Positions 1 to 64,000 of a stretch of 64,000 nt of DNA are shown here, one piece after another (positions within the stretch are counted from its first letter, which is position 1; every line of letters begins with the position of its first letter). Origin of the DNA: Arenicola marina (taxonomy: Eukaryota; Annelida; Polychaeta; Arenicolidae); assembly GCA_964019135.1 (NCBI GenBank), contig OZ025258.1:35498126-35562125 (forward strand). Reading direction: 5' to 3'. The position numbers and the translations under genes are program-made. The notes beneath the pieces are model-generated. The model ran no database searches. It was not told where the DNA came from and saw only the letters and a program-made list of their open reading frames with translations.

Positions 1-548
1 ATTTCATCAAGCCGCAGTTCAGTGTCTCGGGAGGTTACTTGGCCACGTTTAGGGCGCGCTTATGACGTCGCAATCGAGACTTGAACCGTACGGGTAATAT
101 CTCCCCCGAGTCATCGCATCGGGATAAGAAAGTAAATTGAGACAGGCACCGAGTTATGATTTACCACTAGGAGAACGAAGAACTTTACCCAGGTCCCTAC
201 CCAATGTGTTTACGGCAACTTCAATTGTGAACTTCACCCTGTGCTTTCTGGGAATCCATCTCACAGGCTGGGACAGCAGCACCGTTATACCGATGAACTG
301 CGGAGGCCCAGCTTGGTCTTGTTTTTACACTGATAGCGGGAAAACGCAGACAATAGTTCCTCTCCTATTTGTCTCTCTTTTCTTTGTCTTCTTTTTTTTC
401 TTCATTGTTACCATTTTGATATTCCCCATCACACTAATTTGTTACCAATTGTACTATCTCTTTTCACATCTGGACATGAGCCCTCTGCGTTCATGTATCG
501 CATGTATATTTATCCAGTATTTGTATTTTATACATGTTCTGTTTTCAG
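1..548. other. Left flank / TRAF intron, nothing recognised
   Basis: No exon of the TRAF gene, repeat or other feature could be recognised here. Open frames are short and do not resemble a RING finger. The stretch ends in the pyrimidine-rich acceptor of the first visible TRAF exon. Confidence 0.4.
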
Positions 549-3500
549 TGCGTGGTGGACAAGTTGCTGCAGAAGGAGGTGGAGGTCCTTGGGGTTCGGT
601 GTTCGTACCACGCGTCCGGGTGCACGTGGACGGGAATTCAGCGAGACGTCAGGGTAGGCATGGCAACGAAGCAAGTGTCACCGTATAGTATAATAGTATA
701 ATATACATAGGTAATTACGGCAGTTCTTTCGTCGGGACTTGTATTTTGGGGATTTTTTGAGCGAATGCGCCCTCTATTTGGAGATTAAATCACTTGATCC
801 CTGTGGCAATGTGCAAAGTCGAAAAATAGCCACAACTTGGCGATAATTTGACCATTTTTATTTCCGGCAGTACCACCATGAGAACGGGTGTTGTCACGCC
901 GTCGTCTTCTGTCCCAACAATTGCGACGCCGAATTCGAGAAGCGGTTCCTGGACCAACACCTGCTTGAGGACTGCCCCCTGCGTGACGTCAAATGTCCCC
1001 ATTGTGACGTCACACTCACGCTGGCAGACCTGGATGACCATGAGCAAATATGCGATGCGGCGCCAATCAGCTGTCCCAACGACTGTGGACAGGGCCAAGT
1101 GCCAAGGCGACAGGTAGGCCTATCAGGTCGCAGTAGTGAAATAACTACTGTTTGTCAGCGTCGCCCTGGGGTACGAATTTGCAAATGCAGTGAGGAAGTA
1201 CCTAAGAGAAGAGTTCTAACGGAGCCCCCTAGCGGAATAAGTCAAAGAGAGAGACTGCGACTGATTTTGTACTGAATATTTTAGAGATAGTAAGCTTAGT
1301 GAGGTTTGTGCGGCGGGCTATTTGCTACAAAGTTCTTCTGTAGGCATAGGAATTGTTTGACGAGACACTTACTACAGTTTTAATAAGATAAAGAACTATA
1401 TTGGTAGATTTAATGAACCAATGACCACGATTCATTTATCACACTTAAAGTGTTAGTGCCACGTTATTTTTAATATTTTAGACAATCAGTTTATTGACGA
1501 TAAACAGATCCGAATTTCTCAATAGGGCTGTACAGTCACAACGGGAGGACACTACTAGACAGGGATACTTATGCTCTATATCAATGCTATGGCATTGACG
1601 GCCTGCACGTGCTGCCTACCTTACGTTTGTTTGCCTTCACTCGCTTCACACAAAAGATCGGCTAAAGCTGTCATTGGATGCACAACTATTCACTGAATTT
1701 AATGCGCATATCTGAATTATAACCATCAGAGTAGGTTTATGTAATATATGAGCGGTTAGACAGTTGCTAAACCAGAATGCGGCCGTTTCATGAGTGACTG
1801 TCAGTCCGGCGAGCTGATGCGCTGCGCGTGGTTTTCCATGTCGTGTGACGTAATAATCATCACGACTCGCATGGCTGCGCACGGTATCTATGGTTACGTA
1901 ACAACGCTCCTTATATGGACTGACCAGGCGAGGACACTGATGTTATCTTTATCGCCGAAATGTAAACATCGATGATTTGCCTCAAAATACAACTCTTCCA
2001 ACAGTTTCATCGAACGGACCATATGCTTTATGGAAAGATAAATGTCTTATCTTTAACTATATTAGGATTTTATAGTTCGCAATGCCTGGACCAAAGTCCA
2101 CAAAACATAGTTTCACACCCAGCTGTAGTAAGGCACCAACGTGCTGCGCACTCGTTCTAAGAGCATGTGTTTTGTTTGCTGGTCTCTAAAGGACCTAAAC
2201 CAGAAACAAAACCCGCGAGAACTGTTCAGCCCTATGACAGTATAGAAGTACAGTTCCATGAAATCACTGAAAAATCACAGCTGCGAAACTCACATATTCT
2301 AATAACTGCCCCCACCCCCCTCGCCACCCATTCCCATTCGGTTCTGTGTGTTTTATTAAATTTACGTCTTTCTTTGTCGGATAGATGCAGGAGCACCTTG
2401 ACGGGGACTGTCCCAACCAATCCATTTTCTGCCCATTCAGAGACGCAGGCTGTGCTGAAGAGGTGAATAATCTTCCAACTGTCATATATTTGTACGCAAA
2501 GACCTAGATAACGACTATGCCCAGGCCTAGGTAAGGGCTATGCCCAGACCTAGGTAAGGGCTATGCCCAGACCTAGGTAAAGGCTATGCCCAGACCTAGG
2601 TAAGGGCTATGCCCAGACCTAGGTAAGGGCTATGCCCAGACCTAGGTAACGACTATGCCCAGACCTAGGTAATGGCTATGCCCAGACCTAGGTAACGACT
2701 ATGCCTAGACATAGGTAACGACTATGCCCATACCTGGGTAACGACTATGCCCAGACATAGGGAACGACTATGCCTATAACTAGGTAACAACTATGCCCAT
2801 ACCTAGGTAACGACTATGTTCATACCGGGGTAACGACTATGCCCATACCTGGGTAACGACTATGCCCAGACCTAGGGAACGACTATGCCCAGACCTAGGG
2901 TACGACTATGCCCATAACTAGATAACGACTATGCCCGGACATAGGTAACGATAGGTAACGACTATGCCCATACCTGAGTAACGACTATGCCCAGACCTAG
3001 GGAACGACTAAACCCATAGCTAGGGTACGACTATGCCCAGACATAGGTAACGACTATGCCCAAAATCTAGGTAACGACTATGCCCAGACCTAGGGAACGA
3101 CTATACCCATAGCTAGGGTACGACTATGCCCAGACATAGGTAACGACTATGCCCAAAATCTAGGTAACGACTATGCCCATACCTGGGTAACGACTATGCC
3201 CAGACTTAGGGAACGACCATGCCCGGACCTAGTCAACGAATATGCCCATACTTAGGTAACGACTATACCCAGACCTAGGTAACGATGTTCTAGGTGCTCA
3301 GATCTAGGTGCAACGTTACCGACCCCAAGGTAACGACGTCGCCTAGACCAATGTATCGACGTTGTTCAGTATAAGATAACGACGTTGTCTAAACCAAGGC
3401 AGCGACGTTCCTTTTCTATCACTAGTTATGAGCCTCTGGTGCCAGGTCAAGACGAGATACTTTATTTCCATCTCATACCTGGTAACGTATATTGTGATAT

Positions 3501-6236
3501 CCCTGTTCATAATAGTACATACCCATGCAGCTAGCGATGTCAAATGAAGCCCACGGTCAGATGTTAACTAACAGGTCAAGACGAAACCAGTTCGAACCTA
3601 ATGGCGTCATCACGGTTGTATAATCCTTTAATATCATGGGCTAGCCATGGTCACTGATGTCAACTAAAACAGTCTACCCCTTATCATTAGATATGGAATG
3701 TGCGTTATTTATAAGTTAACCCATTACGCAAAGAATTGCAGGAACAAAGTCCTAAATTCTTGTATCAACTTGATATTTGATATTCAATATTATATATTGG
3801 TTGGCACTACTTTTCTCAGATTACGAGGAAGGATCTTCGTGCGCATATCCGGCAGTCCCCCGCCAACCACCTGCAGCTGCTTGGGGAGATCCTGCAGACT
3901 TACAAGTCGACCATTGATGTGCACGAACAAGCCATCGAGAAACAATCTGACAGGCTCGTCAACGTGGAAACCAAAGTAAGGCTCAAAGAAAACGTATTCA
4001 CATGTAATGTTTCTGCTCTTTCAAAGCATGCTTCATATACCATACCCGGGGGGGGGGTTACTTAATGCATTGCTGGTTTTAGGGGAGGGGGGTTCCCCGG
4101 TAATTTTCATTTTTTCAGAGCCCCCCCCCCCACCCCCCACAAGTTTTAAAATAACAGCTCTATAAGTAGAACAAATGGAAACACCTTTTGAAGAAAAGAA
4201 TGCAAAGCGGCCATTCGCCGCAAGCCTTTGCAGATTACCAAAAATGCCAGCTCTTATATAAATACAATTTTCTTATTATGAATAATATTGCCACAAACTG
4301 GTGAGGCTGCGACGAAAATGCAGGTTCCGCGCCTAACTTAAGCAATGATTATGAGTACCGCCTTAGGTGTTTTTCGTCATTAGTAATTAACAAAGGCGAT
4401 CAAGCTTCATTTTTTTAGCTAGGCGACATGTAAATAATACGTAGATACTAATTACTAGATACCTAATTATGCGACAGAAGTATTTGCTTCTCATAAACGA
4501 TTAATCGTATTATAGAAATTCCTATATGTAAATATAAACATATATATATTTGATTGAAATACCACCCAGTATAACTGAATTGAATGTGGTAAAATCTGAT
4601 GTGTGCGCTGCTCAATTGTCTTCCATGGTATTTATCTAAACCCTAACAAATTGTGTGACGTCACGCCTTTGACTTAAGTGTTCATTATCTGGAAGCATGC
4701 ACCGGAAAACAGACCTAGGCAAATATTGTATTAAGATTAGCGTGCGTTATGTGAATAATGAAGGACAAAACAATGCAATATGTTGATAATTAACGCAAAA
4801 ACTGTGCATCATCTTGATAATGAACAGTTGTTTTTGCAAATTTCAAGACAAACAATTCATGCATAAGTCAATACCTATAAGCTCCAGGGGGGATTAGATC
4901 AGAAAGCTCAATACATATGAAAATTCAACAGTTATCGATTGCATATAATGCTCGTGTCGCCTATGAACGGGGGAACGTCTACTATTTGCCATGCCATTTC
5001 TACTATTTCTTTTTTTGGGCGAATGCACTCCAGCTGGATCCTAGCTTAACTAGCACATAGTATATGTAGTGGCGTATTTGTTAGTCGGTGAATAATTTAA
5101 CACTACCCCCAGCCAATGTGAGTTCTTCGTCAGCATGTGACTTTGCTGCTACATTTTGAAAAAGATAAACAGTGCTGGCCCGTTACGTTACGAGTGTGCG
5201 TTTCAACTATGTCTGGTTCCAAGTAGCTGAATATTGAGCAAGTTTCAACCCCATTTCATTATCCCTGAGAGGTTTCGTTGCCCGATTGACCCCGTTTGTG
5301 CCACGAAAGCGGCCCAAAACGTCAGCATTTCATCATTTCAGAATATCAATGTATGCCAATGCCTCTATGAATGGTTTTCCATCGCCAGGTTGAAACCATG
5401 GAGAAGATGTATGGCTCGTTGATGGTTTGGAGAATCTCTAGCGTGGAGCAAAAACTGGCGGACGCGAAAGCGGGGAAGAATACCACTATATACGGCCCAC
5501 CTTTCCTCACTGGACGCCATGGATACCGCCTGATGCTCTCCGCGTGCCTCAATGGCGAAGGGAAAGGTAGTTATGACGTCACAAATATCATGAAAGTGGT
5601 GTATGGTGGCATAATTCCCAGGCAATACATCAATATTGTGACGTAATGATAGCCAATGGTACAGCAGATGGAACTATCTGTTAAATGTTGTCCTTTTATT
5701 TGCCAGAGAATAGAGATAAAACATTTTAGATCCAGCTATATTTACCGAATGTGGTAACTGATTATTATTTTGAAGTACAAACACAGTAACACTCTTAAAT
5801 ACTATACAACGTTCCTATAAATATCATTAACCAGCTTACTAATAGGAGTCTGTTGCAAGTTGGTGTTCGCTCACAGTTCAATTGGCTTACATCCCCGTGA
5901 TCTCCAGGTAGAGGGCGCTACTTGTCAGCCTTCGTCACGATCTGCAAGGGTGACAACGACGCTTTGCTGGATTGGCCATTCAGCCACGCCGTCACCTTGA
6001 CCGTGATTGACCAATGCCAAGACCCGTCCGCCAGGACGAACATCTCGCACGTGCTTCAGCCGAACACGTGCAAGGAGAACATGGCCTTCCTGGGGCGCCC
6101 CAAGGCCCCTAGAAACGCCAGCTTCGGCGCCCAGAAGTTCATGGAGCTGGAGAGGCTGGCCACGCGAGATTACATCCGAGATGATCAGATGTTCATCAAA
6201 GTTCACGTGGAAGCCGACAACATGAAGATGTTGTGA
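549..6236 (+). CDS. TRAF-family adaptor, 3' part (zinc fingers, coiled coil, TRAF-C/MATH)
   Basis: Six exons with GT-AG borders join in one frame: 549-653, 871-1113, 2391-2462, 3820-3975, 5389-5566 and 5908-6236 (TGA), giving 360 visible residues. The first three encode Cys/His TRAF-type zinc fingers (for example GCTWTG, CPNNC, CPHCD, ISCPNDCG, CPFRDAGC). The fourth encodes a helical coiled-coil segment. The last two encode the TRAF-C (MATH) domain, with the usual GRHGYRLML, LLDWPFSHAVTLTVIDQ and YIRDDQMFIKV blocks. Members of this family trimerise through the coiled coil and MATH domain, bind TNF- or Toll/IL-1-type receptors in the cytoplasm, and signal to NF-kB or JNK. The RING domain expected at the N terminus must lie left of the window, so the gene is cut by the window edge and not truncated in the genome as far as I can see. 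Finger number and the MATH sequence fit a TRAF4/TRAF6-like protein, but I cannot fix the subfamily. Confidence 0.9.
1522..2235. mobile_element. Non-autonomous DNA transposon, family A, copy 1
   Basis: The 714-bp stretch is bounded by near-perfect inverted ends, ATAGGGCTGTACAG on the left and CTGTTCAGCCCTAT on the right. It lies in the TRAF intron between 1114 and 2390. Two further copies in the opposite orientation (19636-20269 and 37057-39035) share its interior, including TAACCATAGATACCGCGC-like sequence. No transposase frame is visible. Target-site duplications are not clear, so the superfamily is left open. Confidence 0.75.
2513..3293. repeat. 23-bp minisatellite in a TRAF intron
   Basis: Roughly 33 head-to-tail units of about 23 bp, each containing a variant of CTATGCCCAGACCTAGG followed by TAACGA or TAAGGG. 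Units at the left end are most alike, and those at the right are more diverged and partly reshuffled. The array fills most of the first half of the intron between the exons ending at 2462 and starting at 3820. Confidence 0.95.
3294..3819. other. TRAF intron remainder, nothing recognised
   Basis: Decayed minisatellite-like TAACGACGTT words continue to about 3420. The rest is AT-rich with no recognisable coding or repeat feature before the acceptor at 3819. Confidence 0.4.
3976..5388. other. TRAF intron, nothing recognised beyond homopolymer tracts
   Basis: It contains a poly-G run near 4049 and a facing poly-C run near 4122 that could pair, followed by AT-rich sequence. No exon-like frame or known repeat is seen. 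Confidence 0.4.
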
Positions 6237-6378
6237 TCACGTGATATGGGATACGTACACATATAATTGTATACCATATATTATTTGAATTGATAATTGC
6301 TTGTCATATTTGATGGAAGGTTGTATACCATTAATGATGTAAAATGTGAGTACATTTGCTTGACATATATGATATCTA

Positions 6379-7460
6379 GCCCATCCTGGAAAGTTAGCAT
6401 CTCTCCAACTGGGTTATGTCAAGAAATTGTATAATGGGGACGCTAAGTTTTGGAAGGAATGCCTTCAAGCATACTTCCCCCAGATGGGTATACAAGACCT
6501 GTTCAATACTAGATGCTGCATAACCGACATGTATTTAGAATCTGTACCTTTATTTTACAAAGATATTCTATCAGCATGGGCGAAGCCAAAAGCTCACCTT
6601 GTGCCAGAGAGTATTCCGGACATTCGACAAGAAGTACTGTGGTTTAATCCGTTCATACAGATCGGCAACGAGTCGGTCCTCTACGGCAAGTTGTATAAAT
6701 GTGGCATTGTTAAAATTAATGACATAGTTGGAAATGACAATTGTTTTTTGTCCGAGGTTGAACTGGTAGAGAAATATGGGGTAAATTTACACTTTCTGGA
6801 GTATTATAGTATTAGACAAGCAATTTCTCGCGGCTGGAGAACACGCCTGCAAAATAGAAATTGTCTCCAGTCCTTGCACCATTTGGATCTGTTATCTCTT
6901 TCGTGTAAATATCTCTACGATATACTTTCTTCTCGCCCATCAAGTTGTGTACAGATGAACAAGTGGCTTGATGTATTTTCGTTCCACGAATCAGATTGGG
7001 GAAAATATGTTCCCTGCCTTTTAAATGTACCTTTGAAACCAAACTACAATCCTTTCAATATTCAATCCTTTACAGGTTTGCTCCCCACAACAAATATCTA
7101 AACACAATTGGGCTGGCGGAGAGTGGTTTGTGTGATTCATGCTCAGAGGTAGATACACTCATTGACAGATTCAGCGACTGTATCGCAGTACGTAGATTCT
7201 GGAATGCCCTCACAGAGTGGTGGCACCTAGCCACATCTGATACTGTAGCTGCTTCTACTAAGACAATCATTTTACGATCCTACGATAAACCGGTCTATTC
7301 AATAAATAGTGCGTTCCTTTTAGCCAAATATTATATTCACGTATGTAAGTGTAAATCTGAGCCCATCAGGCTAAATTCTTATATATCCAAGCTAAAATAT
7401 CATATAACAAACGAGCAGTATATCCTGCGATGGGAGAAACTTTTATTTCTTATATCCTAA
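6379..7460 (+). mobile_element. LINE (non-LTR retrotransposon) 3' fragment, ORF2 C-terminal part
   Basis: Two overlapping frames (about 6379-7101 and 6996-7460, the second ending in TAA) read as the region downstream of reverse transcriptase in an L1/Tx1-like ORF2. Blocks such as LWFNPFIQIGNESVLYGK and the Cys-rich GLCDSCSEVDTL are typical of that region. The switch of frame near 7000-7060 means one frameshift. Reverse transcriptase and endonuclease are absent, so the insertion is 5'-truncated. It starts about 140 bp after the TRAF stop codon and may therefore form part of that gene's 3' UTR; I see no AATAAA between the two. Confidence 0.75.
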
Positions 7461-9136
7461 TTGCCATGTATGTGTTAATGTATTACCACAATCTTTTCTC
7501 ATGTCTGCAACGCATAAAGGGAATAGAAAAAAAATGTCACATTTTATATTGTATATAAAACAATTTGTTAGATATAAACATCCGAATTGATCAACCCCTG
7601 CAATACATCAATCGTAGAAAACGGTGTCTTAGGGAAATGATGATCTCCATCAATTGATCGCTGAACCATTGCTCATCATTTACGGCCCTATTGGGGAAGA
7701 ATTACGTGTATAAGCGCTAGATCATGCACTGTGGTAGGCCTACAATGCAGCAAGTTCTGCAGACTATAGCGAATCATTGTTTTATATTGGTTAATTGCAT
7801 CGCTGTTGATTTGCACAGCAACGATAGGTTGTATTTAATTAATAAGTGTTTGTCTCTCATTGTTTTTTCCTGGCAATACTGCCACCTGACTCGTCATTCA
7901 TGTACCAGGTGGCTGAGCAGCGATAACATCTGCTTGTTTACTTTATATCAAGGTTTCACTTCATTGCGCAATTTTGGTTTTTATTGTAAAATTGTAAAAA
8001 CGTACTGGTACGACAACATGTGTATTTAACGATTCATGTTGGTAGTGATTTGTTTTCATAATTTTGATGTTTTTACTTTGGCTTTCAACTGTAATTATTT
8101 GTTTACATAAAGCTGATGATTCTACTTTGGCTTTTAACTGTGGACAGAAACTATGCTCTGTCTAGTGCATGCAAGCGTACATTATTATCGATTTAAATTT
8201 GCGACTGTTGAGTAATGTTTCACAATTATCCGCAGATATGTACATATACATATGCAGAACATATAAACTTATGATATATACTAGTTTATTAAACGTTTTA
8301 ATTTTCTTATTGTGAATTTATTACTGTGTAAGATTTGGTACATTTCCAACTTTCATATTCATTATTACTTATACTTGCCAATTCTGCTTTGTACAACGCT
8401 TAGAAGAATATTTCAACCTAAGCAATGCGGATTACAACAGAATGAGCAACATAATGAATTAAAATTAAGTTACCGTAGTTGGTTTAAATCGCTTACTCAA
8501 TGTAAGGTGGCTTTGTGCTACATTCTCAACATATTGTTTAAGATCATTTTGCGTCATTGTGATAACCTAACTAATTATAATCATAATGGTCTCAATTGTC
8601 ACAAAAAAAATTATGTGCCAATCATTTGTCTGTAGTCGAATATTAAACAGATATGTTCAGATATGCTAGTAATACAGTAATACATTGACCTTCATTATTC
8701 CAGCAGATAATCGTTTATTTTGTGGCACAGGCATTTGGTACAAACGCAAGTATATACGTTTTTGCAAACCTAATGTGAAATTCATTCATGTCTTGCATAA
8801 ACATCGGAAATCGACCAAGCGCTGCAATATGGCATTTTGATCAATTCGATTGGAAATAAAGATTTACTTTGCAACGGATCATGCAAGAGTTTTACTCCAC
8901 GTACAAGAAACGAGATAAATTACATCATAATATATCAGATACGTGCTTCCCATAGGTGTGGATCCCAGAGGCACATAACCCTACATCCTCTGCTCAAGGA
9001 ATGCACTTATTTGAGGATTTTTTCCTTCGAAACGTAGTCTCTCCCCTCCTACACGCCTGATCTATCCTAGTGATCAGCCAGTGGTTTCCCTACCCGTCCC
9101 TCCTACCCCCCGAGGGAGCAGTGTGCCTGGTCTATC
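7461..9136. other. Intergenic, AT-rich; duplicated 70-bp segment at its right end
   Basis: No coding feature is recognised. A TTTATT at 8714-8719 would be AATAAA on the minus strand, about 420 bp past the dehydrogenase stop, and is a possible polyadenylation signal. At 9061-9130 the words CTATCCTAGTGATCAGCCAG repeat those at 9132-9151, which contain the dehydrogenase stop codon, so a short tandem duplication has affected the gene's end. Confidence 0.4.
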
Positions 9137-12100
9137 CTAGTGATCAGCCAGTGGCGTCCCCTCCCGCTGTAACCGCTCCGGGAGAGGAAACATGCGGACG
9201 TCATGGAGATTCATCCCATCCAGCAACCAGGAAGGACACAGACCTGATATCTGACATCGCCACTGTGGGAAGAAACAGCTTTAATGAAATAATTAATCGT
9301 CGCACCACGTATACACAAAAGGTTGAAGATCACATGTCATATTTAAAGCAATGATGGAAATAAGTTTTGATCGTACACCGTAAATTACGGTGTATGCTCT
9401 AACTAGTAAATCTAGACAAGTATGTACAAAAAGAAACTTTCTCTGGCTCTCATATAACTGAAATAAAAGCCGATTTTAGCAACCAGCATGTACATTATCA
9501 TTGTATAATTATGAAGTAGCGAATAAAGCCTCGTAAACGTTGTAAAGTTACGAAAAAGAAATCCACATACTTGCACGGATATTCTGTTAATAACCGCCCC
9601 CCTTCGCCCCCCCCCCCGTACCCCCTCTACGCACCCCCCTCCCCCCCTCCCGGGCCATCTTTGGCACGTGACCCCCTTCCCTCTCGCCTTCTGTTATTTC
9701 GCTAAGCTACGGATTAACACTGTCTCATCTACAATTGTTGATAACACACGCGGAGACAAGACCTCCCTGGCCACGCCGCCTTGTCACCAATCCTTACCTT
9801 CTCGTAGTCATACCAGCTGGCAGTCCCTCCCACCGTGTAACGGATCTTGGGCTCGCGAGCAAACAACGCGTGCTCGACCGCTTCCACCACCAGGTAGAGC
9901 GCCTGGCTGGAGGCGGCAGTCATGACGCCAGCGCCCTCTATGTGAGCGTCCACGTACTCCTGGCTGTAGGTTTGGCGCTGTTCACTATCCATCTGCGACC
10001 AAACCTGCTTCAAGTCCTTCGACAACCGCCGCAGCTGGAATTACGCACAGAAATATAACGCAAAGGAAATTATATTAACCAATCAACTGAGGTGTGTTGG
10101 TCGCTTTTGTGCACACAAATGCTAAACGAATGGAGCTCTTATCGTTCATCATTGAAAAAGGTTTACTTACCCACAACAAGTGTATGCCGATTATAACGAA
10201 ATGATTTAACCAGCGGTGCCTACTTGAGGTTACAGGCTTCTTGAGGTTACAGGCCTAGGTGCATACCTTAGATATGTTTTTATTAAACATCAAAGATAGA
10301 AAGTTCGTTTCCAAACCATGTGGGTTTCTGTTCGGCATATATTATGCCACTACCTTATGGCTTAAATTAGATCAAGCTTTTCGCGATACGTACATCTAAG
10401 AAGTTTGTCGTTGCTGTGAAGTTGCCAGGCTCCACCGTACAGATTTTGGGTCCAAATCTTGCTAGTTCCATTCTAAGAATGTCCGTGAATGCCTCGCCAG
10501 CAAACTGCGTCATCGTGTAGGCGGCGGCGAACGGCAGTGCGAGGCGCCCTCTCACGTCCAATATGTTAACTACGCGACCTGCTCAATAATACGTCACAAT
10601 TAAACACCGACAGCATTAGTAATACGTGCGATTACGTTGCAATGATCTGCGTAATTGACCGCAATTAACTTTCTCGATTGATATCCTCCAACCGTCCACC
10701 CGTTTGGCATTGTTTACCAGTTGATTGATCAACTTTCAAATGAGTCGTGGATCTCATTTATGTTTTGATCATACCTTTCGTGGATGCCCGCTTTACTACA
10801 AATTGTACTCTTACGTTATGTGCGGACCCCCCTTTAACTCTATAGACCCGCTGGTGTATGTTTGACCCCCCCCCCCCCTTCCCCCACCGACTCCCCCAAT
10901 TTCTTCGGTGGAACTCCCGCTCGTCGTTTTCCTGATTGCTCAGCCGCGCATCCTTTCCTCAATTTCTACCACATAGCCAGGCAAATTTATGTCTGACGAA
11001 AGTTGAATTCGAGAATTGCGAGAATGGCGGGACACAAGTTACACTTGGGAAGCCTACGGCCTAGAGCGCTCGCTAGGCTGAGGTTGGAAATGTGGCATTA
11101 TAATTAGCTTGAACTTGTCTTGGTGATTGCACTAGGGACAGCTAATATAGATGGAATAGCGCCGCCAGTTAACCAAGTTACCTCCATTATTGGTCGCTTA
11201 TATATGGTTACAGCCAGTGACACTAGAGAGAGTGACGTCACGACGATTGTTCAAGCATACAATGAATGAATGAATTGGCTTTTGGGGTCACTTTTGTGCG
11301 AGCATTGGCTAACCCAGGGTCACGGCAATTCCAAACGGTAATACATCATATTGCAATTGTAATAGAGTGACATAACTAATTGCGACATCCACAGGTGTTA
11401 GAGACTAATTCTGTTCTTTCAGTAAGATTATTTTAAAGTTTCACGCGAAATAATATATTTCTGAATTGTAAATAATGAACAAATTGAATGCGTATTGTGT
11501 TTTTTTGGGTTTAAATTGATCACATCTCCCCATCGTGGCCAAATACCTCATAGATGCTGATGTTATTTTCCCTGAAAACATAACGCGTGCATCCAAAGAA
11601 TGGAGTGTTTGTCACGCATAACACTGTGTGATTCTGAGGTTTCTGATGAATAATGTGCAGTCTTATGTGCGGATGTAGTAAGATCTGGTTTCCAATGCTC
11701 ACATAGCACATCACTCAGCACAACGCTATCACCAAACTCGTGACTCTTCTCATTTCCCTCCTATGTCTACCTTCATCCTTGTCTCCGTTCAGCCCTTCAC
11801 CGCCCAGAGGTGACCACGCCTCATTGGTCACATAACATAGCCCGCTCACCCCCACCCACTCAAAGCCTTCCCTACCACCACCCCGAGGCGTCACCCGCGG
11901 GTGGCTAGACATGGCCCCCACAGTCACCGACGGTCTGCCCGCCCAACCCCTGCACCGGCCAGCAATAATCACGTCTGATTGGTCACACAGCCCGATCACT
12001 CAACCCTCCCCCTCCCCCCCCCCCCCGTCACCCACCCTCACCGTTACCACCCCCCGAGACGCCGTCCACGGGTGGTCAAGTGGACATCGCTCCCACAGTC

Positions 12101-15100
12101 GCACCACTAGCTACGGGCCAATTGCCCTGTCGGTCAATTAATTACCTTGCAATCTGACACCGTAATTAACACAATATATGTGTCATGTTCATATTGCTTA
12201 TCTTGATTGTTCGCCGTGATACCAGCTAAAGAATAGCACCTGATATCCTATGAACGCGACCAGTATAACTTTTAGCTGTGACTTTCAAGGCGGAGGAACC
12301 AGGGAAGGTCACACCCCACGTGCTGCGTTCGTCACGTGGTCCTTGTATCACGTGGTTTGTTCGTCGCGTTCACGTGTTTTCATCTATATAGTATTTCACT
12401 TTCGACCTCACACATCCACAATGTGTTTGTTCGCCTACGGAGTCATCTAATACATCTACCGATTGAGGCTGAGGCCAGTCAAGACAGCACCACATTTCGT
12501 CTCAGAGATCTGGTGTGATTATCGGCGGATATGGCATAAGACGGTATTATCGCCCATGATGACGCGGAGTACTGTATTTCTGTAATCAAACAAATTGTCA
12601 CGCACCATTTCAGAGCAAGTCAACTAGTTCCAGGAATGCTGATTTGCCAGGAGTTAATTTATTTAGTTCCAAGCGTGTTCGAAGCACCATCCGCAATATA
12701 TCGCGCGACGAACATGTCACCGGGAGTGTGGTAAGGATTTAGTTCCCACCAGTGAATGAGATGTATTACAACAGCGAAGTGGGAGCCATCGCCCCGAACC
12801 CTTGGCCCTTCGGGGACAGACATGATGATAACAGCGGTGGTAGCGGGGCAGACTCCGGGGTCGACTCTCGGCTCTTCTCCCCGGGGCCAGGGGACCCAGG
12901 ATACAGCGGTGGGGAGGAGGTCCAGTCCCCACCTCGCGGGGGCACCGTGGCCATGACAACCCGAGAAATAGCGACGCGAGAGGAGCTCACCACAGGGACA
13001 AGTCGTCAAGGAGACGGCAACGCGGCTGGGGTGCCAGGTAGCCCGGTAAGGGACAGCGCGACAGGGAGGAGACCCCCCAAACCCAGCCACTCCTATATCG
13101 CGCTGATATCCATGGCCATTCTAGAGTCTCCGTCCCAGCGATTGCTGCTGGGGGATATATACAGCTTCATCGCGCGAAAATATCCGTTCTTTAACGCTCT
13201 GGAGACACGCTCGTGGAAAAACAGCGTTCGCCACAACCTCTCGCTGAACGAGTGCTTTGTGAAGTTCGGGAGGGCGGATAATGGGAAGGGACACTTCTGG
13301 GCCATCCACCCGGCTTGCCTGGACGACTTCCGGCGCGGGGACTTCCGTCGACGCCAAGCCCGCAGGCGGGCCAAGCGAAGCGGCGAACTGGCGCGATGGA
13401 GCCCCGGCCCAGAACATGCCTGGTCGCCCTCCCACGCTATCCACGGGTTGCCCCAGCAACCTTACTCAGCACCATTGCCTATACTACCAGAGGGATATCA
13501 GTCCGTATCTTCGCCATACCCATTTCCTAATCCCTACCGACCCGCGCCGCTGCCGTCGGTTCTCCACGATAATCCCCTGCCTCACTTGACGCCGCAGCCT
13601 CCCACGGCAATTGGATTGCTACCGGGGTATTGTTATCGTGGGTATCCGTCACCCAGCATCTACGGCGGACTGGTAAACCCGACATCGCAATCAGTTCTCC
13701 ATCGATCGGAGGGGCTCGACCCTCACGACGCCCAGGTAACACCCCGCACATCCCCTGGAGCCAATGCTTGTCATCACCTCGCGATGTATCCACACTATTC
13801 AGCTCCCCAAGGAGGAGCGCCATCTACTGAGAACTGCTCGAAGCTGGATAATGCTGGCGACACATGGCACTGGTCGGCTGCTCATTTGGTTCCTTCTGTT
13901 GCCGGATATACTCTATTGGACAGTTAGTTTCAGTGTGATATTCCTTCCACGTAAGCTATTGCATCTGTGTAGACACCTAATCCATTCAAGTTATTTGTGC
14001 AACATTTATACAAATTACATCTCTACCCCAATAAATAAAAAATAAAAACATTTTCATCTTTTACAGCGTTTCATTATTGAAGTATTTGAAATAAGACCGT
14101 CGGTTCTTGGTCTATTGAAAATGAGAATGATCAGAGTTAACCAGTCATCAAAATCCCTCCCGATGAGCCCCCACCACGCTGTCAGTGCCCTCCCCTCCAA
14201 CCGATCTCCACCCGCTCTCATGGACGGCGCAGTATTTCAAGCGTTGCAATAGCCCCATTTTCAATGTCTTCTTAATATTATTTTGGTCTTCGAAAATTAT
14301 CAAGATGGCGTCATCGCATGGCAACAATTGTGTGGCCAATAAAGCATTCGATATGTTGCCATCTATGTAAATGAAAATCTTCTGCATTTGAATGACCTGG
14401 AAATGTTGTAGTTACCACCTTCGGCAAACTTAATTTCACTAATTGGGAAACACCTAATGTACAATGCAAATGGTTTGGTGATAAACCATCTGTAAATATA
14501 ACCCTTGGTTTTCTTTGTTATCTTTATGCCTGATTACTCTAACAGTACATGAGATGGATGCGACAGGCAAACCATGCCATGTCATGATCATTCGGGAGTG
14601 CTCTGTGTTATCTGCATTTCATCATCGACCGCCGATCTATACAGCAACATTACCGAAACTCAACACTGTCCTACCATACAAGCTCTATGAATAAAAAAAC
14701 ACGGATAAATATAGAATCAACATAGGCCGTAAGTAGTAGTGCACAAAACGAACGAGGGACACATGAGCCTAGAAAAAGACTAGGTACTGCTGGTTTCTTG
14801 GACTTTATAACGGGGAGCCGTGGATATTAAGTGGAGCGCACTCCACCCCAGCAGCTTGCCATTAGCGCCAATTAACGCTACCGGCGGAACCCACTTTATA
14901 TACGCTATGGAGAGGCCGATAATGAATAATAATAATGAATAACTAATAATTAACTTACCCGTGGCCTTGCGTATCAAGGGCAGAAAGGCCTTGGTCACCC
15001 GGACCAGGCCCAGTTGGTTGACGGCCACCAGCCGCTCGTACTGTGCCATCGTGGTCAGCTCGGCGTCACAGAGCGTGTTGATGGCAGCATTATTAACCAG

Positions 15101-17068
15101 ACCCCACAGCTCTAGTAGCGTGAGATAGTAGCGTGAGAGAAACAGATGGGTACACTAGCGCCATTATACGATCCTCTTTAATTAATGTCCATCTCTGTGG
15201 TGTGTTCGGAATATTCCCCCTGATCGCTGGGACTGGGAGACATGACATTAGCTGCTGTTTTAGGCCGTGTTTATGCACACAAGGGCTAAGTGGGCCCAGA
15301 AACCTCGGGGAACGATGCGCTATGAAAGGATAAAATATGGCCTTATTAGGTGACTGGGGGCCGGATGCGAACCCATGCAGGACCTTGAGCTGCGGCCTAA
15401 TGCAAATATGTTTTTCGCAATTAGGAAATATTAACAATTTCAATAAAACCTATTTGAGGGATATGACAGTTTTCAAGCTTGTTACGACAATGTTATGCAT
15501 ACGGCACCTGAGTTCGGGTCATAGATAGGATTTTCGATCATGATAAGTTCCCGTACTTTATCTGTCCCACATGCACGGATGCAACCTTAAGGTGGCCGCA
15601 AATCCGATGTGACGTATGGAATGCAATATAACAACTGTGGCAGCCCGCCAATTTTTATTATCCGCCCGATATATCCGCCATTATCATAGATGAGGGCACA
15701 TACCGTTAGTATGCCTTACATTTAAGAGCCGTTGTACATCAGTAAAACAAAGGCTTTGATTAATATTATGTATATATAACACATAGCGAAAGGACAAAAT
15801 AAAGCGTGGAGATGACACGCACCTGTCTTCCCTATGAACTTCTTGACAGCGGTCACGCCATCCTTGACCTGTTTGTCATCGGTCACGTCCATCTGAAGCA
15901 CGTGCAGATTTGGTGACGTCATCGCTTTTAGTGCCCTGGCGCCTTTACCACTACCATCCAGGCACCCGGCAAAGACCACCACACCCATGGCCGCCAAGGT
16001 CTTCGCAAGGTCATGGCCCAGACCTGAGGATAGATGTGGAAACGTCGGTTTTGGTTTTATATAGTAAATTATATCATCCTATAATTATTTAAATTACATT
16101 TATGTTATCAAAGTAAATGTACCATGATGTGTGGCTCATTGCATGCGTTATTTAGAAGTGAACTAGAGAGATTTTCACTAAAGTGACACGGATACATTTT
16201 CTTGATATTGATGTGAGCTTGACCTGCCCTATATAGTAGTTTTTGACGGCAAGTAAGCCGTGCTTTATATGTTGGTATAAAACTTCTTCCGCTTCAGGCG
16301 CACTGAACTTTTGTAACCACGAAGCCAGTGTCGATTATGTCGAAGTTAGCACGGCTATTATTTCACCAAATTGTACAAAGTTTATTTGAAAAGGCATCGC
16401 CATCGAGTATGTGCGATATGGTGAATCATGTTAAGTTAAATATTATTAGACTTTTACAGGTTTTAAGATACGTCCGGCTTGATATATACCCATATTTGTA
16501 TGCACTATTTTCATCGTTGAAATTCAGAAAATATTTCAATATTTCACTGGGGAGACCACATGAATAATTGATGGTCAATTGCACACATTCGTGAAGATAT
16601 TGCGTCGACTCCCGCAGTGAAGATTTGAACGATTATTTTTGCGCTAGACAAGTCCGAAAATGCCAGAACCTGGCGGGGAAACGCTCTGTGGACAGCGTTA
16701 GCATGTTATGAACAGCTTGGAGTCACTTCCGGTCACTCACCCGTGTCACATCCGGTAATAACAACCGCCCTGCCCTCTGGCGATAGCTTCTCCTTGGTGG
16801 GGTCTGACGTCACCTTGCGCGAGGTTGCCATGACGACGATCACGACCCCCACCGCCACCCCGGGTGTGGGGCTTCTAATGAAGACTAGGAGCCCGAGAAC
16901 GGCCACAGCGGCAAGGAGGAGGTGACGGCGTATGAAGACACCCAAGTCCTCCGTCTCACCCTCAGGGCCTCCATCCCTCCCTGAACCCTCGTCCTTCTTA
17001 GAGTTACCCTCTGGGGAAGACGCATCAAGTCCTTCTGGGCACCACATTACAATTGACATTAATTGCAT
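9137..17068 (-). CDS. SDR9C-type short-chain dehydrogenase, BDH1/HSD17B2-like, probable pseudoenzyme
   Basis: Six exons on the minus strand join in frame with GT-AG borders: 17068-16741, 16023-15823, 15111-14959, 10578-10394, 10034-9798 and 9262-9137 (TAG), 409 residues. After an N-terminal extension with two hydrophobic segments comes a Rossmann fold. It has TGCDTGLG at about 105-112 (NAD(P) binding), LVNNAA at 181-186, the catalytic-type VNQLG asparagine and the VEPGNF block. Blocks match human BDH1 and HSD17B2, which oxidise 3-hydroxybutyrate or 17-beta steroids, with HSD17B2 membrane-bound. Tyr248 of the active site is kept, but the Ser expected 13 residues before it is Asp235 and the Lys expected four after it is Gln252 (motif YTMTQ). 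The frame and all splice sites are intact, so I infer an expressed protein with lost or altered catalysis. The start is the first ATG after an in-frame TAG; later in-frame ATGs are possible. The third intron contains FoxQ2. Confidence 0.88.
9263..9797. other. Dehydrogenase last intron with poly-C tract
   Basis: A C-rich run (about 9596-9655) interrupts otherwise AT-rich sequence. No other feature is seen. Confidence 0.4.
10579..12300. other. Dehydrogenase intron 3, left part; short C-rich duplication
   Basis: Contains poly-C tracts (about 10868-10880 and 12010-12025). Two diverged copies of a roughly 150-bp segment lie at about 11823-11935 and 11981-12105, sharing GGTCACA, CCACCCCGAGGCGTC-like and ACAGTC words. 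No coding feature is recognised; an open frame on the minus strand at 11715-11999 overlaps this low-complexity DNA and is not supported. Confidence 0.4.
12317..12391 (+). promoter_or_regulatory. Candidate FoxQ2 promoter: four CACGTG boxes and a TATA box
   Basis: CACGTG occurs at 12317, 12333, 12349 and 12371, the first three at an exact 16-bp spacing. CTATATAG follows at 12384-12391. This is about 360 bp upstream of the FoxQ2 ATG on the same strand. CACGTG is the palindromic E-box bound by bHLH-ZIP proteins of the USF/MITF/MYC type. That it drives FoxQ2 is inferred from position only. Confidence 0.5.
12752..13927 (+). CDS. foxQ2: Forkhead transcription factor FoxQ2
   Basis: A single uninterrupted frame of 391 residues. 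The forkhead DNA-binding domain spans about residues 110-203, starting KPSHSYIALISMAIL, with recognition-helix sequence NSVRHNLSLNECFVK. The continuation NGKGHFWAIHPACLDDF and the basic tail GDFRRRQARRR are hallmarks of the FoxQ2 class. The N-terminal 105 residues are Gly/Ser/Pro-rich and the C-terminal 190 are Pro/Tyr/His-rich, as in many FoxQ2 proteins. I did not see a clear EH1 repressor motif. FoxQ2 is known in cnidarians, echinoderms and amphioxus as a regulator of anterior/animal-pole identity. The gene is intronless and lies wholly inside the third intron of the minus-strand dehydrogenase gene. The first ATG is taken; a second in-frame ATG lies three codons later. Confidence 0.93.
   Translation: MNEMYYNSEVGAIAPNPWPFGDRHDDNSGGSGADSGVDSRLFSPGPGDPGYSGGEEVQSPPRGGTVAMTTREIATREELTTGTSRQGDGNAAGVPGSPVRDSATGRRPPKPSHSYIALISMAILESPSQRLLLGDIYSFIARKYPFFNALETRSWKNSVRHNLSLNECFVKFGRADNGKGHFWAIHPACLDDFRRGDFRRRQARRRAKRSGELARWSPGPEHAWSPSHAIHGLPQQPYSAPLPILPEGYQSVSSPYPFPNPYRPAPLPSVLHDNPLPHLTPQPPTAIGLLPGYCYRGYPSPSIYGGLVNPTSQSVLHRSEGLDPHDAQVTPRTSPGANACHHLAMYPHYSAPQGGAPSTENCSKLDNAGDTWHWSAAHLVPSVAGYTLLDS
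14030..14035 (+). terminator. Polyadenylation signal for FoxQ2
   Basis: AATAAA about 100 bp after the FoxQ2 stop codon, followed by further A-rich sequence. Confidence 0.6.
14046..14958. other. Dehydrogenase intron 3, right part, nothing recognised
   Basis: AT-rich intron sequence after the FoxQ2 gene. No exon, repeat or RNA feature is recognised. Confidence 0.4.
15112..15822. other. Dehydrogenase intron 2, nothing recognised
   Basis: No repeat or coding feature is seen; open frames on both strands here have no family resemblance. Confidence 0.4.
16024..16740. other. Dehydrogenase intron 1, nothing recognised
   Basis: AT-rich intron with canonical donor at 16740 and acceptor at 16024 on the minus strand. 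No other feature is recognised. Confidence 0.4.
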
Positions 17069-17879
17069 CTACTCTCTTTAATAACTAATAACTATAACTG
17101 AACTCGTCACTAAAATAACTGTTAAGTTTTAAGTTTAGACCCCTGCTGCGTTGTTGGACTCATAACTTGCATCGTTTACTGGATATTGCCAATGGGTGAA
17201 CAGTTGGCCCACAAAACTTTGCATGACAAAACAAATTCCTTGCGCATTATATGACAACTATCAACACGTGTAAGATGTGAAGACTTACCGGCCATGTCTG
17301 TCAGTGGTAATCCGAATGTGATTAGCTTAGGTGTCCCAATAAATAGTTTTAATGATATTTTCAAAATCAACCGAAGTTATCCCCTTTTATGCAAATGCTA
17401 TTGCTCTATTTTTCTACGTCTTGCGCACTGCAAACTCGAGAAACAAATTTGAGAGAGCTGTAATATTACAACAGAGGCTGATGAGCCTAAATTTAATCGC
17501 CACTGACTCGCTGTTGAGCACACCGGCCATGAGTCGCTCTTTGGCCTCCCTTATCTGGGCGATTTGATTACAAAGCCCATGTGATATCCACGACTCACGA
17601 TGTCCCTCTAATTGAGTGGCTTAGGCTGCTGACTTACTCGGCGATAGCGCCGCGCGGGCAGGATAAGGATGAAGCCGACCTCACTGTCATCGCCTCAAGC
17701 GTTGCACTTCAAGCGTTGTAATGATAAGCAGGGGATTATAATTCTGTCACTAAACGGCTTATTATAGAAGCACGTTGCTAAAAGGAGCGTTTCTAATGCG
17801 GGGATTTGTGTTAGCCAGTGGATAATCGATGACTGGAGTAAAGGGAGTAAGCATTGGACATCATGTATTTCTTGCAAAT

Positions 17880-18135
17880 AAATGATGTTTTGGTGCCTGA
17901 GAGAGCGGATATTTGTGATGAAAAAGATACCTCTTATAGAGGGGACATTTATAATGAAAAAAATGTCCCTATGGTACAGTGGATATTTCAAAACTTGCAA
18001 CCAGGGTCGGAGGGGGGGTGGGGGCTCTGAAAATGTGCGTTAATAAAGCAGGTTGCCCCGAAAATATACCCCTGCCGAGCGGATTTTGACATTGAAAAGG
18101 GGCGGGGTCTTCACCGTGGATCCCCTCCCCCCCCC
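17880..18135. repeat. Dispersed repeat family B, copy 1
   Basis: Shares ordered words with 39530-39815 (GCCTGAGAGAGCGG, GATGAAAAAGATA, the GCGGATTTTG/ACGGATTTTG block, GGGCGGGG then a CACCG/TACCGCGGA block). An antisense relative lies at about 35275-35400. It contains poly-G and poly-C tracts. No terminal repeats or frames identify its class. Confidence 0.5.
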
Positions 18136-19635
18136 CAAACCCAGAACTATATTTAGTATCCCCCCCCCCCCACCGCGAGCTTCCCTTTCAACCGCTTTAA
18201 ATTTGGCTAGCCTGGTGCCGCGGCTAGTGTGAGTCTGGACGTCAACCAATGCTACCGACATATATCGCATGGCGACGCCAGTAGTGTTCGTTGCGTCCAG
18301 ACTTGCAAACAAGCGGAAGTGAGCTGGATGATGCCATAGGACTTTTTAGATCATGTTAAACGCTTGACCCTTCTACCTATCAGCTTGTTGCCGGACGGTC
18401 AAGGTTACTGAGCTGAGTTAGGAGCTGAAACTTGGAACACCTGCCTTGATGCCGGCCAAACTATTGTGTCCCGGCTACCACAAAACGAACACTGCCGCCG
18501 GCGTTATACTACTCCCTTATTGGCTCATGCTAGTTTTCCAGGGACGCCTCTATCAAACTTCCTTGGGTGAGTTCGGATATGCTACCTGTGTAATCGGCGC
18601 AGATATTTGGAGCATGCGCATTCATACTTTCCGCTCATATGTGGATGAAGATAAACCAAACGCAAAATCCGCGGTCCGCATGAATGTTGCACTTGCCGAA
18701 GTGCACAAATCATGATGATCATTACACAGTACCATAAAATCAATCAACCGATACGTGATGTGTTCATTATTTTATTCTCGTTGTTTTAATACTATTTACA
18801 CATTTGTTGCAGGTCGAAATACTACTTTATATATATTTTACGTATTGTAGGCCTGGACGCCATGGTGGAAATACTCGTGATCCTCATCTGGGGGAGTAAG
18901 GTCCGGGAGTAAAATGTACAACGTGACTGCTCTATTGGACCACAATTTCCGTGTTCGGGTCTTGACTCCGCGGATTCCGACTACTCTGCTCGCACACACG
19001 AACTTACCCTTTGACTTTTTCTTATGGGGCGCTGTAGCGGATTTAGTTAAGGCTGACAGTTCGCGCGGTTCACTATGGCAAGCTGACTGTCCATATATAA
19101 ATAGGGCACCTTGCCACATTCATTATAACAAGTTCAATATCGTGTTGCCCATGGACATCATCGATCGATGGATCGTGCGCTATAATGTGCTAAAAGCGTG
19201 TATCGCAATGGGCCATGTTAAGTTGGGTTCATAAAGCTATCATGTCGTATGGAAGAATGTGACCGGTTGGTTTCCGAATTCAGTTGTCCGTCTAGTGCAA
19301 TGCCGTCCTGTGTCTATCATGCGAACCATTCAAAGTCACGCATACCTAAAGGGAGACTTTTATAGTTTACCAGCTATTAGACAATGCTTCATGTGGTTTG
19401 CATGGCATGCTGCACCGAAATAGAAATTTGGATTGTCGTCAAATACGAAATCGGACAAAATATTATCAATAACATATTACGTTACAGACATAGGGCGACT
19501 ATTAGTACAAACACAGGTCATTGGACTAAAAGAAACAAAAACGTATATCAGATTACGTTAATATGTACGCGCTATGTTTTATGTATACTGATTGCAGTTT
19601 AGTTAATTAGACAGAATTAAGGTAAGCCGCTGGGT
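18136..19635. other. Intergenic, nothing recognised
   Basis: Open frames at 18446-18715 and 18914-19234 (+) have no recognisable domain and no clear splice or promoter context. I do not call them genes. Confidence 0.4.
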
Positions 19636-20269
19636 ATAGGGCTGAACAGTTGTCGCGGATTCTATTTCCGGTTTAGGTCTTTTGGGGACCAAAAAAAACG
19701 TGCTCTTAGAAGAGTGCGCATCACGCTGGTGCCTTGCTGCAGCTGCGTGAGGCGCACTAATTGTAGTCAACGTGTGAGTGTTGGGAACTATAATATGGTT
19801 AATGATAATACATTTATCTCTCCATAATGCATGTGGTCCGTTCGATGAAACTGTTAGAAGCGTTGTATTTTGAGGCAAATCATCGATGTTTACATTTCTG
19901 CGACAAACGAAACACTATTGTTCTCGCCTGGTCAGTCCATATAAGGATTGTTGTTACGTAACCATAGATACCGCGCAGACATGCGAGTCATGATGATTAT
20001 TACGTCATACGACATGGAAAACCCCGGGTAGCACATTAGATCGCCTGACACTGACAGTCACTCATGAAGCAGCCGCATTCTGATTTATCAACTCTCTAAC
20101 CGCTTATATATTACATAAATCTTCACGGATGATTATAATTCTGACATGCACAGAACTTCAATGGTTAGTTGTGCCTCCAAGGCCGTTGATGCTAGTCATT
20201 GACGTAGAGCATAAGTATCCCGGTCTCTTGGGATCTCGAAAAGATGCCGTAGTGCCTGTACAGCCCTAT
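19636..20269. mobile_element. Non-autonomous DNA transposon, family A, copy 2
   Basis: The 634-bp element starts ATAGGGCTGAACAG and ends CTGTACAGCCCTAT, and its interior matches the copy at 1522-2235 in reverse orientation. No transposase frame is present. Confidence 0.75.
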
Positions 20270-20518
20270 AGTAACGATTTACAAAAAAAATACGTTGGTT
20301 GAAGAATAATTACGCAAGAGTAAAACTTCGACAAATAAAACACAAGGATTTCTCAGTGGCATTTATTTTCATATAACTACATAAATCACACCAAATGTGT
20401 TCCCGAGCGGAACGCTTGGTGTAGCCGGCAAGTGTGCTTGTGGGCGGGGAGGGGGGGGGGGGCGGCTCACTTAAATTAGCTAAAGAGATAAATGACGAAA
20501 CACCTAACCCTGACCCCA

Positions 20519-20800
20519 TCCCAACCCTGAGCGCAATCTACCCCCTATGCCTAAAACCCTAAAGATGGTAATGACGCGGCCTTGACAGAGCGGGCGGCCC
20601 TTACCCGAAGGGCAGGTGAAGCGGCGGGGTAAAAAAGAGGGTACTTAACCCTGAACCCAACACAACCATGAGCGCAATCTACCCACTATGTCTAAAACCC
20701 TAAAGATGGTAATGATGCGGCCTTGACAGAGCGGGCGGTCCTTACCCGAAGGGCAGGTGAGGCGGGCAAAAAGAGGGTACCTAACCCTACTCCCCCCCAT
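20519..20800. repeat. Two-copy tandem duplication of about 125 bp
   Basis: The segment running from GAGCGCAATCTACC through GATGGTAATGA, CCTTGACAGAGCGGGCGG and CCCGAAGGGCAGGTGA occurs twice in direct orientation with a few substitutions. A poly-G tract (20448-20462) precedes it. Confidence 0.8.
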
Positions 20801-21502
20801 GCAAATTTCATATATATAATAAGAGGAAACAATACAAGAGAAATGGAACGAAAGTATTATGTTTATTACAGATGAATTTTAGTTACGCCTGAAAATATAT
20901 GGTAACAGCTACACACTTTTACCATTGCTTCCATGTCAGGGTTTTTTGACCCAGTTTTCCACTTTCTTATGATATCAAAAGAATCTTACTCAAGCTATTT
21001 ACTGGACTAAAATTTCCATATATCTTAATTTAATAAAATCTAAATTTAAACATGATGCGACAGCTTTAAAAAAAAGCGAAAAAAAGCACATGCATCCAGA
21101 GAATAAAGTGATGCGTATGGTTATTTGGAAAATGAAAATATCATGAAAATAAGGTTGTGCAGAGATAATGACTAGCCAAACTCACTGAGGGCAATAGTTA
21201 AGAATTTAGTTTAGATGAATTTAACAGATGAAGCTTTAGGAAAATTACAGAACAGCAGCTGACTTGCATAACAATTTTGAGCAAACACAATATCAATCTC
21301 CCCCCCCCCTCTCCTCCTGTATTTTTAGTTCATTATGATAACACAAAGTTTGAAATAAAAATCTGACAATCAGCAATTGAAATGGCATACATAACTTTGC
21401 TTATAAGCAATCTGATGTAATATAAATATAGCACCACATGGTATCAGTTAAATATTGGGCACGGAAAACAATTTACGAACTCGAGGGAAAGTCATTTAGA
21501 AA
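20801..21502. other. Intergenic AT-rich, nothing recognised
   Basis: No gene or repeat is recognised. It forms the unique left flank of the tandem duplication that starts at about 21503. Confidence 0.4.
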
Positions 21503-22928
21503 GGGACTCAATGGAAGCATTTTTGAAATAAGGCTTTCTTTAATACATATGAATAAAGTGTACTTATCTTGTTTATTTATGGAAGTTAAAAAATCCACAA
21601 TCATTATTATTTTTAAATGAAACTTGATCATTTGCATGGGCTATAGCAACTTTGTACTTTGTCATCAAAAGAGCCTTGAATTTGAGTCTTGAATTTGTTC
21701 CAAAGAGAGGAGGCTTCTGGTCCAGGGTGCCCCCCCCCCTCCCCCCAACGACCTCTGTTGGGAGACGATGTCTTTTTGCAATGCCGATTGGATACCGTCT
21801 TGGATTTGAACCCGCAAATGCTTGTGTGCACCATCTCCTTTGTAAATCACCGCCAGGAACATTTCAATTTGACCCTCTCCCAACCCTACGCAGTTTCGGA
21901 CCCAGAAAGCGACAGACCCGGGGGCGTAACACCCATGAGCGTGCCCGGGCGGGGGGGTGGGGGGCTTGCAATCTATGACATTCCAAACATGGAAAATTCT
22001 AACAATTTAATTGGATGGGGCTTCTTTACCTACCAGTTTTGTATGAGGACGCAGGGCGAACTCTGGTTTGAGAAATTACGCCTGGAACGCCAGACGAAGA
22101 GTCAGAACCAAAGGACAGACATGGATGTGATGACTGGCACGTTCTGCCATTCTCAGATTTATTCACAGTTATTCAGTGATTCACTCATAAACTTAAACGA
22201 TATTTGCACTGAGACTGTATCACGCAACGAACTACCCCAGTGGGCACACTCTGGTCGGTAAGACGTCCCAAAGACGTCATTTCCATACGTCGGAAACCAG
22301 TCTTCAGGTGGTGGCCATTGAAAGTTTCCCTGAGTGACAGAAAAGCATGTGGCCTTCAACCTCGACCACACCAACACCACCAAATAATTGGGGGCATGCA
22401 TGCAACAGGGTCAGGGCTAAGGTTGAGGCACTTGTAGATACATGTACAAAGGAACCAACAAAGTATCTGATGTTAACGAGGGGAACAGGACTTATGGGTC
22501 CCAATCTCTGTACGAAGGTTCATACACATAAGAACAGATGACGGTTTCATTGGGTATGCTCTAGATATTCATTTCAATTAGCTACTGTGGCTAAACACTT
22601 TCAATTTTCTTTAGCCATACACAGATCCCATTAGCCACATATATGTTGTATTTTTCCCCTCTGTATCACGGCAGGCAATCAGTTTCGCTAAGTCACAGTT
22701 TTTATCGTTGATCGAAAACCAGGCAATTTTTTTCTTTTTGTTAATGTCGCGACACGTATATGGGCCAGTCTTGCGCCCTATACAATTGGCTTTCGCCATT
22801 GGCGATGGGACGAACGGCTAGCGCGCACCCAGGTTTCATAAAAATGGCCCTAGGCTAGTGCCCTATAGCCTAGGGGGTCACAGTATCGAACCACAAACTC
22901 CAGATCGAGAGAGAGGCAGGCCGATCCC

Positions 22929-23003
22929 TTGGCGCATGTGCCCCCAGGCAAGCCTGCTTCTCTAGCCTAGAGAAGCGTGGTTGCCTGGGGGCACTTGCTC
23001 CAA
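22929..23003. mobile_element. 75-bp foldback mini-element, Mutator-like family C
   Basis: An almost perfect palindrome with ends TTGGCGCATGTGCCCCCAGG and its inverse, closing in a loop near TAGCCTAG. It is flanked by near-identical direct repeats GCCGATCCC (22920-22928) and GCCGATTCCC (23004-23013). The ends match those of the 686-bp element at 38254-38939. The 9-10 bp target duplication fits Mutator-like transposons. The RNA would fold like a microRNA precursor. Confidence 0.75.
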
Positions 23004-23100
23004 GCCGATTCCCTGCACTCCCTCCGGCGTTTGCCATTTCACCCGGCGATTGGGCTTCCTGTACTGTAGTGTTCAGGTGGTCCCAGATGGAAGTCCAAAC

Positions 23101-23372
23101 GACGTCTTTTTTTGGACGTCTTGATGACGTGTTAAAAAAGACATCTAAAAGACCTCTTCAGTAAAACGTCGAAGAGACGTGTCGAAAAAGACGTCTAAAA
23201 GACGTCTTCAGTACAACGTCGAAGACACGTGTCGAAAAAGACGTCTAAAAGACGTCTTCAGTAAAACGTCGAAGAGACGTCTCGAAAAGACATCTTCAGT
23301 AAGACGTCGAAGAGATGTGTTCGGTAAGATGTCTTCAGGACGTAGTCACAGAGACGTCTTCAAGGCATTACA
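23101..23372. repeat. GACGTC-rich tandem array, copy 1
   Basis: Degenerate units of about 48 bp built around AAAAGACGTCTTCAGTA and AACGTCGAAGAGACGT. The region is dense in GACGTC palindromes. A frame rich in Lys/Arg/Ser through the array (23179-23406) simply follows from the repeat. Confidence 0.85.
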
Positions 23373-23714
23373 TACAAGTAAATACTTTTCAAGTTGCGCA
23401 AATTGAAATTCATGTGAGGAATTGGTGAAGAGCCCAGAGACAGACCTAAGGGGGGGCGGGGGGGATAGGAGGGTTGCTTGGGAACTTGAGCATACACAGT
23501 AATTGTAAAAGTTGGGTTCTCTGACTAAATACATAGCAAAGATAAAGTTTGTGGCCCAGTGGAGTATCCAAGGGGCGGGGGGGGGGGGGGGTGGGCGGGT
23601 GAACGCTTTTGGCTGGCAAAAAAACCCCGGCTAATATCCTGGCCCCTGGAGCCCTTGCATTCAATTCAATACAAGTAAAACAAAGAAATACATTCAGGAT
23701 ATAATAGGATAATA

Positions 23715-23826
23715 TATGGTATTTTACCATGGTTACCATGGTGTTTTGGCGAAGGTATTTTACCATTGTAATATTTTATGGAATACCATGGTAAATTACC
23801 ATCGCCAAAACACCATGGTATAATGG
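23715..23826. repeat. CCATGG palindromic hairpin, copy 1
   Basis: Inverted arms around ACCATGGTGTTTTGGCGA and its complement, with a short AT-rich centre. The same structure recurs at about 30751-30860, and CCATGG words recur in the array at 35560-36425. Confidence 0.75.
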
Positions 23827-23836
23827 GTTCTAGGAA

Positions 23837-24225
23837 AACTCCCCCCCGACAATTCCCCCCTGCGACAAGTCCCTCCCGGACAACTCCCCCCCGGACAATT
23901 CCCCCCCCCGGACAATTCCCCCCTAGGACAAGTCCCCCCTGGACAACTCCCACCCGGACAATTCCCCTCGGGACAACTCCCCCCCCCCCGGACCATTCCC
24001 CCCCGGACAATTCACCCCCGGTCAGTCCCCCCCCCTCCCCTAGATAATTCCCCTCCGGACAACTCCTCCCAGACAATTCCCCCTAGGACAATTCCCCCCA
24101 GGACAACTTCCCCCGGGACAACTCTCCCCATACAAGTCCCCCCCGGACAATTCTTCCCCGTACAATTCCCCCCTAGGACAATTCCCCCAGACACCTCCCC
24201 ACCCCCCCCCCCCCCCCCGAGACAA
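23837..24225. repeat. C-rich minisatellite, unit GGACAATTCCCCCC, copy 1
   Basis: About 25 units of 13-16 bp with core GGACAATTCCCCCC or GGACAAGTCCCCCC. The other strand is G-rich with runs of five to seven G every 14 bp, so it could form G-quadruplexes. The same unit in the opposite orientation forms the array at 34823-35165. Confidence 0.95.
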
Positions 24226-24376
24226 TATCTCGGACACTGTCACCCACATCATCCCAAACGGAGACGCCGTCCCTCCTCCCGCCAATCCCCACCGGTCAAA
24301 CCCCAACTCAGGACCACAAACACTGTATGTCGTGCGTGTGAAGGAGCTTGGCGCTGTCTGTTCTGTAACACCCGTT

Positions 24377-25828
24377 AGGTTGCATTGTGGATGTGCAGGT
24401 TTCATTAAGACGAAAATTTTCAACTTTCGTCTTATGTCGGTGTGTTCGGTTAGTCTGTGTGATTGTCTGTCTGTTTGTAACGCGGGGCATTATCTTTCGA
24501 ATGCCTAAAGATATCGACTTCCAAATTCACAGAAAGATGCGGAATGACTATCGACAGGCTAAGTTCGTAGATGGGCCATGCAGGTCAAAGGTCAAGGTCA
24601 CAGGAATTTTTCGAAATTCGCTTAACCATTGAAATATAGGACCAAAAATCGGCAAAATCGCAATAGCGTGCCCAATTTTGAAAATCGTCCGAATAGTTCT
24701 TCTGCAAAAAAATCCCAAAGTTTAACATGGGATCCTACGGCAGCATTTTGGCGGGAAAATGGTCTCACTTTCTCTGTGAAGAGTACAAGTGAGACAAACG
24801 CCACCTGGCCTGATACATGACATCAGTAATTGGACACGAATAACTATATTGGTCAAGGTCACGCTTCCAAGGTCAATGTCACAGCAAGGTGAAGGTCACA
24901 TGTGTTCCCGCGTAACTCCGTTAATATTGGGTCTAGATGTTCGCTGTTAGTTTGAGATTATTCCTCGTGGAGAGGCGAAAACGTCGTATTGGCTCAGATT
25001 TCTNNNNNNNNNNNNNNNNNNNNNNNNNNNNNNNNNNNNNNNNNNNNNNNNNNNNNNNNNNNNNNNNNNNNNNNNNNNNNNNNNNNNNNNNNNNNNNNNN
25101 NNNNNNNNNNNNNNNNNNNNNNNNNNNNNNNNNNNNNNNNNNNNNNNNNNNNNNNNNNNNNNNNNNNNNNNNNNNNNNNNNNNNNNNNNNNNNNNNNNNN
25201 NNNAGGTTGCATTGTGGATGTGCAGGTTTCATTAAGACGAAAATTTTCAACTTTCGTCTTATGTCGGTGTGTTCGGTTAGTCTGTGTTGATTGTCTGTCT
25301 GTTTGTAACGCGGGGCATTATCTTTCGAATGCCTAAAGATATCGACTTCCAAATTCACAGAAAGATGCGGAATGACTATCGACAGGCTAAGTTCGTAGAT
25401 GGGCCATGCAGGTCAAAGGTCAAGGTCACAGGAATTTTCGAAATTCGCTTAACCATTGAAATATAGGACCAAAAATCGGCAAAATCGCAATAGCGTGCCC
25501 AATTTTGAAAATCGTCCGAATAGTTCTTCTGCAAAAAAATCCCAAAGTTTAACATGGATCCTACGGCAGCATTTTGGCGGGAAAATGGTCTCACTTTCTC
25601 TGTGAAGAGTACAAGTGAGACAAACGCCACCTGCCTGATACATGACATCAGTAATTGGACACGAATAACTATATTGGTCAAGGTCACGCTTCCAAGGTCA
25701 ATGTCACAGCAAGGTGAAGGTCACATGTGTTCCCGCGTAACTCCGTTAATATTGGGTCTAGATGTTCGCTGTTAGTTTGAGATTATTCCTCGTGGAGAGG
25801 CGAAAACGTCGTATTGGCTCAGATTTCT
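24377..25828. repeat. AGGTCA-rich dispersed repeat (family D), duplicated across an N gap
   Basis: 24377-25003 and 25204-25828 are near-identical 625-627 bp repeats separated by 200 N. Each carries several nuclear-receptor half-sites, including GGTCAAAGGTCAAGGTCACA, TTGGTCAAGGTCACG and TTCCAAGGTCAATG. The second copy of the large duplication has this segment once (31416-32042), so the doubling may be an assembly artefact. A diverged relative in reverse orientation lies at about 56470-57000. Confidence 0.8.
25004..25203. other. Assembly gap (200 N)
   Basis: A run of exactly 200 N, flanked by direct repeats of about 626 bp. Confidence 1.
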
Positions 25829-28654
25829 ACGGATGCTGAAAGATTTTCGAGTAATCGGCCAATCAATATTCAGCGTTAGTGTCAAGAGGCGTTTTGAACT
25901 TTGCAAGGCCATAACTCTGTTATTATTTGAGCTAGGGAGCCAGATTTGGCCTGAATGGAGAGAAACATGTGAGCTAGGTTGATCAAAACAGTCTCAGAAT
26001 TGCTCTAGGACGCTTAGTTTGGCCGCTAGAGCGCTCGCAAGAGGTGCACCCCCCTCCATGCCGACGCTTCTATTATGAGTCAACGGCGATATGGACCGGC
26101 ACTCTTTCGGGGTTGCGATGGCCGCCGTTCGCTTAATAGCGACGCTACAGAGTCGGGATCGGTTGCAAAAGACGGGCAAAACGTCGACTTGGGTGTGGAA
26201 ACCGCCTTCGTTTTTTGCCTATCACGCTTAGTTCCGCCCCTAGGGGGGCTCCGTAATTCAGCGATGACGAGTCCAAGAACAGCGATTAGGGCGTGACCAA
26301 GGACGCGTAGAAAGTCGTGATTTAAAGGTATTCACTCTAAACGACGCCCTCGACCTGGAAAAATAGCCCGCGTTCAACAGCCGCCGTTAGATGGCGCTCG
26401 TTCCAGTACATCACGATACTTGGGGTCCATTTTGGGCTCATTTGCGCTTTCAGCCAGCAATTTGGCCTCAGTACTACAAGCTTTCAGTGGGCGATATGGT
26501 CTCGAACGCCAGGCTGAACAACCAATTAGCGAGCGGCGATGGTCTTGACATAGACGAATTGGTCCCATAACCACAATTTTCGTCTGCCTTCTCAAGCTCT
26601 GCTTGACCGTCTAGTATTATATTTCCATGTACACTGAGAAGTTCTGTCTCAACAAGCCCACAATAAGCCCTGGGTCTTCTGTAACATTAGAATTTGGAAC
26701 TACATCAATCGCGCAGACGTATTAGAGAGACCCTGCGGCTATGAAGGGGTGGGCCGGGGGGTGTACGTCTATGTTATCGCGGTCACACAAACCCTCTTAT
26801 AGGACAGATTTGCGGGTGAAGTTAAGTTTGTCGGGTTTTTTTCAGGCTCCCAGAGTTTTCGATTATCAATACTGAAAAAGTTGTGACCATTCAAAGCCGA
26901 CGTGCGAGTTAATATCAAATATATCTGCATAATTCATATTCCTGTGCCGGTATGGGTATTTTGGATACTTAGGCCTGTTTGGTGGGGAAGGCGTCGGGGG
27001 TTTCCAGGGTCGAGCAGTCCTCGATTGTCTGGGGGGGGCATTGTCCGGGGGTGGCGTGGGGGGGGGGGGGAGTTGTCTTGCTCCTGTTGTCAGGAGAGAA
27101 AAGATTTGCCGGGGAGGAGGACACCCCCCCCCCAGACGATACCACCCCCACCCCCCACCTACGACACTTCTTCCCGGCTCGTTCACCCCGACACCCCCGT
27201 CCTCCCTTCGGACATTTGTTTGCCCCCCGACAATTTCCCCACAGGAAAATTCGGACTGCTTTGAATGTGCGTTAACTCGCATGTCGGGTTTGAGTGGTCA
27301 TAACTTGCTGGGTATTGATACTCGAGACCTCCGAGCGCCTGTAAAAACGGACAAAATGAAATTCGCACGCAAATCTGTCCTTGCTAAGACCAATTATGGT
27401 GTATAATATACACCATCCTTGCTAAAAACGCATTGTGTTTGGCGCGATAGCGCTTCGAAGAGATGCATGCACCCCCTCCGCCCCCCCCCCCTCCAACCCC
27501 CACCTCACCCCACCCCACACACCGCCCCCACACCACAATGGGCAGTGGACGTCACAGCAGGCGCGTGCTCCTTTATGCTAGAGGCCTTGGGGGGCACTAC
27601 CTTTATGATGGTGCGGGTATGCCGCCCATACGATAGTGGTCATATGAGAGCCAGAGAATATAAAATACGCCATTTTGTTGTCATCGCGAGAGAAATGTTT
27701 GGATAAGAAGGCATCCAACTAGACACCGCAGACACCGGCATTCTTTTCTTTTTTTGACGATAGAGATAATGGGTACATACGACATCGAGGGAAAATGCAG
27801 GTTTCTGCCCGGGGAAAGAAGAAGAGGTGAAAAAAGGACGGGTGTTATTTGTGTGATACGTATTTGTTTATCTAGCTATACATAGTGCCCCCCCCCCCCC
27901 CGCCTCGGCAGTCGCTTAGTCGTCAAGACGAAAGTAACTTTTGTTGATCAAATGCACTTTAGGTACTTTAGTAAGTAAATGTGTTACATAGAAAAAAAGT
28001 TTGGTTTGGACGGAAGTAAATTTGGTTCACCATATGACTTTTTGTCACAACGTCGGCAGAAGTAATATAATTTTTTAGATGGGTGTTACCTCACTCATGA
28101 GTTAGTTAACTCTTGTCGTCCCATGGCTGCGCACATGGCGTGCCAAGGTGGAAGAAAATACATATTTTCACATGCACCACTCGCATCCATTGGCGGGGAA
28201 GGGGGGGGGGGCACTAGATGTATTTAGGTATATACATATGTGTCGCCCAAATGACCCTTTTTGCGCCATTTTTCTCTCAATCCCCGGAGCAGAAATCTGG
28301 AATTTCTCCCGATGTGCCCATCTGAGACTGAAGTATTTTTTTTAATTGCAGCTATATTGACTATATATTCCAGTTCATGTCGAAAGTGTTCAAATAATTA
28401 ACCACCATAAACTTTGCCATGACTGCCAGTGTCTATCCCTCCCGGATGTCCTCCCGAAGTATTCCTACGTGTCGGAAAGAGAAGGGGGTGGGGGCTTGTC
28501 CGTTTGTGGGTGTGTGTTTCCAGGGGGTGGTTATCGTCCAGGGGGTGGTTATCGTCCAGGGGGGTATTGTCCGGGGGCAACTTGCCGGGGGGACTGGCCC
28601 AAGGGGAACATTTTCTAAGGTGGGGGATTATAGTGGGGGGGGGGGGGTTGTCCG
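25829..28654. other. Duplication copy 1, right half: G/C-tract repeat DNA
   Basis: Continues the repeat DNA, with poly-G/poly-C tracts near 27050-27140, 27480-27540 and 27888-27901 and no supported gene. A palindromic ATGGTGTATAATATACACCAT lies near 27396-27416. Frames at 26866-27406 on both strands are low-complexity Gly/Pro translations of these tracts. Confidence 0.5.
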
Positions 28655-30088
28655 GGGACTCAATGGAAGCATTTTTGAAATAAGGCTTTCTTTAATACAT
28701 ATGAATAAAGTGTACTTATCTTGTTTATTTATGGAAGTTAAAAAATCCACAATCATTATTATTTTTAAATGAAACTTGATCATTTGCATGGGCTATAGCA
28801 ACTTTGTACTTTGTCATCAAAAGAGCCTTGAATTTGAGTCTTGAATTTGTTCCAAAGAGAGGAGGCTTCTGGTCCAGGGTTGCCCCCCCCCCCCTCCCCC
28901 CAACGACCTCTGTTGGGAGACGACGTCTTTTTGCAATGCCGATTGGATACCGTCTTGGATTTGAACCCGCAAATGCTTGTGTGCACCATCTCCTTTGTAA
29001 ATCACCGCCAGGAACATTTCAATTTGACCCCTCTCCCAACCCTACGCAGTGTCGGACCCAGAAAGCGACAGACCCGGGGGGCGTAACACCCATGAGCGTG
29101 CCCGGGCAGGGGGGTGGGGGGCTTGCAATCTATGACATTCCAAACATGGAAAATTCTAACAATTTAATTGGATGGGGCCTTCTTTACCTACCAGTTTTGT
29201 ATGAGGACGCAGGGCGAACTCTGGTTTGAGAAATTACGCCTGGAACGCCAGACGAAGGGTCAGAACCAAGGACAGACATGGATGTGATGACTGGCACGTT
29301 CTGCCATTCTCAGATTTATTCACAGTTATTCAGTGATTCACTCATTAACTTTAAACGATATTTGCACTGAGACTGTATCACGCAACGAACTACCCCAGTG
29401 GGCACACTCTGGTCGGTAAGACGTCCCAAAGACGTCATTTCCATACGTCGGAAAACCAGTCTTCAGGTGGTGGCCATTGAAAGTTTCCCTGAGTGACAGA
29501 AAAGCATGTGGCCTTCAACCTCGACCACACCAACACCACCAAATAATTGGGGGCATGCATGCAACAGGGTCAGGGCTAAGGTTGAGGCACTTGTAGATAC
29601 ATGTACAAAGGAACCAACAAAGTATCTGATGTTAACGAGGGGAACAGGACTTATGGGTCCCAATCTCTGTACGAAGGTTCATACACATAAGAACAGATGA
29701 CGGTTTCATTGGGTATGCTCTAGATATTCATTTCAATTAGCTACTGTGGCTAAACACCTTCAATTTTCTTTAGCCATACACAGATCCCATTAGCCACATA
29801 TATGTTGTATTTTTCCCCCTCTGTATCACGGCAGGCAATCAGTTTCGCTAAGTCACAGTTTTTATCGTTGATCGAAAACCAGGCCATTTTTTTGTTTTTG
29901 TTAATGTCGCGACACGTATATGGGCCAGTCTTGCGCCCTATACAATTGGCTTTCGCCATTGGCGATGGGACGAACGGCTAGCGCGCACCCAGGTTTCATA
30001 AAAATGGCCCTAGGCTAGTGCCCTATAGCCTAGGGGGTCACAGTATCGAACCACAAACTCCAGATCGAGAGAGAGGCAGGCCGATCCC

Positions 30089-30163
30089 TTGGGGCATGTG
30101 CCCCCAGGCAAGCCTGCTTCTCTAGCCTGGAGAAGCGGGCTTGCCTGGGGGCACTTGCTCCAA
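30089..30163. mobile_element. 75-bp foldback mini-element, Mutator-like family C, second copy
   Basis: The counterpart of 22929-23003 within copy 2 of the duplication, with a few base changes and the same flanking target-site repeats. Confidence 0.75.
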
Positions 30164-30260
30164 GCCGATTCCCTGCACTCCCTCCGGCGTTTGCCATTTC
30201 ACCCGGCGATTGGGCTTCCTGTACTGTAGTGTTCAGGTGGTCCCAGATGGAAGTCCAAAC

Positions 30261-30532
30261 GACGTCTTTTTTTGGACGTCTTGATGACGTGTTAAAAAAG
30301 ACATCTAAAAGACGTCTTCAGTAAAACGTCGAAGAGACGTGTCGAAAAAGACGTCTAAAAGACGTCTTCAGTACAACGTCGAAGACACGTGTCGAAAAAG
30401 ACGTCTAAAAGACGTCTTCAGTAAAACGTCGAAGAGACGTCTCGAAAAGACATCTTCAGAAAGACGTCGAAGAGATGTGTTCGGTAAGATGTCTTCAGGA
30501 CGTAGTCACAGAGACGTCTTCAAGGCATTACA
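30261..30532. repeat. GACGTC-rich tandem array, copy 2
   Basis: The counterpart of 23101-23372 with few differences. Confidence 0.85.
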
Positions 30533-30871
30533 TACAAGTAAATACTTTTCAAGTTGCGCAAATTGAAATTCATGTGAGGAATTGGTGAAGAGCCCAGAGA
30601 CAGACCTAAGGGGGGGCGGGGGGGATCGCGGGGGGGGAACGCTTTTGGCTGGCAAAAAAACCCCGGCTAATATCCTGGCCCCTGGAGCCCTTGCATTCAA
30701 TTCAATACAAGTAAAACAAAGAAATACATTCAGGATATAATAGGATAATATATGGTATTTTACCATGGTTACCATGGTGTTTTGGCGAAGGTATTTTACC
30801 ATTGTAATATTTTATGGAATACCATGGTAAATTACCATCGCCAAAACACCATGGTATAATGGGTTCTAGGA

Positions 30872-31258
30872 AAACTCCCCCCCGACAATTCCCCCCTGCG
30901 ACAAGTCCCTCCCGGACAACTCCCCCCCGGACAATTCCCCCCCCCCGGACAATTCCCCCCTAGGACAAGTCCCCCCTGGACAACTCCCACCCGGACAATT
31001 CCCCTCGGGACAACTCCCCCCCCCCCCCCCGGACCATTCCCCCCCGGACAATTCACCCCCGGTCAGTCCCCCCCCCCCCTCCCCTAGATAATTCCCCTCC
31101 GGACAACTCCTCCCAGACAATTCCCCCTAGGACAATTCCCCCCAGGACAACTTCCCCCGGGACAACTCTCCCCATACAAGTCCCCCCCGGACAATTCTTC
31201 CCCGTACAATTCCCCCCTAGGACAATTCCCCCAGACACCTCCCCACCCCCCCCCCCCG
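30872..31258. repeat. C-rich minisatellite, copy 2
   Basis: The counterpart of 23837-24225, differing mainly in lengths of C runs. Confidence 0.95.
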
Positions 31259-31415
31259 AGACAATATCTCGGACACTGTCACCCACATCATCCCAAACGG
31301 AGACGCCGTCCCTCCTCCCGCCAATCCCCACCGGTCAAACCCCAACTCAGGACCACAAACACTGTATGTCGTGCGTGTGAAGGAGCTTGGCGCTGTCTGT
31401 TCTGTAACACCCGTT

Positions 31416-32042
31416 AGGTTGCATTGTGGATGTGCAGGTTTCATTAAGACGAAAATTTTCAACTTTCGTCTTATGTCGGTGTGTTCGGTTAGTCTGTGTG
31501 ATTGTCTGTCTGTTTGTAACGCGGGGCATTATCTTTCGAATGCCTAAAGATATCGACTTCCAAATTCACAGAAAGATGCGGAATGACTATCGACAGGCTA
31601 AGTTCGTAGATGGGCCATGCAGGTCAAAGGTCAAGGTCACAGGAATTTTTCGAAATTCGCTTAACCATTGAAATATAGGACCAAAAATCGGCAAAATCGC
31701 AATAGCGTGCCCAATTTTGAAAATCGTCCGAATAGTTCTTCTGCAAAAAAATCCCAAAGTTTAACATGGGATCCTACGGCAGCATTTTGGCGGGAAAATG
31801 GTCTCACTTTCTCTGTGAAGAGTACAAGTGAGACAAACGCCACCTGGCCTGATACATGACATCAGTAATTGGGCACGAATAACTATATTGGTCAAGGTCA
31901 CGCTTCCAAGGTCAATGTCACAGCAAGGTGAAGGTCACATGTGTTCCCGCGTAACTCCGTTAATATTGGGTCTAGATGTTCGCTGTTAGTTTGAGATTAT
32001 TCCTCGTGGAGAGGCGAAAACGTCGTATTGGCTCAGATTTCT
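31416..32042. repeat. AGGTCA-rich dispersed repeat (family D), copy 2
   Basis: Single copy here, against two around the gap in the first duplicate. It has the same TCAAGGTCA-type sites. Confidence 0.8.
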
Positions 32043-34822
32043 ACGGATGCTGAAAGATTTTCGAGTAATCGGCCAATCAATATTCAGCGTTAGTGTCAAG
32101 AGGCGTTTTGAACTTTGCAAGGCCATAACTCTGTTATTATTTGAGCTAGGGAGCCCAGATTTGGCCTGAATGGAGAGAAACATGTGAGCTAGGTTGATCA
32201 AAACAGTCTCAGAATTGCTCTAGGGCGCTTAGTTTGGCCGCTAGAGCGCTCGCAAGAGGTGCACCCCCCTCCATGCCGACGCTTCTATTATGAGTCAACG
32301 GCGATATGGACCGGCACTCTTTCGGGGTTGCGATGGCCGCCGTTCGCTTAATAGCGACGCTACAGAGTCGGGATCGGTTGCAAAAGACGGGCAAACGTCG
32401 ACTTGGGTGTGGAAACCGCCTTCGTTTTTTGCCTATCACGCTTAGTTCCGCCCCTAGGGGGCTCCGTAATTCAGCGATGACGAGTCCAAGAACAGCGATT
32501 AGGGCGTGACCAAGGACGCGTAGAAAGTCGTGATTTAAAGGTATTCACTCTAAACGACGCCCTCGACCTGGAAAAATAGCCCGCGTTCAACAGCCGCCGT
32601 TAGATGGCGCTCGTCCAGTACATCACGATACTTGGGGTCCATTTTGGGCTCATTTGCGCTTTCAGCCAGCAATTTGGCCTCAGTACTACAGCTTTCAGTG
32701 GGCGATATGGTCTCGAACGCCAGGCTGAACAACCAATTAGCGAGCGGCGATGGGTCTTGACATAGACGAATTGGTCCCATAACCACAATTTTCGTCTGCC
32801 TTCTCAAGCTCTGCTTGACCGTCTAGTATTATATTTCCATGTACACTGAGAAGTTCTGTCTCAACAAGCCCACAATAAGACTTTTAAATTTGGAACTACA
32901 TCAATCGCGCAGACGTATTAGAGAGACCCTGCGGCTATGAAGGGGTGGGCCGGGGGGTGTACGTCTATGTTATCGCGGTCACACAAACCCTCTTATAGGA
33001 CAGATTTGCGGGTGAAGTTAAGTTTGTCGGGTTTTTTTCAGGCTCCCAGAGTTTTCGATTATCAATACTGAAAAAGTTGTGACCATTCAAAGCCGACGTG
33101 CGAGTTAATATCAAATATATCTGCATAATTCATATTCCTGTGCCGGTATGGGTATTTTGGATACTTAGGCCTGTTTGGTGGGGAAGGCGTCGGGGGTTTC
33201 CAGGGTCGAGCAGTCCTCGATTGTCTGGGGGGGCATTGTCCGGGGGTGGCGTGGGGGAGGGGGGGTTGTCTTGCTCCTGTTGTCCGGAGAGAAAAGATTT
33301 GCCGGGGAGGAGGACACCCCCCCCCCCCCCCAGACGATACCACCTCCACCCCCCACCTACGACACTTCTTCCCGGCTCGTTCACCCCGACACCCCCGTCC
33401 TCCCTTCGGACAATTGTTTGCCCCCCGACAATTTCCCCACAGGAAAATTCGGACTGCTTTGAATGTGCGTTAACTCGCATGTCGGGTTTGAGTGGTCATA
33501 ACTTGCTGGGTATTGATACTCGAGACCTCCGAGCGCCTGTAAAAACGGACAAAATGAAATTCGCACGCAAATCTGTCCTTGCTAAGACCAATTATGGTGT
33601 ATAATATACACCATCCTTGCTAAAACGCATTGTGTTTGGCGCGATAGCGCTTCGAAGAGATGCATGCACCCCTCCGCCCCCCCCCCAACCCCCACCTCAC
33701 CCCACCCCACACCGCCCCACACCACAATGGGCAGTGGACGTCACAGCAGGCGCGTGCTCCTTTATGCTAGAGGCCTTGGGGGGCACTACCTTTATGATGG
33801 TGCGGGTATGCCGCCCATACGATAGTGGTCATATGAGAGCCAGAGAATATAAAATACGCCATTTTGTTGTCATCGCGAGAGAAATGTTTGGATAAGAAGG
33901 CATCCAACTAGACACCGGCATTCTTTTCTTTTTTTGACGATAGAGATAATGGGTACATACGACATCGAGGGAAAATGCAGGTTTCTGCTCCGGGGAAAGA
34001 AGAAGAGGTGAAAAAAGGACGGGTGTTACTTGTGTGATACGTATTTGTTTATCTAGCTATACATAGTGCCCCCCCCCCCCGCCTCGGCAGTCGCTTAGTC
34101 GTCAAGACGAAAGTAACTTTTGTTGATCAAATGCACTTTAGGTACTTTAGTAAGTAAATGTGTTACATAGAAAAAAAGTTTGGTTTGGACGGAAGTAAAT
34201 TTGGTTCACCATATGACTTTTTGTCACAACGTCGGCAGAAGCAATATAATTTTTTAGATGGGTGTTACCTCACTCATGAGTTAGTTAACTCTTGTCGTCC
34301 CATGGCTGCGCACATGGCGTGCCAAGGTGGAAGAAAATACATATTTTCACATGCACCACTCGCATCCCATTGGCGGGGAAGGGGGGGGGGGCACTAGATG
34401 TATTTAGGTATATACATATGTGTCGCCCAAATGACCCTTTTTGCGCCATTTTTCTCTCAATCCCCGGAGCAGAAATCTGGAATTTCTCCCGATGTGCCCA
34501 TCTGAGACTGAAGTATTTTTTTTAATTGCAGCTATATTGACTATATATTCCAGTTCATGTCGAAAGTGTTCAAATAATTAACCACCATAAACTTTGCCAT
34601 GACTGCCAGTGTCTATCTCTCCCGGATGTCCTCCCGAAGTATTCCTACGTGTCGGAAAGAGAAGGGGGTGGGGGCTTGTCCGTTTGTGGGTGTGTGTTTC
34701 CAGGGGGTGGTTATCGTCCAGGGGGTGGTTATCGTCCAGGGGGGTATTGTCCGGGGGCAACTTGCCGGGGGGGACTGGCCCAAGGGGAACATTTTCCAGG
34801 TGGGGGATTATAGTAGGGGGGG

Positions 34823-35165
34823 GGTTGTCCGGGGGGGAACTGACTGGGGGGAATTGTCTGGGGGGAAGTTGTCTCATAGGGGGGAGTTGTCCGGGGGAAA
34901 GTTGTCCTAGGGGGGAATTGTCCGGGGGGAAGTTGTCCGGGGGGGACTTGTCCGCGGGGGACTTGTCGGGGGGGAGTTGTCCGGGGGGACTTGTCCTAGG
35001 GGGGAATTGTCCGGGCGGGGGGAATTGTCCGGGGGGGAGTTGTCCGGGGGTGAATTGTCCTAGGGGGGAATTGTCCGGGGGGGAATTGTCGGGGGGGAGT
35101 TGTCCGGGGGGGAATTATCTGGGGGGGGGGGGACTGACCGGGGGTGAATTTTCCGGGGATGAGTT
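34823..35165. repeat. G-rich minisatellite, unit GGGGGGAATTGTCC
   Basis: About 23 units of 13-16 bp in the orientation opposite to the C-rich arrays at 23837 and 30872. It marks the right end of the tandem duplication. Runs of five to eight G at about 14-bp spacing make it quadruplex-prone. Confidence 0.95.
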
Positions 35166-35169
35166 GTCC

Positions 35170-35485
35170 TGCTCCCCTGGCACACTGCTCACTTCGCGCG
35201 CTGTGGCACGCTGCAAATCTCACCGGTGTTTTATGTTTTAACGTTGCTGTCTCGAAGGGGTGGGGGGGGGGGGGGAGGGGGTCTGCGGTAAAGCCACCCC
35301 TACTTGACCGCCAAACTACGCTTGTAAGGGGCGTTTTCCCGAAAATCGGCTCGCACGTTTAAACGCGAAAATATCCGCTCGGAAGGGAATTTTTTTTTCC
35401 TTGGACCGAGCCCGCTCGGTTTATTATTTTTCCCGGGAAACTCGCTCTACAAACGCCCATTTTCAGTCCCCGCCCCCCCCCCCCC
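35170..35485. repeat. Dispersed repeat family B relative, antisense
   Basis: From a poly-G tract (about 35262-35280) onward, words such as GCGGTAAAG, CTTGTAAGGGGCGTTTT and the following block resemble the reverse complement of 39700-39815. A poly-C tract (35469-35488) closes it. Confidence 0.4.
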
Positions 35486-35559
35486 CCCGGGGGGTTAGTT
35501 TTTGGTTGACTCTCAGTTATGCCTCAACTGAAAACTCACTTACCATGTGTAGTTATATC

Positions 35560-36425
35560 ATGCACATGATAGTATATACCATGGAATACTCTGCTGATAC
35601 CATGGTAGAATTCTGGTGGTACAATGATTTACAATAATAGTTCATCGTAACACTGCACTATACATGGTTGGGACTATGGCAGAATGGCAAACCACAGTAA
35701 TACCATGATATTACCATGGTGCCTGGATATTACCATGGTATAATGATATAATGATACACCACAGTAATACCATGATATTACCATGGTGCCTGGATATTAC
35801 CATGGTATAATGATATAATGATACACCACAGTAATACCATGATATTACCATGGTGCCAGGATATTACCATGGTGCCAGGATATGGTACCATAGTATAATG
35901 ATATACCAAAATAATACCTTGGTATTACCATGGTATAATGATATACCACAGTAATACCATGGTATTACCATGGTATAATGTTATATAATGATATACCACA
36001 TTAATACCATATTACCATGGTGCCAGGATATTACCATGGTATAATGATATAAAATGATATGCCACAGTAATACCATGATATTACCATGGTATAACACAGT
36101 AATACCATGGTATAATGTTATATAATGATATACCATAGTAATACCATATTACCATGGTGCCAGGATATTACTATGGTATCATGATAAACCACAGTTATGC
36201 CATGATATTACCAAAGTAATACCATCGTATACCATGATATATTGTGGTACAGCATGATACTTGATGGTCAACCATGATATACCATGGTATACCATGGTAA
36301 TACCATCGTTTACCATGGTAATACCATCGTTTACCATGGTATACCATGGTTTATCATCCTGTACTCTGGTATACCATGCTATACCATGGTATAGCATGGT
36401 TTAACATGGTAAACCATGGTATAAT
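35560..36425. repeat. CCATGG-rich tandem array
   Basis: An irregular array of 40-70 bp units with core ATTACCATGGTATAATGATA and CACAGTAATACCATG. It grades at the right into shorter TACCATGGTAATACCATCG units. Nearly every unit contains a palindromic CCATGG, so either strand can fold into many hairpins. Confidence 0.9.
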
Positions 36426-36799
36426 TTCATAAGGGTAGGCCGCCATCCCCGCTTCATATTGAGTCCTTAAATTTCGGTTCCATACAGTGAGCACTTTGTT
36501 TCAAGCAAACATGTTTTCGTATATTGAATTCTCCTTCAATTAAATAAATGATTAATCTGGCAAATATTGGAAATATATTACTCCGCGTCAGCAAGTACTC
36601 CGCTCAAACTGAGCGGGAATCAGTCTATAGCTCAACGGATTTCGTAGCCCGCCCGAGCTCGACTTTCACACCCCGCTTACCCATTGCAGTTAGCGTCAAT
36701 ATGATCGATTTCACAGTCGCAATCGAAATATTAATACACGTGAAAAAGGAGCAATCTGGATGAATTCAAATATAGGCTTTATATCCCATACCGGAGCAC

Positions 36800-37040
36800 G
36801 ACCAAGTTAGGACGGACGTGGGACGTCTGAATTATGACGTACGTGGGACGTCTATATTACGACGTACGTGGGACGTCTACATTACGACGGACGTGGGACG
36901 TCTGAATTATGACGTACGTGGGACGTCTGAATTAAGACCACATTGCGACCAGACTAAATTGGTCTTGACCTGGTCTTCAGGTGGTCTTCGACCGACCGAC
37001 CAATATGAGACGTCTTCCCGACGTCGGGTGCCCACTGGGA
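36800..37040. repeat. GACGTACGT array with transposon-like terminus
   Basis: About five units of 26-30 bp with core GACGTACGTGGGACGTC, followed by GACCTGGTCTTCAGGTGGTC and a terminus GTGCCCACTGGGA. The same terminus in inverse form (CCCAGTGGGCAC) starts near 22234 and 29395, and again appears near 49545. This looks like the end of a transposon family that carries internal GACGT satellites. Confidence 0.65.
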
Positions 37041-37088
37041 CGTTTGTGTCGCTTGAATAGGGCTGCACAGTTCTCGCGGGTTCTACGT

Positions 37089-37862
37089 CTATAGTCGCAA
37101 CGGAATCTCTCCGAACATCGAAATTTCCCGTTTACAAGAAAATATTCACTGATTCGAAGAAAAAAATACTTTCTGTGTGAACTTCAAATCGGGGCCTAAT
37201 ATATGTATATCAACTCACGTTTCCTGAGACAGTTGGAAATAAACTATAAGCAAATGTTGCTTTGCTGCACTTCGAAGCAGCCGATCGGCTTGATGGCGCC
37301 ATTCACTGTTTACTGTGACGTCACTGGGCGATACCATTTACATCTTTGTAAGGGGTCATAGGTTTGAATTCCTTTGTAGTATTTTATCATTAACTCTGTT
37401 TTGAAACATTGACGCATAGTTAAAGTGACCCAGAGGGAACTTGAAATCAGTTTAGTATCAATTGAGGCTAAACTTAGATTAATTGCGCCTCCTGCAAAAG
37501 TGGGTACAGCAGAGCAACCATTACCCCCTGACCATTGCATTCCACCTCGGTACCCTCGTCAAATGACGCGATGGACTTTGCCAACCTAACCTAGATTTTG
37601 AACCAATCAGGCAGCAGTTGGATGACCTTTACATTTGCGCGAGTGACAAGAAAACGATAAAAACAACATCGTCTGCTCTATTAAATAGCATGGCAGGTCA
37701 TGTATTGTGAGGATAGGAATCGAGCTGCAGATCGGATAAACAATTGTTCAGACAGGCCCCAGTTCATAGGTAAGGAATATGCATAGAATTGGTCCTCAAC
37801 TCGTAGAGTAAACAAAGAATTCGCAAATTTCGATGTTCGGAGAGATTCCGTTGCGACTATAG
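37089..37862. mobile_element. 774-bp DNA transposon with 38-bp perfect inverted ends (family E)
   Basis: The ends, starting CTATAGTCGCAACGGAATCT at 37089-37126, are repeated as an exact reverse complement at 37825-37862. Perfect arms suggest a young insertion. It lies inside the family A element. No long frame is present, so it is non-autonomous; target-site duplication is not certain (possibly TA or TCTA). Confidence 0.8.
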
Positions 37863-38253
37863 GTCCTTTGGGAACAAACAAGAAGACACGAGCTCTTAGA
37901 ACGAGTGCGCTTCGCGCTGGTGCCCTGCTACAGCGGCGTGACGTATTCTGAGCCAAATCGTCGATGGTACGTAACCATAGATACCGCGCGCAGATATGCG
38001 AGTCATGATGAGTATTACGTCATACGACATGGAAAAGCCCATGCAGCACATTAGATCGCCTGACACCGACAGTCACTAATGAGGCAAACCGCATTCTGGC
38101 TTATCAACTGTCTAACCGTTCATATATTATATAGATACACTAGGATGGTTATAATTCTGATACGCACAGAACTTGAGTAGTTAGTTGTGCAGCCAAGGAC
38201 TGTGAAAGCGACTGAAAGCAAACAACCGAAAGGTAGGCAGCATGTACAGGCCG

Positions 38254-38939
38254 TTGGCGCAAGTGCCCCCAGGCAAGCTCGCTTTTCCAGGGCACAACAG
38301 TGTCCATGCAAAGTTCTTTAGACGCCAGTCGGGAATCGACGTAGCTTTTTTAACTTAGCTGTAGCTTTTATCATAATGTGTGCGCGTACAATCATAGCGT
38401 TTACGTATTCTATATACCTTGTTCTATCTTCTGACATCAAGAAAGTGTGTCAACACTATTTGTTTCGGTTATATTTTTGCGAATAAATGTTGGAGCACAT
38501 GACTTTTCCCGACCAACCGTCCGCCATATTTGTTTTGAGCGGATGCCGGTACCTGTGAATGCAACTTGGTTCCTCTGCTCCGTTAGCATATGACTCTCCG
38601 CTAGAGGGCGTTGTCAGACGCTCAGTTTGAACTTAAGGACAACGGCAGCGCCCTCTGTCACATGTAATTCACGTTAACAAAGTCTGGGACCCAGGCTACA
38701 AATGGTTCAAGTGGTGGCGGGACTCGCCAGGTGGCGCTGCATACGCATGGCGGTTGGTCGGGAAAAGACGTATGCTCTTAACATTTCTTCGCGAAAATAT
38801 AACCAAAACAACTAGTGTTGACACACTTTCTTGATGTCAGAAGATAGAACAAAGTCTATAGAATATGTAAACACCATGATTGTACGCGTACATATTACGA
38901 TCAAAGCTACAGTCGATTGCCTGGGGGCACTTGCGCCAA
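38254..38939. mobile_element. 686-bp foldback transposon, Mutator-like family C
   Basis: Ends TTGGCGCAAGTGCCCCCAGG and its inverse, flanked by an exact 10-bp direct repeat GTACAGGCCG (38244-38253 and 38940-38949). After a spacer on the left arm, inverted arms of about 180 bp (CTTCTGACATCAAGAAAGTG and onward, through TTCCCGACCAACCG) meet around 38550-38750. Length and target duplication fit a Mutator-like non-autonomous element. It shares its ends with the 75-bp hairpin at 22929. Confidence 0.85.
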
Positions 38940-39035
38940 GTACAGGCCGTTGATGCTGGGCATTTACTTAGAGAATATCTGGCCCTGCCTAGATCGAAGT
39001 CTCGATCAGACCCCGTAGTGACTGTACAGCGCTAT

Positions 39036-40306
39036 TAAGAAACTCTAAAGCGGTGGTGGACGGAATCAAAATTTCCGTCATGCTTGCCAACCAGTCGAAT
39101 ACGCCATTTATAAGACTTACATGATATGTGGACCCTGTCCGATCCCTGTACTTGCAGGATGCCGTTATGATACCTGCGTTTGGGAGATGTCTCCGCATGG
39201 GGGCGACACCATGCATGGGAACATACGACACGGGCAACCATACTTGCTTTTGGATAGTCAACCTGCGTTGTTCCTGGCCTAGCCTGTGCGTGTATGGGAT
39301 ATCAAAAAGACGAAAGAAACTTGGGTAGCGCGTTCAGTTGTTGTCGAGTAAATCTATGCTCTGCAAGGTCGGCCAACTCAAGCGATGGTGCGTGGTTCGA
39401 ACCCCACATGTGTACATGTTCGTGCAGAATAAATCTGATCCCATGTTTTTTCATCAGATAAGATAAGATACAATTGATAAAACGTCGGTAGACACACTAT
39501 TTTGCCAATCTCGTTGGGGGGAAGGGGGGGGGGGGTGACGCCTGAGAGAGCGGTCATTTCTGTCGGAAAAAATACGCCAAAAGAGAGGACAAGTGTGATG
39601 AAAAAGATATAGAGCTAACATTTCTGATGAAAGGAGTAGAACTAATATTTTAAAACGTGCAACCCGGTGTGTGGAGGGGGAAGGGGTTGCCCGGGTAAAA
39701 ACCAAACCGAGTGATTCTGCGTGGAGCGGCGCCTTATGGAGCGGGTCAATGAAAAAAATACCCCTTTCAAACGGATTTTGGAGGTGAAATGGGCGGGGAG
39801 ACTTTACCGCGGAACCTTAATTTTTAACAAACCCAGCATTGTATGAAGGGATTAAGTACCTCTCCTTGAGGTAGACACCACAAAGATTAACATTGAAACT
39901 ATTAATAATAAGTATATTAATAATAAGTATAATAATAAGTACCCGTCCTCCGTACTCAATGGGGCCGCCTCGATAAAACAAGCTAAGCTCGCGTGAGCAA
40001 CAGAAAAAAATGACCAAAGGTCCTGATATTTGTATTTTATATCATTTGGTGTTGTCTACAGTGAGTTCATATTGAGATATCGAGAAGAAAGCTCGAGAGG
40101 CGGAATAAACGGCCACATATAAATAGTACTCACTAGGTGGCGCCACCGTGACCCTGCGTACTACCTTAACATCCGTTGTGTCTTAATATATATTGATTGC
40201 CTTGAGTACGAATCCTACGAATTCACTAAAAATAGCCATCACTCGTACGCGTGAGTGAATACACGAATAGATTCGCACAAACACTGGCTCAGACCCGCGG
40301 GGTATA
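39036..40306. other. Intergenic with dispersed repeat family B copy (39530-39815)
   Basis: 39530-39815 matches 17880-18135. A GGTTCGAACCC (box B-like) word at about 39392 may mark a tRNA-derived fragment, but a cloverleaf could not be drawn. Nothing else is recognised. Confidence 0.4.
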
Positions 40307-40385
40307 CGGTATAGGCTATACAGTTCTCGCGATCGGGCCGCGAGACTTCAGTTTTGGGGACAAACAAACACACGTGCTCTATGTA
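40307..40385. mobile_element. Family A transposon end fragment
   Basis: Words ATAGGCTATACAGTTCTCGCG and GGGGACAAACAAACACACGTG resemble the left end of copy 3 (37057). The remainder is missing. Confidence 0.45.
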
Positions 40386-41214
40386 TAGGCAGCTATACAA
40401 GTCAATTTCTTTCCAGGTTTATTCTAAAGCCTATGAGTACCATTTCACTAAATATGGCTATGGTAGGTGTACGTTAAGATATTTAGAGGCGATGAAGCTC
40501 GATCGATTGGATTTTGGGGTTTCACAGGACATTCCACCAAGTAATTAAACATTGTTGTTACGGTCCATGTCACTTGATTCAACTGAATGTAGGTTACAAA
40601 ACCATACCAACTTCGCCCTACCACGGCAATCTGTAGTCTCAGTACAAAGCTACGAGGGATTTTTATGAAGGAAAATCTTAGATTTTTTCGTCATCTATCA
40701 GTACGTTGGTGTGGACGGTTTAACTGTTTGAGCACAAACGTTAATTACTTTATTTATACTGTAATGCCAAGTTACCTGTGGCGGGAGAATTTTTATATTC
40801 ACGGTGGCGACGACTGTCGGTGGGTGTACTATGTATGTGCTATCGTGCATGCCCATCGGTTGGCGCGCAATTGCGCATTTCGTCATTTCTTTGTTTGCTG
40901 CCAACGAGGTAGTACAAGTAGACAACTCTGACGCTGTTATACAAATCTTGGTGGTCTACTGAGACGAGAAGTTAATCAAGCCACAGGTGTATATTTATGG
41001 CTCGCCACCTGTCCAGCCCCAGCCCCGAGGCTGTGTTGAATAAACGCTTATTGAGACAATCTGTCTTCGGTCTTATTAACACCTGGCCCACAGCACTGTT
41101 ACATTGGTATGTCTGTGTGTGTGGGTGTATCTGGCTGGGCGCGCTTTGTAGGTCGCAAAACGCAATAATTCGTTCTGTAAGTTTAACCATCCATATATGG
41201 CAAGCCAAAGTGGA
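40386..41214. other. Intergenic; possible decayed LTR near 40990-41104
   Basis: The word AATAAACGCTTATTGAGACA, then CTTCGGTCTTATTAACACC and an end TGTTACA followed by TTGGTAT resembles the 3' part of an LTR and a primer-binding site of a Ty3/gypsy-type element. No partner LTR or coding part is visible. This is weak. Confidence 0.25.
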
Positions 41215-41550
41215 ATTTAATAGAGTATTTGCATATATGTTCAAATATTTGCACATATATTCAAATATTTGCACATATGTCCAAATGAAATACACATTAT
41301 GTGTAACTCAAACGCCCATATGTTCAAATAAATTTAACATATGTTCAATTCAATTAAAGATATCTTTAGATATCCCTATTTATATAAGTGCAAATGAATT
41401 GTACATATGTACAATTAAAAATTAATGTTATCATTAATTCGAATTAATGTTATCATTAATTCGAATTAATGATATCATTAATTCAAATGAATTTTATCAT
41501 TAATTCGAATTCATGTTATCATTAATTCAAGTTGATGTTATCAGTAATAA
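41215..41550. repeat. AT-rich palindromic tandem array
   Basis: First CAAATATTTGCACATATGT-like units, then about five units of 22-23 bp with core ATGTTATCATTAATTCGAAT (41420-41545). Each is rich in self-complementary TTAATTCGAATTAA-type sequence. Confidence 0.85.
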
Positions 41551-42024
41551 CTGATAGCCGCGGCTATGTTAGTAATACATGTCAGATTGAAGACAAAACA
41601 ATTGCAAAAATGATAAAGGGTCAAGTAGATCATACGCGTTTGAGAGAAGCGTAAGTGACAAACAGCTCACCATGGACAGTGGTGCCTTAGATAAACTTGA
41701 TACAGGTGACGTGGTAATGGTAGATAGGCCGGGGCTTCACAATAAAATCATTCTTGCAGGAGAGAGGTGTCGAAATACGTTAGGTTTAGATTTAGTTTAT
41801 TTATAACCAAATGGCCTCAGGCCCAAGGTTCAAAACAAAAAGAACAATAACGAGTTGAATATGTACATCAGTCACACAAAGTTAACATTGTTCGTCCCAG
41901 AAGCAGACTACGAAATAGAAATTGTATGATGCAGTTTCTTTTGTCTTCATGTATATCATTGTTACACCATTTGAAGAGCATTATATACTGAGCTAAAAAA
42001 GAGGAAAAGTTCGCTGCCATTTTA

Positions 42025-42205
42025 TAACTGTTGTTGAAAAACCTCCACAGTGTGCAGTTCTACAAGGTGCTGACCATCTGTACCGGTTAAACAATTAGAT
42101 TAAGGATTGATGAGAGCAGCCGTCTTTACTTGTGAGTGTTTACGCCCGTGTAGTTTCTTCTCAAGGCGACACAGTGATGTTTGCAACTCTTGATTCGTTA
42201 TAATT
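42025..42205. repeat. Dispersed repeat family F, copy 1
   Basis: Words GTTTAAACAATTAGATTA-like, TTACTTGTGAGTGTTTACGC, CCGTGTAGTTTCTTCTCAA and CAGTGATGTTTGCAACTCTT appear in reverse complement at 52205-52385. Ends carry CACAGTGTGCAGTTCTAC. Class not determined. Confidence 0.55.
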
Positions 42206-42980
42206 GCGCTCCAACTTGTTTGGGGAGGATGTGCGAGGTTGTTTGGGCCGGATAGCTGCCTCCTCTTGCGTACATCTATCTGTTGGGCGAAAAGAAATAA
42301 CATTATATAATGGAACGTAAATTTAATTTACAAGACAAATGATGCAGGGTGTTTATTTGCAGTTTCTGGAGCAGATTTGGCGCATCAGCAAGTGTGGGCA
42401 CAACAGTCCACACAAGTTTATCCCTATGAATCAAAATATTGAAGTTTAATCATGAATAAAAAGCTTTATTCATACATAATAAAAATAATCTTAAGAATAC
42501 TGCGGTAGCTGATGTTTAGCGCTGTTTCCGCTTAACTGTAAAATAGGGTACTGCGGTAACTGATGTATAGCTCTGTTTCCGTATGTAGTCCGCTTAACTG
42601 TAAAGTTGGACACTGTGGTAATTGGTGTCTACCTTCGGTTATTCCTCTGTAAACCTCTATTTCAGTGTATCTCACGTGTTACTCACGCCTACCACTTACC
42701 ACAAGAATCCACTTCGTGGGGCCTAACATGGAAGATGGACCATGAGTGGATACAAACAATAGACCACTGCCAATGCAATGTTAAATGTTAGATTTACGCG
42801 AGTTAATAAACGAACGGCTTTCCACCATGAAACGGTCTCATTTGCTCTGTCGTCGATAAAGAAACAACCCGATATATGGCATAGAGAGAGAAAGGACTCG
42901 AGAATCCTGGTCAGAAATTAGGATTGAAGTCCAACACACCCAGCCCAAACAAACCAGGTGACGACTCCCAACCAGTCGTG
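42206..42980. other. P450 upstream region, nothing certain
   Basis: No promoter element is convincing. Sequence from about 42935 (GCCCAAACAAACCAGGTGAC) onward is conserved in the broken exon copy at 57195-57590, so the duplicated unit included 5' UTR. Confidence 0.4.
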
Positions 42981-45900
42981 ATGTTCGCCATTTTCTGGGA
43001 CAATCTCATGCAGACATGTATCGTCTTTGTCGTCGTCTTTCTGCTGAGTTATAACTACGTGTCGCGGGAGCCATGGCGACACCTGCCCCCAGGACCCTGG
43101 AGATTCCCCCTCATCGGCTCCCTTGCATTTCTGGGCGCCGACATGCGGAAACCTTTTCGGCGCATGGCCAAGAAATACGGAGATGTCTTTACGGTGTACT
43201 TGGGAGTACGCCGGTGTATCATTCTTAACGGACATGACGTCATAAAGGAAGCCTTGGTGAAACATAGCCACGCGTTTTCAGGGCGTCCGTCGGTATTCTT
43301 CATTGAAGATTTAACACGTGGATTGGGTCAGTATGATGCCATCTGTAACCATAATCGTTTCTTCTTTTTGTTGGATAATTGTCATTTTTATCACATACTA
43401 AAAAAAGTTTTTAAATCGGTGTCAGTTTCAATAATTATTAACTGAAACCGATATGTTATTACGAACATTTCGGGTTATACCATTACCCAATTATATAATA
43501 ATGATAAGATTTCACTTTCAATTAATTATTAACTAGGAGGGGCGGATCTAGGAGTTTGGCAGGAGGGGCGGATCTAGGAGTTTGGCAGGATGGCTGGGTT
43601 CACCGAAAATTTGCGTTACCAGGAGGGGGTGTGGGGGGTTGAAAATGACGGGACAGAACGTTTCTTTCTCCGAAAGGTCATTGAAAATATTTCAGCTTCA
43701 ACGACTTTACCGGTTCTTTTCAACACACACCATTTATTACTATCCTACCGGGGGAGTATTTTGCCTATTTTTTAACGAAAGGTAGGGAGGCAAACTGTGC
43801 CCCCCTGGATCCGCCACTGATAGTGCAATTGTTTGCTGCGGTCAACAGGCATGGGGTTGTGCTGAATATTTCTCCTTGACGACCTCCGATGTAAACATAA
43901 TCGATGATGTATCAAGTTGGTATATATATATGCTGTGAAACTTGAATAAGTTAAAGAAGAGTAATGTCCATGTGAATGCGATCGATGATGGTGACAGCAA
44001 TTCACCAAGGACTTCAAGAGAGGTATCATAACCACGCACCATTACAAGTGGTGTTGTCAACGATGGAATGGCTGGACGCACAGTGTGACCAGGATTGTGT
44101 CATTATTCATTAGGTGTGGTGTCTACCCAGGGCGAGTTTTGGAAGAAGCAGCGTCGTTTCGCGCACACCGTCCTCAAAGATTTTGGCTTCGGGCGAAGTT
44201 TGATGGAGGCTAAGATCGGAGAGGAGGTGGCTGCCTTCCTGACCGTCCTGGATCGTACAGCCGGACAACCGTTGGACTTCTACAACCGTGTCCAAATGGC
44301 CGTCGCCAACATCATCGGCTCCGTCTCTTTTGGCGATCGCTTCGACTACGAGGATCCCAAGTTCAAAAATTACTTGAAAATGATGGTCGACGGCTTCGAT
44401 ATCGTCGGCAATTCAGGGTTTCTCAATGTATTTCCTTACCTGCGATTTCTTCCGGGGGATTTGTTTAAGTATAAAATGTGTATGGAGACTACGGAGTTTA
44501 TGAAGTCGGAGTTTCGGGAGATGATCCAGAAGCACAAAGATGCCGGGATCTGGGGCGACGAGCCGACTGACTTCGTAGATGCTTTCCTGAGAGCCATGGA
44601 GGAGCAGGAGGGGGATCCGGACTCGACCTTCTCAGGTGGGTGGCCTACCCGGCCAGGGAGATGGGGGTGTCTGGTGTAGAGGTTAGTGCACTTGGTGTAG
44701 TGGTTAGCGCACTAGACTGCTGATCTGGGGTGGTCTGGGTTGAGTTGCGGAGCACGATCGACCGCCGCGAACAATTTGTTGCAGGCATATCCACTAAATA
44801 ATTAACCATAATTTGGAAATAACAGCACACTCAACGATATGCAACGATATTTACAGGTTATCCCTACGTATTTTAGAAGAATCGTCGTCCAGATTTGAAT
44901 ATTATAATGCGGGACTACTCTCGCTGAGACGTTCGATCGCGGTCCGTGCTCCGCAACTCAACCCAGGTGTAGTGGTTAGGGCACTAGACCGCTGATCTGG
45001 GGTGGTTAGCGCACTATACCGCTGATATGGCGTGGTCTGGTGTAGTGGTTAGTGTACTAGACCGCTGATATGGGGTGGTTAGCCGCCTAGACCGCTGATA
45101 TGGGGTGGTCTGGTGGTTAGCGCACTAGACCGTAGATCAATAGGTCATGGGAGCCTCGCTGGCGTAGTGGTTTACGCAATAGGCCACAGCTTTATTACCT
45201 GGGTTCGAATCCAGGACTTAGCAACATGTGCATCGACTGCATAATATGTGGCACTTGATTGGCTATATGAGGAATATCGCATACTCATTCTGACTCCTCT
45301 CGTGTTATTGGACGCATTCGGCTCCAACATACGCTCCTACCAATACTATTATAACCCACTTTGACACTATTATGTGGCCTATCTCACTGTGGCAGTGGAC
45401 CAGCTGGTAGCTGTTGTGAGCGATCTGTTCGGCGCCGGCACAGAGACCACCACCACCACCCTTACCTGGATGGCCATCTACCTCCTCCATCACCCAGACG
45501 TCCAGGAGAAGATCTGCCAGGAAATCGATGACGTCATCGGCTCGCAGCGTGCCCCGTCCATGTCGGATAAATCCAAGATGGCGTACACGGAGGCAACTCT
45601 CTGCGAGCTGCAGCGTCTCGCGGATACCGTGCCCTTCAGCGTCCCACATGGGACGTCAGAGGACGTCTGGTTCCGTGGCTACTTCATCCCCAAGGGCAGC
45701 TATATTCTGCCCAACTTGAACAGCGCTCACAGGGATCCTGACTTGTGGCCACAGCCAGAGAAGTTCGACCCGACTCGCTTCCTGGACGAAGACGGCAAGT
45801 TCAAAAAGCAGGAGCAACTGATTCCGTTTTCTGTCGGTAAGTATATAACATTAGTTTTTTCATTTGATGGCACATTTTGTGTCTATGGTGATTTGCCTTT

Positions 45901-46262
45901 AAGCCATCAATCGCATATTGCAGGACACACTCACATTTAACTATTCCCACAAGAGCTTCTCGTGTGATTGTGGTAGTTTTAGATGCGGCATGAATAAATC
46001 TAGCGCGTGTGGTTTGAGATTATTGGATTTAATTACACCGTGTCGACCTGTAACGTTACACATGTTGTGTGTCCTTGTTTCAGGCCCACGGGTGTGTCTG
46101 GGCGAGGGTCTGGCTCGGATGGAGCTCTTCCTCTTCGTCACCTCCATCTTACAGAGGTTCACCCTCACCCTCCCCCCGGGCCACCCACTCCCCAACCTCA
46201 CCGGACGTCTGGGTATCACCAACATCGCCCCCAAGTTCAAGGTCATTTTGCAACACCGCTGA
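42981..46262 (+). CDS. Cytochrome P450, CYP2-type (clan 2), complete
   Basis: Four exons with GT-AG borders and one frame: 42981-43326, 44114-44635, 45396-45836 and 46084-46262 (TGA), 495 residues, the usual microsomal P450 length. Residues 11-25 form the ER membrane anchor, followed by the hinge PPGPW (36-40). The oxygen-binding helix has AGTETT (303-308), then the ExxR pair Glu360/Arg363 in CELQR and the FDPTRF block. The haem loop [11 protein letters not shown] has Cys441 as thiolate ligand and is split by the last intron. All catalytic signatures are present, so it should be an active haem monooxygenase using NADPH-P450 reductase. The substrate cannot be told. The start is the ATG directly before the membrane anchor; upstream sequence in frame has no earlier ATG. 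A broken copy of exon 1 lies 14 kb downstream on the other strand. Confidence 0.93.
43535..43820. mobile_element. Small hAT-like non-autonomous transposon in P450 intron 1
   Basis: The left end GGGGCGGATCTAGG (duplicated at about 43538 and 43565) pairs with CCCCCCTGGATCCGCCACTG at about 43801-43820. Ends of the form CAGTGGCGGATCCAGG are typical of hAT-type miniature elements. A similar unpaired end occurs at about 51070. Target-site duplication was not resolved. Confidence 0.55.
44665..45230. repeat. tRNA-like repeat cluster in P450 intron 2
   Basis: At least five direct copies of a GTAGTGGTTAGCGCACTAGA-type unit, which resembles a tRNA A box, with GACCGCTGATCTGGGGTGGT between them. A segment with TTGAGTTGCGGAGCACG (about 44740) recurs inverted near 44945. 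The last unit (about 45150-45225) has both TGGCGTAGTGG and GGGTTCGAATCC with a pairing T arm, but no matching acceptor or anticodon stem. I read the cluster as tRNA-derived SINE heads rather than tRNA genes. Confidence 0.5.
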
Positions 46263-46528
46263 TACTAATACGTCATACGTGAAACATAAAACGGCGAGCG
46301 TGGCTCTTTCCGGACTGTCAAGTTAGATTATTCAAGACGACAGTACCAAATTACACGGTTATATCTATGAAGAACGGTAATTGTTGCAATTTTGTAATCT
46401 TTAATTGAGGTGGATATAGATTATATGCATGTCAAAGCAAATGGAAACGTACGGGTTTAATTCAGATAACAAAACTAATTGAAGTTATAAGTTATGAATA
46501 CTGAGGACGGTCCTTAATATTGGTCATT

Positions 46529-46534
46529 AATAAA
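46529..46534 (+). terminator. Polyadenylation signal for the P450 gene
   Basis: AATAAA 267 bp after the stop codon, the first on the plus strand downstream. Another AATAAA occurs at about 46740. Confidence 0.5.
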
Positions 46535-46539
46535 ACAAA

Positions 46540-47164
46540 ATTGGCATTCAAAAACTACGGGGTAAATTGATATGCAATCCAAAGGGTTAATAGCAGATTG
46601 TGTGATACTGTACTTCATGTTACAAATATGGGATTAATAACTGTATTTGCCCTGAATACGTGTTACATTATCATCATGCCCTATAATTGAACAATGACGG
46701 TAATATCCAACTTAGACTAAATGGATTAAACCATGAAACGAATAAAAAACAGTTAAATAGCTGTATTTTCATGCAGGATTGTGACCTTACATCTTTCTAG
46801 TATCTCACATCCTCATATGGCAGAAGTAACCATATGACATGACACCTTGATTTAACGATTTTAATGCTCGTTCTGGTTTATTGCCAGATTATATTCTTGA
46901 TGATGAAACAATTCATATGCCATGTGTAAACTGGTATGGCAGTGATGATTTGCACTAAGATAGAAAATCTTGTGACAGAGCAGGAAAGAATAATTTTTGT
47001 AGATCGCTTATATCGGTTTGTCAGATATTTGTTATTCATATTGTAAATGGTAGGATAAAGAGAGTTGGGAATGTCATTTTTACTTGTATCACACCTCAAT
47101 GGGGTAGCGTTGTAGATTACTGTATCATGCCCTCGGTACTATTTAAGCAAATGTAAAATTTGAG
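46540..47164. other. Intergenic AT-rich, nothing recognised
   Basis: No gene or repeat is recognised between the P450 3' end and the LINE fragment. Confidence 0.4.
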
Positions 47165-48925
47165 ATACTCAATGATCCAATGACAGTTTCAAACAGTGTT
47201 CATCTTCCTGTTGCAAGCACTTTTCATCGTGACCATGAGGTAATACAGCCCTCAAATATGAAACTCCAGGATAGGGTTAAAGATAAATGGAAGGAAGGAG
47301 AGGGTGAAACTTTCCAAGAACAACTTATTGAACAATTGCCAGATATTGTTAATTTTTCTGAGACACTAAATTTAGATATAGAAAAAGCAACTGATGTTCT
47401 TACTAGGTGTTTGCAGAAGGCAGGAGATCCCCTAAGGAAAAGACGTTTTAAACCTGGCTCAGATCAGAGAATACAACCTGCCTGGTGGGATGAGAAGTAA
47501 CAGAGACTGAAAGAACAGATATCAAGACTGCTTAATGTTTTTAGGCGAACCCACAGGGATGAGGCCGGGTTGGAATTTGTGTATTGTATTTTTAGATATG
47601 AAAAAGAAACTTAAGTTACGCAGTAGGGACAAGGAAAGAGAATATAGCAATGATCTACGATATAAACTAGAAATGAGTCAATTGGTCAACTGGAAAACTG
47701 GTCAATTTTGGAAACTTGTGAAGATCATAGACAAAAGCCGTGCAAATACCCCTGATATTACCCCTGAAGACTGGTGTAATCACTTTAAAGATCTCAAATC
47801 ACCAAGTACTTTCTGATCAAGGTGAACAAGAATATTTATGCAATCATGATTCTGAATATTCTAATTGCATGGAAAATAATGCGGAGTCACTAAACGAAGA
47901 TATTTCATTGGAAGAAACTGCCAATTATATAAATAACGTAGCCAGTAACAAGGCACCAGGTGTTGATTGAGTGATTAATGAAATGTTGAAATGTACAGTA
48001 GAGCTCCCTAATTCTTGCTCCCTAATTCACAACTCTGTTTAATGCAAATTTAAGAAATTTCCCATGGCGTGGGATCAAGCTATTCTCTTCCCAGTTAATA
48101 AAAAAAAGGTTCAACAAATGATGTTAATAACTATAGGGGTATTGCCCTGTTGTGCTTCATCATCCCCTGTTGATCACTGGCAAAGTTTTCACGGGTATCC
48201 TCACAAATAGATTGACGACGTGGGGTGAAGAGTCAGAGCAATTGTATGAAGAGCAAGCTGGCTTCAGAAGAAATAGGAGTAGAGTGGACCAGATTTTCAC
48301 GCTATATGCCCTAGCTCAAAAATATTTCAGCCGCCCCAGAAGTAGATTCTACTGTATATTTGTTGATTTCTTTAAAGCGTTTGACTGTGTCTCATACACT
48401 ATTGTTTCACGGAAACATGCGTGAAGTAATCAGATCTATGTATATTAGCTTGTTATCCTGTATACAGTCAGACGGAAGGAGGTCTCACAAAATTCTTTAA
48501 ATGTGAGACCGATACCAGACAAGGTTGCATGATTAACCCTTTACTTGTCCTATATTTAAATATATTTGTTGACATGTACTCCACAGGCGGATGCCATGGT
48601 ATATTTGTGGATGAAAATTTCCCAAATATTTGCTTAATGTTATATACTGATGACTTAATCCAGTGTGCAGATCTGGTTGGCAGACTCCAAGAAACAAAAT
48701 TAATCTCTTGAGCGAGTATTGTAACTCTTCAGGGATGAAAGTTAACATTGAAATAACAAAAATAATGTTTTTCAGAAATGGTGGTGTTATAAGAATAAAT
48801 GAAAAATTGTTCTTTGAAGGTTGCCAGATTGATTGTGTTCTTGTTACAAGTATTTGGGATTCATTTTCTCCTCGAGACTTAATTGGACCAAGGGTGCTCC
48901 TAAGGGTTTCTGGTGAAAATATTCG
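47165..48925 (+). mobile_element. Degraded LINE ORF2 fragment (endonuclease end to reverse transcriptase)
   Basis: Reading frames on the plus strand begin with the end of an apurinic-type endonuclease (SVHLPVASTF). They continue through reverse transcriptase blocks EEQAGFRRNRSRVDQIF, FYCIFVDFFKAFDCV and LMLYTDDLIQ, the last being the catalytic YADD box with Thr in place of Ala. At least four stops or frameshifts break the frame (near 47500, 47815, 47970 and 48425), so it is dead. The fragment ends where the BEL/Pao remnant begins. Confidence 0.8.
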
Positions 48926-49390
48926 ACAAACACGAGGTTGAAAATCGAAATCTTTACTAATCCATGAGTTCAACAAAACGAGATAACTTCCCCGCCGGAA
49001 GCACAACAACGATTCTGAACACCGAAAAAACTTGAATACTGCGTACCACTCGAACATTCTCCCCTTCCTTGATATCACTATATCAATACACTACACTGTA
49101 CTTGCGATTTGCCCGAGAAATGTATCTAGATTAATACAATGCAAAACGTTTATAAGAGAAAGACTAATAACCGAATGTCTGTTTAGAAATTCAATAAATG
49201 GCACAGCTTGACCACTGGGCGACGCAAAACGTTGTTGCCGATCTTTACGTCGGCAACGCGGACTCTTCCGTCCCGTCCGGGCTGTGTTGCCACGATACGT
49301 CCGAGTGGCCACCGACCGCGTGGCGTCTCCGGTGATACAACAACGACCACATAGCCGACCTGGAGATCCCTGTTAACGCGAAACCATTTA
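48900..49390 (-). mobile_element. BEL/Pao-type LTR retrotransposon fossil (pol C-terminus plus LTR-like sequence)
   Basis: The minus strand from about 49380 to 49190 encodes the conserved C-terminal block of BEL/Pao pol (motifs TPRGRWPLGR and RRPVVKLC), downstream of integrase. It is followed by about 250 bp of probable LTR. The element is a fragment: most of gag-pol and any second LTR are missing. It abuts the LINE remnant at 47165-48925 and probably inserted into it. Age cannot be judged from one end; the coding block is still readable, so it need not be very old. Confidence 0.7.
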
Positions 49391-49869
49391 GTTTGAAATA
49401 TTTCTTAAGTTCTTTGGAACTGAATGAATATATATTTAATTATTGTGTGTTCGAAGACGTGGGAACGGCTAGCCCTTCCAGGTCACTTATTCGTCGATTT
49501 GGCGTCTAATGACGTCATGACGTAAATGCGACGAGTTTACGACGGCGGTGTGCCCACTGGGGACATATCTTCCATTTTAAATTAGTTCATCTGCCCAAAA
49601 TACGAAGTCTCTCCAATTAGGATTTGATTGACCAGTGTGTCTGAATCGATATCGACCAGATTCTATTGAATAGGTTCTATAGAGACGCAATTTACGTATC
49701 TTAAAAATGATATAGAACAGTGTTTTATAACAATTCTACCAAATATTTGTCCTATAGAAAAACTATAAAGACATCTATAGAAACACTATAGAACACTGCA
49801 TGCTCTATAGAAAGTCTATAGAATATTTGTGTCCTATAGAGACAATATAAAGACATTGAAGCCAAAAGC
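49391..49869. repeat. CTATAGA-rich palindromic stretch and a GACGT-type transposon end
   Basis: 49485-49560 contains GGCGTCTAATGACGTCATGACG and the terminus TGCCCACTGGGGAC, resembling the end at 37030. 49655-49860 carries six or more TCTATAGA/CTATAGAAA words in loose tandem. Confidence 0.5.
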
Positions 49870-50562
49870 CAATATAATACCGTGTGTAATTGTCTTAAGA
49901 GTGATTATCAGGAAAGAAAAAGATTAGAACTCAAGCAGAACTTAAACGATGCAAAATTAGTAAACAAAGAAACCAATTTTTACCATAACTTTTATGATAC
50001 AGTTTCCAGGTTTTTGGAAGCACATGAAGTCCAGCGTAACACGTGTGTGGAAAATCTACCAGATTTGCTAAATGTTGAGATTTCAGCTGATGAAATTATC
50101 AACTCTATTCTGGACATGCCAAATGGAAAGGCACCAGGTTCTGATGGTCTCATTATTGAATTATTCAAAAATACTATGCATTTTGTTACCCCACTATTGG
50201 TATCTTTATTTAATAGAATATTAGAAAGTGGTGTTTTTCCGGAGAGCTGGTCGCAAGCTATTATTATTCCACTGTACAAAAAGGGGCCACGGAATGATCC
50301 CAATAGCTATCGTGGTATATCTCTGTGTCCAATGTTGAACAAGATATTCGTGAAAATAATATGTGGTAGATTAACAGAATGGGCAGAGGGGTTAGCTTTA
50401 CTTGGTGAAGAGCAAGCAGGTTTCAGAAAAAGAAGATCAACTGTAGATAATATGTTTGTTTTACAAAGCCTAACTCAAAATTATCTATCCAAAAAAGGTG
50501 GCCGGTTCTATTGTATATTTGTTGATTTTAGTAAAGCATTTGATTCTGTTAAGGGCGAGAGC
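49870..50562 (+). mobile_element. LINE reverse-transcriptase fragment, open frame
   Basis: A continuous frame with reverse-transcriptase motifs 0 to A: SDGLIIELFKNT, SWSQAIIIPLYKKG, NSYRGISLCPMLNKIF, GEEQAGFRKRRSTVDNMFV and FYCIFVDFSKAFDSV, the last with the first catalytic Asp. It stops being LINE-like abruptly after that motif at about 50550. It is the same type as 47165-48925 but much less damaged. Downstream catalytic YADD is absent, so it is a truncated copy. Confidence 0.85.
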
Positions 50563-52204
50563 GGGTGGCGCCTGGCGGCTTTTTCCAGAACTAAATTCAA
50601 TTTTTATCTTTTTAATTTTTAGGGTTAAATGGCAACCAATATCAATCTATGTCACATCAAATAATATTTCCTCCACCAAATTTGCATGTATTTGATGTAT
50701 TACAAGCAAATACCAAGATATTTAGTGATTGCATATATGCGCCGAAACCCACAATTGTGACAATTCGTCATTTTTGGCCTATTTTATAGCCTATTTTGGT
50801 TACAAAAGAGCTTATAGAACAAAAGTTAGTTCAGTAACATATCGTTTTTTTGTTATTTTTTTATTCACCATGACGCTAGGCAGTTTTTTGGGGAAATCTG
50901 TCGACCAGTTTTTATAGGGGATTTCAAAAATTGAGAAAAACAAACATTTATAGGATTTTGACCGTCATGTTAAAGCCAATTTGACAAAAATGCCCCAAAC
51001 TTTTTTTTAGTGAAGTTGTTATGCGTACGGTCGGTTGTAAGGCTGGTATGGAAACTGTATTGAAACTCCAGGGGCGGATCTAGGGGGTTGGGGGTAAAGC
51101 GTTTAGAAATGTTTAGGAAACTATGACAAAACGCTTAAAATTTCTATGGAAAATCGATAAAAACCTTTATAATTGTTTTTATGGAAATTCTGTATGATAT
51201 TTTCTCTCTACGGGGGAAGGTCGTAAGGACGTCTTCTAAAATTAGTGCCATGATTCGGGTTATAAATCTTCGAAGAGAGAATTACCTTCATGTATCTTTT
51301 CACATAAACACTACATCTACGGTTTCGCTGATAGTTACCATGCTAGCTGGGTAGCGAATCGTGAAAAAATAGAGCCAGCCCGACTCGCTTTTTTCACGCA
51401 GTTTCTCTTGGGACTCGGCTTTTTAACGGGCGACAAACGGTTGGGTAAACCATGCCGCCGACAAACACTGTCCTCGTGAAGTTGCAACGACATTTGTCTA
51501 AAGTACAAACCTTAGCTGGGCGAATATGGAAATGCCCAACTTTGCCTAGGGCACAGGAGTCTTAGTGGAGTGGGGATAGATGGGGGAGCGCGGTAATAAC
51601 GATTTGTATGTGACCCTTTCTCTGACAGGTTCTGCTGCCCCCCCCCCTCCCCCCACCCCCCGGCACAGGAGTCTTAGTGGGGTGGGATGGATGGGGGAGC
51701 GCGGTAAAAACCGTTTTTATGTGTCCCTTTTTCTGACAGGTTCTGCTGCCGACCCTCTTAGCCTGAGCGTAGCTTGCGAAACGAGCGACATGGTGCGTGA
51801 AGCGTGCATTTAGGCAGTGGCAGAGGCGTGACAAAGGCGACAGAAAGCCTGGGACTTACTTGTCAACCCATCGCTGCGCTCTATTTCTCCACGCACATCC
51901 CTTTACACAGTGTAGTGGTCTCGCCCGGGACTTTCACGCTCATTCGTCGTGGAGAAGGTGAGTTCAACTCCCTCTCTACAGTTCGGTGGTCTCGCATATT
52001 TCGCGGCTTGCTTGCTGTGAAAAGGCCGGGACACCCTACCCAATGACTGTGCTGTATTTCTCCACGCTGAAAATAAAACAATTAAGCGGTCTATCACCGC
52101 ATACAAATTAATTGCACCCACAGTTTGCATGACACAGTAATCGAATTGGCTTCACAGGGCGACCTGTTTCTAGAATCCTCATTATTGGTTATCAAACCGC
52201 GTGT
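50563..52204. other. Intergenic; 110-bp tandem duplication at 51545-51755
   Basis: GGCACAGGAGTCTTAGTGG through CTGACAGGTTCTGCTGCC occurs at about 51551-51640 and again at 51661-51750. An unpaired hAT-like end GGGGCGGATCTAGGG lies at about 51070. No gene is recognised. Confidence 0.5.
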
Positions 52205-52385
52205 TAATTGAATTGATAATGAATCAAGAGTTGCAAACATCACTGTGACGCCATTGAGAAGAAACTACACGGGCGTAAACACTCACAAGTAAAAACAGCT
52301 GATGTAAATGCCTAATCTAATTGTTTAACTGGTACATATGGTCACCACAGTGTAGAACGGCACACTGTGAAGGGTTTTCAGACTT
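52205..52385. repeat. Dispersed repeat family F, copy 2
   Basis: Reverse-complement match to 42025-42205, including GAGTTGCAAACATCACTGTG and TTGAGAAGAAACTACACGGG. Confidence 0.55.
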
Positions 52386-54640
52386 GGGTCAAGGTGGTAG
52401 AAGTATAGTATGTGGTTGGTATGCGGCTGGGACAAGTTCTTTGTGAATTTGCCCCTTTCTTTCTAGTTGTAATGACTTCAAGGAATGGTTCTGCTATTAT
52501 AGTAAGATAATTAATTGGACTTAGGTTAATACTGGAGGAAACTTCATGCTTGCATTTAGCTAATTACTATCTGTAAATCTGTGAGATTGATGGAATTTGT
52601 GTGTAAGATTTATAATTTTCAAGACAGCTAACTATTGTATAAAACCATTTTGCAACGTAAACATATCTATTAGGTATTCCCGGTAAGAGGCTGAAAGTAT
52701 AGATGCCTATGTTCATGTTTAGACTGGTTTCGTTACTTGAGGTCTATTGAAGAACGTATTAACCGAAAGGATTTAAGTCTGCACTAAGCTGCGCTTGGTC
52801 CAATGTATCGCATATGGGCTTAACGTCCTTTGCCTTACACCCGGCTTCGGCTTTAGACATTTAGACTCAAATAACTCACAAGCCAAAAATATCGTAAATA
52901 TGCTAACTCCCAAGCGAGACAAAAATCGTAAAAAACTGTTTGAATAAATTCGAAAAACAATCCTTCAACATCCCCTACGCCCCATCCCCCCTCCCCCCTC
53001 CCACGCCCCTTTGGATGGGTGTTGAGGGGTGGGTAATGTCAACGCTGCCATAATAAAATGAAGCTGTCTGTCCCACTATGCCGCTGTATGCAAGAGCACA
53101 TTGGCACCAGCGGCCACCTTGAACGTATATCCAACCGAACCACTGCATGCACTGCATGGTCCGCCTTGGATGTGTCAACGCTATCGCATGTGTCAACACT
53201 ACCGCTGGGTGCTTATCACCTTATCCCTCGCATAATGTCGCTTTTGGGTGATTATCCCGCATGGTGACCATGTCTGCGGCGGGCTACCTTGCTTGGTGCC
53301 AACAGTAGGCCTAATAATATTTCTCCCAACGCCTTATCGTCCGAACCGTCATCAAAGCAAACAAATCCCGTACTGTCTCGCGCCCACAACTTCCCATCAG
53401 TAGCACGCGAACGAACTCTGCCCGGGGGGGGAGAGGGGGGGACCTTGCCTATAATACGCTTCTCCTAACATCAGTCACAGCAGAATCCAATTTTACAGTA
53501 CAGTTAAGCGTACTACACGTCAATTCTATAGATCCAACCAGGAAGTCAGGCAGATTTTATCCACTGAAGGTAGTAGTACTACGTTAAATGATGAACAACG
53601 AACGTGAAACAGCCCCTTTTTGTACTCAATTCGCCTTTTTTTTTACTCAATCAATGTATGAGCTTGGGCCTTAGTTTTACTCGACTAATATTCGTTTATT
53701 AGCGTGCTTTAGCCGCAATTTGAGTATTCTGTACTGGATGCACAATAATTGCACAGAAAGTGTTTAAATATCTTTAACATTTATGTTCCGTTATTCCGTA
53801 GCTCCCAGTCTCAATTGATGTCAATATAATTATCGATATTATTTCTGCCCAATGTCTACCTTCTGCCTGCTACTTTTTCGCTTATAACTACGAACGCCGC
53901 AAGCGGGGCGGCTAGTATCATTAAATTATACCTCCCCTACCCCCCCCCCCCCCCCTTGCGCCACACACACACCTACAACCCCAGCGCACCCTGTAGGTGC
54001 AGGGTGTCAGCAATACTACGGCACACACAACAGACAACCAGTACAATCAACCAGCTCAGAGTAAAATAATTCGGTGCGCACGTACCCGAGGGGTGCACCG
54101 GCGCAGTCTACATTCAGATAGACCCAGCCGTATACACCTGGCAAGAACCATGTAATTGTAACGTGCCGAGGGGGTGTCGTGTTGTGGCGACTGCGCAGAT
54201 ATACTTGTCTTGGTAGGGGTTGGGGTTTAAATTCTTCAGTTCAGCATTTTCACTCCTCGGTTATCGGTTTAACGGTTTTTCGCATTCTAACAATTTTTGA
54301 TATTGTAACCAGCAATCATACAATATGAAGAAAATGCAAATATACTGCTCCGGTATTTATTTATAGACATCAACTCCTGCGAAAATACAGGTTATAAAAG
54401 GCAAATAAATACACTGCTGATCCCAACCAAAACTATACGCTATTCCGGTTATATCCTGCCTCTCAGACCTTTCTCCACTAATATTAATACTTGATATATG
54501 ACGAATATCACTTCAACGTCAATGCTATCTCACCATAACAAAAATATGGCTGAGAAACCAGACTCCGAAATCGAAGTCACTAAATCCGCGGCTACTGCGG
54601 TAAGCTTATAGCAAGTCGGATCCCTGGAGTCTTCTTCACT
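52386..54640. other. Intergenic, nothing recognised
   Basis: Contains homopolymer tracts (poly-G near 53425, poly-C near 53940) but no supported gene or repeat family. Confidence 0.4.
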
Positions 54641-54755
54641 GGTAACCAATAGCACCCTACAGTAACTAATAGCACCCTATAGTAACTAATAGCACCCTAT
54701 AGTAACTAATAGCACCCTATATTAACTAATAGCACCCTACAGTAACTAATAGCCC
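54641..54755. repeat. 20-bp minisatellite
   Basis: Just under six units of AGTAACTAATAGCACCCTAT in direct orientation with very few changes. Confidence 0.95.
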
Positions 54756-54911
54756 CCACCCCCCATATAGGTGATCTACCTGTAGCAAGATTCGATTGGT
54801 GGGAGCGTCGGTTGGGCAAAGAGAAGCAACTACAGTCTGGCCATATTCATGCTTTTATTGTGAGCTGCGTTGGACACCAGTCCTAACAAAGCACCCTGTG
54901 TGAAAACAGGA

Positions 54912-55000
54912 TAAAAAGATGCAAATACAGATACGAATTGAGTTATAAAAGATACAAATACGAATTGAGTTATAAAAGATACAAATACGAATTGAGTTAT
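54912..55000. repeat. 27-bp three-copy tandem repeat
   Basis: Three units containing ACGAATTGAGTTATAAAAGA; the first is slightly diverged. Confidence 0.9.
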
Positions 55001-56469
55001 ATAGGTAATTCGTTTACGTCGACGGCGTTATTATATAATCCATTGCTATTGAAAGATCAAATGGAAGATGTGTAGTTATGTATAAATCTGTCATAAAATC
55101 CTAACTTGTATAAATCATGGCGTATTACAAATCATAACGTGTATAAATCGTGGTGTATTACAAATCATAACGTATTGCGTATTTGACCATCATATATATA
55201 AAGTATATCAGCGTATGTAGAGAGGCGTGTTATGCCACTACTAACCGCATATCGACCCGCGGGTATTCGTTGTCAGCTGTGTCCGGATATACCGGGACAC
55301 ACAGCTACCTGCAGATCAACAGACGAAAATCTATAAAACCTACTCGTAATCCAACAGAGGTGGAATTACCCAGTCAGCGCTTAACATTTCCCTGATGCTA
55401 CACAAAGGTCTATAAATAACTGCCCCCGGGCGCATAACCATATGTCCTCGCTGCATACACGTGTATCACAGGATCTCTTTCATGAGCCTGGGCTGTTAGG
55501 CCTCAGGTCAAGGACTGGTCTGCCCCCCTGCATGCGCCTGCCCGCTGGAGCCCAGTAGCCGCATACACACTGTACACTACATACAACCTCCGCGCGCCAC
55601 TACAGCAACACACTGATTTAAACATACATATAATCTGGGGCCTGGCGTTAAACCCACGCGCCCCCTCACTGTAATGAACCGCAGTTGGTTAACGGTCTCC
55701 GCTAGTAACACGATAAAGCATATACACGTATAGATAGCTTATACCTTTCGTAACACCACGCATAGTAATAGACTGCAAATGTAAAATTGTTTGACCCGTT
55801 GGTGACCCCGCTCGCCAGGCCGGTCAAGCCCGCTGTATACACACACACACAGGGGCAGCCCGCCCAGAGCCAGAGATAAAGCACAACGATAATCTAACTA
55901 TTAAAACTGTCCGCGGTAACCACGTAAATAACCTGTCTAAAATACGTTGACTTCACATAAAAGATCCTAGGGTACATTTAAACCCGTACAAATACACCGC
56001 AGTGGACTAAATGCCAGCCCACGATATAAGCAGACATTAAATTCGGTTTTACACGTTAAACACATGTGACAAAGATGGCTAGATTAGGCCGGGCCGCACA
56101 CACTTAAAAATGTAACGTAATCGGGATCTTTCACCCAAAATACACACCTCTACGTAACGTAGGCTTTCTCCTCTCTGTGTTGAGATTAGCGTGGACGCCT
56201 GTCGGTCGCGGATGTTGCAGATTCTTCCAGATCACATATGGTTTCGCCTGATCCGGGCGGCATCTCATTTTCGAATGAATCCCACATGCAATCCAGTTTC
56301 CGGCGAGGACCACCCGCCGTTCGCTAGAGGGCGCTACGCTACCGTAAACCTAACTACTTGCCCACTCGCTAGATGGCGCCACTGGAGCAACTCCGTGGCT
56401 CTGCCACATACCTGCATGCAAGTAGTTGTTAATCATTGTTATTAGGTTACAATTTGATCTTTTAATGAC
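55001..56469. other. Intergenic, nothing recognised; one CTCF-like word
   Basis: No gene is recognised. TCGCTAGAGGGCGCTAC at about 56321 resembles the CTCF core consensus. The rest shows no feature. Confidence 0.4.
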
Positions 56470-57005
56470 TCAAACACTATAAATGTGAGGTGAAATCTGA
56501 GGCCACATTAATTGTGCGCATGTCTCTGAAGAATACTCTGAAACAAACCGACCCAATATTAGCGGAGTTACACGGGAAAACATGTTTCGTGACCTTGACA
56601 TGGCTGTGACCTTGACCTTGCTGTGACCTTGACCTTGCTGTGACCTTGACCTTGGATGCGTGAAACTTCGCGCCCAAATAATAATGTCATGTTGCACGCA
56701 AGGAGACCATCTTCCGGCCAAAATGCTCCTGTAATTCTCATGTTAAACTTTGAGCGTAATTAAATGAAAATTGTGAACGTTATTGCAATCTTTCCGATTT
56801 TGGGTCCTATCTTTCAATGTTCAAGCGAAATTCGAAGAATTCCTGTGACCTTGACGTTTGATCTACATGGAATATCTACGAACTTAGTCTGACGATGGCG
56901 ATTCCGCATCTTTTTGTGAATTTTGAAGTCGATATCTCAAGGCATTGGACAGATAATGCGTTGCGTTGGAGACAACAGACACACACACAAACGGATATAT
57001 TTTTT
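56470..57005 (-). repeat. AGGTCA-rich dispersed repeat (family D), diverged copy
   Basis: Reverse-complement relative of 24377-25003, with matching order of blocks from the tandem AAGGTCAAGGTCACAGC units through GACCCAAAATCGG to GATATCGACTTCAAAATTCAC. It has three direct AAGGTCAAGGTCACAGC-type units, more than the other copies. Confidence 0.7.
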
Positions 57006-57194
57006 ATGCCCATAGATAGTATAAATGGCCTATTTACTATAGACTTACTAACGCAAATGATGCCATAATTTCTAGCTAATAATTAATTGAAAATGACATC
57101 CGATTTTAAAATATGTTTTAACATATGCTAAAACCTGATAGTTATATCACAAGAAAAAAAGTATATGGGTTTGATGGCATGCCATCATACTGAC

Positions 57195-57542
57195 CCAATC
57201 CAAGTGTTATGTCGTTTATGAAAAACACCGACGGACGCCATAAAAAAGGCGTGGCCACTTTTTCACCAAGGCTTCCTTTATGGCGTCATATCCATTAATA
57301 ACGATACACCTGCGCACTCCCAAGTACACCGTGAAGACGTCTCCGTATTTCTTGGCCATGTGCAGAAGAGGTTTCCGCATGTCGGCGCCCAGAAATGGAA
57401 GGGAGCCGATGAGGGGGAAGCTCCAGGGTCCTGGGGGCAGGTGTCGCCATGGCTCCCGTGACACGTAGTTATAACTCAGCAGGAAGACGACGACAGAGAC
57501 GATACATGTCTGCAGGAGATTGTCCCAGAGAATGGCGAACAT
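57195..57542 (-). pseudogene. Broken copy of CYP2 exon 1
   Basis: Closely matches exon 1 of the P450 at 42981-43326, from the ATG (57542) through the membrane anchor, [17 protein letters not shown] and KEALVK. Beyond that the frame shifts, the equivalent exon being net 2 bp longer, and meets a stop, so the C-terminal part of the exon is lost. The donor GTCAGT is retained. Similarity extends upstream into the 5' UTR and about 20 bp into the intron, so this was a DNA-level duplication, not a retrocopy. No exons 2-4 are found nearby. Confidence 0.88.
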
Positions 57543-57599
57543 CACGACTGGTTGTGAGTCGTCACCTGGCTTGTTTGGGCTTAGTCCATCCACACCAGA

Positions 57600-58350
57600 C
57601 TCCGTGTAGCTCACACAATAAATGTGTGTGTGCTCATTTTCATTTGGTTTTGCACAATTTTTATACCAGCAACCTGAACAAACGCGACCACTACGTTCAC
57701 TACATGTTGGCCGATGCGAGTGCATGAGGCGGGAGTGCAATAAATGGAACAGCCTGCAATGTACACGGAGCAGTTACAACGAATGAGATTAAAACTGTTT
57801 ATATTACGGCTAATATTTATTTTAACACGATTAAATTTTAATCTTCTCCTGAGAGTCTAACAGGCGGACCTAATAATTAACATGCTAATAATTATAGGAG
57901 TACTATTGTCAAAGCAACGCATAAAGAAATCAATATTAAAGAACTTTATGATATGAGTTTACCATATACATAAAGTGCGTATTCGCATCGATCTATCCAG
58001 AAAGCCGACTTTGACAACTCGAATAACATATTGTTATATCCATACATTTATGAAAGCCGTCATCAAGCCCATCGCATCGACAAGACAGAAGCCCTAGTGA
58101 CAGATTCATGTCAATTTCCCAAGAGGGGTGATGGGGAGAGGGGTGAGGGAGGAGGGGGGGTGGGTGCAGGCAAAGCGTCGCTTTGTGGTTCAAAAGAGGC
58201 CTCGACCTCTATGGACTCTATCCACCAGGGCAAGTTTGGTACTCAGGTGTCTTTTAGCTTTCAAGCTACAACCGAGGACTTGACATTTGCAATGGTCAAG
58301 GTCACGACCTTGACCTTTGACCTAGGTAGCTTAAAGACAGTTTTGAGATA
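57600..58350. other. Intergenic; inverted AGGTCA pair near 58290-58325
   Basis: ATGGTCAAGGTCACGACCTT followed by GACCTTTGACCTAGG gives facing nuclear-receptor half-sites. A poly-G stretch lies near 58140-58160. No gene is recognised. Confidence 0.4.
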
Positions 58351-58520
58351 TTACCTTGCATAACCTTTGTAATTCAACAGGAGACACGTAGCTTATAGGT
58401 TTCTGTATTTTTGTTGGCACATTGTTAATTGTGAAATGTCCTATCTTTCACCATTAGACCATTTTTGTGTTGCCATGGAAACAAAAAGTAACCATTCGAT
58501 TGCATTTATCTTGCACCTAA

Positions 58521-58528
58521 TATATAAG
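58521..58528 (+). promoter_or_regulatory. TATA box
   Basis: TATATAAG about 45-50 bp upstream of the ATG of the small frame at 58572 and about 520 bp upstream of the SAP-SWIM-YqaJ start. Position suits a promoter of the transposon-like module. Confidence 0.45.
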
Positions 58529-58571
58529 GCCGACCCCTAGGAAGCCTGCACTGATTGTAATTGCACCAAAC

Positions 58572-58913
58572 ATGGATAAAAGTGAAATTTGTATCTTTCA
58601 TCATGGGATTTTCCGTTGCCTTGGAAACGAATACTGCGAATTCGATCGCCGTATTGTTTTATGGCTCAAATGGACGTCTGATAACGCATGCCTGGTGCAT
58701 GGGGGTCGTCTCGCTGCACATTATAAATCAAACCGGTACCATCTGGGCCGATTATTAAGGGAATTACAGCGTTTCGTAGCCTCCCATCCTGGTGCAACCG
58801 CTGTCACCTCGACCTCAGGTGGGGCCTGTGAGAGTGGGGCCGGGGGGAGGGGGCTCTCGGTTCACGGTAAGGACACCAAGCAGCAAGCAGCTGAACTGCA
58901 GCCAACCGGCTAG
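58572..58913 (+). CDS. Small 113-residue open frame upstream of the SAP-SWIM-YqaJ gene, function unknown
   Basis: It starts at a good AAACATGG context just behind a TATA box. The first 75 residues are of mixed composition with several Cys and His (EICIFHHGIF, NEYCEFDRRIV, HGGRLAAHYK, LLRELQRFVASHP). The last 38 are Gly/Ser/Ala-rich and look less protein-like. I do not recognise a family. It could be a separate small protein of the transposon, a leader exon spliced at a GT after about 58818, or chance. The next gene starts 134 bp after its stop. Confidence 0.35.
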   Translation: MDKSEICIFHHGIFRCLGNEYCEFDRRIVLWLKWTSDNACLVHGGRLAAHYKSNRYHLGRLLRELQRFVASHPGATAVTSTSGGACESGAGGRGLSVHGKDTKQQAAELQPTG

Positions 58914-59046
58914 CAATACACAGGGTAGAGGTGTTAATGGGGCGGTTTCGTTCAGCGTAGTTTCGCCCAACTCGCTAAGTGGCGCAAGTGTAACATTGGT
59001 TATAAACACGATCAGCGGCTCGAGCAGCCGTCTCCGACCGTGAAAC

Positions 59047-62000
59047 ATGGATCGGTCCAATTTAACACGCTCTTGGACTGTTTTGCAACTTAAAGAAGAA
59101 TTGAGCAGAAGAGGGGCGTCCACAAGGGGCAGGAAAACAGATCTGATTGAACGGTAAGTATCGACATTGAGGGTTTCCCCTCAAAAATATTTGAAAATAG
59201 TGTATTATCGCTCATATTGCAATTCAGCCCATTACCATGGTACCAGGCCTACCATGGCATTGGCCGCATTGCCTTAGGCAAACTAATAACTTAGTTATAC
59301 CGTAATTAGCTTGTTTTAGTTATACCGTAATGAATGTTTTTTTAATAATGAGATATACGAACTTAGTCTAGTTTATTTTGCTAAGAGGAATTTTAGAAAT
59401 GATGTTTTACACTGGGCACAGATTTGGCATGATCTTAAAACTGAAAGCGGGGGGGGGTGGTTACTAAATAATTGTGTCCAGGGAGAGGGACTATTTGGAA
59501 TGGAAGTACCACCGGGACAGGGGCCCTTTGCAATACACGTATATGGGAAATCCGGGAATAAACAGGGAGGGGAGGGGGGGAGGGGGGGTCTACCACTATA
59601 CAATTTTTTTTCCATTTTTTAGCATGTGTGCATCCTTCTGACAAAACCAAGTGCATGGTCAACATAGAAAAGGTAATACACAAAAAAATATGAAGGCTGT
59701 GAAATGTATAGATGTTTGTGAATAATCAAGGCATTAAATTCTTATGTGAAGTCTACATATCTTTTTTTACATATATATATGTAAATAAATTCCTCCATGT
59801 CTTGTAAATAAATATCAAATGTATAACAAATATCTATATATAGTGTCTGCTACTTATATCGCATATATTGCATTGGAAATAAATGACAATGTTAATATGC
59901 AGTATTTGAACTGAAATGAATAGACACAGCATTAAACTGTAAGGTTGAACTGTCACATTGCTGTGTGACATAGAATACAAATTTAAGATGTAATTGTTTT
60001 ATTCTGCTGCATATATGTGGGTTACATATTTTGAAATTGAGAAAAAGTACTTAAATGTATTTCACTGTCAATTGTTTTCAGCTTGGAAGCTTATGAGAGA
60101 AATAAGAATTTTTCAAATGAAGCTCCAGCAGCTTTATTGGACCCAACCATCCCCGGGTGGCCAGAGTCTGGCTTCCGTCAGATAGTTCCCAGCCTTAGGG
60201 AGAAACTCCCCAAAATTGAAATGGAACATGTGACAGCTTATTTTGGACATCAACAGGTAACCTAGAAATTACCAATGTGCCTTTACAGAAGATTTAATTA
60301 ATAGTACTGCTGCAATTGGCGGGTCCAAAGGGACTGTTTATTATTATAATGACCCGTCATGTTTTGAAGGGGGGAGGATTTAGGTTTATGAGATGATCTA
60401 TCAAGTTAACTGAACTTCGCAATATGATCTAGTGTTTCATTTGTTCCCAACTTTGCATTTAACTAATTATGGTTTGGTGCACAAATGTATAATTTCCACT
60501 TAATACTTTGATAGGCAGCTGATCGATTATCATCTGCTAATCTGAAAGCCATCGAGAAGGGTAAAGCATTGGTGGAAGGCGACAGGGTAGCAGCATGCAG
60601 TATGGCAGAAAGAAATAAAGATGTTTATTTCTCTGGATTTGTCAAAGCTGCTATGAAAAAAAAGGTCAGTTTAAATATCTTAACTCCTAATTGATTTAAA
60701 GAAAAGATGTTGCGTGTATGTCAATATATATGCTCTATCTGCTTTGTTAAAAGGAGAAAGAAATTTTATCAGTGCATGAGAGATTAAGATCTAAACACAA
60801 TAAATGTTGTTTGGCTTTGCAGGTGTCTTACAACTACAAACTGAAAGTCAACAAAAATCATGGCTACGTGGAAAATAGTCATTGTGAGTGCCCTGCTGGG
60901 AGAGGACCACGGGGAACTTGTAAACATGTAGCAGCGGTTCTCATGGTACTCTCCGCATTCACCACGACGGGCAAACTAGCTGTGAGCCTGACGTGCACTG
61001 ACCGTCTGCAGTCGTTTCACCGGCCAGCCAAATTACATAGTGGTAAGTAATAACATCAACAATTGTGTCCGTTCGAATATTTTTTCCATAGCAAGTACAA
61101 GTTTGACATAAGTAAATTTATTAATCCAATGTACAATGAAATCAATTTGACACATATACAGTACAATTTCACAATTACAATAGCCCGTTTTGGCAAGTAG
61201 GCCTCTAGCGCCCGAAACTGTATTATAAATATTGTTAAGACTTAACACTATATTTCAGGATCTCCCATTAAGTCAGAGGATCTCGTCATGCGAGTTGGCC
61301 AGCAGGACGAGATGCTAGAGGACCCACGGCCTCTCCGTTTCCGGAATTGTCCCGGTTACCAGGATTGCGTAAGGCGGGAGGTTATTGCGTACGTCTGTAG
61401 TATTGGGGAGGATGTAACAGCACGATACGCATACGAAAGGGCCGACTTGCAAGCGGCAGACCTTGACCACAACTACATGAAGGTCCCATTCCTGGAGACC
61501 TGGATCGACAGGGCGAACGAGGTGTCGGCGGCCCAGGCTCAAGCTATTGAACGCAAGACGAGGGGGCAAAGTCAAAACCCTAAATGGCATGCTGAACGTT
61601 CGTGGCGCATAACAACCTCAAATTTTGGAACAATTGCTAAGTCAACGGACCGCCGAAACCGTGAGAAACAATGTCAATCACTAACTGATCAAAGCTTGAT
61701 TGTTTCTCTGGCCATAAATCACGGCAAACATTACGAACCAATAGCTTTGCGGAGCTTTAAGACGGAGAGAAACCTTAAGGTCCGGAGCTGTGGGCTGTTT
61801 GTCCGTGAAGATTTCTCCTTTTTGGGTGCTTCTCCTGATGGAGTTATTGACGCCGATACCATTGTGGAGATTAAGTGTCCATACACTGGACGTCATGAAC
61901 CAATTGTACCTGGACCAAAGTTTAAATTTTTGCTGAGCATCAATGACTGTCTGGCTTTGAAACGACACCACATCTACTATGACCAAATTCAAGGTCAGTT

Positions 62001-62166
62001 GTTTGTGAGCAAAGCTAAATTATGTTACCTTGTCGTGTACACTCTTTTCGACATGAGAATCGTAGAGGTCAGATACGATGAGGAGTATTGCAGGGACAGC
62101 CTACTGCCTAAACTTCAGGCGTTCTACACGAAATTCTTCAGACCATATCTAGCCAAATTGATGTAA
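59047..62166 (+). CDS. SAP-SWIM-YqaJ nuclease of an ISL2EU-like DNA transposon, intact
   Basis: Five exons with GT-AG borders join in one frame: 59047-59153, 60082-60256, 60515-60664, 60823-61042 and 61259-62166 (TAA), 519 residues. Residues 4-38 form a SAP DNA-binding motif (LQLKEELSRRGAS...RKTDLIER). A SWIM zinc finger has Cys165, Cys167, Cys177 and His179 (CECP...CKH). Residues of roughly 310-500 form a YqaJ/lambda-exonuclease fold with GASPDG (Asp411) and EIKCPY (Glu421, Lys423), the expected metal-binding residues. An in-frame TGA lies directly before the ATG, fixing the N terminus. It ends 206 bp from a THAP/DDE transposase on the other strand. From memory, ISL2EU-type eukaryotic transposons carry such a transposase plus a YqaJ protein. 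A host-domesticated gene is the alternative. No break is visible, in contrast with the transposase. Confidence 0.88.
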
Positions 62167-62372
62167 ACTGAGACTGTATAGATACAATCTTGCGTATACA
62201 AATATTTGTGCATAAAGTTGCATGGTATATAAACATTAGATTCTTTCAAATCCACTCTCCGCTCGCTCGCTCCGGTATCGGAGGACGTTATATGCGGCTT
62301 TATATATCACTGAAGGATGTTCATATAAGTGATGCAGTGATATTTAAAAATTGCAAATAGTTTCTGCCATAA

Positions 62373-63544
62373 TTATGCATTCTTGCTAACAATACAAGTC
62401 TTTAAATTGCTCAGAAGGAAACATACAGTGATAATCCTGTTACCCAACGGAACCCTCGTCACTGGTAGGGATCTTGTGAGAATCTTGAATGTTTTTGCCA
62501 GACCTATTACACGTTCAACATGTATGCGCTTTTCGCCTGTCGCGTACAACCTCAGATTGAGTTAGTTGGCTTTTTCCCTTTAAAAATGTTGGCATATTAA
62601 TTTTTACATCTTTTGTAGCGAACAGGTCCTGAACATTAAATCATCTACCGGTCATTATGCTATCCCCTTCTTCAAACATTGTTTGGTCCTTGAGCAACTC
62701 TGATCGCTCGCAAATTTGTCTGTTGCTGACACTGCCTGCATAGGCTGAACTAACAAATGAGACAACCCCTTTTTTGTTTTTATAAGTCGAAAATGTTGCA
62801 CTTTGTGCAGCAACTCGCCCTGGCTTTTGTATAGGAATTTCAGTAGCATCAATAATAATCCTGGTTGAAGGCAACTGTTTTTAAAGTGTTTTGGCATTGT
62901 GTCATTTACCACTTTTCTAGATGGTGTAAAATTTGCTTCTTTCAGCTGATAATACATAAAGTTTATCCAGGTTCTAAATACACGCGACACAGTGCCTTTG
63001 CTTAGTTCAAATAATAAAGCCAGTTCATAATCATCCTTGGCTTGTCTTAATTTAATGAGGGCCAAAAAGAGTTGGTCTTGTGGGGGGAGGTTGCATTGCG
63101 GTACAGCAAGATGATGAACACACTCTCCCAAGATTCGAAAAAGAAGCATAAAGTGCTCAATTAAATTAAATCCTGTGTAATACTTAATGGCATTTGGATC
63201 TTCACAAAATGACTCTATGGAAAACATAATTTTCTTTGTGGGTACTAGCAAATCGCATGACAAACACTTATCTTCGAACTGCTTCACATCAGATGAAGGT
63301 ACAATTTCAACGGCAGATGGCTCTGACTCAGTCATACAACCATCTTGTGTAACTTCAACTTCAGCACCAACATCTTGAATGGTTGATTCATGTGGTTTCT
63401 TTAGGGATGTGTTGTCATCAGCAGCTCTCACTTGCTTAGTTTTGCGCTTTTGGTGGCGTTTCTCACGTGGGCTTGCTTCAGTAGAGCTCATGGTAAATGC
63501 AAACACTGATGGGGTGGCAGCTTTTTTTAAACTTTTCCTCTCAC
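62373..63544 (-). pseudogene. DDE_4-type transposase (ISL2EU-like), main exon, broken
   Basis: On the minus strand, sequence from 63544 (behind a TTCCTAAACAG-type acceptor) encodes a basic linker. A helix-turn-helix region follows (QDQLFLALIKLRQAKDDYEL, SKGTVSRVFRTW). Then come IIIDATEIPIQKP with the first catalytic Asp, SNRQICERSELL, and finally RIHVERVIGLAKTF with the catalytic Glu, ending at 62375-62373. The frame is broken at least three times: near 62875, near 62645 where the second catalytic Asp block is destroyed, and near 62525. The enzyme is dead. Its end faces the SAP-SWIM-YqaJ gene tail to tail, so both belong to one element whose right terminus lies beyond the window. Confidence 0.82.
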
Positions 63545-63775
63545 CTGTTTAGGAATATAATTACACACAAAATAAATTTAGATACATGTATATATAAATC
63601 CTAGATTTTATTTAATTAAGTTATGTTCACTAAATTTGCAGTCTCAAAAATGGAATGATCTAAGCTTACTAGGTGAAATACTGGTCTGTAACTTATATAT
63701 ATCCCTAGTCAACTGACAAGAAACTTGCATTAAACCTATGTACAAGTAAGGTTAAGTGCTGTTTATTACTGTTTA
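63545..63775. other. Interval between THAP exon and main transposase exon
   Basis: AT-rich sequence of about 230 bp, presumably an intron of the transposase gene on the minus strand. The acceptor at its left end is clear, the donor is not. Confidence 0.4.
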
Positions 63776-63988
63776 GCACATGCCTAGAATTGTTTCTTTA
63801 TAGTCTGTTGGCACAAAGTGGTCACTGCATACTGTAGTATATACAGATGTTGGTTGCCATAGCCTTTTTGTTTGTGGATGAACCCGTCGAATAGCTACAA
63901 TCCATTGTTTCCTTAACTTGGGATCAGATGGAAAACGATGTCCCCCATTGGCATTCTTGTATTTCGGCACACAACAATATTGTGGCAT
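63776..63988 (-). pseudogene. THAP zinc-finger exon of the transposase
   Basis: Begins MPQYCCVPKYKN and continues RFPSDPKLRKQWIVAIRR, SVYTTVCSDHF, typical of a THAP DNA-binding domain (C2CH zinc finger). It is the expected N terminus of the transposase at 62373-63544. The second zinc Cys, normally in the CVPKC position, is Tyr here (codon TAC), which should disable zinc binding. The exon runs to a stop at about 63776 without a clear donor, so how it joins the next exon is unresolved. Confidence 0.75.
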
Positions 63989-64000
63989 CTTGTCAACCTG

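What the first reader, a model, noticed from the sequence alone, without database searches (positions are those of the whole stretch)
58500..64000. Intact SAP-SWIM-YqaJ nuclease beside a dead THAP/DDE transposase
Seen: a five-exon, 519-residue frame with SAP, SWIM and YqaJ domains and all expected metal-binding residues, tail to tail with a transposase that has at least three breaks and a lost zinc ligand. Known, from memory: ISL2EU-type transposons pair a THAP/DDE_4 transposase with a YqaJ nuclease. Inference: the nuclease outlived the transposase, either because the insertion is recent and damage fell by chance, or because the nuclease is under selection (domestication or trans-mobilised copies). 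A nuclease with added SAP and SWIM DNA-binding modules is an attractive candidate for a transposon end-processing or replication helper.
Basis: partly seen in the sequence, partly recalled or inferred. Interest (0 to 1): 0.78.

Follow-up and report, generated by a model that had tools for sequence, protein, structure and literature searches.

The report
Decaying ISL2EU transposon, nuclease gene intact
This is one copy of a known kind of animal jumping gene, whose own transposase gene is broken while its second gene, a DNA-cutting enzyme, still reads intact; the difference is small enough to be chance, so it is an ordinary find.

Summary
A five-exon, 519-residue SAP–SWIM–YqaJ frame lies tail to tail with a broken THAP/HTH/DDE_4 transposase. 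DNA past the window shows a complete element, 58939–64625 (5687 bp), with ends GGGGCGGTTTCG…CGAAACCGCCCC and AT on both sides, inside a dispersed repeat whose other copies lack the insert. Duplication, termini and both genes match ISL2EU (PMC4482050, passages). The family is low-copy: five other places hold longer pieces, each incomplete or broken. Six transposase lesions are not shared by the nearest relative. The unbroken nuclease is weak evidence for selection: 0 against 3–4 breaking lesions gives conditional p 0.04–0.11, our branch is short (8 of 609 sites), and conserved-site decay does not separate the genes. Elsewhere in the genome, 36 of 36 YqaJ–DDE_4 neighbours in the subset compared are tail to tail, 32 without a stop in either match. 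Domestication is not supported; this is a new member of a known kind.

The parts
58939..64000 (.). ISL2EU element, the part inside the window; it continues to 64625 in the same contig (5687 bp in all)
   Evidence: Termini GGGGCGGTTTCG / CGAAACCGCCCC and AT on both sides; repeat copies without the insert
58937..58938 (.). left copy of the 2-bp target-site duplication AT (right copy at 64626-64627, outside the window)
   Evidence: Flanks TTAAT|GGGG and CCCC|ATTAG
58939..58950 (+). 5' terminal inverted repeat, perfect 12 bp; a second similar stretch of 32 columns begins about 33 bp in
59047..59153 (+). nuclease exon 1 (start codon, most of the SAP domain)
60082..60256 (+). nuclease exon 2
60515..60664 (+). 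nuclease exon 3
60823..61042 (+). nuclease exon 4 (SWIM ligands C165, C167, C177, H179)
61259..62168 (+). nuclease exon 5 with stop codon (YqaJ domain; D411, E421, K423 in PD-(D/E)xK spacing)
63784..63988 (-). transposase exon 1, THAP domain, one zinc ligand replaced by Tyr
63545..63783 (-). transposase intron with a GC donor and an AG acceptor; the joined frame reads ...TILGERKSLKK, as homologues do at this point
62376..63544 (-). transposase exon 2, broken: HTH_Tnp_4 about 62940-63095, DDE_Tnp_4 in two pieces
62878..62882 (-). lesion: 1-bp deletion in a T run, frameshift, not shared by the C9 or C11 relatives
62769..62770 (-). lesion: about 33-bp (11-residue) deletion inside the DDE domain; C9 keeps 31 bp here
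62641..62649 (-). lesions: TGA stop and a replaced conserved Asp, neither shared by the C9 relative
62531..62532 (-). lesion: 8-bp deletion, frameshift, not shared by the C9 relative
58657..58934 (.). part of the dispersed host repeat into which the element inserted (it resumes after the right AT)

Best explanation
A single, complete but no longer autonomous copy of a low-copy ISL2EU (PHIS superfamily) transposon. It inserted into an A|AT|T site inside a dispersed repeat (shown by the flanks and the repeat copies without it). Since splitting from its nearest relative it has collected six lesions in its transposase (shown by comparison), while its nuclease frame happens not to have been broken (inferred: chance over a short time). 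While the family was active the transposase would have cut and joined the ends, and the SAP-SWIM-YqaJ protein, with the fold of lambda exonuclease, would have bound DNA and resected or trimmed DNA ends during excision or repair (inferred from fold; about 0.5 that this role is right). Nothing suggests a present host function.
Against: The nuclease has 0 breaking lesions where 3.3-5.0 would be expected at the transposase's rate; treating that rate as known, P is 0.007-0.037. In 264 aligned exon sites 6 changes fall on our branch, 3 of them synonymous, and of 34 residue differences from the dead C7 copy only 6 are clearly ours; both fit constraint, though both include the time before insertion.
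Confidence: 0.88

Rival explanations
1. The nuclease has been kept by selection at this locus after the transposase died (host co-option, for example in DNA repair or against mobile DNA).
For: Intact frame, splice sites and metal ligands; lesion asymmetry with conditional p 0.04-0.11; few changes on our branch.
Against: The asymmetry is borderline and was the reason the locus was picked. Conserved-site deviations do not separate the genes: nuclease 6 of 107, with 7 of 23 homologues as high or higher; transposase 10 of 125, with 2 of 23. Constraint on our branch includes the time when the element was active. Among 36 YqaJ-DDE_4 pairs elsewhere in the genome, 2 have a stop only in YqaJ and 1 only in DDE_4 (biased toward intact DDE_4).
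Confidence: 0.06
2. The copy was already non-autonomous when it inserted, moved by a transposase supplied from elsewhere.
For: A terminus of the same kind without a match to the rest of the element exists at C13:25227196, followed by ATT, so short derivatives may have moved.
Against: The lesions are absent from the C9 relative, and no other DNA-level copy of the transposase half was found beyond C9 and C11, so nothing shows that the broken form was ever copied; no intact transposase of this family was found either.
Confidence: 0.15
3. Some of the transposase frameshifts are assembly errors and the element is, or was until recently, whole.
For: One lesion is a single base in a T run.
Against: The 8-bp and 33-bp deletions, the TGA and the replaced residues are not homopolymer errors.
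Confidence: 0.03

Closest known systems
ISL2EU group of PHIS transposons (Han et al. 2015, PMC4482050; passages seen)
   Same: AT duplication in A|AT|T, termini starting GG, THAP+HTH+DDE transposase plus a second ORF with YqaJ, similar length
   Different: This copy's transposase is broken; its second protein also has SAP and SWIM modules, which the passages that I saw do not mention but which many database homologues have
Tubulanus polymorphus LOC141915295 / LOC141915296 (P0010, P0136)
   Same: Nuclease (45% identical) and transposase (44%) with consecutive gene numbers and the same listed contig length, so very likely one element
   Different: A named nemertean; the transposase match covers the whole query
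LHK-Exo and lambda exonuclease (3syy, 3sz4, 1avq, 6m9k)
   Same: Fold of the YqaJ domain and D-x9-E-x-K spacing (their residues recalled)
   Different: Those chains hold a nuclease domain alone, without SAP or SWIM

Membership tests
ISL2EU | 2-bp AT target-site duplication, target A|AT|T | tested here: met
   TTAAT|element|ATTAG; AAT| also precedes the C18 copy; the site has the same length as in most repeat copies, though these carry other letters at the site
ISL2EU | terminal inverted repeats of 6-259 bp, usually starting GG | tested here: met
   perfect 12 bp from GGGG, then a second similar stretch
ISL2EU | ORF with THAP, HTH and DDE domains | tested here: met
   Pfam hits on the broken pieces; alignment with 14 homologues
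ISL2EU | second ORF with a YqaJ domain | tested here: met
   56.7 bits against a cut-off of 22
ISL2EU | autonomous length about 4840 bp on average | tested here: met
   5687 bp, somewhat longer than the average
ISL2EU | transposase falls in the ISL2EU clade of a PHIS tree | not tested
   no tree was built; no Repbase set at hand
PIF/Harbinger | 3-bp TWA duplication and a Myb/SANT second ORF | tested here: not met
   AT duplication; no Myb/SANT among the Pfam hits of the nuclease
SWIM zinc finger | CxCxnCxH ligands and the SWIM profile | tested here: inconclusive
YqaJ / lambda-exonuclease fold | PD-(D/E)xK core with D, E and K | tested here: met

The most novel reading that the evidence does not exclude
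The nuclease at this locus has been kept by selection after the loss of its transposase, as the start of a host-owned SAP-SWIM-YqaJ end-processing enzyme.
Probability: 0.06. Interest if true: 0.6.

Novelty: new member of a known kind. Interest (0 to 1): 0.2.

Why it matters
It gives exact ends, target and gene models for one ISL2EU family. The genome-wide comparison (36 of 36 detected neighbours tail to tail) shows how firmly YqaJ and the DDE_4 transposase travel together, which keeps the open question of what the YqaJ protein does for transposition testable in this genome: at least one other family has several equal-scoring copies with open matched frames in both genes (one copy read).

Tried and rejected
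Lesion asymmetry as proof of selection: rejected as too weak. dN/dS on the nuclease against the dead C7 copy: 0.49, bootstrap 0.27-0.91, 212 codons; it mixes a dead branch with a partly functional one, so it does not test selection after insertion. Conserved-site decay: not separating (an earlier version on another alignment gave 7 of 113 for the nuclease). Rfam at gathering thresholds on the window: no match. Papers on SAP/SWIM in ISL2EU or on YqaJ domestication: the listings (40 of 109 shown; 10 of 11; 5; 2; 15 of 4,814 shown) had none that I judged on point by title and abstract; PMC7826175 and PMC10225492 mention YqaJ genes of bivalves once each (passages), and PMC12730594 was seen in passages. 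The co-location count used 46 of the 150 DDE_4 rows, picked by eye as lying on or near YqaJ places, and one search scored 150 of 609 candidates; 45 of 81 YqaJ places, this window's among them, had no partner in that subset, so 36 is a lower bound. DNA searches skip very common words, so a high-copy short derivative could be missed. says that parts of the model outside 298-528 were barely tested.

Full report
What is there. On the plus strand five exons with GT...AG introns join to a 519-residue frame. Pfam gives YqaJ at 4.2e-15 and SAP at 3.7e-10, while SWIM stays below its cut-off (E 0.011); the four SWIM ligands are, however, invariant in the 33 aligned proteins. On the minus strand, converging on it, lie THAP, HTH_Tnp_4 and DDE_Tnp_4 pieces of one transposase.

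Boundaries. Reading on into the contig shows a complete element: 58939-64625, 5687 bp, ends GGGGCGGTTTCG...CGAAACCGCCCC, AT on each side, local sequence A-AT|element|AT-T. The insertion lies in a dispersed repeat: 23 alignments from 21 of the 25 fetched repeat loci cross the empty site by 40 bases or more on both sides, and those of the other 4 loci cross it but end within 40 bases (the bar printed stands one base left of the joint). Most have the same site length as this copy minus the element and one AT; four of the 23 rows have an 8-base gap there and one has an insertion. The repeat copies carry other letters at the site itself, so the duplication is read from the flanks. AT duplications in A|AT|T, GG termini, a THAP/HTH/DDE transposase and a YqaJ second ORF are the ISL2EU traits given by Han et al. 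(PMC4482050, passages); a second paper gives the same two-gene content (PMC9179366, one passage).

Copies. At DNA level the transposase half has two other places (C9, 92% over its main block; C11, 80-82%, 4 of 4 candidates scored), the nuclease half three (C7:3148156, C18:26631098, C7:1250056, 4 of 4 scored), and the 3' end, besides C9, two terminus-only matches (C13, C14) and one of 33 bases at C5 (5 of 5 scored). None of these holds a whole element. C9 has its own stop, indels, a roughly 2.5-kb interruption and a 254-bp gap, and lacks the last 34 bp; C7 and C7:1250056 have stops and gaps in the nuclease; C18 matches only the first 715 bp. The first whole-element search was crowded by the flanking repeat (40 of 792 candidates scored), hence the separate searches. 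As protein (83 of 148 candidates scored), matches outside the window copy and these relics are at most 43% identical.

Damage. Compared with C9 and with 14 homologous proteins, this copy has a 1-bp and an 8-bp deletion, an 11-residue gap, a TGA, a THAP ligand replaced by Tyr, and a conserved Asp replaced by Gly; that this Asp is the second catalytic one is recalled, not tested. C9 does not share these lesions; for the gap, C9 keeps 31 bp at that place. With C11 as outgroup, 8 of 609 sites changed on our branch and 13 on that of C9 (part of the C11 alignment is poor); transposase dN/dS between ours and C9 is 0.95. So the transposase of this copy looks like neutral DNA over a short time.

Is the nuclease kept? 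Three or four gene-breaking lesions in 1254-1420 bp of transposase predict 3.3-5.0 in the 1557-bp nuclease; none is seen. With the rate taken as known P is 0.007-0.037; allowing for the small count, the conditional p is 0.04-0.11. At near-invariant columns the nuclease deviates at 6 of 107 (7 of 23 homologues do as badly or worse) and the transposase at 10 of 125 (2 of 23). Against the dead C7 copy dN/dS is 0.49 and exons differ less than introns (8.6% against 14.1%); 21 of 34 residue differences are derived in C7, 6 in ours, 7 unclear. In 264 exon sites with a third copy as outgroup, 6 changes are ours against 12 in C7; 3 of the 6 are synonymous, and one of the other three may be a change shared by the two relics instead. 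This is what an element looks like that was under selection while active and has been dead for a short time; it does not need selection after insertion, and does not exclude it.

Genome-wide. YqaJ is found at 81 places, DDE_4 at 150 scored of 609 candidates. Of the 81, 36 have a DDE_4 within 4 kb among the 46 DDE_4 rows that I passed on; all 36 are downstream on the opposite strand, i.e. tail to tail; 32 have no stop in either matched stretch, 2 a stop only in YqaJ, 1 only in DDE_4, 1 in both. The window's own pair is not among the 36. 'No stop' covers the matched frame only and leans toward intact DDE_4: the broken C9 relic also counts as stop-free. One other family was read (L048): open THAP and HTH/DDE stretches tail to tail with a YqaJ stretch that is 31% identical over the matched part; places of equal or nearly equal score suggest recent copies. 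So the pairing is the rule where both were detected, and a general tendency for the nuclease to outlive the transposase is not seen in this biased sample.

Verdict. An ordinary, recently dead copy of an ISL2EU transposon. The SAP-SWIM-YqaJ make-up is shared with many database proteins (20 of the 120 listed carry both SAP and YqaJ).

Noticed in passing
G000:C13:25227196-25227257 (L064) and C14:6919690-6919754 (L065): Places that match only about the last 62-65 bp of this element; L064 ends in the same 12 bp followed by ATT. They may be non-autonomous derivatives or a sister family.
   Followed up: partly
window 63545-63783: The transposase intron has a GC donor instead of GT; it may be a working GC-AG intron or one more lesion.
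   Followed up: partly
window 12743-13927: Single frame with a forkhead domain; the listed hits are Fox proteins of many animals, none close over the whole length.
   Followed up: partly
window 42885-45940 (+) and 57216-57773 (-): Cytochrome P450-like exons on the plus strand and an inverted extra copy of the first exon near the transposon (family recalled from the letters, not searched).
   Followed up: no
window 23126-25400 and 30275-35200: Similar blocks with the same tandem repeats; a 200-bp N run lies at 25004-25203. Possibly a local duplication or a misassembly.
   Followed up: no
G000, 81 YqaJ places: 45 of 81 YqaJ places, this window's included, had no DDE_4 partner in the subset compared, some with long open frames; free-standing YqaJ genes would be the better place to look for domestication.
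   Followed up: no
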